A DNA stretch of 64,000 nt from NCBI GenBank assembly GCA_030833315.1, contig JAURHM010000008.1, forward strand, positions 1-64,000. The letters are read 5' to 3'. This DNA is from Burkholderiales bacterium (GTDB lineage Bacteria > Pseudomonadota > Gammaproteobacteria > Burkholderiales > SG8-41). Of this stretch, positions 1 to 64,000 are shown piece by piece. The position numbers and the translations under genes were made by a program. The notes beneath the pieces are model-generated. The model saw nothing but the letters and a program-made list of their open reading frames with translations, did no database searches and had not been told where the DNA came from. The stretch's first letter is position 1. Each line of letters starts with the position of its first letter.

Positions 1-171
1 TATTGGCAGGCGCGACTCACGAAGACCACAACGGTTGATCAGACACTGTCGCTGATCACCCACTATTGCACCAATCAGGGCAGCGTGGCGTCCTGCGCCA
101 ATCAGCTGATCAACGATTTTCGCGTGGTCAGCGGTGACTTCGTCAGCGCCATCCGGCAGGCGCTGAACTGA
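1..171 (+). CDS. C-terminal fragment of an unidentified protein (gene begins outside the window)
   Basis: Frame 1 is open from the first base to the TGA at 169-171 and encodes 56 residues. They include two cysteines spaced about ten residues apart (HYC, ASC) and an amphipathic end. I do not recognise the family. It ends 2 bp before the start of the TadE-like gene, so the two are probably co-transcribed, and a role in the same pilus or surface structure is plausible but only inferred from position. Confidence 0.6.
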   Translation, partial: YWQARLTKTTTVDQTLSLITHYCTNQGSVASCANQLINDFRVVSGDFVSAIRQALN

Positions 172-173
172 TC

Positions 174-1694
174 ATGACCAAGGGCCAGTCACGCGCCAAT
201 CGCAGTTCCTGCACTCGCCCTCAACGGCAAGCGGGGCAGGCGCTGGTTGAATTCACCATCGCGGCGATGACTCTCCTGGTGCCTTTGTTTTTCATGATTT
301 CATATGTTGCCAAATACCATGACATGCAGGCGGCGACCATACAGGCCGCCCGCTATGCCGCCTGGGAGCGTACGGTCTACTTTGGCGAATCCGACTGGGC
401 CAGCGGCACTGCCCAGAAAAGCGACAGCACCATCCAGTCTGAAATCAGGAGCCGTTTTTTTTCAGGGCCGGGCAGCGGTTTCCAGAGCGGCGCAGCCAAC
501 CCGCTGTGGGTTGACCACGCCGGCGCTCCCATTCTTGGCAGCTGGGGCGAGGTGTCATCGAACGGACAAACACCGGGAACTGGGGATTTCATTTTGGGCA
601 AGGTGACCGAAGTCATTTCAGTGATCGGCAAGGTGCTGGGTGCGGATGGTTTCAAGCTGGACATGAATACGCTTTATACCGCACAGGCCAGCATGACGCC
701 TGCAGAGAGCGGTGCGATTGCGCGGATGTTTACCGGCGGCGCGGGAGCTTTCAGGCTGCCCGCGCTATCCGAGCGGCATATGGTGGTGGCGAACGGCTGG
801 TCGGCCAACGGCCCGGATTTTGTCAAAAAACAGACCGAATCGCTTTCCCTGACCAGTGTGTTTTCCAGGAGCCCGTTGCAGGAGGTTCTGAGCGTGATCC
901 AGGGTGTTGGGGGTACGTTCATGGAAGAACTGAAATCAGACAGCCTCAAGCTCGGCGGCGATATTCAGGTCGACCGCGTTCCCAGCGATCGTGTCAGTGG
1001 TGGCAATGCCCCCGCACCCACCAAGGCCAAGGTCCCGGCCAGTGATCGGATGAATCAGGAGCAGGGGAACCAGCAAGGGGCTGCCACCCAAAACAAAGAC
1101 GCTTTCAAAAACACGATGACTAATTTCGAGAATGAGTACAACTCTATACAGAACAAAATTGCCACCTGCCAGCAATCCAAGCAGGATGAAATGTGGGGGA
1201 ATTATTACGGTAAGGCGCAAGGAACGCGCTGGACGGTGAACGGATGTTCGCGAAGAGAGTATTACTGCAATGATGAATGGTTGGGCATTTGCTGGGGCGG
1301 GGAGGGTTACAGGACCGTTTACTACGATTGCAGTGTTCCGTACAACTATGAATACATCAAAGACAAGCCGGGTAGTTCCTGGACCCCGAACTTTGATGCG
1401 GACTACAGCTGCCATGGCGGGCTGGATGCACGCATCAACCAGCTCCAGATCAATCTCAATAATGAACAGGTGATCAAGGATGCACGTGCCGGTTGTGCGG
1501 GAAGTACCACGCCGGATTGCACGGATATGAACAACAAGCTGAACGAGCTTGATGCCAAGATCAGCAAGCAAAAGTCAGACAGAAATGCGCTTGATACCCC
1601 CTTCAGTTCATGCAACTGCCGGGCGGGCGAGGGCACCAGCTGCACTACCGCCAGGTCAACAGCGATCGGAAAGGTTACGAATTATTGCCAGTAG
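174..1694 (+). CDS. TadE/TadG-like pseudopilin-type membrane protein with a Cys-rich C-terminal region
   Basis: The protein has 506 residues. Residues 21-29 (GQALVEFTI) followed by a hydrophobic stretch to about residue 46 are the N-terminal signature of TadE/TadG proteins of the tight-adherence pilus apparatus, including the conserved Glu of the prepilin-like motif; a positively charged leader precedes it. The rest should lie outside the inner membrane. From about residue 320 to the end there are twelve cysteines with many Tyr and Trp, which is unusual for TadE and suggests a disulfide-rich domain. It follows a truncated ORF by 2 bp, so it is likely the second gene of an operon. The family call rests on the N-terminus; the function of the C-terminal part is unknown. 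Confidence 0.65.
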   Translation: MTKGQSRANRSSCTRPQRQAGQALVEFTIAAMTLLVPLFFMISYVAKYHDMQAATIQAARYAAWERTVYFGESDWASGTAQKSDSTIQSEIRSRFFSGPGSGFQSGAANPLWVDHAGAPILGSWGEVSSNGQTPGTGDFILGKVTEVISVIGKVLGADGFKLDMNTLYTAQASMTPAESGAIARMFTGGAGAFRLPALSERHMVVANGWSANGPDFVKKQTESLSLTSVFSRSPLQEVLSVIQGVGGTFMEELKSDSLKLGGDIQVDRVPSDRVSGGNAPAPTKAKVPASDRMNQEQGNQQGAATQNKDAFKNTMTNFENEYNSIQNKIATCQQSKQDEMWGNYYGKAQGTRWTVNGCSRREYYCNDEWLGICWGGEGYRTVYYDCSVPYNYEYIKDKPGSSWTPNFDADYSCHGGLDARINQLQINLNNEQVIKDARAGCAGSTTPDCTDMNNKLNELDAKISKQKSDRNALDTPFSSCNCRAGEGTSCTTARSTAIGKVTNYCQ

Positions 1695-1745
1695 CATTGC
1701 CTGCGTTTCACTTAGAACTTTTTTATCTAACCAAGGAGAAAATAC

Positions 1746-2138
1746 ATGAGGCTCATCAATCGCTGGTCGATACGTCTTGCCCTGATCGGGGTGGCATTGG
1801 GGTTCCTGCAGAGCTACAAGGTGCTGACCCTTCCGCACTTCATGATCGGTTTCGGGATTCCTTTTGCCATCGTTCTTGCCGCCATCGGCGTGCTGATTGA
1901 TTTTTCACTGGCCAAGAAAAATGGAACAGGTGGCGGCGCGATGAGCGGCCGACTGATGAGCAAGTGGTCAATCCGCCTTGGTCTGCTCGGTCTGGCTATC
2001 GGCATGGCGCAGCATTTTCTTGCGGGTGGTAACAACCTCGCAGCGATGATCGGCTTTTCGATTCCCTACGCGGTGGTGCTGTCCGGGATCGGATTGTTGG
2101 TTGATTTTTCAGTTAACAAAAAGAGTCAAAAGGCTTAA
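1746..2138 (+). CDS. Small integral membrane protein made of two tandem homologous halves
   Basis: The protein has 130 residues and no family I can name. Residues 4-59 and 71-127 are clearly related: both run W-S-I-R-L, then G-x-A-x-G, then M-I-G-F-x-I-P-x-A-x-V-L and end in V-D-F-S plus lysines. Each half has two hydrophobic segments, so the whole is predicted to have four membrane passes with a basic linker (KKNGTGGG). A good ribosome binding site (AAGGAG at 1734-1739) precedes the ATG. It lies 51 bp after the TadE-like gene and could belong to the same transcript. The function cannot be assigned. Confidence 0.7.
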   Translation: MRLINRWSIRLALIGVALGFLQSYKVLTLPHFMIGFGIPFAIVLAAIGVLIDFSLAKKNGTGGGAMSGRLMSKWSIRLGLLGLAIGMAQHFLAGGNNLAAMIGFSIPYAVVLSGIGLLVDFSVNKKSQKA

Positions 2139-2203
2139 TCGCGCGCCGCTGACCGCTTCTCAGTCTGTTATTGATTTAGATCCTCCAAAATCAGGAAGAA
2201 AAG

Positions 2204-3223
2204 ATGTCTCCAGAAATTGCGGGCGAGTTTACCCAAACGTTTCATTCCCTCGCTGCAGAACTGAGCGCTAGCGACCTTGATCGGTTCCTGCATGCCACCT
2301 CGCTGATCGAAGTGCCTGCAGGCCGAAAACTGATCAAGGCCCGGATGCCGGTTGACTCTATCTATTTGGTGCTTTCAGGCAGGCTTGATGTTTTTGCAGA
2401 AAGCAAGGAAGGGGCAATAAAGGTCAGCGAGATTGGCCCTGGAGAGTGGGTAGGCGAGATTTCCGTCCTCAGCGGCGACGACCGGGCAAGTGCAACGGTT
2501 TCCACTGCGACAGATGTCCGTCTTCTGCGGCTGAGGCACGAAGCTTTCGAGAACCTGATTATTGGTGAAGGTGAGCTACCGGTTCTGATGCTTCAGCACC
2601 TCGTGCTGTTGATGTCAGCACGCTTGTCGGAACTTGTCGAAATGCTGTCGAAGTTGATTCTTGACAGGTCGGTGGTTAGCCGGGGATCGGAGACTGAGCC
2701 GGCAGGGATTGATGTGCGGGATCGGGCCGCTTATTGGCCTGAGTGCCGGCTGGCAGATGCCTCCGCGAGTTTCAGAGGGTTTCTCCATACTTTGCCCGGC
2801 GTTGAGAGCTTCTCTGCGGCTGATTTCGAAATGCTCTACAACGCAGTCAAGCTGACGCTGTATCCGGCAGGACATGTATTTACGTTGCAGGGGCAACGTG
2901 GCGATTCTATTTTTGTCGTGGTGGACGGTGCGGTATCCCAACGCACTCATAATCCAGTTGCAAATACCGTGAGCGAAGCAGTCCTCAATGTCGGTGAGTG
3001 GTTTGCACTGACATCACTGGCAAAAGAACTTCCGGAGTTTTCTACGGCATCGGCAATTAAGCCGGTATTTGTCGCTTCCCTGACACGCGACAGCTTCAAC
3101 AGGCTTTTTGATGAATCTAGTGCGATCGCCCGCTTCGTCCTGTACATGCTAGTCAAAGAGTTGGCAAGGAAGGTCCAGTTGACACTCCTGTCGATACTGG
3201 CTGTCTCCGTTGAAAGCCGCTAG
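2204..3223 (+). CDS. Protein with two cyclic-nucleotide-binding (Crp-type) domains, no HTH
   Basis: The protein has 339 residues. The first cNMP-binding beta-roll spans roughly residues 25-140 and carries the hallmarks YLVLSGRLDVF, GEWVGEISVLSGDDRASATV and a following helix. The second spans roughly 200-320 (FTLQGQRGDSIFVVVDGAV) but lacks the phosphate-binding cassette Glu and Arg (GEWFALTSL... in place of GE...R-A), so it probably does not bind nucleotide. No helix-turn-helix, kinase or cyclase domain is attached, so it is likely a sensor or adaptor and not a transcription factor. The start is supported by AGGAAG just upstream. The ligand and partner are unknown. Confidence 0.75.
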   Translation: MSPEIAGEFTQTFHSLAAELSASDLDRFLHATSLIEVPAGRKLIKARMPVDSIYLVLSGRLDVFAESKEGAIKVSEIGPGEWVGEISVLSGDDRASATVSTATDVRLLRLRHEAFENLIIGEGELPVLMLQHLVLLMSARLSELVEMLSKLILDRSVVSRGSETEPAGIDVRDRAAYWPECRLADASASFRGFLHTLPGVESFSAADFEMLYNAVKLTLYPAGHVFTLQGQRGDSIFVVVDGAVSQRTHNPVANTVSEAVLNVGEWFALTSLAKELPEFSTASAIKPVFVASLTRDSFNRLFDESSAIARFVLYMLVKELARKVQLTLLSILAVSVESR

Positions 3224-3270
3224 TCAACCCCGGTTGCGTCAGGTGATACGGAGCACATTTCTTCCGGACT

Positions 3271-3297
3271 GCCATGCCAGTTTGGCGGCTTTTTTTT
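3271..3297 (+). terminator. Rho-independent terminator after the cNMP-domain gene
   Basis: GCC-AT-GCCA, loop GTT, then TGGC-GGC forms a hairpin with a two-base bulge, followed directly by eight T residues. It sits about 50 bp after the stop codon of the upstream gene. Confidence 0.7.
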
Positions 3298-3319
3298 CCG
3301 GTAATTCCTCAATCAGTGA

Positions 3320-3754
3320 ATGCATTGCATGATGCTCAATCAGACCCGCAGTTATCTCCTGGCCGCTGCCCTCGCGATTATGGGCATTGCTCTTGCGCGA
3401 CAGGAATGGTTGGTGTTTGAGCGAGAGTCGCGTCTTGATGCGGAGGGTGTTATTACGCAAGGTGCAGTGCGCAGTATCCGGGCGAATAAATATGAATCCA
3501 TCGCATTGGTGGAATACGCTGTTCCTGGCGAAGGTTTTCGTGTCCGTGAGGTCCCGGTATCGAGGCCCTTTGCACATGAAGTGCAAGCCGGCGGAAGAGT
3601 GCCGAATGTCAAGGTAAGGTATTTGCCACAAGACCCCAAGGTTGCAGACGTTTTGAACGCATCACAATCCAGTGTATGGGGTGTGCCCGTGGTCTTGGGA
3701 CTCCTCGCACTTTCTGCGTGGTCGTTCAATAGGGCGCGTCGCGCCGCAGTTTGA
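3320..3754 (+). CDS. DUF3592-like small membrane protein
   Basis: The protein has 144 residues. A hydrophobic segment at about residues 10-25 and another at about 115-135 flank a domain of roughly 85 residues. In that domain a 'G.ITQGAVRSI' strand, a charged V-EYAVPGEGFR strand and a 'V.VRYLPQDPKVADVL' motif match the DUF3592 pattern (a beta domain between two membrane helices). The first ATG is at 3320; ATGs at 3329 and 3332 are equally possible and no strong ribosome site separates them. It lies after the terminator and so has its own transcription. The function of DUF3592 proteins is not established. Confidence 0.6.
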   Translation: MHCMMLNQTRSYLLAAALAIMGIALARQEWLVFERESRLDAEGVITQGAVRSIRANKYESIALVEYAVPGEGFRVREVPVSRPFAHEVQAGGRVPNVKVRYLPQDPKVADVLNASQSSVWGVPVVLGLLALSAWSFNRARRAAV

Positions 3755-3815
3755 ATAAAATGCTGCGTTCCATCACTGAATCAATCACTTGTTTTCTGGG
3801 CGTCAGTGTTTTCGG

Positions 3816-3843
3816 TTAACTTTCAGCCATCTCTCCATATAAT
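3816..3843 (+). promoter_or_regulatory. Candidate sigma-70 promoter for the carbonic anhydrase-like gene
   Basis: A perfect TATAAT at 3838-3843 is preceded, after 16 bp, by TTAACT (four of six matches to TTGACA). It lies about 50 bp upstream of the start codon at 3895. Confidence 0.5.
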
Positions 3844-3894
3844 AAGAGTCATGCGAGTTTTCTTTATCGTATTCGTTCAACTGAGGCCGTGTAA

Positions 3895-4785
3895 GTGATG
3901 AAAATGAGTAAAACTGTATTTATAACCTCGACTTTCATTAAAAGAGTGACGATCCCATTATTGTTTATGCCGGTTGCCAGTCTGACTTTTGCAGGTACGC
4001 CGGTGGATCATGCTGCGTTGGCACTATTTGAGGCTCAAAATTCCGCGCTGGAAAAAAATACTGATGGCAAAGGTTATGGACCTCAGTCACCCCGTGATTT
4101 GAATGTTCGTAAAGGCCTGAACAAGAGGATTTTTTCAACGGCACCTGACTATAGGCAGATGAATCTGTGCAATATTCACTTTCACAAGAATGCCGAACAC
4201 AAAGGTGGAGAATTCACCTCATTCGCAGGATATGGCGACGGTCATGGCAATGACTCAGGCTACAAGTACTCAGGAAAGCTCGGTGCGCTTGAATCCAGGC
4301 CGCTTGAGTCAGATGTTTGTAAGAGTGGCCATGGCGGGCTGAACACCGGTGATACCATTGAAGTCCACTATGTTTACAGTAGCGCTCAGGTCGCACCTGG
4401 GCCAACCTTAAAGTCCTGCCTTAGCGAGTCTGATAACAATCCGCAACTCAGGGTGGAGGCAGTGGTTCTTGTGCTGGTTAATGACCCCAAAGCTGCCGAT
4501 TTTGGCCGGCTGTCAAGTTTGAATGTGATTAAAGGCTATCACCAAGCGATTAATATCCCGAAAAATGCGGGTAAACCGGTTCGATATGCCGGATCCACAA
4601 CCGGGCCTTCTTACAACGGTAAGGGCTCACCTTTACAGGTGTCTTGGAGTGTAAGGCCCAAAGTGCTTAAGGTGAACGCAGAAACTGTTGGTGATTGGTG
4701 CAAGAATAATATCTTTGGAGAAGATCACGCGCACGGGGTTCGAAATCTGATTTCCAACCAGAAATTGCTGTCCCAAATGAAATAG
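3895..4785 (+). CDS. Putative secreted delta-class carbonic anhydrase
   Basis: The protein has 296 residues. An N-terminal hydrophobic segment ending near TFAG (about residue 34) looks like a signal peptide, so the mature protein should be periplasmic. Residues 91-107 (LCNIHFHKNAEHKGGEF) contain H95-x-H97-x(4)-H102 with an adjacent Glu. This resembles the zinc-ligand strand pattern H-x-H...E-H of delta-class (Thalassiosira-type) carbonic anhydrases and their bacterial relatives. A later EVHYVYSSA strand and four more cysteines fit an extracellular enzyme. It would hydrate CO2 to bicarbonate in the periplasm. The start is GTG 3895 or ATG 3898. The gene looks more AT-rich than its neighbours, which hints at transfer. 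The class assignment is from recognised motifs, not from a search. Confidence 0.65.
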   Translation: MMKMSKTVFITSTFIKRVTIPLLFMPVASLTFAGTPVDHAALALFEAQNSALEKNTDGKGYGPQSPRDLNVRKGLNKRIFSTAPDYRQMNLCNIHFHKNAEHKGGEFTSFAGYGDGHGNDSGYKYSGKLGALESRPLESDVCKSGHGGLNTGDTIEVHYVYSSAQVAPGPTLKSCLSESDNNPQLRVEAVVLVLVNDPKAADFGRLSSLNVIKGYHQAINIPKNAGKPVRYAGSTTGPSYNGKGSPLQVSWSVRPKVLKVNAETVGDWCKNNIFGEDHAHGVRNLISNQKLLSQMK

Positions 4786-4835
4786 ATATTCACTTCCGAA
4801 CGTAAGCTTGCGACACCCTCTCCGCCAGAATACAA

Positions 4836-4863
4836 AAACGGCCCCTCAAGGGGTCGTTTTTTT
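4836..4863 (+). terminator. Rho-independent terminator after the carbonic anhydrase-like gene
   Basis: ACGGCCCC, loop TCAA, GGGGTCGT pair with one G-T wobble and are followed by a run of seven T. Confidence 0.85.
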
Positions 4864-4952
4864 GTACCGGACCTGCACGCAGGTATTCCGTAAGCACGAC
4901 TGGCGGCTGATACGATACTCCCCTATCCAGTCGTGACAAGGAATCTGAATCC

Positions 4953-5282
4953 ATGGCCAAGCATCTTCCCTACGAAGTCAAAACGGCAACAGGCGAGATT
5001 ATTACCTTTGAATTTGCATTGCATGGTGAAACCCAGTCCGGAATGAGGGTATCCCAACTGCTGGATGCGGTTCTCGGAACTCTGGATCGCGAGTTACGAG
5101 TGCTGGGAAACACGGCCAATGGTGACGTGATGCAAGCGCTGGCCATGGCATTGGCTGTCCGAACGGCAATGCTGCACGCTCCATTTGAGGTGGGGCGTCA
5201 GCTTGCGGTCGATTTGGCAGCAACTGCGCTGGTAGCGGCCGGACATTCACTGCATGATCCGGGTGTCGTTGGCAATGCCTGA
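4953..5282 (+). CDS. Hypothetical protein, 109 residues
   Basis: An ORF of 109 residues with AAGGAA about 10 bp upstream of the ATG and codon use like its neighbours. It begins with a beta-rich stretch (YEVKTATGEIITFEFAL) followed by mostly helical, Ala/Leu-rich sequence (VMQALAMALAVRTAML). No signal peptide, membrane segment or known motif is visible and I do not recognise the family. It stands alone between two terminator or intergenic regions. Confidence 0.55.
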   Translation: MAKHLPYEVKTATGEIITFEFALHGETQSGMRVSQLLDAVLGTLDRELRVLGNTANGDVMQALAMALAVRTAMLHAPFEVGRQLAVDLAATALVAAGHSLHDPGVVGNA

Positions 5283-5302
5283 ATAAACGTATTGTAGTTC
5301 CC

Positions 5303-5422
5303 GTGGCGCATGTTCTGGGGGGGGCGAAATTGAATTGGAAAAACGTAACCGCCGCACTGATCATGGCGTTGGCCAATGCACTTGTGCTGGCGTCCTTCCG
5401 GTCGAGTCCGAGCGGTCGGTAG
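5303..5422 (+). other. Intergenic 5283-5538, with a possible 39-residue ORF
   Basis: The 256 bp between the hypothetical gene and the hydrolase hold one open stretch from GTG 5303 to TAG 5420-5422. It could encode a 39-residue peptide with a hydrophobic core (TAALIMALANALVLA). A G8 run lies just inside it. No ribosome site supports translation; it may be a decayed gene start or chance. No clear promoter was seen. Confidence 0.2.
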
Positions 5423-5538
5423 ATAATAGTCTTCGCATACAGGATGATCGGTATTACGACGTTGATCATCATTTGGATGCTTTTCCCAATAATGATTAAC
5501 CGCAATGCGGGGAATCCAGAATAGGAGCTTGGCCTCGA

Positions 5539-6630
5539 ATGGCTACTAATGAGCTTTTTAGTGAACGCAAACCGCTCGAGATTGCTGAACAAGGCTGCTT
5601 TTTTGTGGGTGGTCGTTATTCTGATGCAGCTGATGATCGCAGCATGCTGGGGCAAATGTTTGTCCAGTATCAGATTCCTGCAAAGCGCAAGTTTCGATAT
5701 CCCCTGGTCATGATTCACGGTGGCGGGCAGACGGGAGTCAATTTTCTAGCTACTCCTGATGGCCGATCAGGCTGGGCTGATTATTTTGTGGCGAATGGCT
5801 ACGCCGTTTACGTGGTTGATCAGCCGGGTCGCGGACGGTCCGGATACTTTTCGGGTTACGGCAAGTCGACCAGTCGCACGGCAGGTCCGATCGCAGAGCG
5901 TTTTTCTGCGCCGGAGCGGGTAAACCGATGGCCGCAGGCGGCGCTGCATACGCAGTGGCCAGGTGAAGGTATTCCTGGCGACGAGGATTTCGACCAGTTT
6001 TATGCATCGCAAGTCGCCAGCATGGACGACATCGCCAATCTGGAGGGCATGATGCGCGATGCCGGAGCTGCCTTGCTGGATCGTATTGGTCCCGCATTAT
6101 TATTGACGCATTCTCAGGGCGGTCCCTTTGGCTGGACGATTGCCGATGCCTGTCCAAAACTGGTTAAAGGAATTTTGGCTATCGAACCCAATGGTGCTCC
6201 AGTCTATGAAGTTCGATTCAAAGGGGCTCCTGACTGGTTTGAGGATGATGCTGTGACCAGACCCTGGGGTATTACCCGGGGGGCACTGTCTTTTTCGCCT
6301 CCCGCAAAAGATCCTTCCGAGATGAAGTTCATCCGTCAGGACGCAGCCGACGGACCGGAGTTGACCCGGTGCTGGCTGCAATCCGGGGAGCCCCGCCAGT
6401 TGCCCAATCTGCAGGGCATTCCGATTCTCATTTTGACTGCGGAGGCGTCCTACCACGCGCCTTACGATCATTGCACCTCGCGGTTTCTCAAGCAGGCTGG
6501 GGTGGAGCATGATTTTGTGCGTCTGGCGGATGTGGGGATCAAAGGTAATGGGCATATGATGATGTTGGAAAAGAATAATCTGGAAATCGCTGCATTTCTT
6601 GCCGGCTGGCTGGTAAACAACGTGAAATGA
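5539..6630 (+). CDS. Alpha/beta hydrolase (esterase-like)
   Basis: The protein has 363 residues and an alpha/beta-hydrolase fold. The oxyanion-hole motif is MIHGGGQTG (His60-Gly). The nucleophile elbow is T-H-S192-Q-G-G, a variant of G-x-S-x-G. The likely catalytic His is in GNGHMMM near the C-terminus, and an Asp/Glu in the EAS/DH segment precedes it. There is no signal peptide, so it is cytoplasmic. It is followed 35 bp later by a Bug-type receptor, and further on by an SDR on the other strand, so a role in breakdown of an imported ester or lactone is plausible. The substrate is not predictable from sequence. Confidence 0.8.
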   Translation: MATNELFSERKPLEIAEQGCFFVGGRYSDAADDRSMLGQMFVQYQIPAKRKFRYPLVMIHGGGQTGVNFLATPDGRSGWADYFVANGYAVYVVDQPGRGRSGYFSGYGKSTSRTAGPIAERFSAPERVNRWPQAALHTQWPGEGIPGDEDFDQFYASQVASMDDIANLEGMMRDAGAALLDRIGPALLLTHSQGGPFGWTIADACPKLVKGILAIEPNGAPVYEVRFKGAPDWFEDDAVTRPWGITRGALSFSPPAKDPSEMKFIRQDAADGPELTRCWLQSGEPRQLPNLQGIPILILTAEASYHAPYDHCTSRFLKQAGVEHDFVRLADVGIKGNGHMMMLEKNNLEIAAFLAGWLVNNVK

Positions 6631-6665
6631 GTTTTTACGCAAGGTGCACAGGTGAGAGGACTGCA

Positions 6666-7631
6666 ATGAACCAAAGAATCATCATCAACAGCTTGGCCAT
6701 GGTGATGGCCGGAGCATGTTCGTTGTTCAATACGTCAGCAGTGGCACAGGCTTATCCCAGCAAGCCGATACGGATAATTGTTCCTGCGTCGCCGGCGGGT
6801 GGGCTGGATATCATGGCGCGCGTGGTGGGGCAGCCGCTTTCATCGCAGTGGGGGCAGCCTGTGGTGGTGGAAAACCGTCCCGGAGCGGGCGTGATGCTGG
6901 GAACCGAAATGGCATCCAAAGCTTTTCCGGACGGTTATACCCTGTTGATGATCAACGCGAATCTCGCGCCTAACGCAATTCTGCAAAACAAGATCAGTGT
7001 TGTTAAAAATCTTGCCGCAGTCGTTAAGATTGCCGATCTGCCGAATGCTTTGTCAGTGCCGGCCTCGCTACCGGTCTCTTCGATGCAGGAACTTGTCGCC
7101 ATGGCAAAGTCATCGCGACTGACCTACAGTTCTGCTGGAAACGGAACGGTCGGTAACATCCTGACTGAAATGCTGAAGCTGGCCATCGGCGCAGACATTA
7201 CGCATGTACCTTACAAAGGTGGAAATCCGGCAATGAATGCGTTAATGGGGGGGCAGGTTTCGATGGGTGTGGTCAGTCTGGCCTCGACCATGGCGCACGT
7301 GAAAGCCGGTCGGGTGAAGATACTGGCTGTCAGCGGCAGCCTGCGTTCGCGCCTTGCGCCGGAAATTCCGACTATCAGCGAGACGGTCAAGGGCGTTGCT
7401 CTGGAAAGCTGGGTTGGGTTGCTCGTTCCTCGGGGCGTCCCGCCTGAAGTGATTCGCAAAATCAACAGTTCGGTTATACAGGCTGTCGCACTTGCCGATA
7501 CGCAACAACGATTGATTTCCCAGGGTTATGACGTTATGGCGGGTTCGCCAGAAGCCTTCGACAAGTTGATACAAAATGACATGGTTTTGTATGGCAAGGT
7601 GATTCGTCAGGCGAACATCAAGGCTGATTGA
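6666..7631 (+). CDS. Bug-family tripartite tricarboxylate transporter substrate-binding protein
   Basis: About 321 residues. The protein begins with a signal peptide ending near SAVAQA and then the standard Bug start YPSKPIRIIVP.SPAGGLDIMAR. Other family hallmarks are the 'ENRPGAG...G' strand, PDGYTLL, YSSAGNGTVGN and VPYKGG. It would bind a carboxylate or related solute in the periplasm and present it to a TctAB-type permease, which is not in the window. I chose ATG 6666 because GAGAGGA lies just upstream and the signal peptide then has normal length; the frame is open further, overlapping the hydrolase stop. Probably co-transcribed with the hydrolase. Confidence 0.9.
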   Translation: MNQRIIINSLAMVMAGACSLFNTSAVAQAYPSKPIRIIVPASPAGGLDIMARVVGQPLSSQWGQPVVVENRPGAGVMLGTEMASKAFPDGYTLLMINANLAPNAILQNKISVVKNLAAVVKIADLPNALSVPASLPVSSMQELVAMAKSSRLTYSSAGNGTVGNILTEMLKLAIGADITHVPYKGGNPAMNALMGGQVSMGVVSLASTMAHVKAGRVKILAVSGSLRSRLAPEIPTISETVKGVALESWVGLLVPRGVPPEVIRKINSSVIQAVALADTQQRLISQGYDVMAGSPEAFDKLIQNDMVLYGKVIRQANIKAD

Positions 7632-7638
7632 CCTGCGG

Positions 7639-7676
7639 TATCCGGTTGATTCGTTGGCGCTAATGAATCCCGGATA
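7639..7676. other. Hairpin between the Bug gene and the SDR pseudogene
   Basis: TATCCGG at 7639-7645 and CCGGATA at 7670-7676 pair, and an inner GATTC/GAATC pair extends the stem. There is no T run, so it could be a weak bidirectional terminator or mRNA-end structure between convergent genes. Confidence 0.35.
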
Positions 7677-7932
7677 TGCGCAGATAAAATAAATTGGTTC
7701 TCGCGCGGTGTATGGCGTCAGATTTTTTTGACGCGAAGACCCGCAGCCGTAAAGCCGCCATCCACGGATATGGTCTGTCCGTTGACGTAGCTGGCGTCAT
7801 CCGATGCCAGGAATACCGCTACCGCTGCGACTTCATCGGGATCTCCGTAACGGCCCAGCGGTACGGCTTGTTGCCAGGCTGCACGGCGCTCTTCCGAGTG
7901 CTGATTGCGGTTGCGCTGGACGTCGATCGGTC

Positions 7933-7936
7933 CCGG
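7933..7936. repeat. Target-site duplication CCGG, left copy
   Basis: CCGG immediately outside the left end of the insertion element; the matching copy is at 9136-9139. Joining the gene across one copy restores the SDR reading frame. Confidence 0.85.
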
Positions 7937-7953
7937 TGACCTGCCCCCAAGAA

Positions 7954-8814
7954 TTAGCCACAGGCCAATGTAGAGTCCGGGGTTAAATTACCTGAATTTC
8001 GTTGTGCTGCAAACTCCGCTGGGGTGAGATAGCCGAGCGCACTATGCGGCCGGCTGTGGTTGTAATCCTTGCGCCATGCGGCGATACGGGCTCTGGCCTC
8101 ATGCAGCGTTGAGAACCAGTTGTCGTTAAGGCACTCATCGCGGAAGCGGCCGTTAAAACTCTCTATATAAGCGTTTTGCGTCGGCTTGCCGGGCTGGATG
8201 AAGGCCAGCTTGACCCCGTTTCGATATGCCCAGGCATCCAGCGCCAGGCTGGTGAACTCAGGACCGTTGTCGACCCGGATCACCGGTGGCAGGCCACGTT
8301 GAGCAGCCAACTGGTCCAGGAAACGAGCTACCCGGCTGCCTGACAGTGACGTATCCACCTCGATGGCCACGCTTTCCTTGCTGAAGTCATCCACAATGGC
8401 CAGGCAGCGAATCCGCCGCCCATCAGACAGGCCGTCATGCACAAAGTCCATCGACCATACCTGATTCACCGCACGGGCCATTAACGGCATTGACCGTTCG
8501 GTCGGCCCTATACGTTTGCGCCGGCGCTTACGCACAGACAGGTCGGCTGCGCGATAGAGGCGATGCACTCGCTTGACGTTCACTGGCCATCCCTCCCGGC
8601 GCAGCATGATATGGATTCGCCGATAGCCAAAGCGGCGACGCTCGGCGGCCAGTGTCTCAATCCGTCTCCGCAACTCGCCGTTGCCATCAGGACGTGCCCG
8701 GTAGCGCGCCACCGAGGTCGAGATGTGCATCAGCCCGCAGGCGCGTCGCAGGGAGATTGGGGTAGCCGCCATCGCCAGATCCACACCCTCACGCCGCTGC
8801 TGCGGGCTCACCAC
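7954..8814 (-). CDS. IS3-family transposase OrfB (DDE integrase domain)
   Basis: The product has 286 residues. It has an N-terminal HTH_21-like helical region (R-R-R-F-G-Y-R-R-I motif) and then the rve integrase core. The core has the DDE residues in W-S-M-D-F-V, V-D-N-G-P-E-F and the final Glu in N-A-Y-I-E-S-F-N-G, with the C-terminal [18 protein letters not shown] typical of the family. It is made mainly as an OrfAB fusion by -1 frameshifting; the nominal GTG start at 8814 lies in the overlap with orfA. All catalytic residues are present, so the element may be active. Confidence 0.93.
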
Positions 8815-9071
8815 TTTTTTGCGAGCACTGCCTTCAGGGCTTCGTTGTCGAGCATCGCATCGGCCAGCAGCTTCTTCAGTCGGCCGTTCTCGTCTTCCAG
8901 GGCCTTGAGTCGCTTGGCGTCAGAAACATCCATGCCGCCAAACTTCGCCTTCCACTTGTAATACGAGGCGTCCGAGAACCCGTGTTTCCGGCACAACTCC
9001 TGCACTGATACCCCCACATCGGCTTCCTTCAAGAACCCGATGATTTGCTCTTCCGTAAAACGCTTCTTCAT
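8808..9071 (-). CDS. IS3-family transposase OrfA (HTH DNA-binding protein)
   Basis: The product has 87 residues. It starts KKRFTEEQIIGFLKEAD, with the helix-turn-helix in the 'VQELCRKHGFSDASYYKWKAKFGG' region and a leucine-zipper-like tail (LKALEDENGRLKKLLAD), the standard architecture of OrfA in the IS3 family. It binds the element's terminal repeats and, fused to OrfB by frameshifting, forms the transposase. Confidence 0.93.
   Translation of the reverse strand: MKKRFTEEQIIGFLKEADVGVSVQELCRKHGFSDASYYKWKAKFGGMDVSDAKRLKALEDENGRLKKLLADAMLDNEALKAVLAKKW
8814..8820 (-). other. Programmed -1 frameshift slippery heptamer (A6G) in the transposase overlap
   Basis: On the minus strand AAAAAAG occurs at the end of orfA, inside the orfA/orfB overlap, at the place where IS3-family elements shift -1 to make OrfAB. 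Confidence 0.7.
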
Positions 9072-9135
9072 GTCCGACTCCTTTCAGCATAGTCGGACTC
9101 TACACGGCTGTGTAGCTACTCATGGGGGCAGGTCA

Positions 9136-9139
9136 CCGG
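9136..9139. repeat. Target-site duplication CCGG, right copy
   Basis: Partner of the copy at 7933-7936, directly outside the right end of the insertion element. Confidence 0.85.
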
Positions 9140-9840
9140 TGCCACGGCGTTTACGGTGATGTTGTAGAGGGCCAGATCTACGGCCATTGCACGGGTCATC
9201 GCGATAATGCCGCCCTTCGCGGCAGCATAGGCGGCCCGTCCGCTGCTGCCGAGCAGGCCGGAATGCGAAGAAAAATTGACGATGCGTCCGCCGCCCATTT
9301 CGATCATGTCGTGTGCGGCGGCCTGTGCGCAGAGGAAGGTTCCGACGACGTTCACTTCCAGCATCTGATGCAGCGTTGCCAGCGGCGTTTCCAGAAAATG
9401 CTTTTGTGAACCCAGTCCGGCGTTGTTGATCAGGATGTTGGCGGGGCCGAACATCTCACGGGAGTAATCAATCATCGCCTGTACTTCTTCGGGAATGCGG
9501 ATATCGACCTTGGAAGCAGCCGCCCGGCCACCGGCTGCGGTGATTTCGGCGCACACGGCGTGAGCAGACTCTTCGTTGTTGTCGGCCAGCATCACGCTGG
9601 CGCCGGCTGCAGCGAGACGGTGTGCAATGGCGGCGCCGATACCGTTGCCGCTGCCGGTCACGATTGCGGTCTTGTCGGAAAATTGAACAGACATTCACGG
9701 CTCCAGAGGTTGCAGTGTCCGCATCGCGGAATATTGCGATGTCTGATGACAAGATCCAAGGCTAACACGTGCGCTGCGGCTGGTCGCTGTTTGGCTGATC
9801 CGTTATGCTGCATTTTTTGCAACACGCAAGGAAGTTTCAA

Positions 9841-11544
9841 ATGACAAGTTCAGATTCGCAATACGCAGCGCTGTGGCCGCGCGGTCCGCGTCAGGCCAAG
9901 GTCAAGCCGCTGGCCAAACGGCTGGGCACGCTGGAAGGCAAGACCGTGGCTTGGGTCTGGGATTACGTGTTCCGCGGTAACGAGGTCTTTGAGCAACTGG
10001 AGGCCAGCATGCGTGAACGTTATCCCGGCGTGAAATTCCTGCATTGGGATCTGTTCGGTAATACCCACGGCAGCGACGAGCGCAATGTCGTTGCCAATCT
10101 GCCGCAAAAACTCAAAGAACTCGGGGCTGACGCCGTCGTCTCCGGGATGGGTTGTTGAGGGAGCTGTACGCCCGCCGTGTTGCGGGCCAGTGTGGCGGCC
10201 GAATCTGCCGGTATCCCGTCGGCGACGCTGGTGTGTGAGAGCTTCATGACCCTGTCCAAGGCAGCGTCGCAGGGCCTTGGTTATCCCAATATCGCGGTTG
10301 CCCCGGTGCGCGGCCATCCCGGTCTGCAAAGCAAGGATGTGCTGCAGCAGAACGTGCGCGAGCTGACGCTCGATCGTGTGCTCAATGCATTGTTCAAAAT
10401 GCCGGCGGCAGCCACCGTGGGCGGTGAGCCCGGCGCGCGTGATGTGATCTGCAGCGGCACGTTTGACGAGGTCAATGAATATTTCCTCCAGCATGAGCTC
10501 TCCGACGGCCTGCCTATCGTGCCGCCGACTCTGGAAAAGGTGGAAGCCTTCCTGCGTCATACAGATCGCAAAGCCGGTGATGTGCTGGGTGTGATGTTGC
10601 CCGACAACCGTGCAGCGACGGTATGGAGTGTCGCGGTCAACGGCGTGATGGCGGGATGTCGACCGGAATACATGCCGGTGCTGATCGCAGCAGTGGAAGC
10701 CATGGCGGATCATGACTATGGCGTGGAGCACAGCGGCAACACGCCAGGCGGTGACAACCTGATCATTCTCAACGGGCCGGTGATCAAGGCGCTGGGTTTC
10801 AACTACACCCAGGGCGTGATGCGCGACGGTTTTCAGGCCAACACCAGTGTTGGCCGTTTCTGGCGGCTGTATTTGCGTAACGTCGCCGGCTTCCTGCCGC
10901 ACAAGAATGACAAGGCGACCTTCGGCAACACATGGCGGGTTGTTGTTGCCGAAAACGAGGATGTTGTCGCCAAAATCGGCTGGACGCCGAATTGCGCGGA
11001 TTACGGATTTGCTGCGGGCAGCAATGCGCTGTCGGTTGGGCGTTATACCGGCGGCAATCACATCTCGTCGGTTTCCGGTTCCACACCGGAAGAATTGATG
11101 CCCTATATCGCTGATGCCGTGGTGCGCCAGTACTCCTGGCAGATCATGTTCTCGGTGGGGCAGGGCTACGACACGCTGCGGCCGCTGCTGCTGTTGTCAC
11201 CGATCATTGCCGAGACTATTGCCGCCGGCGGCTGGTCCAAGGAGAAGTTCCGTGAGGAACTGTTCAGGCAGGCGCGGATGCCCGCGCGCATGTTCGAAAA
11301 AATTCTCCGCGACTGGACGCAGAAACCGACCTGGAATCTGACCGAGGAGTATCAGGCGGGACGCATTCCGAAAATGTTCTGTGAATCCGCAGATCCGGAG
11401 CGGATGGTGCCGCTGGTGTGGAAGCCGGAGGATTTTCAGGTGGTTGTTACCGGCGACCTGGGACGTAATAGCATTTACGTGTTCGCTCACAACGGTGTGC
11501 TGGGTTTCCCGGTATGCAAGGCCATAAAGGTGCCGGGTCAATAG
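9841..11544 (+). CDS. UGSC-family selenoprotein fused to a second conserved domain; UGA (10156-10158) read as selenocysteine
   Basis: Read through the in-frame TGA, the gene encodes 567 residues. The start ATG 9841 has AAGGAAG upstream. The N-terminal domain (about 1-205) contains GMGC-U106-GSC109, a UxxC redox motif, in an alpha/beta context (VAWVWD strand, ELGADAVVSG strand before the motif). The C-terminal domain (about 208-567) has SDGLPIVPPT, VMAGC273RPEYMPVLIAA and LNGP, and is homologous to the separate protein at 15265-16320. The reading frame on both sides of the TGA is the same and protein similarity to the second UGSC protein (14723-15268) continues straight across it. A hairpin fitting a bacterial SECIS follows. 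Standard calling would give two false genes (9841-10158 and 10177-11544). The enzymatic activity is unknown; the UxxC motif suggests thiol/selenol redox chemistry. Confidence 0.88.
10164..10190 (+). promoter_or_regulatory. Candidate bacterial SECIS element of the fused UGSC gene
   Basis: Starting 5 nt after the UGA, CUG (10164-10166) pairs with CAG (10188-10190), a UAC bulge follows, then a perfect GCCCGC/GCGGGC stem (10170-10175 with 10182-10187) closes a 6-nt loop CGUGUU. The loop begins 17 nt after the UGA and has a G among its first two bases, as in bacterial SECIS elements bound by SelB. It lies within coding sequence. Confidence 0.75.
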
Positions 11545-11556
11545 GCAGAATGGTTA

Positions 11557-11592
11557 AAATGAAAACGGGCGCTGATGCGCCCGTTTTCATTT
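11557..11592. terminator. Bidirectional rho-independent terminator between convergent genes
   Basis: AAATGAAAACGGGCGC, loop TGAT, GCGCCCGTTTTCATTT is a perfect long hairpin with A and T tracts on both sides. It would serve the selenoprotein gene (plus) and the tartrate dehydratase gene (minus). Confidence 0.88.
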
Positions 11593-11603
11593 GTACTGCA
11601 GCG

Positions 11604-12770
11604 TTACTCGCCCAGCTCGCGCATGACCTTGATCAGGTCAGACTTGCCTTCAAAGCCGATGCCCGGCAGTTCCGGCATGGTGATCTTGCCGTTTTCTACG
11701 CGCACGCCGTCCGGGAATCCGCCGTAGGGCTGGAACAGGTCGGGATAACTTTCGTTGCCCCCGAGTCCGAGACCTGCGGCGATGTTCAGCGACATTTGGT
11801 GGCCGCCGTGCGGGATGCAGCGTGACGGCGACCAGCCGGCAATATGCAACTCGCGCAGCGTGCGTTCGTATTCGCACAAGCCGTAGGACAGAGCACAGTC
11901 AAACTGCAGCCAGTCGCGGTCCGGTCGCATGCCGCCGTAACGCAGGAGGTTGCGGGCGTCCTGATGGCTGAACAGATTTTCGCCGGTGGCCATCGGCCCC
12001 GGATAGAACTCTGCGAGTGCAGCTTGCAGCGCGAAATCCAGCGGGTCGCCGACTTCTTCGTACCAGAACAGCGGGTATTGCCGCAACGCTTTGGCATAAG
12101 CGATGCCGGTTTCCAGATCGAAGCGACCGTTGGCGTCAACGGCCAGTTGGGCACTGTTGCCGATCTCGGTCAGCACGGCTTCGATGCGCCGGCAGTCTTC
12201 GGCGAGATCGGCGCCGCCGATTTTCATCTTGACTACGTTGTAGCCGCGGTCGAGATAGCTGCGCATTTCTTTACGCAGCGCCTGCAGATCCTTGCCGGGG
12301 TAGTAATAGCCGCCGGCTGCATAGACAAACACTTTAGGATTGGCAGTGACGCCGTGTTTTTCGGCGAGCAGACGGAACAGCGGCTTGCGCGCGATTTTGG
12401 CGACTGCATCCCAGATCGCCATGTCGAGCGTGCCGACTGCAACCGAACGTTCGCCGTGGCCACCGGGTTTTTCGTTGATCATCATCGCGTTCCAGGCGCG
12501 GTGCGGATCGATATTGCTGCCGCTGTCGTCAAGCAGGCTTTTAGGGTTGGCTTCCAGCAGACGCGGCGCAAAACGCTCCCGGATCAGTCCGCCCTGACCG
12601 TAACGGCCGTTGGAGTTGAAACCGTAGCCGACCACCGTGCGGCCATCGACTTTGACGTCGGTAACCACGGCGACCAGGCTGGTGGTCATTTTGCTGAAAT
12701 CGATATAGGCGTTGCGGATCGGCGAGGCGATCGGCTTGGTGACTTCACGGACATCAACGATACGAACCAT
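11604..12770 (-). CDS. tarD: D-tartrate dehydratase-like enzyme (enolase superfamily)
   Basis: The protein has 388 residues. It is an enolase-superfamily acid sugar dehydratase: a capping domain with KMTTSLVAVVTD and RYGQGGLIRERF, then a barrel with the base K-M-K183, metal ligands D212 (VDANG), E238 (WYEE) and E264 (ATGEN), and the acid His321 in IPHGGH. The pattern and overall sequence closely match what I recall of the Bradyrhizobium D-tartrate dehydratase TarD, which makes oxaloacetate from D-tartrate. It is cytoplasmic. It sits between two Bug-receptor/selenoprotein loci, consistent with an organic-acid use island. Specificity for D-tartrate over another acid is likely but not proven by sequence. 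Confidence 0.85.
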   Translation of the reverse strand: MVRIVDVREVTKPIASPIRNAYIDFSKMTTSLVAVVTDVKVDGRTVVGYGFNSNGRYGQGGLIRERFAPRLLEANPKSLLDDSGSNIDPHRAWNAMMINEKPGGHGERSVAVGTLDMAIWDAVAKIARKPLFRLLAEKHGVTANPKVFVYAAGGYYYPGKDLQALRKEMRSYLDRGYNVVKMKIGGADLAEDCRRIEAVLTEIGNSAQLAVDANGRFDLETGIAYAKALRQYPLFWYEEVGDPLDFALQAALAEFYPGPMATGENLFSHQDARNLLRYGGMRPDRDWLQFDCALSYGLCEYERTLRELHIAGWSPSRCIPHGGHQMSLNIAAGLGLGGNESYPDLFQPYGGFPDGVRVENGKITMPELPGIGFEGKSDLIKVMRELGE

Positions 12771-12839
12771 TCGTGGTTTCCCGGATAAAAAGGTATTGGA
12801 AATTCAGGGTTCAGGCCTTGCCGAAAAGACGCCTGATGA

Positions 12840-13582
12840 TTGCTGGTGATTACCCAAGTTTACACCGGCAGTCAGGTCACTTCGAGCCGTCGCCGTCCTT
12901 ATACGGTCCAGCAGACGCTGCGCGGCAGCGGACACCGCATCCGTGCCCATGAATTGCAGGGGGAGCTGATTTTTCAATGCTGGAACCGCTGGTGCGCATT
13001 GCGCAGAAACAGGCGCGGTATTGCCGGTATCTGGTGATCAATCCGCGCAATGTCGTCAACGTTGATGATGTGGCGCTGGAGAGTTGCGAAAACGCACTGC
13101 TGACAGAGGTCTCCGGCACCCGGTGGATCGGTGCGCGCGCAGTGGAGCTAAACGATATTGCTCTGCTGTCGGGGCTGAATGGCAGCGATCTGGCGATGCT
13201 CGATGCCGAAATGTCCGTTTGCACGACACCGGTCGGCGACTAGCTGATGAGTGCGGGTGACGCCGATGACGGTATTTATCTGCTGATGTCGGGTTCTGTC
13301 GAGGTGCGACTGCCTTCGGGCCCGTGCGGCAAGGGTTCCCGGCTGGATGTGTTCGAGGCGGGCATGAGTTTCAGTGAAATGGGTTTGCTGGATGGCGCGC
13401 CGCGGTCTGCTGATGTCATGGCGCTGGAGCCGGTGAGCTTGCGGGTGCTTGACCGCGCGCTTTTTGACCGTCTGGTGCGCGATCGCCCGGATATCAAGGT
13501 ACGGATGCTGGAGCAGATTGCCCGTCAGCTTTTTTCAAATCCGCGTAAGGCCAATGCCGAGGCTGCGGCTAATAAAGGTTGA
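12840..13582 (+). pseudogene. Decayed C-terminal remnant of a STAS + cyclic-nucleotide-domain protein (SulP transporter or glutaminase type)
   Basis: Three pieces in two frames form one decayed gene end. 12840-12970 encodes TSSRRRPYTVQQTLR...IRAHELQGELIF, the linker and first STAS strand. A frameshift near 12976 then leads to EPLVRIAQKQARYCRYLVINPRNVVNVDD, the next STAS part. The middle of STAS seems deleted before ALESCENALL. After an amber stop (TAG 13241-13243) the same frame continues into a good cNMP domain (GDADDGIYLLMSGSVEVRL, MSFSEMGLLDGAPRSADV). SulP-type transporters and some glutaminases end in STAS plus cNMP domains like this. No transporter or glutaminase domain remains upstream. 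Whether the cNMP part (13247-13582) is still expressed is unknown. Confidence 0.75.
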
Positions 13583-13723
13583 TATGCATCGATTGGTGTA
13601 AGGCGGTTAAGGCGGGACGGCCGGCCGGGTCAGTCCAGATCGTAATGCCCTGGGCCGACTCGCGGCTGCGGCTGCGGTAAGATCAGCGTTCAATCAGACA
13701 ACTCTGCAAGCTTAAGGAAATAA

Positions 13724-14701
13724 ATGGCAATGCATCCGATCCCGTCCACCCTTTTAGCCTCCGCCTTGTTGTTTGGCGTCGTTTCAGCCGTACCGGCAGC
13801 CGATACCTATCCCCAACGTCCGGTCCGGCTGATTATTCCCTATCCGCCAGGCGGTGCCGGAGATATCGTCGGTCGCATGCTGGCCACCAGCCTCAGCGCG
13901 GGGCTGGGCCAGCAGATGGTCAATGACAACCGCGGTGGGGGCGGGCAGGTCATTGCTTCACAGATCGCCGCCTCTGCTCCCCCTGACGGTTATACGCTGT
14001 TCCTTGCCAGCGCGACTCATTCGATCAACCCGGCACTGCGCAACAACCTGCCTTACGACACGCTGAAGGATTTTTTGCCGATAACGCTGGTGGCGGAGTC
14101 GCCGCTGGTGTTCGTGGCGCATCCCTCACTGAAGGTCGGCAGTATCCGTGATTTGATTGCCGCGGCCAAGGCGCAACCGGGTCGCATCAATTACGCGTCA
14201 TCCGGTCCCGGTTCCGGCGGTCACATGTCAGTGGAGCTGCTGCAGTCGATGACCGGTATCAATGTCGTGCATATTCCGTACAAGGGCGCCGGACCAGCGC
14301 TGGTCGATGTGGTGGCCGGGCAGGTGCAGATCATCTGTACCAGTCCCTTGCCATCGATGCCCCATGTGAAAAGCGGTCGCTTGCGCGCACTGGGCATGAC
14401 CAGTCTCGCACGCTCGCCGGCTTACCCTGACATTCCTGCAGTGTCGGAGACAGTTCCCGGTTATCAGTCAACGCTGTGGTATGCGCTGCTGGCGCCGGCG
14501 AAAACGCCGCCGGCCATCATCAAGCGTGTGCATGATGAGACGCTGAAGTCGCTGGCAGCGCCGCAGATGCGCGAGCAGATGCTTGCGCTCGGTGCGACGC
14601 CGGTCGGCAATTCGCCGCAGGAACTGCAGACTTTTATCAGCAAGGAAATCCAGATGTGGACCCGTCTGGTGAAGCAGGCGAACATCCGGCTTGATCCCTG
14701 A
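13724..14701 (+). CDS. Bug-family tripartite tricarboxylate transporter substrate-binding protein (first gene of the second UGSC locus)
   Basis: The protein has 325 residues with a signal peptide ending near PAADT, then YPQRPVRLIIPYPPGGAGDIVGR, the canonical Bug N-terminus. PPDGYTLFLAS, YASSGPGSGGHMSVE and IPYKGAGPALVDVV are also family hallmarks. AAGGAAAT precedes the ATG. It would bind a solute in the periplasm. It is followed after 22 bp by the stand-alone selenoprotein gene and then the partner-domain gene, so the receptor, selenoprotein and partner most likely form one operon and the receptor's ligand may be the pathway substrate or its precursor. Confidence 0.92.
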   Translation: MAMHPIPSTLLASALLFGVVSAVPAADTYPQRPVRLIIPYPPGGAGDIVGRMLATSLSAGLGQQMVNDNRGGGGQVIASQIAASAPPDGYTLFLASATHSINPALRNNLPYDTLKDFLPITLVAESPLVFVAHPSLKVGSIRDLIAAAKAQPGRINYASSGPGSGGHMSVELLQSMTGINVVHIPYKGAGPALVDVVAGQVQIICTSPLPSMPHVKSGRLRALGMTSLARSPAYPDIPAVSETVPGYQSTLWYALLAPAKTPPAIIKRVHDETLKSLAAPQMREQMLALGATPVGNSPQELQTFISKEIQMWTRLVKQANIRLDP

Positions 14702-14722
14702 GTCCTTTTGAATCCGGAAAAC

Positions 14723-15268
14723 ATGATACAAACATTGATACTTTTTGATCCGACGGCGCCGCGCGCCAGTGAGACCGGACCGGTAGCCGCGCAGTCTGCG
14801 CTGCGCGGACTGGCCGGTGCGACGGTGGGTTTCATCGACAACGCAAAACCCAATTTCAATTTTCTTGCTGATGACCTCGCTGAACTGCTGCAGTCACGTT
14901 ACGGCGTGGCGAAGGTGCTCAAGCGCCGCAAGTCTTCGGCTTCACTTCCGGCCGATCCGGCCGTGATCGCAGCCCTGTCGCTTGAATGCGATGTGGTGAT
15001 CGCCGGCTCCGGCGACTGAGGGTCCTGCGCGTCGTGGAGTGTCCACGACAGTGTTGAAGTGACAAGGCAGGGTAAACGCGCCTTGACGGTGTGTTCGACG
15101 GCATTTCAGACGCTCGGTCGTGCCCAGGCCCGTGCACTGGGCAACAGCAATCTGCCCATCGCCGTTATTCCCCATCCCTTCGGCGGACGCAGCCGGGAAG
15201 AGGTGCGCAAAATCGCCGAGCAGTGTGTGGTCGATATCGCCAAACTGCTGGCGGGAGAAAAACCATGA
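14723..15268 (+). CDS. Stand-alone UGSC-family selenoprotein; UGA (15017-15019) read as selenocysteine
   Basis: Read through the in-frame TGA this gives 181 residues. The centre is CDVVIAGSGD-U99-GSC102; downstream the same frame continues with ALTVCSTAFQTLGRAQA and LPIAVIPHPFGG. Both flanks align with the N-terminal domain of the fused selenoprotein at 9841: TVGFID/TVAWVWD, then VVIAGSGD/AVVSGMGC, then LTVCSTAF/ATLVCESF and LPIAVIPHP/PNIAVAPVR. I chose ATG 14723 over the TTG at 14708 because GGAAA lies upstream. The stop overlaps the next gene as ATGA (15265-15268), indicating translational coupling. A strong hairpin follows the UGA. It is probably a cytoplasmic redox protein acting with its neighbour; the reaction is unknown. 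Confidence 0.88.
15031..15049 (+). promoter_or_regulatory. Candidate bacterial SECIS element of the stand-alone UGSC gene
   Basis: GUCGUGGA (15031-15038) and UCCACGAC (15042-15049) form a perfect 8-bp stem with loop GUG. The loop starts 19 nt after the UGA and begins with G, matching the rules for bacterial SECIS hairpins. Stem sequence differs completely from the first gene's hairpin although the geometry is the same, which points to selection on structure. Confidence 0.8.
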
Positions 15269-16320
15269 CGGAGCAGTCTCTGGATCGTGCGGCTACGCTG
15301 GAAATGCCGGACGATATCGATGCCATCAACCGGCTGTATCGAGAGCGTCGCTGGGGCGATGGCCTGCCCATCGTGCCCCCGAGTGCTGCCCGTGTTGATC
15401 GCATGCTGGCGCACAGCGGCCGCGGTCGCCATGAACTCGTCGCACGCGTCGCACCGGGTTTCGGTGCGGCGACCGTGGAACGGATTGCCATCAATGCAGT
15501 GATGGCAGGCTGTGATCCTGAATATCTGCCGGTGCTGATTGCGGCGACCGAAGCGATTGCCGATGCGGAATTCAATCTGCAGGGCATCCAGGCCACGACT
15601 AATCCGGTGGCGGTGTGGCTGGTACTGAACGGCCCGATCTCGAAGCGGCTGCAGGTCAATGCGACGTTCAACTGCATCGGACAGGGCAATTGGGCGAATG
15701 CCACGCTCGGTCGGGCGATGCGACTGATCCTGCAGAACATCGGTGGCGCCTGGCCCGGTGAAATGGACCGGGCGACCCACGGCCAGCCCGGCAAGTTCAC
15801 TTTCTGCTGTGCCGAGAACGAAGAAAACCATCCCTGGCAGCCGCTGCATGTCGAACGCGGATTCGCTGCAGGCGACAGCACGGTGACCGTGGTCGGCGCC
15901 GAAGGTACGATGAACATGAACACCCATGCCCGGTTCGCCGATGAACTGGCGCGGGTCATCGCCGAAACGATGATGCATCCGACCAGCAACGAATACGTGC
16001 ATGGCGGCGAACCCTGGTTCATCCTCGGCACTGAACATGCCGAAATCTTCCGCCGTGAAGGCTGGGACAAGAAGGAGGTCAAACGCCAGTTGTGGGAGCG
16101 CTCGAAAATTGCGGTCAAACAGCTCAGTGCCAAGGAGATTGACCGTGCCCGCGCTTCGCGCGCGTCTGAGCTGGGTGAGTTAAGCGATGACACTTTGCTG
16201 CCAATCTCGCCGCGCGCGGAAGACATTCAGTTGATCGTTGCCGGCGGCCCCGGGACCCATTCGGTCTATGTGCCTTGTTTCGGCAACAGCCGTGCGGTGA
16301 CGCGGCGCATCGCCATTTAG
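15265..16320 (+). CDS. Partner protein of the UGSC selenoprotein (homologue of the C-terminal domain of the fused protein)
   Basis: The protein has 351 residues from ATG 15265, which overlaps the selenoprotein stop. The frame is open further upstream but that part lies inside the selenoprotein gene. It shares GDGLPIVPPS (31-40), INAVMAGC83DPEYLPVLIAATEAIAD, LVLNGPISK and a HGQPGKFTFCCAENEEN region with residues 208-567 of the fused selenoprotein, so it is the same domain as a separate chain. There is no signal peptide or membrane segment. I cannot name the domain. The conserved AGC cysteine and the tight coupling to a UxxC protein suggest that it forms the catalytic or substrate-binding half of a two-part enzyme. 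Confidence 0.85.
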   Translation: MTEQSLDRAATLEMPDDIDAINRLYRERRWGDGLPIVPPSAARVDRMLAHSGRGRHELVARVAPGFGAATVERIAINAVMAGCDPEYLPVLIAATEAIADAEFNLQGIQATTNPVAVWLVLNGPISKRLQVNATFNCIGQGNWANATLGRAMRLILQNIGGAWPGEMDRATHGQPGKFTFCCAENEENHPWQPLHVERGFAAGDSTVTVVGAEGTMNMNTHARFADELARVIAETMMHPTSNEYVHGGEPWFILGTEHAEIFRREGWDKKEVKRQLWERSKIAVKQLSAKEIDRARASRASELGELSDDTLLPISPRAEDIQLIVAGGPGTHSVYVPCFGNSRAVTRRIAI

Positions 16321-16462
16321 TTGAAGGCCGGGGTGTCGTTGCTGCGCGATAGAATATTTTTAAGTTATTGTTTTAATTAATTAATTTACAAGATCTGCTT
16401 TTGCGATCATTCACTTTTATCGCCCGCCAAGTAAGCTTGATGTAAGACATGCGAATTACCAT

Positions 16463-16478
16463 GTCACTAGTCAGTGAC
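16463..16478. promoter_or_regulatory. Inverted repeat upstream of the XRE regulator, possible operator
   Basis: GTCACT-AGTC-AGTGAC is a perfect inverted repeat about 40 bp before the regulator's start. TTCACTTTGACACTTT follows and may be a further half site. It lies in an AT-rich 196-bp gap and could be an autoregulatory site; not proven. Confidence 0.4.
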
Positions 16479-16516
16479 TGTTTCACTTTGACACTTTAAT
16501 GACTGGAGCGTGACGC

Positions 16517-16993
16517 ATGGGTAGAGGACGCATCAAGGCGGAGCCGGTTGATCCAACCAAATCAATCGCTGCACGCATCCGTACCGCAATGGCAGCCTGC
16601 GGCATGAAATCGGTGGCGGAACTGGGTCGCCGCATCGGCCTGCCGCGCCAGACAGTGCATCGCTGGATCAACGGCGACACCAAGAACATGACCCATGAAA
16701 ACCTCTACAAAGTTGCCGATGCACTTCAGGTGCGTGCACGCTGGCTTGCCGTTGGTGATACGGCGCCGGCGCAAATCGATCTGGCGGATGGCGATGTGGT
16801 CGGTTTGATCAAGACCTACGAATCCATGTCGACTACCGCGCGTGAGCAGTGGCTGGCCATCGGCCGGACCCTGTTATCCATGCATACGGTGGGCAAGGGC
16901 ACCGTTGTCGATCCCTATCCCAATGCGGCACCGCCGCCGCGTCTTGACGGCGACGGTGCGACTTCCGGCGGCTCCCGGTCGCTTTCATCTTAA
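16517..16993 (+). CDS. XRE/Cro-CI-type transcriptional regulator
   Basis: The protein has 158 residues. A helix-turn-helix at roughly residues 33-60 (SVAELGRRIGLPRQTVHRWING) followed by ENLYKVADALQVRARWLAVGD is the lambda-repressor-like DNA-binding domain. The remaining helices (about 85-120) may dimerise, and the last 35 residues are low-complexity Pro/Gly/Ser. There is no peptidase domain. An inverted repeat upstream may be its own operator. Its regulon cannot be told from sequence; it lies between the selenoprotein operon and mltB, both transcribed in the same direction. Confidence 0.85.
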   Translation: MGRGRIKAEPVDPTKSIAARIRTAMAACGMKSVAELGRRIGLPRQTVHRWINGDTKNMTHENLYKVADALQVRARWLAVGDTAPAQIDLADGDVVGLIKTYESMSTTAREQWLAIGRTLLSMHTVGKGTVVDPYPNAAPPPRLDGDGATSGGSRSLSS

Positions 16994-17014
16994 GCCCCCG
17001 GCTCCCGTAATTCT

Positions 17015-17047
17015 CCAAGCCGGTGGCGCATTGCCGCCCCGGCTTGG
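17015..17047. terminator. Hairpin after the XRE regulator gene, possible terminator
   Basis: CCAAGCCGG (17015-17023) pairs with CCGGCTTGG (17039-17047), with a nested GGC/GCC pair. There is no T run, so it may be a factor-dependent terminator or attenuating structure before mltB. Confidence 0.4.
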
Positions 17048-17081
17048 TAATCTCCGGTATCACAACTAAAAAGCGGTCCGT

Positions 17082-18134
17082 ATGCGCAGCCTGCTGCGCC
17101 ACATGCGTGATCGATCCGGAGTGGAAAAAATCTGTTCCCGTTTGGCTTTTGCGTTCTGGCTGCTGCTGGTAGCTTTGCCATTGGCGATGGCCGCCGCACC
17201 GGCTCCCCGTGCCGAACTGGAGCCGGAAATCCGTGCCTTTGTGCAGGAGATGGCGGAGCGGCATGGTTTTGACCGTGCTGCACTGGAGAAAACCTTCCGG
17301 GAAACCAGACGCCTCGATTCGATCATCCGCGCAATGGATGCACCGGCCACGGCCTTGCCTTGGCACGAATTCCGTCTGCGCCACATCACTGATGCACGGA
17401 TCAAGGCCGGTCTGCAGTTCTGGGCGGAGAATCAGGCCTTGCTGGAAAAGGCTGCGGCCGAATTCCGGTTGCCGGCGGAAATGGTTGTAGCGACCATCGG
17501 CGTTGAAACCATATTCGGCCGGCGTACCGGCACCATCCGCGTGCTCGATGCGCTGACGACACTGGCTTTCAGCTATCCCCGTCGTGCGGAATTTTTCCGC
17601 GGCGAACTGGAGCAGTATCTGCTGCTGTCCCGCGAAAACGGTATCGGAGTGAGCAGCCTCAAGGGTTCATTCGCCGGAGCCATCGGCATTCCGCAGTTCA
17701 TGCCCAGCAGCTATCGCAAATATGCCGTCGATTTTGACGGCGACGGTGTGCGCGACTTACGTCGCATCGCCGATGCGGTTGGCAGTGTCGCCAATTATTA
17801 CCGCCAGTTCGGCTGGCGCGAAGGTGAGGCGGTGATCCTGCCGGTCGATGTCGGCGATACCGTGCTGGATGCGCTGCTTGCTGCGGGCATCGCGCCGCAC
17901 ACCACGGTGGCTGAATTCAGGAGGCGCGGCATCGTGCCGCTGGAGCCGGCGCAGGATGACGCGCTGGCGACGCTGTTCATGGTGCAGTCCGAAGCAGGGC
18001 CACGCTACTGGCTCGGCCTGAATAATTTCTACGTCATCACGCGATACAACCGCAGCATCAACTACGCGATGGCGGTGCATGAACTGGCGGTATCCCTGCG
18101 CCGTCAGCGGCAGGCGACGGGCGTATTGCCCTGA
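17082..18134 (+). CDS. mltB: Lytic murein transglycosylase B
   Basis: The protein has 350 residues with an N-terminal hydrophobic segment (FAFWLLLVALPLAMAAA), then the SLT_2/MltB domain. IRAFVQEMAERHGFD opens it, VVATIGVETIFGRRTG carries the catalytic Glu, and LKGSFAGAIGIPQFMPSSYRKYAVDFDGDG is the conserved substrate groove. It cleaves the MurNAc-GlcNAc bond of peptidoglycan in the periplasm with formation of 1,6-anhydro products. No lipobox cysteine follows the signal region, so it is probably a soluble or signal-anchored form. It ends 9 bp from the convergent fbpC. Confidence 0.92.
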   Translation: MRSLLRHMRDRSGVEKICSRLAFAFWLLLVALPLAMAAAPAPRAELEPEIRAFVQEMAERHGFDRAALEKTFRETRRLDSIIRAMDAPATALPWHEFRLRHITDARIKAGLQFWAENQALLEKAAAEFRLPAEMVVATIGVETIFGRRTGTIRVLDALTTLAFSYPRRAEFFRGELEQYLLLSRENGIGVSSLKGSFAGAIGIPQFMPSSYRKYAVDFDGDGVRDLRRIADAVGSVANYYRQFGWREGEAVILPVDVGDTVLDALLAAGIAPHTTVAEFRRRGIVPLEPAQDDALATLFMVQSEAGPRYWLGLNNFYVITRYNRSINYAMAVHELAVSLRRQRQATGVLP

Positions 18135-18143
18135 TGTTCGGAC

Positions 18144-19214
18144 TCAGCCACGGATCTGCGCTGCGCCGGGGTCGCGCGGGTAGGCGACCAGATGATCGAG
18201 CTCGAGACGGATGCCGATTTTCTCGCCGATCGCGTGATTGTGATGGCTGGGCACCAGTGAATACACCTGGCCGCCATGCGGCAGTTGCAGGGTGTAGAGA
18301 AACTCTGCGCCGCGGAAGGCCTTGTGCAGCACCGTCGCCTGCATCGGGCTGGCATCGTCATGTAGCACGTCATCCGGCCGCAGCAGCACGTCCACCGCGG
18401 TTCCTGCGGGCCATCGCGGCGCGACATCCGGAACAAATTCACCGACCTCCAGCCGGATTCGACCGTTGCCAAGAACTTCACCCGGCAGAAACAGGCCCTG
18501 GCCGATGAATTCCGCGGCATAACGCGTCTTGGGTTCGTGATACAGCTGGTATGGCGTGTCCCATTGCTCGATGCGGCCGTTGCGCATGATGCCGATCATG
18601 TCGGCGATGTTGAAGGCTTCATTCTGGTCGTGGGTGACCAGAATCGCCGTGGTTTTTTCCCGCTTCAGGATGTCGCGTACTTCCAAGCTGAGGCGTTCAC
18701 GCATTTCGACATCCAGGTTGGAGAAGGGCTCGTCGAGCAGCAGTAGCTGCGGACGTGGCGCCAGCGCGCGTGCGAGGGCGACACGTTGCTGCTGGCCGCC
18801 CGAGAGTTCGTGAGTGTACTTGCCGCCCATCGCACCGAGACCGACCATCTCCAGCAGTTCGCTGACCCGTGCCGCCGTTTCGTTGGCATCGGCTTGGCGC
18901 AGGCCGAAAGCGATATTGCCGGCGACGGTCAGATGCGGGAACAGCGCATAGTCCTGGAAGACCACGCCGATACGCCGTCGCTCCGGGGCAACGGATACGT
19001 CAGGAGCGCTCATCACTTCGCCATCCAGCGCCACGGATCCGCTGAGGACCGGTTCAAATCCGGCGATGCAGCGCAGGACCGTGGTTTTGCCGCAGCCGCT
19101 GGCGCCGAGCAGGCAGGCGATGGCGCCGGGCTCGACATGAAAGCTAACGCCCTGCAATACGGGAGTGTTTTCGTAGGCGTGTGTGACGTCGTTGAAATCA
19201 AGGCGGGCAGACAT
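18144..19214 (-). CDS. fbpC: Iron(III) ABC transporter ATP-binding protein
   Basis: The protein has 356 residues. Walker A is GASGCGKTT, the signature is LSGGQQQR, Walker B is LLLLDEPFSNLD and the switch is VTHDQ. A C-terminal TOBE-like regulatory domain (about 245-350) follows, as in FbpC/AfuC. It powers uptake of ferric iron across the inner membrane with the divergent permease at 19321 and the binding protein at 21029-22051. A Fur-like box lies in the 106-bp gap between the two divergent genes, so iron probably controls both. Confidence 0.9.
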   Translation of the reverse strand: MSARLDFNDVTHAYENTPVLQGVSFHVEPGAIACLLGASGCGKTTVLRCIAGFEPVLSGSVALDGEVMSAPDVSVAPERRRIGVVFQDYALFPHLTVAGNIAFGLRQADANETAARVSELLEMVGLGAMGGKYTHELSGGQQQRVALARALAPRPQLLLLDEPFSNLDVEMRERLSLEVRDILKREKTTAILVTHDQNEAFNIADMIGIMRNGRIEQWDTPYQLYHEPKTRYAAEFIGQGLFLPGEVLGNGRIRLEVGEFVPDVAPRWPAGTAVDVLLRPDDVLHDDASPMQATVLHKAFRGAEFLYTLQLPHGGQVYSLVPSHHNHAIGEKIGIRLELDHLVAYPRDPGAAQIRG

Positions 19215-19239
19215 GCAGAAATTATACCGTTTTGCTGCT

Positions 19240-19258
19240 GATAATGATTCTTGTTAGA
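19240..19258. promoter_or_regulatory. Fur-box-like site between fbpC and fbpB
   Basis: GATAATGATTCTTGTTAGA resembles the 19-bp Fur consensus, with the left half identical (GATAATGAT). It lies between the divergent iron-transport genes, where it could repress both when iron is plentiful. Confidence 0.6.
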
Positions 19259-19320
19259 ATGATTTCTCTTGGATTTTCCGTAACTTACGTCAGCTGCGGC
19301 ATCGCTGGTGCCGACATCAA

Positions 19321-21012
19321 GTGACTACCGCAACCCTACCGCCCGCGCAGCAAGACTTTTCTCCGGTGACCCGCCGGCAAGGCCCGCGGCTGCTGACCCT
19401 ATTTGCAGTAGGGTTGGCGGCGCTGCTCGCATTACCAGTACTGGTCGTGCTGTTCAATCTGACGGCGCCGGCGACGGATACCTGGCGTCATCTGGTGTCA
19501 ACCGTACTGCCGGACTACATCAGCAATTCGCTGCTGCTGATGCTCGGCGTTGCCTTCGGTGTGATCATCGGCGGCGTCACCACCGCCTGGATCACCACGA
19601 TGTGCCGCTTCCCCGGACATCGCTTGTTCGAGTGGGCGCTGTTGCTGCCGATGGCGGTGCCGGCCTATGTGATGGCCTATGCCTATACCGATCTGCTGCA
19701 GTTCGCCGGTCCGGTGCAAAGCCTGCTGCGTGAATTGACCGGTTGGGGCCCGAGGGAATACTGGTTTCCCGATGTGCGTTCGCTGGGCGGCGCGATCATC
19801 ATGCTGTCGCTGGTGCTGTATCCCTATGTCTATTTGCTAGCGCGCGCGGCATTTCTCGAGCAGTCCGACAGCATGCTTGAGGTGGCCCGGGTTTCCGGTT
19901 ACGGACCATGGGGCACCTTCCGCAAGGTGGCCTTGCCGCTGGCGCGTCCGGGTATTGTCGCCGGTACGGCGCTGGCCCTGATGGAAACGCTGGCGGATTA
20001 CGGTACCGTCGCCTATTTTGGTGTGCAGACCTTCACTACCGGCATTTTCCGCGCGTGGTTTTCGCTAGGTGATCATATGGCCGCAGCACAGCTATCGGCG
20101 ATCCTGCTGAGTTTTGTGTTCCTGGTGCTGCTGATCGAAAAACTGAGCCGGCGCGGCGCCAGTTTTCATAACACGTCGCATCGCAAGCGGCTGCGCCACG
20201 TTTACCGCCTGCGCGGCTGGCGCGCTGCCGTGGCGGTGATGTTCTGCGTGATGCCGCTGGTATTCGGCTTCCTGCTGCCGGCGGGGATCATGCTGTACAT
20301 GGCGCTGACCTCGGGTGATGCCCAGTTCGGCGCGCGTTACATCGCACTCACCCGCAACACCGTGACCCTGGCTGCGGTGACGGCCGCGCTGGCGGTGCTG
20401 CTGGCGCTGGTGGTCGGTTACGCCGGACGTACTTCCAAAACGCCGCTGGTGCGCTGGTCGAACCGCATCGCCGGTCTGGGTTATGCGGTACCCGGTGCGG
20501 TGATAGCCGTGGGCGTGCTGATTCCGGTGACGCGTCTGGATCATGTACTCGCAGGCTGGATTGAGGCAGCAACCGGACATTCACCGGGTCTGATTCTCAC
20601 AGGCGGCATTGCCGCGCTGGTCTACGCCTATCTGGTGCGTTTTTTTGCGGTGTCGCTGCAGGCCGTGGATGCCGGTCTTTCCAAGATCACGCCGTCGATG
20701 GATGACGCCGCTCGCTCGCTCGGATACGGGCCGGGTGCGACGCTGAAGCATGTGCATGCGCCGCTGCTCTGGCGCAGTGCGCTGTCTGCAGGGCTTCTGG
20801 TGTTTGTGGATGTTATGAAGGAACTGCCGGCGACCTTTGTCATGCGCCCCTTCAACTTCGATACGCTGGCCGTGCAGGCCTATAACCTGGCCTCCGACGA
20901 ACGGCTTGCGGAAGCGTCAACGGCAGCGCTCACCATTGTCGTGGTGGGACTGCTGCCGTTGATTGCCCTGTCGCGGATGATCCTGCGGCCTGAAGGCGCG
21001 CAGCGCGACTGA
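19321..21012 (+). CDS. fbpB: Iron(III) ABC transporter permease (FbpB-type, two fused halves)
   Basis: The protein has 563 residues and about twelve membrane segments in two related halves, each with a BPD_transp_1 domain. The coupling motifs are EVARVSGYGPWGTFRKVALPLARPGI in the first half and DAARSLGYGPGATLKHVHAPLLW in the second, the pattern of FbpB/SfuB/AfuB iron permeases. The start is the GTG at 19321; no better start or strong ribosome site was found. It forms the channel of the ferric uptake system with the ATPase on the opposite strand and the convergent binding-protein gene 16 bp downstream. Confidence 0.9.
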   Translation: MTTATLPPAQQDFSPVTRRQGPRLLTLFAVGLAALLALPVLVVLFNLTAPATDTWRHLVSTVLPDYISNSLLLMLGVAFGVIIGGVTTAWITTMCRFPGHRLFEWALLLPMAVPAYVMAYAYTDLLQFAGPVQSLLRELTGWGPREYWFPDVRSLGGAIIMLSLVLYPYVYLLARAAFLEQSDSMLEVARVSGYGPWGTFRKVALPLARPGIVAGTALALMETLADYGTVAYFGVQTFTTGIFRAWFSLGDHMAAAQLSAILLSFVFLVLLIEKLSRRGASFHNTSHRKRLRHVYRLRGWRAAVAVMFCVMPLVFGFLLPAGIMLYMALTSGDAQFGARYIALTRNTVTLAAVTAALAVLLALVVGYAGRTSKTPLVRWSNRIAGLGYAVPGAVIAVGVLIPVTRLDHVLAGWIEAATGHSPGLILTGGIAALVYAYLVRFFAVSLQAVDAGLSKITPSMDDAARSLGYGPGATLKHVHAPLLWRSALSAGLLVFVDVMKELPATFVMRPFNFDTLAVQAYNLASDERLAEASTAALTIVVVGLLPLIALSRMILRPEGAQRD

Positions 21013-21028
21013 AGTTAGTCGGTCACGC

Positions 21029-22051
21029 TTATTTGTAGCCGACGCGGTCGAAAATCTTCTGCGCCAGCGGCTGGTTCTTACCCAGCGCGCTGATATTCAG
21101 CGTATCCATCTTGAAGCTGCCGAGCGTGGCGAGGGCCTTGTTGTTCAGCGGCGCGCCTTTCACCACGGGCCATTCGTTATTGCCTTCGGCGAAATAGCCC
21201 TGGGCCTGGTCGCTGGCGAGGTATTCCAGATATTTCACCGCCGCCTCGCGGTTTTTTGCGTTTTTGACGACGCCTGCACCCGATACATTCATGTGCGTGC
21301 CGAAATTTTTCTGGTTGGGCCAGATGAGGCCGATGTTGGCAATGGTCTTGCGGTCTTCGGGTTTCTCTGAGGCCAGCAGCCGCACGTAGTAGTAACTGTT
21401 GCTGATCGCCACGCCGCATTCGCCGGCTGCCACCGCGAGGATCTGGTCGGTGTCGCCGCCTTTAGGGGAACGTGCGAAATTTGCGACCATACCTTTAGCC
21501 CATTGTTCGGCCTTGGCTTCGCCCCAGTGTTCGATCAGCGCGCTCATCAGTGACAGGTTGTAGACATGGCTTCCGGAGCGGGTGCAGACCTTGCCCTTGA
21601 GTTTCGGATCCGCGAGGTCTTCGTAGTTCTGCACGTCGGCGGCTTTGATCGCGGCCTTGTTGTAGACGATCACTCGTGCGCGCGCGGAAAAGCCGAACCA
21701 CTGGTTGTTGGGCGTACGCATATGGTCGGGCAGGCGGGAGGTCAGCACTTTGGAATCGATCGACTGGAACAGGCCCATCTGTTCGGCACGCCACAGGCGA
21801 CCGGCATCCACCGTGACCAGCACATCAGCGGGGCTGGAGGCACCTTCGTTTTTCAGGCGTTCAATCAGCGGGTCTTCACCGGCTTCGATGCGGTTCAGCT
21901 TGATGCCCGCAGTCTTGGTGAAATTGACATACAGCGCTTCGTCGGTCTGGTAATGGCGCGAAGAGTAGAGATTCAGCAGGTTTTCCTTGGCTGTTGCGGA
22001 GAGGCTGAGTGCGCTGATCACGGCGCAGCAGATGATCCCGCTGATACGCAT
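21029..22051 (-). CDS. fbpA: Iron(III)-binding periplasmic protein
   Basis: 340 residues. A signal peptide (MRISGIICCAVISALSLSATA) is followed by LLNLYSSRHYQTDEALYVNFTKTAGIKLNRIEAGED, characteristic of FbpA/FutA ferric-binding proteins. The tyrosine cluster SNSYYYVRLL supplies iron ligands. I chose ATG 22051 because AGGA lies 7 bp upstream; the frame is open to 22072 without a ribosome site. It captures ferric iron in the periplasm for FbpBC. A large Fur-like palindrome lies upstream, so it is likely iron-repressed and transcribed separately from fbpB. Confidence 0.92.
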   Translation of the reverse strand: MRISGIICCAVISALSLSATAKENLLNLYSSRHYQTDEALYVNFTKTAGIKLNRIEAGEDPLIERLKNEGASSPADVLVTVDAGRLWRAEQMGLFQSIDSKVLTSRLPDHMRTPNNQWFGFSARARVIVYNKAAIKAADVQNYEDLADPKLKGKVCTRSGSHVYNLSLMSALIEHWGEAKAEQWAKGMVANFARSPKGGDTDQILAVAAGECGVAISNSYYYVRLLASEKPEDRKTIANIGLIWPNQKNFGTHMNVSGAGVVKNAKNREAAVKYLEYLASDQAQGYFAEGNNEWPVVKGAPLNNKALATLGSFKMDTLNISALGKNQPLAQKIFDRVGYK

Positions 22052-22118
22052 AAAAAATCCTTTAATAAACAATAATTTGATTCGTCAAAAGCTGGGGCGG
22101 ATGTCGATTGTGTTGAAT

Positions 22119-22168
22119 GTTAACAATAATGGTTCTCAATTGCAACTTTAATGAGAATTATTGTTAAC
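22119..22168. promoter_or_regulatory. Large inverted repeat with Fur-like halves upstream of fbpA
   Basis: GTTAACAATAAT (22119-22130) and ATTATTGTTAAC (22157-22168) are a perfect 12-bp inverted repeat with 26 bp between. GGTTCTCA and ATGAGAA extend the symmetry inward. Each arm resembles a Fur half-to-full box, so two Fur dimers could bind side by side over the fbpA promoter. Confidence 0.65.
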
Positions 22169-22271
22169 AAGTGAGCAGGGCGAGCCAAGGGCTATCGCCG
22201 CTACCGAGGTGCGGATTTATCAGGAACAAGCGGAGGCGGGATTCCCGGTGAGGCCGGGACAGTGCAAGGGC

Positions 22272-22763
22272 TTAGATCGCGAGGCGGCGGGCGCCGTTGT
22301 AGCGGGTCTGCCAGTAGCGATCGCTCATGTCGACGATCTCGACTTTGCCGCCGCGGCTGGGGGCGTGCACGAAGCGTGAATCGCCGAGGTAGATGCCGAC
22401 ATGGGAAAACGGGCGGCGCAGCGTGTTGAAGAACACCAGATCGCCGGGCTTGAGTTCGGTGCGGTCAATGCTGGAGCCGACCTGGCTGATTTCGCGGGCG
22501 TTGCCCGGCAGTGCTTTACCGGTGGCCTGGTTGAACACGTAACGGATCAGTCCGCTGCAGTCGAAGCCGGTGTCCGGCGTGGTCCCGCCGTATTTGTAAC
22601 GCACCCCGATAAAACTCAGCGCACGCAGCACAATTTCCTGGGCCTGGTCGAGCATGCCGCTTTCCGCAGCCGCGGACGGCGCGGCGGACTCGTTGCCGTC
22701 GTTCGCGATGGCGGACAGGGGCAGCAGGGCCAGCAGGATGATCGGAATCCAGATACGTCGCAT
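22272..22763 (-). CDS. NlpC/P60 family peptidoglycan hydrolase
   Basis: 163 residues from ATG 22763. A signal peptide ends near SAIA, then the NlpC/P60 domain carries the catalytic triad Cys69 (FDCSGLIRYVF), His121 (SHVGIYLG) and His133 (FVHAPS). Such enzymes cut the D-Glu/meso-DAP or crosslink peptide bonds of cell-wall stems outside the cytoplasm. The frame is open to a GTG at 22787, but the signal peptide then has an odd extension. A GC-rich palindrome-free leader precedes it and no operon partner is close on the same strand. Confidence 0.9.
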   Translation of the reverse strand: MRRIWIPIILLALLPLSAIANDGNESAAPSAAAESGMLDQAQEIVLRALSFIGVRYKYGGTTPDTGFDCSGLIRYVFNQATGKALPGNAREISQVGSSIDRTELKPGDLVFFNTLRRPFSHVGIYLGDSRFVHAPSRGGKVEIVDMSDRYWQTRYNGARRLAI

Positions 22764-22869
22764 GCGCGCAATGTAATCAACAAGCACATGATTGTAAAGG
22801 CGAAATTTTCAAGCCCCCGGGGAGGCGGCTCGTCGTAAACTGCATGGACTCGACGCCCGTTATTTGCCC

Positions 22870-23760
22870 ATGGCTATGCATTCCCTATCGCTAAGACTGA
22901 CACGGTTTGCCCTGTTGCTGGCGTTCTTGCTGGCCGGCGCTGCGCTGGCCCAAACCACCGTTGAAGTCATACCGCTCAAATACCGTAAGGCTGATCAGCT
23001 GATCCCGTTGCTCAAGCCCTTGCTCGGGCGCGAGGCCAGCATCAGCAATTTCCAGAACCAATTGGTGATCCGCGCCACCCCGGCAGAACTGGCGCAGGTG
23101 AAGCGTGTGCTGGCCGGCATCGATACGCAACCGCGGCGGCTGTTGATTACCGTGCGTCAGGATGCCGATGTGTCCGGCAGCCGTCGTGAGGCCGAAGTCT
23201 CGGGCAGCATCGGCAACAACAACGCGCGGATGACCGTTCCGGGCAGCAGTTCGCGTGAAGGCGGCAATGTCGTACTGCGCGAGGGGGATGACCGTTTGCG
23301 GGCGCGGGTGGTGGATTCCAGTCAGGCGGGCGGCGAACGCACGGCGCAGACCGTGCAGGTGCTGGAAGGTTACAGCGCATTCATCCGCGCCGGCGAATCG
23401 CAGCCGGTGCGCAACCGGCAGGTGTTGCGTACCATGGTCAATGGTCAGTGGGTCGACCGTGTCGTCGAAACCACCGATTACCGCGAGGCTACAACCGGCT
23501 TTAACGTGAGGCCGCATTTGCAGGGCGAGATGGTCACGCTGGACATCGATCCGCAGCGCGAATCCTTTGATGAACAGCGCCGCGGCGCGGTCAATGTGCA
23601 GCGCGTATCGACCACGGTATCCGGCCGGCTCGGCGAATGGATGGATCTCGGCGGCATTACTGAAGAGCGCAGCAACGACAGCAGCGGCATTCTCGGCACG
23701 CGCAGCGTGCGTTCCAGCGACCGGCGCGGGGTGCAGGTAAAGGTCGAACTGCTGCCCTGA
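22870..23760 (+). CDS. Secretin N-domain-like periplasmic protein
   Basis: About 296 residues. The signal peptide ends AGAALAQ. TTVEVIPLKYRKADQLIPLLKPLLG...LVIRATPAELAQVKRVLAGIDTQPRRLLITV is a NolW/secretin N1-type domain, as found in type II and IV pilus secretins. The C-terminal half (VNGQWVDRVVETTDYREATTGF, MVTLDIDPQRESF, SGRLGEWMDLGGI) resembles the start of the secretin beta-domain region but stops before a full pore. It is therefore a short secretin-like protein, not a complete channel. Start ATG 22870 or 22876 (a TTG at 22864 is less likely). No other secretion genes are adjacent. The function is unclear. Confidence 0.7.
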   Translation: MAMHSLSLRLTRFALLLAFLLAGAALAQTTVEVIPLKYRKADQLIPLLKPLLGREASISNFQNQLVIRATPAELAQVKRVLAGIDTQPRRLLITVRQDADVSGSRREAEVSGSIGNNNARMTVPGSSSREGGNVVLREGDDRLRARVVDSSQAGGERTAQTVQVLEGYSAFIRAGESQPVRNRQVLRTMVNGQWVDRVVETTDYREATTGFNVRPHLQGEMVTLDIDPQRESFDEQRRGAVNVQRVSTTVSGRLGEWMDLGGITEERSNDSSGILGTRSVRSSDRRGVQVKVELLP

Positions 23761-23769
23761 AATCGTTCT

Positions 23770-24312
23770 TCAGAACGATGATCCCGGCTGCTGGAGGAAT
23801 TCAAGCTCTTCCGGTGTGGAGGCACGACCGAGAATGCGGTTGCGGTGGGGGAAGCGGCCGAAGCGCGCAATGATGTCGCGATGGCGTGCCGCGTAATCGG
23901 CATAACCGGTGAAGGTGTCCCGCTCTTGCTCCGGTTTTTCGGTGACGAGTGCAGAGAACAGTTCGACGCAGCGGTCCTGCAGCTCCATCGATTCGGCATG
24001 TTCCAGCGGCAGATAGCAGAACACGCGCTCGATGCGTCGCAATTTTCGGTCGGCATGGGTGTCGATCATTTTCTGTGCCGGTTGCAGTGCCTGCGCGTCG
24101 CAGGCAAAGGCCTGTGGCGTGTCGCGATGGATGTTGCGCGTGAACTGGTTAAACAGCAGGATCAGCGCCAGCCGTCCGCGCGGCGTTTCAGCCCAGTCCT
24201 GATGCCGGCCGGCGGCTACCGCATCGACCAGCGCGCCAAAACGCGTGCGCATTCCGGCATCAACCGCCGCATCCTTGCCCCACCACAGCTTGCGCCGGGT
24301 CTGCGCGGTCAC
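23770..24312 (-). CDS. DUF924 family protein
   Basis: 180 residues from GTG 24312. RLALILLFNQFTRNIHRDTPQAFACDAQALQ, FCYLPLEHAESMELQDRCVELF and RFGRFPHRNRILGR are the core of DUF924, an all-helical TPR-like family of unknown function. The same frame upstream of the GTG encodes FAKDVADFWSGTDSDNT, which is the usual family N-terminus (VLDFWFG), and no ATG/GTG/TTG is available there. The true start may be a CTG at 24372, giving 200 residues. It ends just after the secretin-like gene, convergently. Confidence 0.8.
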   Translation of the reverse strand: MTAQTRRKLWWGKDAAVDAGMRTRFGALVDAVAAGRHQDWAETPRGRLALILLFNQFTRNIHRDTPQAFACDAQALQPAQKMIDTHADRKLRRIERVFCYLPLEHAESMELQDRCVELFSALVTEKPEQERDTFTGYADYAARHRDIIARFGRFPHRNRILGRASTPEELEFLQQPGSSF

Positions 24313-24469
24313 GGTGTTATCGCTGTCCGTGCCGGACCAGAAATCGGCTACGTCTTTTGCGAAGGGTGGCAGCGTGGACGTGGCAGACTAGTTAACAGGA
24401 AGCGGGCATCCGCGCCTTGACGCGCCGCCGCCTTGTGGATTGAATGACAGTTCCTGCCCGCGGAGCTTC

Positions 24470-25141
24470 ATGCCCATGTTTATCAAACGCAGTTTCGACT
24501 CCATTATCGCCGCCTGGCTGACCGGGCTGGTGGTGTTCCTGCCACTGGCGCTGACCTTTGCCGTGCTCGGCTGGCTGATCGGCCTGCTCAAACAGTATGC
24601 CGGGCCTGACAGCGACATCGGTCATTTCTTTCTGGCGCTGGGCTATTCGGTAGCCAAGGATTCGCCGATGCCTTATCTGGTGGGCACGCTGGTGTTGATG
24701 GTTGCCATCTATCTGCTGGGGCTGGCGCTGCGTCTGGGCCTGCGCCGGCCGCTGTCGCAGTTTTTGAATGTCACACTGCGGCGCATTCCGCTGATTGGCA
24801 GCCTGTACGACTTCACCCACCGTTTTGTCGGATTGCTGGAGCAGAAGCAGGGCGACATCGGTGCGATGAGCGCGGTGTGGTGTTTTTTCGGCGGCGAAGG
24901 GGTCGCCGTGCTCGGTCTGGCGCCCAGCAATGATCCGGTCGAGATTGAAGGCCGGCAGTACTTCGCGGTGCTGGTGCCGTCGGCGCCGGTACCTATCGGC
25001 GGTGGTTTGCTTTATGTGCCGGTCGAGTGGGTGAAGCCTGCCAATATGGGTATCGACAAACTGACAGAGATTTATGTATCGATGGGGCTAACGCCGCCAA
25101 CTTCGGCAAACGCCAGCGCAGTGCCGGCTATTGCACCATAG
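24470..25141 (+). CDS. DUF502 family membrane protein
   Basis: 223 residues from ATG 24470, which has GGAG upstream; a TTG at 24440 and an ATG at 24476 are alternatives. Two membrane helices (about residues 12-38 and 64-87) precede a soluble domain containing RRIPLIGSLYDFTHRFVGLL, VWCFFGGEGVAVLGLAPSN and PVPIGGGLLYVPVEWV, the DUF502 pattern. The last residues (PTSANASAVPAIAP) are low complexity. The stop codon lies within a short tandem repeat. The function is unknown. Confidence 0.85.
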   Translation: MPMFIKRSFDSIIAAWLTGLVVFLPLALTFAVLGWLIGLLKQYAGPDSDIGHFFLALGYSVAKDSPMPYLVGTLVLMVAIYLLGLALRLGLRRPLSQFLNVTLRRIPLIGSLYDFTHRFVGLLEQKQGDIGAMSAVWCFFGGEGVAVLGLAPSNDPVEIEGRQYFAVLVPSAPVPIGGGLLYVPVEWVKPANMGIDKLTEIYVSMGLTPPTSANASAVPAIAP

Positions 25142-25701
25142 CCCATAGCCCATAGCACCATAGTCCCATAGTCCCGTTTGGCAGTGCATACAGCGCTTCC
25201 ATAGTCCGGGTGTCGTGTTCCGAAGCGCGGCCCTGCTGTTGGGCATGATCTGCGGATACATGATGTCCCGTGTCGAATTGTTGTGCCAGCGCACGCCCAG
25301 CGCACGGGACATTTCGTACATGGTCACCGGTTTGATGAATTCATACAGGGCGTCATCCACGCCTGATGATGCGGCCGGCTGGATGGCAACGGCCATGCCG
25401 TCGGTGTCCATATACAGGCGCTTGCCGTCGATTTTCCGGCCAACGGGGCTTGGCCGGCAGCGTTACTGCTGATGGCCCAGGTCCACACCACGCGCATATC
25501 CCAGATACGGTAGGTGTAATCGCCGCTGTCGATGATCAGCGGAAAGGGCTTGCCATCCCAGGCCTTGATGCCTTTAACAACGGCGTCACGGACCAGCCGT
25601 TCGTTTTTGCCGCTGAGGAATTCTACCGGAGGCACGCGGATGCGCCCACGTCCTTTGTCGAGACCCCAGCGTGCGGTCTGAAATTCCGGTCCTGGGCGCA
25701 A
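25090..25701 (-). pseudogene. Frameshifted remnant of an unidentified gene
   Basis: Two overlapping minus-strand frames join into one protein. The first (from 25701) encodes FLSGKNERLVRDAVVKGIKAWDG and DSGDYTYRIWDMRVVWTWAISS. Near 25440 the frame shifts and the sequence continues as KIDGKRLYMDTDGMAVAIQPAASSGVDDALYEFI and ALGVRWHNNSTRDIMYPQI. The tail then runs into the CCATAG repeat and loses any natural end. There is no clear start. I do not recognise the family; the conserved-looking patches suggest a former soluble protein. The 740-bp gap between DUF502 and the amidohydrolase is largely this relic. Confidence 0.55.
25136..25175. repeat. Short tandem repeat of CCATAG units
   Basis: Five consecutive units CCATAGC, CCATAGC, CCATAGCA, CCATAGTC, CCATAGTC lie over and after the DUF502 stop codon. 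This is a likely slippage-prone microsatellite that may change the gene end or the neighbouring pseudogene. Confidence 0.75.
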
Positions 25702-25715
25702 AGAGAGCCGGCGTC

Positions 25716-25880
25716 CTAGCAGACTTCGGCCGCGTCAAGGTTGGTGCCGACGCCCTGTTCCAGCTCCGGCGGCGGACAGGCCAGAGCGCCGCAGCTGCCG
25801 CAGCCGTCACGGAATCCGAATCAGTAGATGGCGAAAACCGCGGCGGCGAAGCAGGCGAAGCTGATCATGGCCCCATTCAT
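25716..25880 (-). pseudogene. Small Cys-rich membrane peptide ORF with an in-frame TGA
   Basis: From ATG 25880 (or 25868) the frame reads a membrane helix (MISFACFAAAVFAIY), then TGA at 25823-25821, then FGFRDGCGSCGALACPP and further to VC-TAG at 25718-25716. This gives 54 residues with TGA at codon 20. The composition across the TGA is coherent: a helix followed by a Cys-rich tail. Trp-to-stop mutation is the simplest reading. Selenocysteine is possible, but I see no convincing SECIS hairpin. It follows the amidohydrolase stop by 5 bp on the same strand. Confidence 0.4.
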
Positions 25881-25885
25881 CAGGT

Positions 25886-26719
25886 TCAGGGCATTTTCCA
25901 GCCCAGCCACTCGCAAACCCCGCGGCCCATGATCCATTCCTTGTCTTCTTCTTTGACCCACGGCGCATCCTTCAGCCACATGTCGATGTGCTGGCGATAG
26001 GGCACGGCGGAGCGTGACCAGTCGCTGCCCCAGAACAGGCGCTTTGGACCGAAGGCCTCGTATGCGCGCTTGGCGTACACCTGGATTTTTTTGAAGGGAT
26101 AGGGATCGGCGATGTAGTTGGGCAGCGCGCTGGCCTTGACCGCGACATTGGGGCGCTTGGCAATTGGCAGCAGCTTGTCGAAATCGCGGAAGGTTTCGTC
26201 TTCGGGTTTGCTGCTGGTCAGCGACATGTGGTCCATGATGATTTTCAGGTCGGGGTAACGTCCGGCGATTTCGTCGATAACGTGCACAAAATTCTGTGGT
26301 ACCAGGATCATCAGCTTGATGCCGAGTTTTTCGGCTTCGGCCCATACCCAGTCGAACTTGCCTTCGACCAGCGGCTGCTGCAGCACTGGGATGTGGAAGG
26401 AGAAGCGCATGCCGAGCATGCCGGGCTGCTGGAGCCAGGTCTTGATCGTGGTTTTTGCATCCGGCGCTTCCGGATTGAAGCGGCCCATGATCGCGAAACG
26501 GTCGGGGTGTTTTTTGACGGCTTCGATGGCGAGGTCGTTACGGTCGCCTTCCCAGGACGGCGGCACAATGATGACGCGGTCTATGCCGGCATCATCCATA
26601 TCCTTGAGCAACTGTTCATGGCCAAGCGGGATGTCGCGTTGCGCATGCGCGCGTGCAGGCCAGGGGCGCACCGGCGTGTTGGCACCCCAGATGTGTACTT
26701 GTGAATCGACGATCAGCAT
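25886..26719 (-). CDS. Amidohydrolase-2 family metal-dependent hydrolase
   Basis: 277 residues. A TIM-barrel protein of the amidohydrolase_2 type. The first motif is DSQVHIWG (one His where many members have H-x-H), followed by MDDAGIDRVIIVPP, the MGRFNPEAPD strand, IMDHMSLTS and the C-terminal metal Asp in LFWGSDWSRSA. Relatives hydrolyse lactones or decarboxylate aromatic acids in the cytoplasm. It is divergent from the TPP-dependent enzyme 224 bp away. The single-His first motif may mean altered metal binding. The substrate is unknown. Confidence 0.85.
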   Translation of the reverse strand: MLIVDSQVHIWGANTPVRPWPARAHAQRDIPLGHEQLLKDMDDAGIDRVIIVPPSWEGDRNDLAIEAVKKHPDRFAIMGRFNPEAPDAKTTIKTWLQQPGMLGMRFSFHIPVLQQPLVEGKFDWVWAEAEKLGIKLMILVPQNFVHVIDEIAGRYPDLKIIMDHMSLTSSKPEDETFRDFDKLLPIAKRPNVAVKASALPNYIADPYPFKKIQVYAKRAYEAFGPKRLFWGSDWSRSAVPYRQHIDMWLKDAPWVKEEDKEWIMGRGVCEWLGWKMP

Positions 26720-26943
26720 ATTGTTCTCCGGTTTCAGGAAGCCCGATTCAATGACGAACGGGCGGCAGCGTCAAGACGTCCGGAACGTGGAGCGTAGGTC
26801 TGTAGTCCTTACTGCGAGCAGTGGCCAGCCTGCGGCGCGACCGTTAAACTGCGATGTGCATTCCGCTACAAAGATTCGGCATTGGCCGGCATTGCCGCCT
26901 GCGTCAGGGGATGGCATTAAATAATTGTTTTTAAAGGAATTTT

Positions 26944-28491
26944 ATGAACGGCGCGGAAAGCCTGGTGCACACGCTGCTGAATGGCGATGTGAATGTCTGT
27001 TTTGCCAATCCCGGCACATCAGAAATGCATTTTGTCTCGGCTCTTGACCGTGTCGAAGGCGTGCGCTGCATCCTCGGTCTGTTTGAAGGCGTGGTTACCG
27101 GCGCGGCCGATGGTTATTACCGCATGGCCGGCAAACCGGCAGCGACACTGCTGCACCTCGGCCCCGGTCTCGGCAATGGGCTGGCCAATCTGCACAACGC
27201 TAAGAAGGCGCGCTCGGGCATCGTCAACATCGTCGGTGAACATGCGAGTTATCACATCCAGCACGACGCGCCGCTGACCGCCGACATCGAAGGTGTTGCG
27301 CGTCCGATGTCTGACTGGGTGAAGACATCGCATTCATCAACTGCAGTGGCGGCCGATGGCGCGCTGGCGGTGGAGGCGGCGCGCAAAGCCCCGGGGCAGA
27401 TCGCCACGCTGATCCTGCCCGCCGATACGGCCTGGGGCGAAGCGGAAGGTCCTGCGAACGTGAATGCCGCAGCACCGCGCGAGCGCGTGCCCGATGCTGC
27501 GATTGCCGATGGCGTGCGTGCGCTGACATCGGGTCAGCCCGCAGCAATCCTGCTCGGCGGTGCGGCGCTGCGCGGCAATGCGCTGGATCATGCGGCGCGA
27601 ATTGCAGCGAAAACCGGCTGCACGCTGATCTCCGAATACAACAACGCACGCATGGAGCGCGGCGCAGGTCGCGCCGTCGTCAAACAACTGCCCTTCGTCG
27701 TCGACAACGCATTGGCGATGATGAAGGATTTCCGGCAATTGGTGCTGGTCGGCGCCAAATCACCGGTATCGTTTTTTGCCTATCCCGGCAAACCCAGCGT
27801 GCTGGTGCCGGACGGGTGTCAGGTGATCAAGGTTGCCGGGGTTGAGGCGGATCTGGAGGGTGCGCTGGAAGCGATGGCGGATGCGCTGGGAGCTCGCAAC
27901 ACGCAGCCAAGGGTCAATGCGCCTACTTACGATACGGCATTGCCGACTGGCAAGGTCACGCTCGATGGCTTGGGGGCGTTGTTCAATGCACTGATCCCTG
28001 AACACGCCGTGATTATTGACGAAGCCGTCACCAGTGGCCGTTTATTTACCGGCGCCACTCTGGGTGCTCGTCCGCATGACTGGCTCAATATCATGGGCGG
28101 CTCGATCGGTTGGGGGTTGGCCGCTGCCGTAGGTGCTGCTATCGCCGCGCCCGATCGCAAAGTCATCGCCTTTGAAGGTGACGGCAGTGCGATGTACACG
28201 CAGCAGGCGCTGTGGACCATGGCACGAGAGAACCTTGACGTTACCGTGGTGATCTTCGCCAACCGTGCCTACAAGATTCTGCTGGGTGAATTGACCAATG
28301 TCGGCGCTGCCGCGGCGGGACACAATGCCACGGCGATGCTGACGCTGGACAATCCGGCGCTGGATTGGGTATCGCTGGCCAAAGGCTTCGGCGTGGCGGC
28401 GGGGCGGGCGACAACACTGGATGAACTGGCCGTGCAGTTCAAACGCGGATTGGCGACGCCCGGGCCCTATCTGGTCGAACTGGTGATGTAA
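26944..28491 (+). CDS. Thiamine-diphosphate-dependent enzyme of the acetolactate synthase large-subunit family
   Basis: 515 residues. It has the three ThDP-enzyme domains: PYR (1-165) with the activating Glu in GLFEGVVTGAADGYYRM, a central domain (about 185-310), and PP (345-515) with the Mg/ThDP motif GDGSAMYTQQALWTMARENLDVTVVIFANRAY. Its length and motifs fit the short ilvB-like/benzoylformate decarboxylase-like group annotated as acetolactate synthase large subunit; no small subunit is adjacent. It probably decarboxylates a 2-keto acid. The exact substrate cannot be told. A weak AAAGGAA precedes the ATG. Confidence 0.8.
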   Translation: MNGAESLVHTLLNGDVNVCFANPGTSEMHFVSALDRVEGVRCILGLFEGVVTGAADGYYRMAGKPAATLLHLGPGLGNGLANLHNAKKARSGIVNIVGEHASYHIQHDAPLTADIEGVARPMSDWVKTSHSSTAVAADGALAVEAARKAPGQIATLILPADTAWGEAEGPANVNAAAPRERVPDAAIADGVRALTSGQPAAILLGGAALRGNALDHAARIAAKTGCTLISEYNNARMERGAGRAVVKQLPFVVDNALAMMKDFRQLVLVGAKSPVSFFAYPGKPSVLVPDGCQVIKVAGVEADLEGALEAMADALGARNTQPRVNAPTYDTALPTGKVTLDGLGALFNALIPEHAVIIDEAVTSGRLFTGATLGARPHDWLNIMGGSIGWGLAAAVGAAIAAPDRKVIAFEGDGSAMYTQQALWTMARENLDVTVVIFANRAYKILLGELTNVGAAAAGHNATAMLTLDNPALDWVSLAKGFGVAAGRATTLDELAVQFKRGLATPGPYLVELVM

Positions 28492-28511
28492 TCGACTGTT
28501 AAAATTGATAA

Positions 28512-30449
28512 GTGTCTGATCTCGCATCCGTCTTCTCCGAAACCGGCGCCCTCGCGCAGGTAGTGCCCGGCTTCCGGGCGCGGCCTTTCCAGCTGGAAAT
28601 GGCTGAGGCAATAGAAAAAGTAATTAAAAATCAATCAGTTATTGTTGCCGAGGCGGGTACGGGCACAGGCAAGACCTTTGCCTATCTGGTGCCGGCCTTG
28701 CTCTCCGGCGGCAAGGTGATTATTTCCACCGGCACCAAGACACTGCAGGATCAGTTGTTCGGTCGCGACATCCCGACAGTGCGCGATGCGCTGAAAGTGC
28801 CGGTGACGGTGGCGCTGTTGAAGGGGCGCGCTAATTACGTCTGCCACCATCACCTTGAGCGCGCCAGGGACGACGGGCGCTTGCCGACGCGGGATGACGT
28901 GGTCTATCTCGCACGCATTGAAAGTTTTGCGCGCATTTCCAATACCGGTGATCGCGCCGACCTTGCCGAGGTGCCGGAAAACGCCGGCGTCTGGCCGCTG
29001 GTGACGTCGACGCGCGACAACTGCCTCGGTTCGCAGTGCGATCATTACGACAAATGTTTTGTGATGAAGGCGCGCAAGCAGGCGCTTGAGTCCGATGTGG
29101 TGGTGGTCAACCATCACCTGTTTTTTGCCGACGTGATGCTGCGCGACGAAGGTGTCGCTGAAATCCTGCCGGCCTGCAATACGGTGATTTTCGACGAGGC
29201 GCATCAACTGCCGGAAACCGCCAGTCTGTTTTTCGGGCAGTCGGTATCGACGACGCAATTGGTCGATCTGGCGCGCGATGCGCGCATCGAAGCCGCGACC
29301 AGCGCCAAGGATGCCGCCGAGCTGCCGGTGATGGCCGGTGCGCTGGAGAAGGCTGCACGTGACCTGCGGCTGGCTTTCGAGGACAGCGGTTCGCGTTTGC
29401 CCGCGGTTGCGCTGCTTAATCGCAAGACAATCACTGAAGCACTGACGGTGGCCACGGAAAAACTGACCCATCTCGCGGAAACCCTGCATGCGCAGGCGGC
29501 GCGCAGCGAAGGCCTGACCCAGTGTTTCGAGCGTGCCGATGGTCTGCGTGCGCAACTGGCAGGCTGGCGTGAGGACAGTGATGCCAGCTTGGTGCGCTGG
29601 GTAGAGGTGTTCCACCAGTCGGTGCAGTTCAACGCAACGCCGCTGTCGATTGCCGAAATTTTCCGCAAGCAGGTCGAAGCACAATCCAAGGCCTGGGTGT
29701 TTACCTCGGCGACACTGTCGGTCAACGGCAACTTCGCGCATTATGTCAATGAACTCGGTATCGAGTTGGCGCAGACCGAAAGCTGGGCGAGCCCCTTTGA
29801 TTTTGCCAATCAGGGGTTGTTGTATGTGCCGCAGCAGTTGCCGGAGCCGAACACTCCTGATTACACCCGCGCTGTGGTTGAAGCCGCCTTGCCGGCGGTT
29901 GAAGCGAGCCGCGGCCGCGCCTTCCTGCTGTTTACCAGCCTGCGTGCGATGCGCGAGGCGCATGTCCTGTTGACTGAGGAGTTCAAGCGTCGCGGCTGGG
30001 ACTATCCGCTGCTGGTGCAGGGCGAAGGATCGCGCACGGAGCTGTTGTTGCGCTTCCGCGAGCTGGGCAACGCGGTGCTGATCGGCAGTCAGTCGTTCTG
30101 GGAAGGTATTGATGTGCGCGGCGATGCTCTGTCGCTGGTGATGATCGACAAGCTGCCGTTTGCGCCGCCGGACGACCCGGTGCTGGCGGCGCGGATCGAA
30201 AAAATCAACGCAGAGGGTCGCAATGCCTTCATGGAGTATCAGTTGCCACGCGCGGTGATTTCGCTGAAGCAGGGTGCCGGACGGCTGATCCGTGACGAAA
30301 CCGACCGCGGCGTGCTGATGATCTGCGATCCGCGGCTGATTTCGAAAGCCTACGGCAAACGCATATGGCGCAGCCTGCCACCGATGGCGCGATCGCGGGA
30401 GATCGCTGATGTCGCGGCGTTTTTCGCGCAGCAGACTCTAGAGTCCTGA
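28512..30449 (+). CDS. ATP-dependent DNA helicase of the DinG/YoaA family (XPD-like)
   Basis: 645 residues from GTG 28512. Walker A is AEAGTGTGKTFAYL and the DEAH box is IFDEAHQLPE. The iron-sulfur cluster cysteines are in NYVCHHH and CLGSQCDHYDKC. Motif VI is QGAGRLIRDETDRGV. It unwinds DNA in the 5'-3' direction and helps process R-loops or stalled forks. The size and lack of an exonuclease domain fit YoaA better than DinG of Firmicutes. Its stop codon abuts the stop of the convergent TAXI gene with no gap. Confidence 0.92.
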   Translation: MSDLASVFSETGALAQVVPGFRARPFQLEMAEAIEKVIKNQSVIVAEAGTGTGKTFAYLVPALLSGGKVIISTGTKTLQDQLFGRDIPTVRDALKVPVTVALLKGRANYVCHHHLERARDDGRLPTRDDVVYLARIESFARISNTGDRADLAEVPENAGVWPLVTSTRDNCLGSQCDHYDKCFVMKARKQALESDVVVVNHHLFFADVMLRDEGVAEILPACNTVIFDEAHQLPETASLFFGQSVSTTQLVDLARDARIEAATSAKDAAELPVMAGALEKAARDLRLAFEDSGSRLPAVALLNRKTITEALTVATEKLTHLAETLHAQAARSEGLTQCFERADGLRAQLAGWREDSDASLVRWVEVFHQSVQFNATPLSIAEIFRKQVEAQSKAWVFTSATLSVNGNFAHYVNELGIELAQTESWASPFDFANQGLLYVPQQLPEPNTPDYTRAVVEAALPAVEASRGRAFLLFTSLRAMREAHVLLTEEFKRRGWDYPLLVQGEGSRTELLLRFRELGNAVLIGSQSFWEGIDVRGDALSLVMIDKLPFAPPDDPVLAARIEKINAEGRNAFMEYQLPRAVISLKQGAGRLIRDETDRGVLMICDPRLISKAYGKRIWRSLPPMARSREIADVAAFFAQQTLES

Positions 30450-31841
30450 TCAGCGGGCGGGCGGTGTTGGCAGCGGCATTATCGTGGTCCGGGTGCTTCC
30501 CGTGAGGCGGGCACGCACCAGATCGATGTGGCCGCGTAGCGTGTAGACATAATCCCAGTAGGTTAGCGGTACTTTGGTCTGCGATACGCCTTTTTCGATT
30601 GCATCAAGACGGGCGAGCAGCGCTGCGGGGTCGCGGATGTCATTGGCGCTGACTTCGAATTCCTTCAGTTCGCGGTACCAGCGGAAGATGCGCCGCTTGA
30701 TGCGCCAGTCATATAGCGCCGGCATGATGCGCATCATCGGAATCAGCACGGCGATCAGCGGCACCAGCAACACCAGCAGGCGCTCGATCAGGTTGGCTAC
30801 CCAGAAGGGCATGTAACGCTGAAGGATGGGCGGGCCGGATTTGTAGTAACGAACAGCATCCTCGCTGACCGGGAAATCACCAGCGCGCGCTGCGGGAAAT
30901 TCACCGGCTTTGTGGAAGATGCCGGCACCGTTATGAACCTTGGCGGCCGCCTGCAGCAGTACCGAGACCAGCGCCGGATGGAAATCGTCGCGGGCGATAA
31001 GGTGCGCGGTGACAGCGACCATTTTGACATTGGCGGGCGGAATGTCGGCCGCGAGGTCGACTGCGCCGCGCAGTAGTGTCACTGCCGACAGATAGCCGTA
31101 GCGCTGGGCCAGGGCGTCTGCGTGGGCCATGTTCATCAGGCGAACGCCCGGGGCCTTGAGCAGGTGCTGCACGATCGGCGAGTCAGGTGCTGCGACAAAA
31201 ATGGCAGTGTCGATATCCCCGTTTACCAGCGCTTCAGCGGCTTCCATGCCACCCAGCGGTAACAGCTTCAATCCTGGTTTGTCGGCGCCAGTGGCCTTCA
31301 GCATGTTGATGGCCAGCAAACGGGTGCCACTGCCTTCTTGGCCCGCGGCAATGCGTTTACCGGCGAGTTGCGTCAGTCGCGTAAATTCAACCGGTGCGCG
31401 GTAGAACACCCACAGCGGTTCGTAATAAAGCGCGCCCAGTGAGCGCGACGGAGGGTTTTCCTCGTTTACAGTGGTAATGCCGCTCTGAATCAGCGCAACA
31501 TCATAGCCGCCGTCAGGGTAGCTGAGACGTTTGAGGTTTTCGACGGAGCCTGAGGATGTTCGCAGTTCCACTTCGATTTTTTCATGGGCCAGTATTTCCT
31601 TGTAGCGTTGCGCGAACAGGTGATACGCGCCTGATTCGTTGCCAGTTGAGATCACAAAATGATTCGGCGGGGCGGGGCGAACGAAGCGGTAGGCAATGGC
31701 GAAGGCGGTGCCGACGACGATGATGCCGACGATTAGCACAAAAGCCAGTTCGCGCACCGATACGTCGCTCGATTCGATGTCGCCGCGATGCCGTCGCAGC
31801 AGCTGCAGACAGCGTTTCAGCAGGGATGGTTGGTCAGGCAT
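30450..31841 (-). CDS. TAXI-family TRAP-type substrate-binding protein with a membrane-anchored C-terminal extension
   Basis: 463 residues. An N-terminal membrane helix (about 28-50) is followed by the TAXI domain: ISTGNESGAYHLFAQRYKEIL, LRTSSGSVENLKRL, DVALIQSGI, AGQEGSGTRLLA and an ALVNGDIDTAIFVAAPDSP strand. Unlike classic TAXI proteins it has a second hydrophobic region (about 350-380) and a cytoplasmic tail of some 80 residues (IKRRIFRWYRELKEFE, LDAIEKGVSQTKVPLTYWDYVYTLRGHIDLVRARL). No TRAP permease is adjacent, so it may be a membrane sensor and not a transporter receptor. Confidence 0.82.
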   Translation of the reverse strand: MPDQPSLLKRCLQLLRRHRGDIESSDVSVRELAFVLIVGIIVVGTAFAIAYRFVRPAPPNHFVISTGNESGAYHLFAQRYKEILAHEKIEVELRTSSGSVENLKRLSYPDGGYDVALIQSGITTVNEENPPSRSLGALYYEPLWVFYRAPVEFTRLTQLAGKRIAAGQEGSGTRLLAINMLKATGADKPGLKLLPLGGMEAAEALVNGDIDTAIFVAAPDSPIVQHLLKAPGVRLMNMAHADALAQRYGYLSAVTLLRGAVDLAADIPPANVKMVAVTAHLIARDDFHPALVSVLLQAAAKVHNGAGIFHKAGEFPAARAGDFPVSEDAVRYYKSGPPILQRYMPFWVANLIERLLVLLVPLIAVLIPMMRIMPALYDWRIKRRIFRWYRELKEFEVSANDIRDPAALLARLDAIEKGVSQTKVPLTYWDYVYTLRGHIDLVRARLTGSTRTTIMPLPTPPAR

Positions 31842-31865
31842 CTGGCGCTCCGTTCATCACAGCGC

Positions 31866-32246
31866 TCAGCTTACCATCCAGCGCCACAGCAGCCAGCCGG
31901 CCACGCACCACAGCACGATGAACAGCGCGGCGGCAATATAGTTGTGCGGCTTGGGTTTGCGTGCGTCCATCCACGCCTGCGCCTGTTGCCGCGCGTCGGT
32001 CAGCACGGGTTGCGGCGTCAGTTTCAGCACAAACCAGATGCACACCGGCAGCAGGATCACGTCATCGACATAGCCGAGTATCGGGATGAAATCGGGAATC
32101 AGGTCGATCGGGCTGAAAGCGTAGGCGACGATGAGGACCGCGAGGATCTTTCCCGTCAGCGGCATTTGCGGGTGACGGTAGGCGAACCACAGCGTCACGA
32201 CGTCGCGCTTCAGCGCGCGTGCCCACGACAGCAGGCGCTGCAGCAT
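31866..32246 (-). CDS. YkvA-like DUF1232 membrane protein
   Basis: 126 residues from ATG 32246, which overlaps the rimO stop as ATGA and so is probably translationally coupled. TGKILAVLIVAYAFSPIDLIPDFIPILGYVDDVILLPVCIWFVL is the DUF1232 hallmark with two membrane segments; a third hydrophobic segment lies at the C-terminus. The function of the family is unknown. Confidence 0.85.
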   Translation of the reverse strand: MLQRLLSWARALKRDVVTLWFAYRHPQMPLTGKILAVLIVAYAFSPIDLIPDFIPILGYVDDVILLPVCIWFVLKLTPQPVLTDARQQAQAWMDARKPKPHNYIAAALFIVLWCVAGWLLWRWMVS

Positions 32247-33577
32247 CAGGCGGCGCGCACCCCCGTCGGCGCTGCCCACAGATCATGGGCATCGGCGCGG
32301 GTGACTTTGACTTCGGCAAATTCGCCGGCTTTGAGTTTGCTGCCTTGACGGATGATCACGCGACCGTCGATCTCCGGTGCATCCGCCGCCGAGCGGCCGA
32401 TGGCGCCCTTTTTGCCGACCTCGTCGATCAATACCTTCATCGTTTTGCCGACTTTGCGTTTGAGCCGCGCCGCGCTGATTTTTTCCTGCACCGCCATGAA
32501 TCGCGCCTGGCGTTCCTGCTTTTCTGCCTCCGGCACCGGATCGGGCAGGGCATTGGCGGCCGCACCCTTGACCGGCGAATAGGCAAAACAGCCGACGCGA
32601 TCGAGCTGGGCTTCTTCCAGGAATTCGAGCAGTTCCTCGAACTCGCGCTCGGTCTCGCCGGGGAAGCCGACGACGAAAGTGCTGCGGATGGTGAGGTCGG
32701 GGCAGATCGCGCGCCAGTCACGGATACGCTTGAGCGTGCCTTCTGCATTGGCCGGGCGCTTCATCAGTTTGAGGATGCGCGGGCTGGCGTGCTGGAAGGG
32801 CACATCAAGATACGGCAGCAGCTTGCCGTCCGCCATCATCGGAATGACTTCGTCAACATGCGGGTACGGATAAACGTAATGCAGCCGCACCCAGACGCCG
32901 AGGGCGGACAGTGCCTGCACCAGTTCGGTCATGCGGGTCTTGATCGGGCGGCCGTTCCAGAAACCGGTTCGGTATTTGACGTCGACACCATAAGCGCTGG
33001 TGTCCTGCGAAATCACCAGCAGTTCTTTCACGCCGGCTTTGACCAGGTTTTGCGCTTCCTGCATGACGTCGCCGACCGGACGGCTGACCAGATCGCCGCG
33101 CATCGCCGGGATGATGCAGAAGGTGCAGCGGTGGTTGCAGCCTTCGGAAATTTTCAGATAGGCATAGTGCCGCGGCGTCAGGCGGATACCCTGCGGCGGA
33201 ACCAGATCGGTATAGGGGTCGTGCGGTTTGGGCAGATGCGTATGTACCGCCTCCATCACGGCGGCAGTGGCATGCGGTCCGGTGACGGCGAGTACTTTCG
33301 GGTGCGTTTCGCGGACAATGTCGCCCTTGGCGCCAAGACAGCCGGTGACGATGACGCGGCCGTTTTCATGCAGGGCTTCGCCGATCGCGTCGAGTGATTC
33401 CTCAACGGCGGCGTCGATGAAGCCGCAGGTGTTGACCACCACCAGGTCGGCGTCCTGATAGGTACCGGAAACGATATAACCTTCGGCGCGCAGCTGGGTC
33501 AGGATGTGCTCGGAATCGACGAGCGCTTTCGGACAGCCGAGCGAAACGAAACCGACTTTACGCGGGGTAGTGGCCAC
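32246..33577 (-). CDS. rimO: Ribosomal protein S12 methylthiotransferase
   Basis: 443 residues. N-terminal UPF0004 domain with its iron-sulfur cysteines ([27 protein letters not shown]), the radical-SAM motif CNHRCTFC, and a C-terminal TRAM domain (about 375-440). It adds a methylthio group to the conserved Asp of ribosomal protein S12. [11 protein letters not shown] and [15 protein letters not shown] distinguish RimO from MiaB. It precedes the DUF1232 gene in an overlapping pair and lies downstream of phaR on the same strand. Confidence 0.95.
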
Positions 33578-33610
33578 GACGGAATTGCTGAGCGGGAAGG
33601 GCGACGGGTG

Positions 33611-34189
33611 TTACGACTTCGGCTCTTCGCCGTCTTTTTTGCCTGCTGCTGCTCCGGGGAAGCCGGGGAAGGGGAAGTTGCCCCACAGATTGCGCGTCTG
33701 CGTCGTCAGCTGGTTCTGCATGTCGAGGAAGGTGCTTGCGCTCTGTTCGAGGTAGCGGCTCATCAGGCCCTGCATGGCCGGGCCCTGCATTTTGACGAAC
33801 TCATTCCAGGTTTCGGAATTGAGCATCGGGTTCTGGCCGTAAACCTGGCGCGACTGATCCTGCAGCTTGTTCTGAATCTGCATGAAGGTCTGGATATTTT
33901 TTTCCAGATAGCCGCCCATGATGCCTTGCATGGCGTTTCCGTAAAAACGGATGATCTGTGACAGCGAGTCGCTGGTGAACATCGGTGTGCCGGCGCTTTC
34001 TTCTTCAAGAATGATCTGCAGCAGAATGCTGCGCGTCAGGTCTTCCTTGGTCTTGGCATCTTCAACCTTGAACTCGATATTTTCCAGAACCAGTTTTTTG
34101 ACATCAGCCAGCGTGATGTAGCTGCTGGTCTCGGTGTCATAGAGACGGCGGTTCGGATATTTCTTGATGGTGCGGGCCTGTTCGCTCAT
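33611..34189 (-). CDS. phaR: Polyhydroxyalkanoate synthesis repressor PhaR
   Basis: 192 residues from ATG 34189, chosen because GAGG lies 7 bp upstream; a TTG at 34201 is less likely. The N-terminal KKYPNRRLYDTETSSYITLADVKKLVLE is the PHB/PHA accumulation regulator DNA-binding domain. Two copies of the PHB_acc domain follow (RFYGNAMQGIMGGYLEKNIQTF, KMQGPAMQGLMSRYLEQSASTF), which bind PHA granules. It represses phasin genes and is titrated off DNA by nascent PHB. It is divergent from the phasin gene 221 bp away, as expected. Confidence 0.93.
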   Translation of the reverse strand: MSEQARTIKKYPNRRLYDTETSSYITLADVKKLVLENIEFKVEDAKTKEDLTRSILLQIILEEESAGTPMFTSDSLSQIIRFYGNAMQGIMGGYLEKNIQTFMQIQNKLQDQSRQVYGQNPMLNSETWNEFVKMQGPAMQGLMSRYLEQSASTFLDMQNQLTTQTRNLWGNFPFPGFPGAAAGKKDGEEPKS

Positions 34190-34233
34190 GGGTTGCCTCA
34201 AGAAGATGGTCCGGCATTATCGCACAAGCCAAT

Positions 34234-34256
34234 GTTGCGTTGCAACCAAAGTGCAA
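34234..34256. promoter_or_regulatory. Candidate PhaR-binding site in the phaR-phasin gap
   Basis: TTGCGTTGCAACCAAAGTGCAA contains repeated TTGC/GCAA half sites of the kind bound by PhaR, located between phaR and the phasin gene. A further TGCTGCACTTTGAG lies about 50 bp closer to the phasin gene. Placement fits repression of both genes; the match is by eye. Confidence 0.4.
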
Positions 34257-34410
34257 TAAAAAGTCCAATAAAATCAATAATATAAGATTGTTATCTGTGC
34301 TGCACTTTGAGCCGGCGCCAACCTTGACGCTGATCAAGCATTGGCGGCTGACCCGGTGGGATACTGAATCGTAGGCAATGCCGAATTCGGCCAACACGAC
34401 GGAGGCGAGC

Positions 34411-34944
34411 ATGACCAAAGGACCCGAGAAGCTGAACGAACTGAACCAGAAAGCCACCGAGGCGGCGCTGAAGCTGACGCGGCTGTCGATGGAGCAGGGC
34501 GAGCGGCTGATAAAGCTGCAGCTGGAAGCGTTGCGCGGCATGATCGACGACAGCATGAAGGGTGCGAAGTCGCTGATGGAGGCGCGCGATCCGCAGCAAT
34601 GGAGCGCACTGCATCAGAAAAACATGCAGGGCATGCTGGCGCGGATGACCGAGTATTCGCGCAGCGTGCAGGATATCGCCGGCAAGACGCAGAAGGAGAT
34701 CGGTGAACTCGTCGAATCCCGCGCCAGTGCGATGAATGCGCAGTTTCAGTCAATGGTTGATGAGATGGCCAAATCGGCGCCGCCGGGATCGGAATCCGCC
34801 GTGGCTGCGATGAAGCAGGTACTGGCGGCGGCGAATTCTCTGGCCGGCACCATGACTGAAACCGCGCAACAGTTTGCCAAGTCGGCTGAATCAGCCGTCA
34901 AGGTGGCGGCTGAAACCGCTGCGAAGGGTGGCAAGGGCGGCTGA
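34411..34944 (+). CDS. phaP: Phasin (PHA granule-associated protein)
   Basis: 177 residues from ATG 34411, preceded by GGAGGCGAGC. A mostly helical, Ala/Lys-rich protein with the Phasin_2 pattern (MEQGERLIKLQLEALRGMIDD, DPQQWSALHQKNMQ, MTEYSRSVQDIAGKTQKEIGELVES) and a lysine/glycine tail. It coats polyhydroxybutyrate granules and limits their size. It is divergent from its likely repressor phaR and close to phaB and phaC. Confidence 0.9.
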   Translation: MTKGPEKLNELNQKATEAALKLTRLSMEQGERLIKLQLEALRGMIDDSMKGAKSLMEARDPQQWSALHQKNMQGMLARMTEYSRSVQDIAGKTQKEIGELVESRASAMNAQFQSMVDEMAKSAPPGSESAVAAMKQVLAAANSLAGTMTETAQQFAKSAESAVKVAAETAAKGGKGG

Positions 34945-35000
34945 GCCGCCCGAAGAAACCACCTGCCTTTAGCGCCTCAATGCTCTAAAGGACCTCTCCC

Positions 35001-35026
35001 GCCGGGTTTCCCGGCAGGCTTTTTTT
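35001..35026 (+). terminator. Rho-independent terminator after the phasin gene
   Basis: GCCGGG, loop TTT, CCCGGC forms a 6-bp stem, then AGGC and a T7 run. It lies 57 bp after the phasin stop. Confidence 0.75.
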
Positions 35027-35049
35027 CGTCCGGAAAAGACCGGACGCGC

Positions 35050-35790
35050 TTACTGCATGTGCTGGCCGCCATTGATGGCGATGTTGGCGCCGGTGACGAA
35101 GGCGGCTTCTTCCGAACACAGATAGGCGACCAGGCCGGCGACCTCTTCCGGCTTGCCAAGACGGCCGACCGGAATCTGCGGAATGATCTTGGAGTCGAGC
35201 ACCTCCTTCGGAATCGCCATCACCATCTTGGTGCCGATGTAACCGGGCGAGATGGTGTTCACGGTAACGCCTTTTTTCGCGTATTCCAGCGCGGCAGCCT
35301 TGGTGAAGCCGTGCATGCCGGCTTTGGCAGCGGAGTAATTGGTCTGGCCGAACGCGCCTTTCTGGCCGTTGACCGAAGACACGTTGATGATGCGGCCCCA
35401 GCCGCGCTCGGCCATCGTGTCGATGACCGGTTTGGTCATGTTGAACACGCTGTCGAGGTTGGTGTTGATCACCGCATGCCAGGCTTCCAGATCCATCTTG
35501 CGGAAGGTGGTGTCGCGGGTGATGCCGGCATTGTTGACCAGCACGTCGACCGGACCGACGTCCTTGGCGATCTGTGCGATGGCCTGCTGGCAGGATTCGA
35601 AATTGGTGACATCGACAGGCACGGCACGGAATTCATAACCCTGCTTTTTCATTTCCGCGAGCCATTCATTGTGTTTGGTGTTGCCCGGGGAATAGGTGGC
35701 GACTACCTTGTAGCCCATTTTGCCCAGCTTCATGCAGATGGCTTCACCCAAACCGCCCATACCACCGGTAACCACAGCGACGTGTGACAT
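35050..35790 (-). CDS. phbB: Acetoacetyl-CoA reductase
   Basis: 246 residues. An SDR with TGGMGGLGEAICMKLG cofactor loop, NNAGITRDTTFRKMD, the Ser/Tyr/Lys active site (NVSSVNGQKGAFGQTNYSAAKAGMHGF) and the end motif INGGQHM. NAG-I-T-R-D-T-T and QKGAFGQTNY are diagnostic of NADPH-dependent acetoacetyl-CoA reductases for PHB synthesis. It makes (R)-3-hydroxybutyryl-CoA for PhaC. It lies 72 bp downstream of phaC on the same strand, so a phaCB operon is likely; no phaA thiolase is present in the window. Confidence 0.95.
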   Translation of the reverse strand: MSHVAVVTGGMGGLGEAICMKLGKMGYKVVATYSPGNTKHNEWLAEMKKQGYEFRAVPVDVTNFESCQQAIAQIAKDVGPVDVLVNNAGITRDTTFRKMDLEAWHAVINTNLDSVFNMTKPVIDTMAERGWGRIINVSSVNGQKGAFGQTNYSAAKAGMHGFTKAAALEYAKKGVTVNTISPGYIGTKMVMAIPKEVLDSKIIPQIPVGRLGKPEEVAGLVAYLCSEEAAFVTGANIAINGGQHMQ

Positions 35791-35862
35791 TTTGAGAATC
35801 TCCTCCGATTGACGACGTTCGATAATCTAACAGCTAATTGACGACGGCGGGGACTGCGGCCG

Positions 35863-37584
35863 TCAGCCGCATTTGTCCTTGACATAGCGGCCCGGCGCCG
35901 GCTCGCCGGCGGGGAATTCGCTGCTCCCCAATCCGGTGCGTGCGGGAATCAGCAATCCTGCTTGCGGGGCAAGCCAGTCGGTCCAGTGCGGCCACCAGCT
36001 GCCGGGCTGCGACGTTGCAGTGTCCAGCCAGTGTTCGGCATTGCTGCCGGTGTTCGCATTGAGCCAGTAGTTGCGCTTCTGGCGCGCCGGGGGATTGATG
36101 ACCCCGGCAATATGGCCGCTGGCCGCAAGCACGAACTGCGTGTCGCTGCCGAGGAGGCCGTTGGTGGCATAAGCAGTACGCCAGGGCACGATGTGATCTT
36201 CCCGCGCCGCCAGCACATAGGCCGGCATGTCGATGCGGCCGAGGTCGACCGGCACGCCGCACATGGTCAGCTTGCCGGGAATGCGCAGATTGTTTTCCAG
36301 GTAGGTATTGCGCACGTAATAGGCATACATCGTGCCGGGCAGATTGGTGCTGTCGCCGTTCCAGTAGAGCAGGTCGAAGGGCGGCGGAGTGTTTCCCTTG
36401 AGGTAGTTGTTGACCACATAGGGCCATATCAGGTCGTTGGCGCGCAGGCTGGCGAAGGTCAGCGCCAGTTCGCGACCGCGCAGCACGCCGCTTTCGGTGA
36501 ATTCGGCTTCGCGGGTTTTGACATAGGCTTCGTCGACAAACACTGAAAGTTCGCCGGTGTCGCTGAAGTCGAGCATGGTGGTCAGCAAGGTGACGCTGGC
36601 GACCGGGTCTTCACCACGCGCACGCAGCACTGCCAGCGCGCTGGCAAGCAGCGTGCCGCCGACGCAGAAACCCAGCGCGTTGACCTTCTGCACACCGCAG
36701 ATCTCCCGGGCAACCGCAAGCGCGCGCATCACGCCGTGTTGCAGATAGTCGTCCCAGGTCGCCTTGCCCATTTCGGGTGGAATGTTGCGCCAAGACACCA
36801 TGAACACCGTATGTCCCTGTGACAAGGCATGGCTGACGAAGGAGTTGTCGGGCTGCAGATCGAGGATGTAGTACTTGTTGATGCAGGGTGGCACGATGAC
36901 CAGCGGCAGTTCGTAAACGGTGCCGGTCAGCGGGCGGTACTGGATCAGCTGGATGAATTCATTTTCATAAACCACCGCACCGGGCGTGATCGCGAGATTG
37001 CGCCCGACTTCAAAGGCGGACTCGTCAGTCATCGATACCAGTCCTTTGTCGATGTCGGCGGCGAGGTTTTTCAGACCGCGGTTGATGCTTTCGCCTTCGG
37101 TTGCGGCAGCCAGCTTGATGGCCTCCGGATTGGACCAGGGGAAATTCGCCGGCGACAGGGCGTCGATCAATTGCCGCGTATAAAATGTCAGCTTGTTGCG
37201 CGCTGCCGGTTCCAGCGGCGCGGCAGTGGCCATTTCTTCCAGCCATCGTGCCGACAGCAGATAGGAATGCGCCAGGTAACTGAAATAGGGTTCCTGCCAC
37301 TCCGGGGCCTTGAAACGCCGGTCCTGCGGCGGGGCGGGTTTTTCAGCTTCGGGTTTAACGCCCGCACAGGCCTGCCAGAGTTCCAGTTGTTCGCGGTAAT
37401 AGCGGTTGTTCAGCTCCAGCCAGCGCCCGCTGTTTGCGGCGAAGCCGGCGGTGAGCAGTTTCATCATTTCCGCGGGGTCGGGCAGCGCCTGTTGCGCGCC
37501 CAGTTTTTCAGCAGTATCACCGAGCAGCATGCGGCTCAGTCCGGCATAGGCTTCCGCGGGTGATTTTGGCGTGGTTTTGGTCAT
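35863..37584 (-). CDS. phaC: Class I polyhydroxyalkanoate synthase
   Basis: 573 residues. The N-terminal PhaC_N domain (about 75-245) is followed by the alpha/beta-hydrolase core with the lipase-like box GFCVGG carrying the catalytic Cys, the Asp in REDHIVPW and the His in SGHIAGVINPP. It polymerises 3-hydroxyacyl-CoA to polyester at the granule surface. Sequence blocks such as FVMVSWRNIPPEMG-like HTVFMVSWRNI and the length support class I (short-chain monomers). It is the first gene of the phaC-phaB pair. Confidence 0.95.
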   Translation of the reverse strand: MTKTTPKSPAEAYAGLSRMLLGDTAEKLGAQQALPDPAEMMKLLTAGFAANSGRWLELNNRYYREQLELWQACAGVKPEAEKPAPPQDRRFKAPEWQEPYFSYLAHSYLLSARWLEEMATAAPLEPAARNKLTFYTRQLIDALSPANFPWSNPEAIKLAAATEGESINRGLKNLAADIDKGLVSMTDESAFEVGRNLAITPGAVVYENEFIQLIQYRPLTGTVYELPLVIVPPCINKYYILDLQPDNSFVSHALSQGHTVFMVSWRNIPPEMGKATWDDYLQHGVMRALAVAREICGVQKVNALGFCVGGTLLASALAVLRARGEDPVASVTLLTTMLDFSDTGELSVFVDEAYVKTREAEFTESGVLRGRELALTFASLRANDLIWPYVVNNYLKGNTPPPFDLLYWNGDSTNLPGTMYAYYVRNTYLENNLRIPGKLTMCGVPVDLGRIDMPAYVLAAREDHIVPWRTAYATNGLLGSDTQFVLAASGHIAGVINPPARQKRNYWLNANTGSNAEHWLDTATSQPGSWWPHWTDWLAPQAGLLIPARTGLGSSEFPAGEPAPGRYVKDKCG

Positions 37585-37677
37585 GTCCTGCGCGGCAGCC
37601 TGCGGGGTTTTGATGACAGGCCAATGGCAGCAAGGGCCTGCGGTAACAATATCACAGGCTTTGCGCCGGTGATGCGA

Positions 37678-38478
37678 TCAGTGCCCGTGCGCCCAGGAGC
37701 CGATGATCCAGATCGTTGCGATGCCGAGGCCGATCAGCACGACCTGCTGCGCGGTGGCTGCCAGTTCGGGGCGGCGGTGCAGGCCGGGGATAAGATCGGC
37801 AACTGCGACATACAGCATGCTGGCTGCGGCCAGAGCCAGCAGCGGCGTTACCAGGGCTTGTGCGACCTGCAGCGTCAAATAGGCCAATACGCCGCCGACC
37901 ACCATTGCCGCACTGGCGAGCATGTTCAGCAGCATCGCTGAACGTTTGCTGTAGCCGGAATGCAGCAGGATCAGGAAGTCGCCGACTTCCTGAGGCACTT
38001 CGTGGGCGATGATCGCGATTGAGGTGACGATGCCCAACTGGGTATCGGCCATGAACGCGGCGGCGATCAGCACGCCGTCGACAAAATTGTGAAAGGTGTC
38101 GCCGATCAGGATCATCAGGCCGCTGCGGCCGTGATCGCCATGACCGTTGTGGCTGTGACTTTGCTGCGACGGCGCGTGCGGGTCATGAACTTCGCATTCC
38201 TCGACATGGCAGTGACGCCACAACACCAGTTTTTCCAGTACGAAGAAGCCGAGGATGCCGAACAGCACGGTGGCGGCAGTGGCCTCAATGCTATCGCTTT
38301 GGTAGAAGGCATGCGGCAGCACTTCGATGAAGGCTGCGCCCAGCAGTGCACCCACGGCGTAACTCACCAGCATCGGCACCTGAGCCGGCTTTGCCTTGAT
38401 CGCAAACAGCGCTGCGACGGCCGCTGACAGGATGCCGCCGGCGAAGGTGGCGACGATGATCCACGAAAGGGTGTTCAC
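37678..38478 (-). CDS. ZIP-family divalent metal transporter
   Basis: 266 residues and about eight membrane segments. The His-rich cytoplasmic loop HCHVEECEVHDPH...HSHNGHGDHG lies between helices 3 and 4, and the metal path motifs are HNFVDGVLIAAAF (helix 4) and HEVPQEVGDF (helix 5). It would import zinc or a related divalent metal into the cytoplasm. There is no adjacent Zur-like gene; the metal is inferred from the family. Confidence 0.92.
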   Translation of the reverse strand: MNTLSWIIVATFAGGILSAAVAALFAIKAKPAQVPMLVSYAVGALLGAAFIEVLPHAFYQSDSIEATAATVLFGILGFFVLEKLVLWRHCHVEECEVHDPHAPSQQSHSHNGHGDHGRSGLMILIGDTFHNFVDGVLIAAAFMADTQLGIVTSIAIIAHEVPQEVGDFLILLHSGYSKRSAMLLNMLASAAMVVGGVLAYLTLQVAQALVTPLLALAAASMLYVAVADLIPGLHRRPELAATAQQVVLIGLGIATIWIIGSWAHGH

Positions 38479-38548
38479 GTTGAAGGGTGTCGGAAGGGGT
38501 GCTGGTTGATGTGGCGCCAGTCGCGCCGGTCAGGCAAAAGAGGCCGGA

Positions 38549-39310
38549 TTATACGGTATCGGGCTGTGCGCCCTGTGTTTCCCGCCAGATCAGTGCCGTC
38601 ATGCGGCCGGTGATGCCGTCACGGCGATAGGAATAAAAGCGTCGGGCATCGGCATAGGTGCATAGATCGCCGCCATAAATTCTTGTGATCCCGGCGCGGT
38701 GCAGGGCGTCGCGGGCGAGTGCCGGCAGGTCGCAAAGCCATTTCCCCGGTTTGTGAGCGCGGAAGGCGGCGCGGCGCTCGGGTGCGATTGCGCAGAACGC
38801 ATCGAGCACGTCATCACCGACCTCGAAAGCCAGCGGTCCGATGCCGGGGCCGATCCAGGCCATCAGATCGGCGGGTACGGCCGGCATGCGGGCAATGGTG
38901 TTGGCGATCACGCCGCCGGCAAGTCCGCGCCAGCCGGCATGGGCGGCGCCCACGCAAGTGCCCGCGGTATCCGTCAGCAGGATCGGCAGGCAGTCGGCAA
39001 TCATGATCGCGCAGACGGTGCCGGGCAGTTGCGCAACACTGGCGTCGGCTTGCGGCACATCGGTCAATTGATCGGCGTCGACGACCGTGCTGCCGTGAAC
39101 TTGCGCCAGCCAGCGCGGCGCTTGCGGCAGCAACTGCTGCAAGCGGGCGCGGTTTTCGGCAACTGCTGTGGGGTTATCTTCGCTGCGCAGTCCCAGATTC
39201 AGGCTGGCGTAGCGGCCGGTGCTGACGCCGCCGGCGCGTGTGGTGACCAGCGCATGCACATGCGCGGGTGCCGGCCATTCGGGAACGATGCAGTCGCGAT
39301 GGATGTCCAT
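38549..39310 (-). CDS. pgeF: Peptidoglycan editing factor / polyphenol oxidase family protein
   Basis: 253 residues from ATG 39310, 2 bp after the rluD stop; the frame is open upstream inside rluD. TTRAGGVSTGRYASLNLG, ADCLPILL and VGAAHAGWRGLAGGVI are the YfiH/LACC1 hallmarks, with the Cys and His zinc/catalytic residues. In E. coli PgeF hydrolyses UDP-MurNAc-L-Ser to edit cell-wall precursors. The rluD-pgeF pairing is widespread. Confidence 0.92.
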   Translation of the reverse strand: MDIHRDCIVPEWPAPAHVHALVTTRAGGVSTGRYASLNLGLRSEDNPTAVAENRARLQQLLPQAPRWLAQVHGSTVVDADQLTDVPQADASVAQLPGTVCAIMIADCLPILLTDTAGTCVGAAHAGWRGLAGGVIANTIARMPAVPADLMAWIGPGIGPLAFEVGDDVLDAFCAIAPERRAAFRAHKPGKWLCDLPALARDALHRAGITRIYGGDLCTYADARRFYSYRRDGITGRMTALIWRETQGAQPDTV

Positions 39311-39312
39311 GC

Positions 39313-40269
39313 TCAGTCCTGGCGCAGTTCGGCAATCAACTGCCGCATGTCCTCGGGCAGCGGTGCATGCCATTGCACGGTCTCGCCGGAATCAGGATGC
39401 TGCAGCGCCAGTTTTTCGGCGTGCAGAGCCTGGCGATCGATATGCGGTGTTTTGGGCGGGTTGCGCGGACCGTAGACCGGATCGCCCCAGATCGGATAAC
39501 CGAGTTTCTGCAGGTGTACGCGGATCTGGTGGGTGCGTCCGGTCTCGAGCTTGCAGGACAGTACTGTGGACCGCTTCAGGTGTTCGATGATGGCGTAATG
39601 GGTGACCGCCGGTTTGCCGGTGCGTACGACGGCCATGCGCGTGCGGCTGCGCGGATCGCGGCCGATTGCACCGTCGATGCGGCCCGGGCGTTTGACGGTG
39701 CCGTGGACAACGGCACGGTATTCGCGCGACACCGTGCGCGCCTGCAGCTGCCGCACGAGGTCGGTCTGTGCGGTCAGGGTTTTGGCGATGACCAGCAGGC
39801 CGCTGGTGTCCTTGTCGAGGCGGTGCACGATGCCGGCGCGCGGCACTGTGGCCAATTGCGGAGCGTGGGCGAGCAGGGCATTGAGCAGCGTGCCCTGCCA
39901 GTTGCCGCTGCCGGGATGAACGACCAGCCCGGCCGGCTTATTGATCACGATCAGCGTGTCGTCCTCATGGACAATGTTGAGGGGAATGTTTTCCGGATGG
40001 AAAGCGGTTTCCTCGGGCGACAGCGCCGGCGCGACGATGATTGTTTCGCCGCCATGCAGCTTGTCGCGCGGCGCGGGGCTGCGACCGTCAACCGTGACCC
40101 GGCCTTCCTTGACCCAGGCAGTCAGCCGGGCACGGGAATACTGCGGCATTAGCTGCGCCAGTGCCTGGTCGAGCCGCAGGCCGGCACATTCCGGCGGAAC
40201 CGCAAGAGTTTGCGGGGCCGGGGCTGTTAATTGGGTATAATTTTCGGATGACAAATCAAGTCTCTTCAA
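39313..40269 (-). CDS. rluD: Ribosomal large-subunit pseudouridine synthase D
   Basis: 318 residues. An N-terminal S4 domain (RLDQALAQLMPQYSRARLTAWVKEG) is followed by the pseudouridine synthase core with the catalytic Asp in GIVHRLDKDTSGLLV and the ETGRTHQIRVHL motif. It makes pseudouridines 1911/1915/1917 of 23S rRNA helix 69. The start appears to be TTG 40269, since no ATG/GTG lies near the conserved N-terminus; it overlaps head-to-head with the bamD start codon. A later TTG at 40254 is an alternative. Confidence 0.93.
   Translation of the reverse strand: MKRLDLSSENYTQLTAPAPQTLAVPPECAGLRLDQALAQLMPQYSRARLTAWVKEGRVTVDGRSPAPRDKLHGGETIIVAPALSPEETAFHPENIPLNIVHEDDTLIVINKPAGLVVHPGSGNWQGTLLNALLAHAPQLATVPRAGIVHRLDKDTSGLLVIAKTLTAQTDLVRQLQARTVSREYRAVVHGTVKRPGRIDGAIGRDPRSRTRMAVVRTGKPAVTHYAIIEHLKRSTVLSCKLETGRTHQIRVHLQKLGYPIWGDPVYGPRNPPKTPHIDRQALHAEKLALQHPDSGETVQWHAPLPEDMRQLIAELRQD
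40210..40239 (+). promoter_or_regulatory. Sigma-70 promoter for bamD
   Basis: A perfect TATAAT (40234-40239) with TTGCGG (40210-40215) 18 bp upstream. Transcription would begin near 40246, which places the ATG at 40248 at the very 5' end and favours 40269 as the translational start. The promoter lies inside the rluD coding region. Confidence 0.65.
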
Positions 40270-41072
40270 TGCGTCGCATTCTAACGGTATTCATCGTGGT
40301 TGCCGCCGGGCTGCTGTCCGGCTGCGGCATTTTCAGCGGCAAGGAGGTCGACGAGACCCGCGGCTGGACGGCGCAGAAACTGTATGCCGAGGCGCGACAG
40401 GAACTGTCGGGCCGCAACTGGCAGAACGCGATCAAGCATTATGAGCGCATCGAATCGCGCTACCCCTTCGGCCGTTTTGCCCAGCAGGCGATGATCGAGG
40501 TTGCTTACGCCCACTGGAAAAATGAGGATATCGCTTCGGCGCTGGCGTCGATCGACCGCTTCGTCAAGCTTCATCCGAACCACCCCAGCGTGGACTACAT
40601 GTATTACCTGCGCGGCCTGATCAATTTCAATGATGATCTCGGCCTTCTCGGTTTTTTCAGCGGGCAGGATCTTTCCGAGCGTGATCCCAAGGCGGCTGCG
40701 GATGCGTTTTCCGCGTTCAAGGATCTGGTGGCGCGTTTTCCGGAGAGCAAGTATGCGCCGGACGCGATCCAGCGCATGAACTACCTGGTCAATGCGCTGG
40801 CTTCCCACGAGGTCCATGTCGCGCGCTATTACATGAAGCGTAAGGCCTATGTTGCAGCCGCCAATCGTACCCAGTATGCGTTGAAGACCTACCCGGGCGC
40901 GCCGGCCAATGAAGAGGGGCTGGTGATCATGGTCAAGGCCTACGATGCAATGGGTATGACTGTGCTGCGCGACGATGCGGAGCGGGTGATGAAAAAGAAT
41001 TTTCCCGACAGCGTTTATCTGAAGGGCGGTCCGCGCAAGGACGTGCCCTGGTGGCAGATCTGGAATTACTGA
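40269..41072 (+). CDS. bamD: Outer membrane protein assembly factor BamD
   Basis: 267 residues from ATG 40269. A lipoprotein signal (RRILTVFIVVAAGLLSGCGIF) with lipobox LSGC is followed by five TPR-like repeats (LYAEARQELSGRNWQNAIKHYERIESRYPFG..., YMYYLRGLINF). It is an essential part of the Bam complex that inserts beta-barrels into the outer membrane. An in-frame ATG at 40248 would add seven residues but sits on the predicted transcription start. The frame is open further upstream, but that is antisense to rluD. Confidence 0.95.
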   Translation: MRRILTVFIVVAAGLLSGCGIFSGKEVDETRGWTAQKLYAEARQELSGRNWQNAIKHYERIESRYPFGRFAQQAMIEVAYAHWKNEDIASALASIDRFVKLHPNHPSVDYMYYLRGLINFNDDLGLLGFFSGQDLSERDPKAAADAFSAFKDLVARFPESKYAPDAIQRMNYLVNALASHEVHVARYYMKRKAYVAAANRTQYALKTYPGAPANEEGLVIMVKAYDAMGMTVLRDDAERVMKKNFPDSVYLKGGPRKDVPWWQIWNY

Positions 41073-41087
41073 CCGGCATCCCCGCGT

Positions 41088-41402
41088 TCAGCGGGCGAAG
41101 CGCCTGACCGCGGTCATCAGTTCCGCAATGCTCTTTTCGCCGTGGCCGGCCTTGACCGCAGTGGCGACGCAACCCCGCGTGTGATCCTCCAGCAATTGCA
41201 GTCCGACGGCGTCCAGCGCTGACTGGATGGCGGCGACCTGGGTCAATACATCCACGCAATAACGGTCGTCGCCGATCATCTGTGCGATGCCGCGAACCTG
41301 GCCTTCAATCCGGTTCAGCCGTTTCAGCAGCGCCTTCTTGTGCGGCTGCACGACATGTTTATCATCACCCGTGAGGGCGCAGTGGGCTTCAGGCGACGTC
41401 AT
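41088..41402 (-). CDS. csoR: Copper-sensing CsoR-family repressor
   Basis: 104 residues from ATG 41402, overlapping the end of copZ by 14 bp. [21 protein letters not shown] is the CsoR/RcnR dimer helix. The metal ligands are Cys (DRYCVDVL), His (LEDHTRGC) and Cys in the C-H-C pattern of copper-responsive members. An added N-terminus carries extra Cys/His (AHC, DKHVV). It should release the operator at 43840-43860 when it binds Cu(I). It is the last gene of copA-copZ-csoR, giving autoregulation. Confidence 0.88.
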
Positions 41403-41595
41403 AGCCGGCATCGCTGATCGCGGTTTTGATTGCCGGCAGACCGAGCTTGCCGGCGTCGTAGGTCACTGTGGCTTGCGCCGGATTGAGCGTGACTTCCGCG
41501 CTGCTGACACCGTCAAGGCCGCCCAGTACGCGCTTGACGCTGGCAACGCAGCCCATGCAGGTCATGCCGCCGATGGCAATATTTGCGGTTTCCAT
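41389..41595 (-). CDS. copZ: Copper chaperone (HMA domain)
   Basis: 68 residues forming a single heavy-metal-associated domain with the metal site GMTCMGC and the expected ferredoxin-like strand pattern ([27 protein letters not shown]). It carries Cu(I) to CopA in the cytoplasm. It lies 29 bp after copA and overlaps csoR. Confidence 0.93.
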
Positions 41596-41624
41596 TCTGT
41601 ATCTCCTTGTTTGAATGATTGAAG

Positions 41625-43832
41625 TTATCGCTTGCCGTGTTGTGGCCGCCAGCGCTTTAGCAGCAGCGAATTGCTGACCACCGAGACTGAACTCATCGCC
41701 ATTGCAGCGCCGGCAATCACCGGATTGAGCAGGCCGGCAGCGGCCAGCGGGATGCCCAATACGTTGTAGAAAAAGGCGAAAAACAGGTTTTGCTTGATCT
41801 TGCGGAAAGTCACCCGCGACAGACGTACAGCATCCACCGCACTGAGCATGTCGCTACGCATCAGCGTGACATCGGCGGCATGCAATGCGACATCCGAGCC
41901 GGCGCCAATGGCAAAACTGACCTGCGCTGCTGCCAGCGCGGGGGCATCGTTGACACCGTCGCCGATCATGCCGACGCGGCGGCCCTGTTGCTGCAGGCTG
42001 TTGATCACGCGGGCTTTGTCACGGGGCAGCAGATCGGCTTCGAAGCGGTGGATTCCCGCCTGTTTCGCGATGTGTTCGGCAGTGCGCCGGTTGTCGCCGG
42101 TGAGCATGATGACTTCGATGCCCAGCGATTGCAGTGCGGCTACGGCTTCTGCTGAAGTGGGGCGCAGCGGATCAGTGATTGCAATCAGACCGAGTGCGAT
42201 GCCGTCATGGGCTACCGCAATCACCGTCTTGCCCTGATCCTGCAAGCGCGCAACGGTGGAATCGCGCAATGTGACGCCTTCGGCGGCGATGAATTGCGGC
42301 GAACCGAGCAGGGCGACTTTGCCGTCGAGCAGTGCCTGCACGCCTTTGCCCGGCACTGCAGTGAAATCGCTGACCGCTGCCGGGCTGACGCCGCGGCTGC
42401 GGGCATATTCAAGAACGGCGCGTGCCAGGGGATGTTCGGAACCGGCTTCCAGTGCGGCAGCGACACCGAGCAGCATGTTTTCACTGATGTCTCCGACGAC
42501 TTCGCAATCGGTCACCGCGGGTTTGCCCTGGGTCAGCGTGCCGGTCTTGTCGACGACCAGCGTGTCGATATGGCCGGCGAGTTCAAGGGCTTCGGCATTT
42601 TTGATCAGCACACCGGCGCGTGCGCCGGCGCCGCTGCCGACCATGATCGCGGTCGGCGTCGCCAGGCCCAGCGCGCAGGGGCAGGCGATCACCAGCACGG
42701 CCACGGCCGGCACCAAGGCGTCGGCGAATGAACCGCTGTACCACCACCAGCCGGCAAACGTCAGTGCGGCAATGACAACCACCACGGGAACGAACACACC
42801 GGCAATGACGTCGGCGAGGCGCTGGATCGGCGCTTTCGAACCCTGGGCTTCTTCCACCAGCTTGATGATGCCGGCGAGTGCGGTGTCGGCGCCGATGCCG
42901 GTGGCTTTGCAGCGCAACAGGCCCTGTGCGTTGATGGTTGCGGCGTATACCGGACTGCCGGCGATTTTGTCCACCGGCAGACTTTCGCCGGTCAGCAGCG
43001 ATTCATCGATGCTGGAGCGCCCGTCGATGACGTTGCCGTCGACCGGCACCGCGTCACCGGGACGCACGATGAAGGTGTCGCCGACGCGCAATTGAGCGAC
43101 GGGGATTTCAATGATCGCGCCATCGCGTTCAACACGCGCGGTCTGCGGCTGCAGGCGCACCAGTTCTTCAATCGCTGCAGAAGCGCGCGAGCGCGCGCGT
43201 GATTCCAGCAGCTTGCCGAGGAAGATCAGCGTGATGATGCTGACCGCGGCTTCGAAATAAAGATGCCCCTCAAGTCCGATCAGCACCACCGCAGCGCTGT
43301 AGAAATAAGCCATGCTGGTGCCCAGCGCAATCAGCACATCCATATTGGCGCCACCGCCGCGCAGCGCGTGCCAGGCGCCGACATAAAAGCGGCGGCCGAT
43401 CCAGAACTGCACCGGCGTCGCGATCAGCAACTGCGCCAGCGGCGGGAACCAGGCGGCGTGATGGGCGCCGGTCAGCATGTACAGCATCAGAGCTACAAAG
43501 GGCAGCGTCAGCATTGCGGAAATCGTGAACAGGCGCAGATCGCGCTGATAGACCGCCAGGCGTTCTGCTTTGCGTTCGGCGTCGCTGTTGTCCGTCGGTT
43601 CCTGTGCGTCGTAACCGGCTTTGCGAATGGCCGTGATCAGATCAGCGGGGGCGATTGTTCCGGCCGGATATTCGATGTGCGCTTTTTCAGTGGCGAAATT
43701 CACTGCGGCATGAACATCGGGCAGGCGGTTCAGCGTTTTTTCGATGCGCGCGGCGCAGGCAGCGCAGGTCATGCCGCTGATCGGCAGATCGATCGTGGCT
43801 GCTTTGGGGCTTGCGGATGTTGTGGTGAGCAT
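41625..43832 (-). CDS. copA: Copper-exporting P1B-type ATPase
   Basis: 735 residues. An N-terminal HMA domain (GMTCAACAARIEK) leads to eight membrane helices, the A-domain TGES-equivalent (LLTGESLPVDK), the transmembrane CPC motif (VIACPCALGLATP), the phosphorylation site DKTGTLTQG, the P1B HP motif (SEHPLARA) and GDGVNDAPAL. It exports Cu(I) from the cytoplasm. It is the first gene of the copper operon, under the CsoR operator just upstream. Confidence 0.95.
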   Translation of the reverse strand: MLTTTSASPKAATIDLPISGMTCAACAARIEKTLNRLPDVHAAVNFATEKAHIEYPAGTIAPADLITAIRKAGYDAQEPTDNSDAERKAERLAVYQRDLRLFTISAMLTLPFVALMLYMLTGAHHAAWFPPLAQLLIATPVQFWIGRRFYVGAWHALRGGGANMDVLIALGTSMAYFYSAAVVLIGLEGHLYFEAAVSIITLIFLGKLLESRARSRASAAIEELVRLQPQTARVERDGAIIEIPVAQLRVGDTFIVRPGDAVPVDGNVIDGRSSIDESLLTGESLPVDKIAGSPVYAATINAQGLLRCKATGIGADTALAGIIKLVEEAQGSKAPIQRLADVIAGVFVPVVVVIAALTFAGWWWYSGSFADALVPAVAVLVIACPCALGLATPTAIMVGSGAGARAGVLIKNAEALELAGHIDTLVVDKTGTLTQGKPAVTDCEVVGDISENMLLGVAAALEAGSEHPLARAVLEYARSRGVSPAAVSDFTAVPGKGVQALLDGKVALLGSPQFIAAEGVTLRDSTVARLQDQGKTVIAVAHDGIALGLIAITDPLRPTSAEAVAALQSLGIEVIMLTGDNRRTAEHIAKQAGIHRFEADLLPRDKARVINSLQQQGRRVGMIGDGVNDAPALAAAQVSFAIGAGSDVALHAADVTLMRSDMLSAVDAVRLSRVTFRKIKQNLFFAFFYNVLGIPLAAAGLLNPVIAGAAMAMSSVSVVSNSLLLKRWRPQHGKR

Positions 43833-43839
43833 GGCGACA

Positions 43840-43860
43840 ATATACCCCTGTGGGGTATAT
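43840..43860. promoter_or_regulatory. CsoR operator upstream of copA
   Basis: ATATACCCC-TGT-GGGGTATAT is a perfect palindrome with 9-bp arms, matching the known CsoR/RcnR-type operator of GC core flanked by TATA-like arms. It lies 7 bp upstream of the copA start codon, so repressor binding would block transcription near the start of the copA-copZ-csoR operon. Confidence 0.88.
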
Positions 43861-43935
43861 GGCGCAAGGACGCAGTGTAATGAAAAAGTGGGATTTTTTT
43901 AAAATAAGTTAATAAAAACAATTACTTATGTGCAA

Positions 43936-43965
43936 TAAAAAGGCGTCCGCTACGGACGCCTTTTT
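43936..43965. terminator. Terminator between the glycine-zipper gene and copA
   Basis: AAAAAGGCGTCCG, loop CTA, CGGACGCCTTTTT is a near-perfect hairpin with A and T tracts on both sides. It terminates the minus-strand glycine-zipper gene ahead of the copper operon. Confidence 0.88.
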
Positions 43966-43980
43966 ACCGGGCAAAACGGT

Positions 43981-44619
43981 TCAGCCCGAGGTGAGCGCGC
44001 CGTTGACGATGCGCACCTTGCTGCCGGCCTGGAAGGCCGGTTGCGACTCATAGGAGAAGGTCCGCGTGGAGCCGTCTTCCATTTTGACGATCACGTCGTA
44101 GCGCGTCGATGATTTGGCGTTCTTTTCGATCTGGTGTCCGGCGTAAGCGCCGCCCGCAACACCCGCGACCGTGGCGATTTTTTTGCCGGTGCCGCCGCCG
44201 ACCTGGTTGCCGAGCAAGCCGCCAACTACGCCGCCGGCAACCGCACCAAGGCCGGAACCTTCACCCTGTTGTGCGATGACGTTGACGCTGGAGACCACGC
44301 CGCAGTTCGCGCAGACGGGGGCGGCAGCCTTGGCCTGTTCCTGCGACGTCGTGGCAGGCTGGTGCGGAGCCTGGGCCGTGTTGGTGGTGGAATGTTTGGC
44401 GGCTGTTTTCTGCTTCGGCGCAGGAACTGCTTCCGCTTTGCCGGTTTTGGTCTCTTCAGCAGCGGGTTTCGATGCCCCCGTTTCCAGTGCCGATTCCTTG
44501 CCCTTGGAGAACGAGTTGGGGATCAGGCCGGACATGACGCCGATGCCGACGATGCTGAACAGAATGACCGAAACTGCGGCCAGTGCGATCAGCGGATTGA
44601 TTTTTTTGATTTCTTGCAT
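43981..44619 (-). CDS. Glycine-zipper 2TM domain envelope protein
   Basis: 212 residues. An N-terminal membrane anchor (NPLIALAAVSVILFSIVGIGVMSGLIP), a Lys/Ala/Pro-rich linker (about 40-100), CANCGVV, then the glycine zipper GAVAGGVVGGLLGNQVGGGTGKKIATVAGVAGGAYAGHQIEK and a beta tail (YDVIVKMEDGSTRTFSYES). It resembles the SlyB/RcsF-like 2TM group of cell-envelope proteins. It is probably in the inner membrane with a periplasmic domain. The role is unknown, possibly envelope stability. Confidence 0.85.
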   Translation of the reverse strand: MQEIKKINPLIALAAVSVILFSIVGIGVMSGLIPNSFSKGKESALETGASKPAAEETKTGKAEAVPAPKQKTAAKHSTTNTAQAPHQPATTSQEQAKAAAPVCANCGVVSSVNVIAQQGEGSGLGAVAGGVVGGLLGNQVGGGTGKKIATVAGVAGGAYAGHQIEKNAKSSTRYDVIVKMEDGSTRTFSYESQPAFQAGSKVRIVNGALTSG

Positions 44620-44780
44620 GGTGACGCTCCTCTCTTCAAATGAAGATGCGCCATCCTAACCGCTTGCGGGTGTCAGCCGTATGAATAATGTCACACGGTT
44701 ACAAAGCGTTACATGCCGGTGTGCGGCATTTCACGCGGAATTCCGCAATTAAGCGCTGATCGGCGCAAATAACCTCGCGG

Positions 44781-46745
<1,965 letters not shown>

Positions 46746-46790
46746 AACAGCTCCTTCGACTTCTTTCCGGTGATACTGACGTGTGGCAGC

Positions 46791-48326
46791 TTATTCCGGC
46801 CGCATATGCGGGAACAGGATGACGTCGCGGATCGACGGGCTGTCGGTCAGCAGCATCACCAGGCGGTCGATACCGATGCCGGCGCCGCCGGTCGGGGGCA
46901 GGCCGTATTCAAGCGCGCGGATGTAATCGGCGTCGTAGTGCATCGCCTCATGGTCGCCGGCTTCCTTTTGCTTGACCTGCTCAAGGAAGCGCGCGGCCTG
47001 GTCTTCGGGGTCATTCAGCTCCGAGAAGCCGTTGGCGATTTCGCGGCCGGCGATAAACAGCTCAAAGCGTTCGGTGATTTCCGGATTGGCATCGCTGCGG
47101 CGCGCCAGCGGCGAAACTTCGGCCGGGTAGTCGATGATGTAAGTCGGGTCGAACAGCTGGGATTCGGCAGTCGCTTCGAACAGCGTCAGCTGCAGGCCGC
47201 CTAGGCCGTCGCTTGCGCGGAATGCGACTTTCATCGCATTGAGCCGGTTGACGATGCGGTTGCGGTCGTTCAATTCCTCGTCGGTGATGTCCGGACGGTA
47301 TTTGCGGATCGCGCCGGTGATGGTCAGCCGCTCGAAGGGTTTGGCAAAGTCGATTGTCTTGCCCTGATAGTTGACCAGCGCGCTGCCGGTGACCGTTTCC
47401 GCGGCGCGCCGCATCATGCCTTCGATGAAGGTCATCAGTTGCTCGTAGCGCCAGTAAGCGGCGTAAAACTCGAGCATGGTGAATTCCGGGTTGTGCCGGG
47501 TCGACATGCCTTCGTTGCGGAAGTTGCGGTTGACTTCAAATACTTTCTCGAGACCGCCGACCACAAGGCGCTTGAGGTAGAGCTCCGGGGCGATGCGCAG
47601 GAACAGCTGCATGTCTAGCGCATTGTGGTGGGTGACGAAGGGGCGGGCGGCAGCGCCGCCGGGGATCGGGTGCATCATCGGCGTCTCGACTTCGAGGAAG
47701 CCGTCGTCGATCAGCGTGCTGCGCACCGACTGGATGATTTGCGAGCGGCGCGCGAACACCGCACGGGTATCTTCATTGACGATCAGGTCGACGTAACGCT
47801 GCCGGTATTTCATTTCCTGGTCGGTGAGGCCGTGGAATTTTTCCGGCAGCGGGCGCAGTGACTTGGTGAGCAGGCGCAGCGTTTTGGCTCGGACGGTCAA
47901 CTCACCCTTCTTGGTCTTGAACAGCGTGCCTTCGACGCTGATGATGTCGCCGCTGTCGTAATGCTTGAAGGCTTCCATCACGTCAGCACCGGTGTCATCG
48001 ACCGAGACATAAACCTGGATGCGGCCGCTCATGTCCTGGATGGTGGCAAAGCTGGCCTTGCCCATCACGCGCTTGAGCATGATCCGGCCGGCAATGGCAA
48101 CGTTCACTGCAGCAGCAGCGAGGGCTTCGGCCTCGGTCGCGCCGTGTTGGTCCTGCAGCGGCTGCGCCAGATCGCGGCGCACGAAATCGTTGGGGAAGGC
48201 AACGCCCGCTGCACGGATGGCATCGAGCTTTTTGCGGCGCTCGGCAACGAGTTTTTCGTCGCTCTGTGCGGCATCTGCCGGATCAGGATTCGGGTTGTCG
48301 ATACCGCTGCTGGTTTTGTCGGTCAT
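46791..48326 (-). CDS. lysS: Lysyl-tRNA synthetase, class II
   Basis: 511 residues. An N-terminal OB fold (about 75-170, [19 protein letters not shown]) is followed by the class II core with motif 1 ([30 protein letters not shown]), motif 2 ([26 protein letters not shown]) and motif 3 ([32 protein letters not shown]). It charges tRNA-Lys in the cytoplasm. It follows prfB by 2 bp, the conserved prfB-lysS order. Confidence 0.97.
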
Positions 48327-48328
48327 GA

Positions 48329-49433
48329 TTAAAGTCCTGATTTGAGGCTGGCGGTAATGAATACGTCGAGGTCGCCGTCGAGAACGCCCTGGGTGTTGCC
48401 GATTTCAACGTTGGTGCGCAGATCCTTGATGCGTGACTGGTCGAGTACATAGGAGCGGATCTGGTGACCCCAGCCGATGTCGGTCTTGGCGTCTTCCATA
48501 GCCTGCTTCTGTTCGTTGCGTTTGCGCAGTTCCAGTTCATAGAGCTTGGATTTGAGCATTGCGTTGGCTTCGGCGCGGTTACGGTGCTGCGATCGGTCGT
48601 TCTGGCACTGCACGACGATGCCGGTGGGGATATGGGTGATACGCACCGCCGAGTCGGTCTTGTTGATGTGCTGGCCGCCGGCGCCGGATGCGCGGTAGGT
48701 ATCCACGCGCAGGTCCGCCGGGTTGATGTCGATTTCAATCGAATCATCGACTTCCGGGTAAACGAACACGCTGGCGAAGGAGGTGTGCCGGCGATTGTTG
48801 GAGTCGAACGGTGATTTGCGAACGAGGCGATGGACGCCGGTTTCAGTCCGCAGGTGGCCGAAAGCGTAATCGCCGGAAATTTTCAGTGATGCGCTTTTGA
48901 TCCCGGCGACGTCGCCTTCGGATTCCTCAAGGACTTCGACCTTGAATTTCTTTTTTTCGCAATAACGCAGATACATGCGTTCCAGGATCGAAGCCCAGTC
49001 CTGTGCTTCCGTGCCGCCGGAGCCTGACTGGATGTCGAGAAAGCAGTTATTGGGATCCATCTGCTGCGAGAACATGCGGCGGAATTCCATGTCCTCAACG
49101 ATGCCGGCCAGTTTGGCGGTGTCGTCTTCAACGGCGATCAGCGTGTCGTCGTCGTTTTCAGCGCGGCCCATCTCGTAGAGTTCGCGCGCATCGGTCAGGT
49201 TGCGGTCGAGATCGCGCAGCGTGACGACAATCCCTTCAAGGGTTTTGCGTTCGCGGCCGACTTCCTGGGCGCGCGCCGCGTCATTCCACAACGCCGGATC
49301 TTCGCTGAGTTTTACCAGTTCTTCGAGACGGCGGGTCTTGGTATCGTAGTCAAAGATACCTCCGCAACCCCTCGGTACGCTCCTGGAGATCCTGCAGGCG
49401 ATTGGCGATGGCGTTGAGGCGTTCGGCTTCCAT
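48329..49433 (-). CDS. prfB: Peptide chain release factor 2, with programmed +1 frameshift
   Basis: About 367 residues after a +1 frameshift. Translation starts at ATG 49433 and reads 27 codons ([20 protein letters not shown]...RRYL) to an in-frame TGA at 49352-49350. The shift on CTT-T continues as [19 protein letters not shown] into the main frame. The GGQ motif ([26 protein letters not shown]) and the anticodon-like region identify RF2, which ends translation at UGA and UAA. The genome also appears to use UGA for selenocysteine, so RF2 competes at those codons. It forms an operon with lysS. Confidence 0.95.
49350..49363 (-). other. prfB autoregulatory frameshift site
   Basis: On the minus strand GGAGG-TAT-CTT-TGA-C: an internal Shine-Dalgarno just before the slippery CTT and the UGA stop, the classic RF2 autoregulation signal in which low RF2 favours the +1 shift. 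Confidence 0.93.
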
Positions 49434-49614
49434 GGGGGTTTCCGCGAAAAAGGTGGATTTTACCGTAGCGGCCTTGCCTGCGCCGCTGCACGGTCCGCCA
49501 CCGCGCCGCAGCCGGTGATCGATCAGCTGCCACAGGGTTTTTATAACTATTTGTTTTTATTGTTGTTTTCTATGTTCCCCGCCGGCGCCCGGCAATGACT
49601 GCGGCCGCGTCGCG

Positions 49615-50517
49615 TTACAGGCCGACGTTTGCATCGGTCAGCACCACGCTATCACCGGCGCTGGTGACGGGCATTAATCCGTATTCAATCAATTCAGCCA
49701 GATTCGAGCGGAAACGCAATTCAGTCGACAGGCGGTGCGCTTTTTTTGCCAGTTCATCCCGCGTCAGTGACTGCTGGCGCGGCAGGGCGAGCAGGATGCG
49801 GTTACCGCTTCCGGCGACGCGCAGCACGTGGAGTTCGCTGAATACGGCGCGGTAGGTGCGCACCATCGAATCGTAAGAGGGTTTCACCGCACTGTGCCAG
49901 AGGTTGCCGACGACGACGCCGTCGCTGCGTACGGCGCGGCGCACTGCTGACAGGAATTCCCGCGTGGTCAGGTGTTCCGGAACCGCATTGGCGCCGAAGG
50001 CATCAAGGAATATGGCATCGTACGGTCTGCTGACCTGTTCGATGAAGTGGCGGCCGTCGGCAATGTATACGCGCAGGCGCGGGTCTTCGCGAAAGCCCAG
50101 GTAGTTTTTTGCCGCATAGGCGACTTCGGGATTGATGTCGACCGCGTCGATTTCGGCGTCGGGATAATGCCGGCGCAGGAAGGCCGGGATGGTGCTGCCG
50201 CCGAGTCCGAGGATCAGGAAGCGCCTGTGTTCGTTGCACAGGGCGAGTCCGCTGAGCGCGACCGGCAGATAGGGCAGGCCCAGATATTCCGGGTCACCGG
50301 ATTTCACCAGGCTCTGGCGCACACCGTCGCGGCCGAAGCGCAGCGCGCGCAGGCCGTTGCCTTCATCGGTGATCACTACTGTGCCGTAAGGCGAGGATTT
50401 TTCGTAAACCACCGTTCCGCTGGCGTGCGCCGCTGTGACGGTCTGCAGCAGAACGGCCAGCAGGGCGGCGGCAAAGAGCATGCCGCCATAACAGTGACCA
50501 AGGCTTCGTGGTTTCAT
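49615..50517 (-). CDS. Exported spermidine synthase-like (polyamine aminopropyltransferase fold) protein
   Basis: 300 residues. A signal-peptide-like N-terminus (FAAALLAVLLQTVTAAHA) leads into a SAM/dcSAM-dependent methyltransferase fold with ILGLGGSTIPAFLRRHYPDAEIDAVDINPEV, RVYIADGRHFIE and YDAIFLDAFGANAVPEHLTTREFL. These are spermidine-synthase-like, but the putrescine-binding Asp motif (DSTDP in SpeE) is replaced by LDAFG. So it may not make spermidine. An exported form is unusual, because the cofactors are cytoplasmic; the N-terminus could instead be a membrane anchor. The function is uncertain. Confidence 0.75.
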   Translation of the reverse strand: MKPRSLGHCYGGMLFAAALLAVLLQTVTAAHASGTVVYEKSSPYGTVVITDEGNGLRALRFGRDGVRQSLVKSGDPEYLGLPYLPVALSGLALCNEHRRFLILGLGGSTIPAFLRRHYPDAEIDAVDINPEVAYAAKNYLGFREDPRLRVYIADGRHFIEQVSRPYDAIFLDAFGANAVPEHLTTREFLSAVRRAVRSDGVVVGNLWHSAVKPSYDSMVRTYRAVFSELHVLRVAGSGNRILLALPRQQSLTRDELAKKAHRLSTELRFRSNLAELIEYGLMPVTSAGDSVVLTDANVGL

Positions 50518-50614
50518 TGCGGCTCCTCCGCGGATTTTTATTATTCGCCGCGCCTTGTCGGGCGGCGCGGTTCCGGGGCAGTTTACCCAAGCCCCGGCGA
50601 ATTGTCCTGCAGGA

Positions 50615-52306
50615 TCAGCCGGCGGGCAGCCAGTGATCGAGAATCAACTGCAGGGTTGTCGCGCCGTTGAAATGGTTCGCGGTCAGCCGGTATGTCGCTT
50701 CGATGGCGCCGGGCAGCGGATCGGCATGGCCAAATAGCATGGCGTCGATCAGTGCTTTACCCCGGCGGAGGCGAATTTTCAGATGGCGTTCGCCGACGAC
50801 GCGTTGCGATGCGACTTCAAAGCGGTCGTAAAAGCGCGGCTCCGGGAAACCCTGTCCCCAGACTGCATCGGCCAGTGCCGAGGCGTTTGCCAGAGTCATT
50901 TCTTCAGGCGGCAATGAGCCGTCGGTGACCAATTCCCGGTCGAGGTCGCCCGGGGTCAACAGTTCGCGGGCCACAGCTTCGAATGCGATGCTGAATTTCT
51001 CGAAGGCGTGTTCGCTCAGTGACAGTCCGGCCGCGGCAGCATGCCCGCCGAAACGCAGGATCAGATCCGGGTGGCGTTTCGAGACGAGATCCAGCGCATC
51101 ACGCAGATGCAGCGCGTTGATGGAGCGCCCCGAACCTTTCAATTCGCCATTGCCTGCTGTAGCAAAGGCGAATGTCGGCCGGTGAAAACGTTCGCGCAGG
51201 CGCGAGGCGAGGATGCCGATGACGCCCTGGTGCCATTGCGGATCGAACAGGCTCAGTGTGTAACCCGGTTCAACATTTTCGACGGAGGCCAGCGCTGATT
51301 CCTGCATGTCGGCTTCAATGTCGCGGCGCTGGCGGTTCAACTGGTCGAGCTGGCGCGCGATGTTGGCAGCACGGATCGGGTCATCGGTGGTGAGGCATTC
51401 GATGCCCAGCGACATGTCGGTCAGGCGGCCTGCGGCATTGAGTCGCGGTCCGGCGACAAAACCGAGATCGTAGGCGCCGGCACGTCGCACATCGCGTCCG
51501 GCGGCATTGAACAAGGCGGTGATGCCTGCATGTGCGCGGCCTGAGCGCATGCGCTGTAGGCCGTGCTGGACCAGCAGGCGGTTGTTGTCGTCGAGCTTAA
51601 CAACGTCGGCGACGGTGCCCAATGCCACCAGATCAAGTAGTGCGCCGAGATTGGGTTCCGGTTTGTCTGAGTAGGTTCCGCGTTTGCGCAGCTCGGCGCG
51701 CAGCGCCAGCATCAGGTAGAACATCACGCCGACGCCGGCAAGGCTTTTGCTCGGAAAGGTACAGCCGGGCTGGTTGGGATTGATGATGCACCAGGCTTCG
51801 GGCAGCGCATCGCCAGGGAGGTGGTGGTCGGTGACCAGTACCTTCATGCCCAGGCGATTGGCTTCGGCGACGCCGTCGATACTGGCAATGCCGTTGTCGA
51901 CGGTGATCAATATGTCCGGGTTTTTTTCTGCTGAGGCGAGTTTGACGATTTCCGGCGTCAGGCCGTATCCGTATTCAAAACGGTTGGGCACGAGGTAATC
52001 GACATTGGCGCCGAAGCCGCGCAAGGCGCGCAGGCCCACCGCGCAGGCAGTGGCGCCGTCAGCGTCGTAGTCAGCGACGATCAGCAGTTTTTTATGTTCA
52101 GTAATTGCATCCGCAAGCAGTGCAGCCATCTTCCTGGCGTTGAGCAGCTGTTCCGGTGGAATCAGCCGCTTGATGTCAGCTTCGAGTTGTGCAGGACTGC
52201 TGATGCCGCGGGCCGCATAGATGCGCGCGAAAAAGGGCGACAGGCCTGCGTCGGCTAGCCGGTCAGCGATTGCGGCATCAACCGGCCGGGTAACGATGCC
52301 GGTCAT
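50615..52306 (-). CDS. recJ: Single-stranded-DNA-specific exonuclease RecJ
   Basis: 563 residues from ATG 52306, which overlaps the stop of the upstream RpfE-like gene as ATGA. DHH-family motifs: LIVADYDADGATA, VTDHHLPGD, the GPRLNAAGRLTD segment and the DHHA1 FGGHAAAAGLSL. A C-terminal OB domain follows. It degrades single-stranded DNA 5'-3' in recombination and mismatch repair. The coupling to its upstream neighbour is usual in betaproteobacteria. Confidence 0.95.
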   Translation of the reverse strand: MTGIVTRPVDAAIADRLADAGLSPFFARIYAARGISSPAQLEADIKRLIPPEQLLNARKMAALLADAITEHKKLLIVADYDADGATACAVGLRALRGFGANVDYLVPNRFEYGYGLTPEIVKLASAEKNPDILITVDNGIASIDGVAEANRLGMKVLVTDHHLPGDALPEAWCIINPNQPGCTFPSKSLAGVGVMFYLMLALRAELRKRGTYSDKPEPNLGALLDLVALGTVADVVKLDDNNRLLVQHGLQRMRSGRAHAGITALFNAAGRDVRRAGAYDLGFVAGPRLNAAGRLTDMSLGIECLTTDDPIRAANIARQLDQLNRQRRDIEADMQESALASVENVEPGYTLSLFDPQWHQGVIGILASRLRERFHRPTFAFATAGNGELKGSGRSINALHLRDALDLVSKRHPDLILRFGGHAAAAGLSLSEHAFEKFSIAFEAVARELLTPGDLDRELVTDGSLPPEEMTLANASALADAVWGQGFPEPRFYDRFEVASQRVVGERHLKIRLRRGKALIDAMLFGHADPLPGAIEATYRLTANHFNGATTLQLILDHWLPAG

Positions 52307-53331
52307 GCCCGGATGCCGGTCAGGGTGGACCAGTCGGGCGTTTGTCGCCAGAATCTGAACCGGTCTGATCCCTGCAGCGTGATCCGCAGGCATTGCTCGG
52401 GATTGGTGGCCACGATATGCAGCGCTTCGATGGGATTGCCGATGGCGGACCTCAGCGGCGCGAACCAGCCGTCTTCCAGTGCGGCAACGGTTTGCATCCA
52501 GGCGTCGGGTCCTTCATAACGGGCGGCATGATGCGCCTGGTCGAGAGTGATCAGGTGTCTCGTGCCGTCTATCTGTTTTCCGGACAGCGCACCAAGCCAG
52601 GCGGCAGCCGTGTTCGGTACTGGTGCGCATTCCGCGCCGCTTTGCAGGGCGAGTGCCGCGGCCAGCGGATCACCACTCCAGATATGCGAGAAATGCCGGC
52701 CCGGCACCGCGGGTTTTTCACCGCCGCCCCACAGCAGCAGGCTGTTGATGGCCGGTTCCCTACGCTGCTCGCGAGCCTGATTGACCGGATGTTCGTGCAG
52801 CAGCATCTGGCATTCAGTCAGCCAGCGCTGCCATCGGCCTGCGTGTTGCGCACGCGGCAGCGGCCGTCCGGCGAGTGCGGTCAGCGTCGGCGATTCAATC
52901 CCCGAGGCTTCGCTGTTCGTGCAATACCAGCGCGTCGGATGCGCCGCCTTCAGCACGATGCCGTCACCGGCGAAGTGACGGTTCAGGGTGTCTGCCAGTG
53001 CGGCGGCTTCGGCGGCGGTGATCTGCAGTGCCGGCGCGGCAATGAGCATGGTGCGGCTGCGCTGCAGTTGCAGATGCACCGGATCGGCGCGCAGCCAGAA
53101 ACCGGATTCTGTAGGGTGTGCGTCGACCAGCGCAGTGAGCGGAGCGACAGGCCAGTTGAGCTGTTTTTCGACTTCGAAGGCCTGGCACAGCCAGCTTTCA
53201 ACATCAATCGCCGGGAATTGCTGGAGGTTGCCGCGGCCACACATGCGGCGCAGGATCGGTGCGGTGCCGGCGGCGATGCGTTCGGCGCCGGGCGGCGGCA
53301 ACAGGTCGGGTATGAGCAGGGTGAGTTGCAC
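52303..53331 (-). CDS. RpfE-like conserved protein upstream of recJ
   Basis: 342 residues. It begins MQLTLLIPDLLPPPGAERI and contains LLLWGGGEKP and FSHIWSGDPLAAALA, a pattern I associate with the uncharacterised proteins next to recJ in betaproteobacteria and xanthomonads ('regulatory protein RpfE type', sometimes mis-called phosphoglycerate mutase). There is no signal peptide or membrane segment. Its stop overlaps the recJ start, so the two are translationally coupled. The function is unknown. Confidence 0.72.
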   Translation of the reverse strand: MQLTLLIPDLLPPPGAERIAAGTAPILRRMCGRGNLQQFPAIDVESWLCQAFEVEKQLNWPVAPLTALVDAHPTESGFWLRADPVHLQLQRSRTMLIAAPALQITAAEAAALADTLNRHFAGDGIVLKAAHPTRWYCTNSEASGIESPTLTALAGRPLPRAQHAGRWQRWLTECQMLLHEHPVNQAREQRREPAINSLLLWGGGEKPAVPGRHFSHIWSGDPLAAALALQSGAECAPVPNTAAAWLGALSGKQIDGTRHLITLDQAHHAARYEGPDAWMQTVAALEDGWFAPLRSAIGNPIEALHIVATNPEQCLRITLQGSDRFRFWRQTPDWSTLTGIRA

Positions 53332-53438
53332 GTTCGGATGCGTCGCACGTCATATTACTGAGGCAGGCAATGAGTCTATCATGGGGTCTGGAAGTGCCAT
53401 TTGTGGCAAACTGCATCTTTCCCATTTTGCACCGGCCT

Positions 53439-54683
53439 GTGAACTCTTTTCCGCTTTTTGTCGGTCTGCGTTACACCCGCGCACGTCAGCGGACACGCTT
53501 CATTTCCGTGATCTCGCTGATTTCGGTGATCGGCATTGCTTTGGGCATGACGGTGCTGATCACCGTGCTGTCGGTGTTCAACGGTTTTCAGCGCGAAGTG
53601 CGCACGCGCATGCTCAGTGCGGTTGCACATGTGCAGATCAGCGGTCTCGGTGAATCTCTGCGTGACTGGCAGTCGGTGGCGGCAATTGCCGCGAAGCATC
53701 CGCATGTTGTGGCGACGGCGCCTTATGTGTCGGCGCAGGGCCTGCTGACCAGCGGCGGCAATGTCCGCGGCGCGTTTTTGCGCGGCATCGATCCCGCCCA
53801 GGAAGATAAGGTCAGCGAGATCGGTGCGCATATGCGTTCCGGGACGCTCGATGATCTGCGTTCGGGTGAATACAACGTAGCGCTGGGAGCGCCGCTGGCG
53901 CGGGCGCTGGGTGTTGTGGTCGGCGACAAGGTAGTGCTGGTGGCGCCGCAGGGGCAGGTGACGCCGGCAGGCATTCTGCCGCGCTTACGACAGTTCACGG
54001 TGACCGGCATTTTCGAGATTGGTCATTATGAAATCGATGCCGGACTGGCGGTGTTGCATATCGAAGATGCGCAGCGCCTGTACCGGATGGACGGCCAGGT
54101 CAGCGGGGTGCGGCTTAAGCTGGATGACCTGTTCCTTGCGCGTCAGGTCGCGCGCGAACTGCTGGCGCAGCTGCCGCCGGAGGTGTCGGTCAGCGACTGG
54201 TCGCGTTTCAATGCCACCTATTTCCGCGCGGTCGAGCTTGAAAAACGCATGATGTCGCTGCTGCTGTTTTTCATCATTGCCATTGCCGCATTCAATATGG
54301 TGTCGAGCCTGTTCATGGTGGTAAAGGAAAAACAGGCGGATATCGCCATTCTGCGCACGATGGGTGCTTCACCCGGTGATGTCATGCGCATATTCATGGT
54401 GCAGGGCACATTGATCGGCGCCATCGGCGTGTTGTGCGGTATTGTCTTCGGCATCATCGGCGCGCTGAATGTGGCGGCGATCATTGCCTTCATCGAGAAT
54501 TTGTTCCACGTGAAATTCATGCCGCAGGACGTTTATCAGATTGCCGATCTGCCGTCGCAGCTGCAGGCAGGCGATGTGGTGCTGACGGCGGTGGTGGCGT
54601 TTACACTGTCGATACTGGCGACGATTTATCCGAGTTGGCGTGCGGCCAAGGTCAATCCGGCGGAGGCGCTGCGGTATGAGTAA
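53439..54683 (+). CDS. lolC: Lipoprotein-releasing ABC transporter permease (LolC/LolE family)
   Basis: 414 residues from GTG 53439 ([16 protein letters not shown]), which matches the normal start of LolC/E; the frame is open to 53370. The MacB/FtsX core has one N-terminal helix ([34 protein letters not shown]), a large periplasmic domain (about 55-265) and three C-terminal helices. The end motif is [16 protein letters not shown]. With LolD it extracts outer-membrane lipoproteins from the inner membrane. Only one permease gene is present here, so it may act as a homodimer. It overlaps lolD by 8 bp. Confidence 0.9.
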
Positions 54684-55386
54684 AAAAACGTCGACGGGAC
54701 CGGTGATCTCCTGTCGCGGTCTGCGCAAAGCTTATCGGGAGAGTGCGGACGCGGTGCCGGTGCTGCTGGGTATTGACCTCGATGTGATGCCTGGGGAACG
54801 TATCGCCATCATCGGTGCGTCCGGTTCCGGTAAAAGCACGCTGCTGCATCTGCTCGGCGGTCTGGATGCACCGAGCGCCGGCCAAGTCAGTATTCTGGGG
54901 GAGCCCCTGTCGGGGCAAAGTGAAAAGCAGCGCGGCGACGTGCGCAATCGCGCGCTGGGTTTTGTCTATCAGTTTCACCACCTGCTGCCGGAGTTCAGCG
55001 CGATGGAAAATGTGGCGATGCCGCTGATCATTCGTCGTACGCCGCGCGCCGAGGCGCTGGAAGCGGCAAGGGCCATGCTGCTTGCGGTGGGGCTGGGCCA
55101 TCGGTTGACCCATACGCCGGGTGAATTGTCCGGCGGCGAACGCCAGCGTGCCGCGCTGGCCCGTGCGCTGGTGACGCGACCGGCCTGCGTGCTGGCCGAT
55201 GAGCCGACCGGTAATCTCGACCGGCGCACGGCAGAATCGGTGTTTGATCTGATGCTGAAGTTGAACCGTGAAACGCAAACCAGTTTTGTCATCGTCACGC
55301 ACGATCCGCGCATGGCGGAGCGTGCCGACCGCATCCTTGAACTGGATGACGGGGTATTGAAGCCTTTTACGCGCGTTTCGGGCTGA
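54676..55386 (+). CDS. lolD: Lipoprotein-releasing ABC transporter ATPase
   Basis: 236 residues from ATG 54676, which overlaps the lolC end. Walker A is [18 protein letters not shown], the LolD-type Q-loop is [14 protein letters not shown], the signature is LSGGERQR, Walker B is [11 protein letters not shown] and the H-loop is [15 protein letters not shown] is diagnostic of LolD. It powers transfer of lipoproteins to LolA with the permease encoded just upstream. Confidence 0.95.
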
Positions 55387-55720
55387 GCGTTTCCATCACG
55401 CCGCTGCGCAGCAGTTCCTGATAGAGGTTGGCGTCGCTGAGCGACTGTTGCAGCAGGAAGTGCGGGGCACCGCGCTTGATCAGCCGCGGCACGATGATGC
55501 CCACTGCGACGACCGCGAGACCGCTCCATACCCAACCCACCAGCGCCAGTGCCACGCCGCTGCCCAGCACCGGCATCATGAATAGCGGCAGCAGCAGCCT
55601 CGCACTGAGAAATTTGGCTGCTGCTTTGGGATCAAAATTGACGGTGACTTCGCCTCGCGCATAGGCGGCGACGAACTCGGCGTGGGTCAGTGTTGCGGGC
55701 GTGTTAGCGGCAGTTTCCAA
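55367..55720 (-). CDS. Hypothetical two-helix membrane protein
   Basis: 117 residues if translation begins at TTG 55720; the frame is open to 55831 but that part overlaps the glycosylase gene and no ATG exists. [75 protein letters not shown] shows a soluble start then two membrane helices. The last 20 bp overlap the end of lolD (convergent). The family is not recognised; the start is uncertain. Confidence 0.6.
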
Positions 55721-55758
55721 AGTGTTAATATAAATATATGTTTTTATTGAATAAATTA

Positions 55759-56388
55759 TCAGTATTCGACGGGGACCGGGTCGAGGCTGCGCCACAGATA
55801 CCAGGTGGCAACCGAGCGCCACGGCGACCATAAGCGGCCCAGTGTGGTGATGCGGCGGTCGGAGAGTTTGCGGCCCTTGTTGTAATGCAGTTCCATCGCG
55901 CGCTGCAGTCCGATGTCGGCCAGCGGGAATACGTCGGGCCGGGTCAGGTAAAAAATCAGGAACATTTCTGCTGTCCAGCGACCGATGCCTTTGACTTCTG
56001 TCAGTTCGTCGATCAGCGCTTCGTCATCCATGTCGTGCCAGCGACTGACGTCAATCGCGCCTTCGGCAAAACGCGCTGACAGGTCGTGCAGATAATTCAC
56101 TTTCTGTCCCGACAGTCCGCAGCTGCGCAGTTCTTCCGTACTTAGCCGGAGCACATTTTTGGCTTGCAAGTCGCCGACAGCGGCCGCGAAACGGTCCCAG
56201 ACGCTTTGCGCTGCTTTCACCGAAATCTGCTGGCCGACAATCGACCGTGCCAGCGTCTGGAAGGCGTCGCCACGGCTGCTCAGCGTCAGCCCCTTGAAAC
56301 GTACGATCAGCGCGCCCATTACCGGGTCGGCGGCAGCAAGCTCACGGGTTGCCCGTTTCCAGTAGGCCGGTGTTTTCTGGGGCTTCAT
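55759..56388 (-). CDS. DNA-3-methyladenine glycosylase II (AlkA-like, HhH-GPD)
   Basis: 209 residues. HhH-GPD base-excision glycosylase with FQTLARSIVGQQISVKAAQSVWDRF, the hairpin ELTEVKGIGRWTAEMFLIF and the catalytic Asp in FPLADIGLQRAMELHY. It lacks the N-terminal domain of E. coli AlkA, matching the short bacterial form. It removes alkylated purines from DNA. It starts inside the end of the DUF2062 gene (ATGA overlap), so the two are coupled. Confidence 0.9.
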   Translation of the reverse strand: MKPQKTPAYWKRATRELAAADPVMGALIVRFKGLTLSSRGDAFQTLARSIVGQQISVKAAQSVWDRFAAAVGDLQAKNVLRLSTEELRSCGLSGQKVNYLHDLSARFAEGAIDVSRWHDMDDEALIDELTEVKGIGRWTAEMFLIFYLTRPDVFPLADIGLQRAMELHYNKGRKLSDRRITTLGRLWSPWRSVATWYLWRSLDPVPVEY

Positions 56389-56936
56389 TGATTGCGGCGC
56401 TTTTCCGCACGGCGCTGCCAGGCCAGCCGCACGTAGATTTTCCAGGCATTGTCCACCAGCAGATAACCCAGCACCGCCAATGTGATCGCCAGCAACGGCA
56501 GGCCGACCGCCAACGGTTTGCCCATGGCGACCATCCAGTCAAGCAGGGCTGGCAACCATTGGTTCCAGGCCAGACCTTCCGTGCTGAAAGCGGCAGGTAT
56601 CGTGTGCTGTTCATCACTCTGGGTTACCAGAGCACCGTATCGGTAGGCCAGGTAATAGAGCGGAACGATGGTCAGCGGATTGGTGTACAGCGTCATCAGC
56701 GCCGCGACAGGCAGGTTGACGCGGAAAACAATCGACAGGATGGCACCGGTGAGGATCTGCAAAGGCCCCGGGATCAAACCGGAAAACAATCCCACCGCGA
56801 CACCGCCCGCCACTGAACGACGGTGCAGATGCCACAGATTGTGGTGCTGCAGCCAGGGACCGAACCAGGCGACAAAACGGTTGCCGGTGATCGATGCGTG
56901 GGTGGGCAGGTATTTGCGGAAGTGCTTGCGCGGCAT
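56385..56936 (-). CDS. DUF2062 domain membrane protein
   Basis: 183 residues with three or four membrane helices. NLWHLHRRSVAGGVAVGLFSGLIPGPLQILTGAILSIVFRVNLPVAALMTLYTNPLTIVPLYYLAYRYG is the DUF2062 hallmark. The function of the domain is unknown. Its stop overlaps the start of the AlkA-like glycosylase (ATGA). It is divergent from comEC, 76 bp away. Confidence 0.9.
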   Translation of the reverse strand: MPRKHFRKYLPTHASITGNRFVAWFGPWLQHHNLWHLHRRSVAGGVAVGLFSGLIPGPLQILTGAILSIVFRVNLPVAALMTLYTNPLTIVPLYYLAYRYGALVTQSDEQHTIPAAFSTEGLAWNQWLPALLDWMVAMGKPLAVGLPLLAITLAVLGYLLVDNAWKIYVRLAWQRRAEKRRNQ

Positions 56937-57012
56937 TGCGGAATTCGGCAGGTAGGTACGGTCATTGTAGCGGCTCCGGTCAGCGCCGGTCCCGCCGTGG
57001 CGTTATGGAACG

Positions 57013-59409
57013 ATGGTCCTGCCCATTTTATGGTTTGCCTTCGGCGTCTGGCTGCTGCAACTGCAACCGGTCCTGCCGCCGCTGGTATGGGCGGGGTGGC
57101 TGACCGTGGGGCCGCTACTGCTGGCCTTGCTGCAGGGCAATGGTGTGCTGCGCCGGATTTTGCGACAGGCCGTCATCCTGATCACGGCGCTGGCCTGCGG
57201 ATTCGCCTGGGCGGCGTGGTTGGCGCATGTCCGGATGTCTGAAGCGCTGCCGGCCGATTGGGAGGGGCGTGATATTGCGCTCGTTGGCGTTGTGGCGTCC
57301 TTGCCGCAGCCTTATGAACGCAGCGTGCGTTTCGAGTTTGATGTTGAACAGCGGCTCACGCCGGATGCGCAGGTGCCGCAACGCATCGTGCTGTCGTGGT
57401 GGGGCGCCGGCGGACGCGACGTGTCGCCGGCGCAATTGCCGGAAGTGCATCCCGGCGAGCGCTGGCAGTTCACAATGCGCCTGAAGCGGCCGCATGGTCT
57501 GGTCAATCCGCATGGTTTTGATTATGAAGCCTGGCTTCTGGAACGCGGCGTGCGTGCTACCGGTTATGTGCGTCCCAAGGGCGGGCATCGCCGTTTGGAG
57601 GCGCAGGTGCAGTTACCAGCTTACTCGGTGGAGCGTGCGCGTGAACGGCTGCGCGACCGCATCCGTTCCGCACTGGGCGAGGCGCCGGCTGCCGGTGTAA
57701 TCGCGGCATTGGTGATGGGTGACCAGCGTGCCATTCCGCTGGAGCAGTGGCAGGTTTTCACGCGCACCGGCGTGAATCATCTGATGAGCATTTCCGGTCT
57801 GCATGTGACCATGCTTTCCGGGCTGGCGTTTGCGCTGGTCAATCTGGTGTGGAGACGCAGTGCGAGGTTGACCTTGGCGTTGCCGGCGGTGAAGGCTGCG
57901 GCGGTGGCAGGTCTGTTGGCGGCGCTGGCCTATGCACTGCTGGCCGGATTTGCGGTGCCGGCGCAGCGCACGGTGTTCATGCTGGCGGTGGTTGCCGTCG
58001 CGTTGTGGATGGGGCGGGCCACTGCAGCGCGGGAAGTGCTAGCCCTTGCGCTGCTGGTGGTGCTGCTGATCGATCCGTGGTCGGTGCTGGCGGCCGGTTT
58101 CTGGCTTTCCTTCGGCGCGGTGGCGATCATCCTGTTCGTGACTCCGGGGCGGCTGAAACCTGCGCATTGGCTGATCGCCTGGGCGCGGGTGCAGTGGGCG
58201 GTGACGCTGGCGTTGGTGCCGGTATTGCTGGCCCTTTTTCAGCAGATTTCATTAATTTCGCCGGTGGCCAATGCGCTGGCGATTCCGCTGGTCAGTCTGG
58301 TGGTGGTGCCCCTGGCGCTGGCCGGTGTGGTTTTGCCGTTCGACGGAATATTGCAATTTTCTCAATGGCTTATGAATGGTTGCGTGCTGGCACTCGAGTG
58401 GCTGAGCCTTTTGCCTGATGCGGCCTGGGAGCAGCATGCGCCCCCGGGCTGGACAGTTGCGGTGGCTTTGATTGGCACCGTCTGGATGCTGTTGCCGCGA
58501 GGCTTTCCGGCGAGATGGATTGGTGCGATTGCGTTTTTACCGCTGTTGTTGATCGTCCCTGCGCCCCCGCCGGAAGGGGGGCTGCGCCTGACCGTGCTTG
58601 ATGTAGGGCAGGGACTGTCGGTCGTCGCGCAGACGCATCGTCACGCACTACTATTCGATACCGGTCCGGCATTCGGGCCTTCGGCCGACAGTGGCAGCCG
58701 GGTGATCGTGCCTTTTCTACGGGCCTCCGGAATCCGCCGGTTGGATGCGCTGGTGCTGAGCCATGATGATATTGATCACACAGGCGGTGCGTTGTCGGTG
58801 CTGCAGGCCGTTCCGGTTGAAGCGATGCTGTCATCGCTGCCGGATCTGGATCCCTTGCTGTTGGTCGGTCCGGCGGAACGGCGTTGCGCAGCGGGGCAGG
58901 CATGGCGTTGGGATGGCGTGCAGTTTGAAATGCTCTATCCAGACGCGGATACGCGCAACATCGCGAAACTCAAGGACAACGAGCGCAGCTGTGTGCTGAA
59001 AATCACCACCGTTGCCGGCAGCGTGCTGATTCCGGCTGACATCGAACGCCATGGCGAAAGAACCCTGCTCGCGACGGCTGCCGGGAAGTTGCGGAGTGAT
59101 GTATTGATCGCACCACATCAGGGCAGCAGAACATCGTCGTCAGAAGCTTTTGTGCTTGCCGTGTCGCCGCAGACGGTGATTTTTCCTGTCGGCTATCGCA
59201 ACGCTTTCCGTCATCTGCATCCGGAAGTGACGAAACGTTACCGGCAACTGGGCAGTGCGACGCATTACACCGATCGACACGGCGCAGTCCTGCTGCAGTT
59301 CGGTGATGACGGCATCAAGGTGGTCCGGCAACGTGAAATCAGGCGCCGTTACTGGCAGGATCCGCCGGAATCCGGTGCGGTTACCGACGATCCCGGGATG
59401 TTCTGGTAA
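57013..59409 (+). CDS. comEC: DNA internalization competence protein ComEC/Rec2
   Basis: 798 residues. N-terminal helices and a DUF4131-type domain (about 60-210, HPGERWQFTMRLKRPHGLVNPHGFDYEAWLLERGV) lead to the Competence transmembrane domain (GVNHLMSISGLHVTMLSGLAFALV) with about ten helices. A C-terminal metallo-beta-lactamase domain follows (LDVGQGLSVVAQTHRHALLFDTGP, LSHDDIDHTGG, LIAPHQGSRTSSSEAF). It forms the inner-membrane channel for single-stranded DNA in natural transformation. All three expected domains are present and full length. The ATG at 57013 is the first good start. Confidence 0.93.
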   Translation: MVLPILWFAFGVWLLQLQPVLPPLVWAGWLTVGPLLLALLQGNGVLRRILRQAVILITALACGFAWAAWLAHVRMSEALPADWEGRDIALVGVVASLPQPYERSVRFEFDVEQRLTPDAQVPQRIVLSWWGAGGRDVSPAQLPEVHPGERWQFTMRLKRPHGLVNPHGFDYEAWLLERGVRATGYVRPKGGHRRLEAQVQLPAYSVERARERLRDRIRSALGEAPAAGVIAALVMGDQRAIPLEQWQVFTRTGVNHLMSISGLHVTMLSGLAFALVNLVWRRSARLTLALPAVKAAAVAGLLAALAYALLAGFAVPAQRTVFMLAVVAVALWMGRATAAREVLALALLVVLLIDPWSVLAAGFWLSFGAVAIILFVTPGRLKPAHWLIAWARVQWAVTLALVPVLLALFQQISLISPVANALAIPLVSLVVVPLALAGVVLPFDGILQFSQWLMNGCVLALEWLSLLPDAAWEQHAPPGWTVAVALIGTVWMLLPRGFPARWIGAIAFLPLLLIVPAPPPEGGLRLTVLDVGQGLSVVAQTHRHALLFDTGPAFGPSADSGSRVIVPFLRASGIRRLDALVLSHDDIDHTGGALSVLQAVPVEAMLSSLPDLDPLLLVGPAERRCAAGQAWRWDGVQFEMLYPDADTRNIAKLKDNERSCVLKITTVAGSVLIPADIERHGERTLLATAAGKLRSDVLIAPHQGSRTSSSEAFVLAVSPQTVIFPVGYRNAFRHLHPEVTKRYRQLGSATHYTDRHGAVLLQFGDDGIKVVRQREIRRRYWQDPPESGAVTDDPGMFW

Positions 59410-59468
59410 GGCAAAGCGTAAAGACGTCAATGAGTTACCGTGACCTGGGATGGAGCCATCCGCAGGCG

Positions 59469-59497
59469 TTGGGCGCACTGTCAAATCTCTGTAAAAT
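59469..59497 (+). promoter_or_regulatory. Candidate sigma-70 promoter for scpA-scpB
   Basis: TTGGGC (59469-59474), 17 bp, TAAAAT (59492-59497). Transcription would start near 59504, the first base of a short upstream ORF. Confidence 0.5.
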
Positions 59498-59503
59498 ACG
59501 TTG

Positions 59504-59584
59504 ATGCAATACACCCTCATCCCGCACTGCCGCGTCCGGGTTCAAACCTGTTCAGCCGGTTTCAATTTCCAATATAGTTCATGA
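59504..59584 (+). other. Possible 26-residue upstream ORF overlapping the scpA start
   Basis: ATG 59504 to TGA 59582-59584, the stop overlapping the scpA ATG (59581). It would encode a peptide with HCRVRVQTC in it. It begins at the predicted transcription start, so it could be a leaderless leader peptide coupled to scpA. No ribosome site is present; it may be chance. Confidence 0.3.
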
Positions 59585-60402
59585 GCGATACGCCCGCATC
59601 CGCCGTCCCGGTTGAAGCACCGCTGGTGGCCAAGGTTTACGGCCAGCCGATGCTGGAGCTGCCGCAGGACCTGTATATCCCGCCGGACGCACTGGAAGTT
59701 TTCCTGGAGCAGTTCGAGGGGCCGCTGGATCTGCTGCTGTACTTGATCCGCAAGGAGAACATCAGCGTCCTCGAAATTCCGATGGCGAAGCTGACGCTGC
59801 AGTATCTCGAATATGTCGAGCTGATGCGCTCGCAGCAGCTGGAGCTTGCGGCGGAATATCTGCTGATGGCGGCGATGATGATCGAAATCAAGTCGCGCAT
59901 GCTGCTGCCGCGTCCGAAGAGCGCCGAGACTGAGGAAGACCCGCGCGCCGAGCTGGTGCGCAGGCTGATGGAGTACGAGCAGATGAAGCTCGCAGCGCAG
60001 AATCTCAACGAAGTGCCGCAGGCGGGGCGTGATTTCACTGTTGTGCAGGTGCTGTTCGAGCGCGAAGCAGCATTGCGTCTGCCTGAGGTCAACATCGAGG
60101 ATCTGAGGCTCGCCTGGCTGACAATTCTGCAGAGAGCTTCGATCACCAAGCATCACAAGATTACCCGTGAACAGCTGTCGGTGAGGGCGCACATGACCCG
60201 GATTCTGCGCATTCTGCAGACCGAGGAATACATTGAATTCTCCAAGCTGTTTACCCCGGAAGAAGGAGCGCCCGTTCTGGTCGTGTCGTTTCTGGCCATT
60301 CTGGAGCTCGCCAAGGAAACCCTGATTATGGTCAGTCAGGAAGAGGCTTACGCGCCGATCTACGTCAAACTCAGGGGCGGCCAAGTCGCTGCTGTGCAAT
60401 AA
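59581..60402 (+). CDS. scpA: Segregation and condensation protein A
   Basis: 273 residues. EVFLEQFEGPLDLLLYLIRKENISVLEIPMAKLTLQYLEYVE and ELAAEYLLMAAMMIEIKSRMLLPR are the ScpA kleisin N-terminal hallmarks (SMC neck binding). The C-terminal winged helix (ILAILELAKETLIMVSQEEAYAPIYVKL) binds the SMC head. It bridges the SMC dimer for chromosome condensation with ScpB, encoded 24 bp downstream. The N-terminus has a 30-residue extension before the core, common in betaproteobacteria. Confidence 0.95.
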   Translation: MSDTPASAVPVEAPLVAKVYGQPMLELPQDLYIPPDALEVFLEQFEGPLDLLLYLIRKENISVLEIPMAKLTLQYLEYVELMRSQQLELAAEYLLMAAMMIEIKSRMLLPRPKSAETEEDPRAELVRRLMEYEQMKLAAQNLNEVPQAGRDFTVVQVLFEREAALRLPEVNIEDLRLAWLTILQRASITKHHKITREQLSVRAHMTRILRILQTEEYIEFSKLFTPEEGAPVLVVSFLAILELAKETLIMVSQEEAYAPIYVKLRGGQVAAVQ

Positions 60403-60426
60403 ACGCTGTGCGATAAAAAGAACGCC

Positions 60427-61266
60427 ATGGAAGAAAATACCGTAGAAAATACCGAGGATGTCACGTCAGAATCTGTGGCCGAGAACGCTGTGGAAAATGC
60501 AGCTGAAAACGAACTCGACCTCGATCATGTCAAATACGTTCTTGAAACGGCCTTGTTGGTGACGCAGGAGCCGATGTCACTGCACGACCTGAAAAAGCTG
60601 TTCGACAGGAAGCTGGATAACGACACCTTGCGCAAGGTGCTGGAAGACCTGCGTGGAAATTGGGAAGGGCGGGGCGTCGAGCTGGTGAGCGTTGCCTCGG
60701 GCTGGCGCTTCCGTGCAAGGCCGGAGGCACAAAAATTCCTTGATCGCCTGAGCCCGGAAAAACCACCGAAGTATTCGCGCGCGGTGATGGAAACCCTGGC
60801 GATCATCGCTTACAAACAACCGGTGACCCGCGGTGACATTGAGGATATTCGCGGCGTCACGGTGTCGCCCGGAATTCTCAAAGCGTTGGAGGCGCGGGGC
60901 TGGATTGATGTCATCGGTCACCGCGAAGTGCCGGGGCGTCCGGAGATTTTCGCTACAACCAAGTCCTTCCTCGATGATCTCAATCTGCGCTCGCTGGAAG
61001 AACTGCCGCCATTGTCCGAGTTAGGTAATCTGGTTGAGCAATCCCCCAACGCTGAAATCAACCTTGATGCTGCTTTCGCGCCCATTGATTCCGTCAGCAT
61101 GGGTGAGGGTTTGATGGAAGAGGATGACGGCGAAGACGGTGTTGATGTACAAGCGGGCGCTGAATTGGTGGAGGCGGCAGATGCTGTGGAAATCGATGCC
61201 TTTTCCGATTCCTCCGAGAAAGAGGTTGAAGAAACTGGTTTGCCGCCGCCTGCTCAATTACATTAA
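60427..61266 (+). CDS. scpB: Segregation and condensation protein B
   Basis: 279 residues. After an acidic, low-complexity start (about 1-35) come two winged-helix domains: [24 protein letters not shown] and [62 protein letters not shown], the classic ScpB signature. The last 70 residues are acidic and disordered. It binds ScpA and regulates the SMC complex. It forms an operon with scpA and ends at a strong terminator. Confidence 0.95.
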
Positions 61267-61285
61267 AGACACTTTCTTCTCTCTT

Positions 61286-61314
61286 AAAACCCCGTTCTAC
61301 GAACGGGGTTTTTT
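61286..61314 (+). terminator. Rho-independent terminator after scpB
   Basis: AAAACCCCGTTC, loop TAC, GAACGGGGTTTTTT is a perfect hairpin with a T run, 20 bp after the scpB stop. Confidence 0.93.
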
Positions 61315-61504
61315 CTTGGGCAAAAGTCATATTCCGAGTTTGATTACTGCTTAAGTTGTGGAGGTAATTTATAGGTGACGGCCACTTATCGCAATATGAA
61401 ATATCTGGTCTCACCGCTTACTGATTACTGATTCCGCGCCTCTTTTTTAGTGCTACCATGCTTGGCCATTATTTCAATTTAATCATTGTCTAAAAGATGC
61501 CGGC

Positions 61505-62953
61505 ATGCGAACAAACGGCGCACTGATTTCAGCGCTCACAGGGGCGCTTTTTTTGTTTTTGGTGGCCACCAATGCTGCAGCGCAATGGCCGTTGCCTGAT
61601 CCGTTCGGTACCCAATCCCAAGTTTCCCCGGCGCCTTTTATGCGCTGGGAATCCACCACTAAATTACCCGAGGTTGCTGGTCCCGCGCCTGCTGCTGATC
61701 TGTCGAGCGCGCTACCGCTGTCACTGCCTGAACTGACGGAATTTGCTCTACGCAACAATCCCCGTACCCGGCAGTCCTGGTTGGCAGCGCGTGCGGCTGC
61801 AGCCGGTGTTGGAATTGAGCAGGCGGATCTGTTGCCGACTATTTCCGGTGCCTACAACGTTAACCGCAACCAGCAGGTCAGTGCGACGACAGGTTCCGTA
61901 GTTCCCTGGCAAACGCGTTTTGGTCCGTCCATTTCATTCAGTTATCTGCTGTATGACTTCGGCGTTCGCGGCTATCAGATTGAAACGGCAGAATACCGCT
62001 TGCTGGCTGCAAACCTTGCCCACAACCGCGCGTTGCAGGACGTAGTGTTTCTGGTCGAGCAGGCGTATTACCGCCTGATCGGTAACGATGCGTTGGTCAA
62101 GGTCAATGATTTGTCACTGAAAAATGCCAAGACGGCGCTGGAGGCTGCGCAGAAACGTCGTGAGTCGGGGCTGGCTACCGCGGCCGATGTTTACCGGACG
62201 GAAACTTCAGTGGCACAGGCTGAACTGAACCTGACGCGCAGTCGCGGAGAACTGGAAAAATCGCGAGGTCAACTGGCCTCAGTGGTTGGTCTTCCGGTGA
62301 ACAAGGCTCTGGGTGTGCGTCCGATGGAGGCGCCGTTGCAGCTTGGAACTGTTGCGGATTCGATTTCGGATCTTTTGGGCAGGGCTAAGGCAAGCCGTCC
62401 CGATCTGGTTGCTGCAGAGGCGCAGGTGCGAGCTGCGCAAGCCAGCGCCAAGGCCGCGGCGCGTGCCGGATTGCCTTCAATTGAAATCAACGGCGGTGGC
62501 GGCCACACGCTTTTTAGTGATAACCGCAGTGCGGTCAGCAATTACAACGTCGGTCTTGCGCTACGCATCCCCATCTTCACCGGATTTAGGGATACCTACA
62601 ACGCGCGACAGGCCCAGTTCCAGGCAGATGCTGCTGAAGCCAGTCGCGACGTGCTGGTCCGGCAGGCCGAGCTTGAGGTGTGGCAGGGCTATTACGATCT
62701 GACCACGGTCACCAGCAGCATCTCCAGCGCTGAGGCACAGGTGCGCTCTGCGGAGCAAACTGCGCAGGCGACGCTGGCTCGTTATCAAAGCGGTTTCGGC
62801 ACCATACTGGACCTAATTACCGCGCAGCAGGATGAGTCAAATGCGCGGGTGCAACGCATTCAGTCCTATCTGGATTGGTTTACTACGCTGGCAAGGCTGC
62901 AAGTCGCGGTCGGCGCGAGCGATTTACTCAAGGCGGCGGGCGGAGCGAAATGA
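61505..62953 (+). CDS. TolC-family outer membrane efflux protein
   Basis: 482 residues with a signal peptide ending TNAAAQ. Two OEP repeats: LPELTEFALRNNPRTRQSWLAARAAAAGVGIEQADLLPTISG and DLVAAEAQVRAAQASAKAAARAGLPSIEINGG, with ETAEYRLLAANLAHNRALQDVVFLVEQAYYRLI and RYQSGFGTILDLITAQQDESNARVQRI coiled-coil hairpins. It forms the trimeric outer-membrane duct of an RND-type pump. It lacks a lipobox. Its stop overlaps the start of the adaptor gene (ATGA), so the two are coupled. A 190-bp leader separates it from the scpB terminator. Confidence 0.92.
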   Translation: MRTNGALISALTGALFLFLVATNAAAQWPLPDPFGTQSQVSPAPFMRWESTTKLPEVAGPAPAADLSSALPLSLPELTEFALRNNPRTRQSWLAARAAAAGVGIEQADLLPTISGAYNVNRNQQVSATTGSVVPWQTRFGPSISFSYLLYDFGVRGYQIETAEYRLLAANLAHNRALQDVVFLVEQAYYRLIGNDALVKVNDLSLKNAKTALEAAQKRRESGLATAADVYRTETSVAQAELNLTRSRGELEKSRGQLASVVGLPVNKALGVRPMEAPLQLGTVADSISDLLGRAKASRPDLVAAEAQVRAAQASAKAAARAGLPSIEINGGGGHTLFSDNRSAVSNYNVGLALRIPIFTGFRDTYNARQAQFQADAAEASRDVLVRQAELEVWQGYYDLTTVTSSISSAEAQVRSAEQTAQATLARYQSGFGTILDLITAQQDESNARVQRIQSYLDWFTTLARLQVAVGASDLLKAAGGAK

Positions 62954-64000
62954 AACGACTGATCATGGTGCTGGTGTTTGCCGCGGTTAGCGCGGCGATT
63001 GCGGGTGGCTACTGGTATTGGCAGCAGTCCCAACAGGCTCCGGGCGACAGTAAAAGTGCCGACAAAGCCAAGCCCAAGGGTGGCAAAGGGGGGCGTGGCG
63101 GCCCGCTGACGGTAAAGGCGACGCGTGCCATCAGTAAGCCGATGCCGGTTTTGATTGAAGCAGTCGGCACTGTAGAAGCTGAGCAGAGTGTGCAGGTGCG
63201 AGCGCAAATCAGCGGCGTGCTCCAAAGCGTTGCTTTTCGTGAGGGTGACCGGGTCAAGGCAGGGCAGTTGCTGTTTCAGATTGATCCGAGGACATTCCAG
63301 GCGCAATACAACCAGGCACTGGCTGCGCTGGCTCGCGACAAGGCGCAACTTGAAAACGCGCGTGCACAGCAGCAGCGCATGGAGCCTTTGCTCAAACGAG
63401 AATTCATTACTCGCCAGGAATATGACGTGGCAGTCACCTCTTCCAAATCCCTTGAGGCGACCGTGCAGGCGGGTCAGGCCAATGTGGAGCAGGCACGCAT
63501 TCAGCTTGAATATGCGCGCATCGTTGCGCCTATCAGCGGTCGTACCGGTCAGCTGGCCGTGAAACCGGGCAATCTGGTTCCTTCGGCGGGTGGAGGCGCA
63601 CCGTTGGTCACCATCAACAGCACGGATCCGGTTCTGGTTAGTTTCAGCATTCCTGAGAGGCAATTGGAGGATGTGCGCCGGTATCAAAGCGAGAAAGACA
63701 TGCGCATCGAAATCCTTCCGGATCGCGCGAGTGGTTCAGTTGCTGCGGGTAAATTGGTATTCGTCGATAACACGGTGACCCCTCAAACGGGAACGGTGCT
63801 TCTGAAGACGCGAGTGGACAATTCAAAAGAGGCCATCTGGCCTGGACAGTTTGTGAATGTCAGGGTGGTGCTGACGGTTGAACCGGAGGCGGTTGTTGTG
63901 CCTGAAATCGCAGTGCAGCCGGGTCAGACAGGTCCCTTCGTTTATCTGATCGGTACTGATGACAAAGTCGAGATTCGACAAGTCAAAGTGTCCCGGCAGA
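62950..64000 (+). CDS. RND efflux periplasmic adaptor (MdtA-like), truncated by the window end
   Basis: 350 residues are visible and the gene runs off the window. An N-terminal anchor (LIMVLVFAAVSAAIAGGYWYW), a glycine-rich linker, then the adaptor pattern: GTVEAEQSVQVRAQISGVLQSVAFREGDRVKAGQLLFQIDPRTFQAQ (lipoyl half), a coiled-coil hairpin, YARIVAPISGRTGQLAVKPGNLV and a beta-barrel LVFVDNTVTPQTGTVLLKTRVDN. It resembles MdtA. It links a RND pump, expected just outside the window, to the TolC-like protein encoded upstream. Confidence 0.92.
   Translation, partial: MKRLIMVLVFAAVSAAIAGGYWYWQQSQQAPGDSKSADKAKPKGGKGGRGGPLTVKATRAISKPMPVLIEAVGTVEAEQSVQVRAQISGVLQSVAFREGDRVKAGQLLFQIDPRTFQAQYNQALAALARDKAQLENARAQQQRMEPLLKREFITRQEYDVAVTSSKSLEATVQAGQANVEQARIQLEYARIVAPISGRTGQLAVKPGNLVPSAGGGAPLVTINSTDPVLVSFSIPERQLEDVRRYQSEKDMRIEILPDRASGSVAAGKLVFVDNTVTPQTGTVLLKTRVDNSKEAIWPGQFVNVRVVLTVEPEAVVVPEIAVQPGQTGPFVYLIGTDDKVEIRQVKVSRQ

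Follow-up and report, generated by a model that had tools for sequence, protein, structure and literature searches.

We found that the gene at positions 9841–11544 (+ strand) of the 64,000-nucleotide stretch of Burkholderiales DNA analysed here (the window) very probably encodes a selenoprotein, in which a UGSC domain is fused to a second, partner domain. This reading is based on the retention of the in-frame TGA codon among orthologues, on a cysteine homologue, on the presence of the sel genes and on a conserved hairpin. The frame consists of 567 codons and a stop, and its single in-frame TGA is codon 106 (10156–10158, +), read as selenocysteine U106. In the initial annotation the frame was described as open on both sides of this TGA, with the warning that conventional gene calling would report proteins of 105 and 455 residues. 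The continuity of the frame was borne out, and the ORFs defined under translation table 11, 9805–10158 (117 aa, or 105 if counted from the ATG at 9841) and 10177–11544 (455 aa), agree with the predicted split. A putative ribosome-binding-like purine-rich stretch, AAGGAAG (9828–9834, +), noticed by eye in the sequence, is situated 6 bases 5′ of the ATG. The UGSC domain (PF24696) occupies 9871–10383 (+; residues 11–181) and the partner domain 10435–11532 (+).

Both the TGA and the fusion are kept in all 30 fused orthologue loci that were fetched (L120–L149, of which L120 is the gene of the window itself). As 29 of these loci come from other genomes and share the same TGA, a sequencing error, by which the initial annotation could have been overturned, is very unlikely. 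The best match to the whole protein was below E 1e-230 in 54 of the 74 genomes of the family, our own included. Among the matches listed, two other rows were without the TGA; these rows start only at residues 201 and 301, beyond codon 106. Over the analysed loci, the TGA was present in 120 of 130 UGSC matches (L120 repeats the window gene). Seven of the ten matches without it have a cysteine or, in the case of L111, are without the motif; L100 has a cysteine and is unfused, and the remaining two are fragments. In the family alignment, the corresponding column holds either Sec or Cys in 79/79 covering rows. Homologues with cysteine that align over the joined protein, proposed earlier as a check, were also found: a fused homologue from Curtobacterium pusillum (L072) has Cys at codon 106 and is 41% identical over 539 columns, and a fused homologue from Nocardioides (L086) has Cys at the same column as the TGA.

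Next, we looked at the selenocysteine machinery. The genome that carries the window (3.10 Mb in 105 contigs, 98.1% complete) contains selA, selB, selC and selD, all four of the genes for which the initial annotation had suggested a search. The tRNA-Sec (selC) scored 75.9 bits against an Rfam cut-off of 47 and was confirmed by ARAGORN, selB scored 423 bits (cut-off 242), selA, sitting just upstream of selB, scored 571 bits, and selD scored 414 bits. The selD gene (L039:3572-4501) has a TGA of its own and is itself a selenoprotein gene, with U in the motif GGGUGCK. TGA also serves as an ordinary stop codon in this genome. In the second UGSC selenoprotein gene of the window, which is unfused (14723–15268, +), a Sec TGA (15017–15019) and a stop TGA (15266–15268) are less than 250 bases apart, and this gene offers a natural control for hairpin-dependent recoding.

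A SECIS-like hairpin extends over 10163–10196 (+), with an outer stem (10163–10169/10190–10196), an apical stem (10170–10175/10182–10187) and the loop CGUGUU (10176–10181). It had been placed 5 nt after the TGA, and in our prediction the stem does begin at base 5, with base 12 as the start of its apical part. Taken alone, this hairpin was rejected as proof of a self-standing signal: dinucleotide shuffles gave a z of −0.33, with 61 of 200 shuffles at least as good, and codon shuffles a z of −1.00. That it goes beyond chance is therefore argued from the comparison across homologues only. At the 120 loci with the TGA, the segment of 48 bases from this codon onwards folded more stably than its codon-shuffled versions (mean z −2.03), while control windows at offsets of −150, −99, 99 and 150 gave mean z values from −0.61 to 0.15 (118 to 120 loci). 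For covariation we used 61 distinct sequences in which GSCTP or GSCAP follows the TGA. Five of the six apical pairs were paired in 61/61 sequences, nearly all of them unchanged, and the sixth, outer pair was paired in 58/61 (49 GC, 8 AT, 1 GT), with compensatory changes from GC to AT. None of 10000 permutations of the outer pair reached 58; since the permutation ignores relatedness, we take the covariation as support and not as proof. The loop ends in the codon TTG in 52 of the 61 sequences, though our gene favours CTG for leucine (32 of 47). A reading of TGA 10156 as a true stop, be it of two genes, of a decayed gene or through a sequencing error, agrees with the end of the table 11 frame at this codon and with the ordinary energy of the single-sequence hairpin, but is hardly credible in view of the same TGA in the 30/30 fetched orthologue loci (own included), the full-length homologues with Cys there, the Sec machinery in the genome and a hairpin that is kept across homologues.

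We then considered to which proteins the UGSC domain is related. It matched PF24696 with 93.4 bits (cut-off 25) over residues 11–181, and this match spans the TGA. Against the NCBIfam equivalog NF041046, which has a cut-off of 125 bits, the score was 46.2 (the unfused second gene reached 123), which places the fused UGSC in a divergent branch. Thus, it shares with PF24696/NF041046 the whole domain and the UGSC motif, and differs from them in its fusion to a second domain and in this divergence. The earlier observation that the sequences flanking the TGA align with the second UGSC protein also stands: the two are 27% identical (E 2e-12), with the alignment running on both sides of the TGA. A sequence search of the PDB with the UGSC domain gave no credible match.

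Comparison of profiles by hhalign, using 126 UGSC domains against 16 GrdB-type proteins (PF07355) from genomes to which the named loci belong (PF07355 matches were found in 5 of the 10 searched), revealed a link to GrdB/PrdB, the Sec component of the glycine, sarcosine, betaine and D-proline reductases. The UGSC profile matched the GrdB Sec domain at 96.4% (pairwise E 1.3e-9) over UGSC columns 77–158, and its Sec column aligned on the Sec/Cys column of GrdB. The match has its centre in U-G-[ST]-C, in the helix that follows and in the turn that precedes the last aligned columns. Masking of four or five motif columns left it at 92.6–93.7%. The fused UGSC domains alone gave 96.3% and the unfused ones 94.4%, and the seven short PrdB-like members alone matched UGSC at 90.7% over 51 columns. 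Among the controls, 50 column-shuffled GrdB profiles gave 0.5% or less and reversed GrdB 1.5–1.9%. Other real profiles gave 25.1% (GrdE), 5.5% (Asp/Glu racemase), 0.1% (fumarase) and 0.1% (TctC) against UGSC; a relation of UGSC to the Asp/Glu racemases is unsupported at this value. By hmmscan, none of ten UGSC proteins matched PF07355 at E up to 10, in a search in which the HMMER filters drop most weak matches, and in lacking this direct match UGSC differs from GrdB/PrdB. From these comparisons of sequence profiles, we read the UGSC and GrdB Sec domains as distant homologues, which is not the same as membership of PF07355. Two further differences set UGSC apart. The third cysteine of the GrdB motif, given as UxxCxxC in a passage of PMC13188914, is missing in UGSC, which reads U106-G-S-C109-T-P-A112. 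Moreover, the partner does not resemble GrdE: its identity as a GrdE-like pyruvoyl subunit was rejected (hhalign 0.3%), and hence there is no counterpart here to the pyruvoyl half of glycine reductase.

The model of the fused protein was confident (mean pLDDT 95.1, pTM 0.93). Its strands and helices alternate, and U106 sits between strand 98–104 and helix 109–122. For residues 29–191, most of the structure matches listed have a Rossmann-like alpha/beta fold, such as that of SDR enzymes, of FtsZ and of flavodoxin-like or sugar-binding proteins. One Foldseek match of this segment was below E 0.001, an FMN-dependent azoreductase (6.1e-4), and its best VIA match (Z 11.5, 127 residues aligned, 3.2 Å) was a designed protein. 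Chains of GrdB, PrdB and thioredoxin were absent from the best 50 matches listed for the fused model, which has no bearing either way. The fold of the UGSC domain is thus predicted to be Rossmann-like, not that of thioredoxin. A thioredoxin fold runs beta-alpha-beta-alpha-beta-beta-alpha, with UxxC before its first helix. The model departs from this order, as UxxC comes after strand 98–104 and the UGSC part is without a terminal beta hairpin.

A thioredoxin fold was suggested for UGSC proteins in a passage of PMC2398784, and it is conceivable that the protein is a general thioredoxin-type thiol:disulfide oxidoreductase with the fused domain as its dedicated redox client. The UxxC motif would fit this role, and so would a cysteine of the partner, C273, which is conserved in 86/87 aligned rows. 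We regard it as improbable, however, because in the confident, alternating beta/alpha model UxxC comes after the third of the strands 35–40, 65–67 and 98–104, because the PDB matches listed are mostly Rossmann-like, and because an expansion to 58 rows within a single genome, almost all of them fused to a partner or next to one, looks unlike a housekeeping redox protein.

Regarding the second domain, the initial annotation had described UGSC as joined to a partner of unknown function. The fusion was confirmed, and no credible match to the partner was found by sequence in Pfam, NCBIfam or the PDB; such a fusion is, on the other hand, already in print. In 2008, the Global Ocean Sampling study (PMC2398784) described a UGSC protein with an unknown domain joined to it, so the architecture as such is not new. 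That fusion, UGSC/Unknown_1, is known to us from a statement in the paper and from the legend to its Figure S1A, and our partner is probably the published 'Unknown_1'. Conserved residues of the partner are D222, C273, N334, R339, N347, E371 and W381; D222, W381, R339 and N347 are present in all 87 aligned rows. In L072, where Sec is replaced by Cys, the partner has Ala instead of C273. C273 is therefore not essential in every member, and this single case hints that the two residues may cooperate when Sec is present.

The pairing of the two domains is not confined to the fused gene. We counted 10 UGSC loci in our genome. Each of them contains a single TGA, and the partner was present at 10/10 of them, in the same frame in 2 and as an adjacent gene in 8. 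Both orders of the adjacent genes occur, four times each, and one locus has two partners. In the second module of the window, the partner protein (15265–16320, +) follows the unfused UGSC gene, and its ATG overlaps the UGSC stop (ATGA). Among 80 named loci fetched by partner sequence, we counted 66 fused UGSC–partner pairs without a stop between them, a share that is biased towards fusion since these loci were chosen by similarity to our own partner. The survey of gene sequences showed the partner to be a standing companion of UGSC, either fused to it or encoded by the next gene. The nearest named loci are from Burkholderiales and Betaproteobacteria MAGs. Close relatives were also held by MAG contigs named Bordetella parapertussis (L040, L063 and L073), a name that is probably misassigned.

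The partner modelled alone gave a mean pLDDT of 94.6 and a pTM of 0.93. Foldseek returned no match to it at E 0.001 or below, and VIA none with Z of 8 or more, which does not amount to proof of a new fold. Its first 16 Foldseek matches were class I fumarate hydratases (best E 1.8e-3), which in VIA had Z 4.1 to 4.7 and rmsd 5.2 to 6.3; the top VIA rows were chorismate mutases, with Z 5.3 over 89 to 97 residues. The resemblance to class I fumarase is thus a weak, non-significant match of fold, with no similarity of sequence profile (0.1%), and the identity of the partner as such an enzyme is unsupported. Toblerone-fold amidohydrolases, compared by fold only, gave a weak, non-significant match as well (best E 0.14).

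These matches bear on another possibility, that the protein is a lyase, hydratase or isomerase, with Sec as nucleophile or metal ligand and no net redox change, and that the partner has a distant hydratase-like fold. The run of fumarate hydratases at the head of the Foldseek results speaks for it, and so do the enolase-superfamily, aldolase and MmgE/PrpD genes in the neighbourhood. Class I fumarase holds a 4Fe-4S site by three cysteines. The one conserved cysteine of the partner is too few for such a site, the fumarase fold match is below significance with chorismate mutases ahead of it in VIA, the profile comparison with fumarase was negative, and the link to GrdB indicates reductive chemistry. 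We therefore consider this alternative rather unlikely, if better placed than a thioredoxin-type function.

Genes neighbouring the modules gave a further lead. Of 61 neighbouring ORFs scanned at the loci of our genome, 12 encode TctC receptors; TauD and amidohydrolase genes were found there too, besides the enolase-superfamily, aldolase and MmgE/PrpD genes. Two genes for TctC/Bug-type solute receptors were found in the window, each upstream of one of its two modules. The first (6627–7631, +) is 2.2 kb upstream of the fused gene, and the second (13724–14701, +) is directly upstream of the second module, where tctC, UGSC and partner follow in this order on one strand. Between the first receptor gene and the fused gene is an SDR-like gene, divergent to the selenoprotein gene and interrupted by an insertion element (7937–9135). 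This element contains two minus-strand ORFs (7954–8814 and 8808–9071), integrase-like by eye; its inverted ends are TGACCTGCCCC/GGGGCAGGTCA, with CCGG flanking it on both sides. In G049, a related genome of the family (5.7 Mb, 98% complete, 2% contamination), at least one TctC gene was found in 42 of 46 fetched loci (0.411 per kb), and in the external loci TctC occurred in 26 of 80 (0.116 per kb). The density was 0.177 per kb at our own modules, 0.197 at fumarase loci and 0.168 at racemase loci of the family, and 0 at the loci L001–L019 of our genome. As the fumarase and racemase loci are as rich in TctC as our own modules, the enrichment of TctC at the UGSC modules is suggestive, and we treat the link to the receptors as a lead.

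Taking the above together, we give an even chance to the hypothesis that these proteins are substrate-specific selenoenzymes similar to GrdB, which use imported organic acids as substrates, with a pocket in the partner and with specificities that differ between paralogues. One gene would give one two-domain selenoprotein, the partner domain of which might hold the substrate in a pocket of the conserved residues D222, R339, N347, E371 and W381. In GrdB/PrdB-type enzymes, whose chemistry is established, the selenolate is thought to attack amino acids. Passages of PMC13188914 cover part of this chemistry. In a similar manner, the selenolate of U106 may attack the bound substrate, upon which C109 of the UGSC motif, the likely resolving cysteine, would resolve the adduct to a selenenylsulfide, to be reduced by a cellular thiol system. 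The many paralogues would then represent differing specificities for organic acids imported by the TctC/Bug receptors, whose genes are often adjacent.

The number of these paralogues varied widely among relatives. UGSC matches were found in 74/74 genomes of the family, from 1 to at least 40 in each, the larger counts being lower bounds since no more than 40 candidates were scored per genome, and the 21 genomes of our own genus had 4 to 12 matches each. In G049, where all 71 candidates were scored, there were 58 UGSC rows, 54 with the TGA and 4 without. Strain duplicates were rejected as the source of this count: no pair of its UGSC domains exceeded 74.6% identity over more than 100 columns, which makes co-assembled strains an unlikely cause. 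In 3 of the 54 TGA rows of G049 (L205, L217 and L218), the UGSC copies have an additional TAG or TAA besides the TGA, and the expanded family may therefore also be subject to decay. As for published numbers, UGSC is tabulated with the numbers 26 and 33 in part of PMC5029168, and a passage of PMC12013277 gives a selenoproteome of at least 46 within its own set. The 54 TGA-bearing rows of G049 belong to the UGSC family alone and are to be compared with at least 57 and 63 genes for the largest bacterial selenoproteomes, as stated in PMC13188914.

Beyond the report of 2008, the present analysis adds the relation to GrdB, the standing partner and the amplification at the level of a family. The link between UGSC and GrdB and the family amplification were not found in the literature searched; Haft and Tolstoy 2025 (PMC12013261) and Zhang and Gladyshev 2007 (PMC1976440) are outside it and could contain either. 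As standard gene callers split such genes at their active site, the selenoenzymes of a large group may at present be annotated as two fragments. The GrdB link provides a first chemistry to test for a family that has been without a described function since at least 2008, and the adjacent receptors suggest where its substrates should be sought. It is possible, at slightly less than even chance, that UGSC and its partner form a new class of GrdB-like, Sec-dependent enzymes, which in one family, probably of Betaproteobacteria, has multiplied to tens of paralogues per genome, many of them beside a gene for an importer receptor. Such a selenoprotein family would by itself come close to filling a record selenoproteome, and would make the breakdown of many organic acids depend on selenium.
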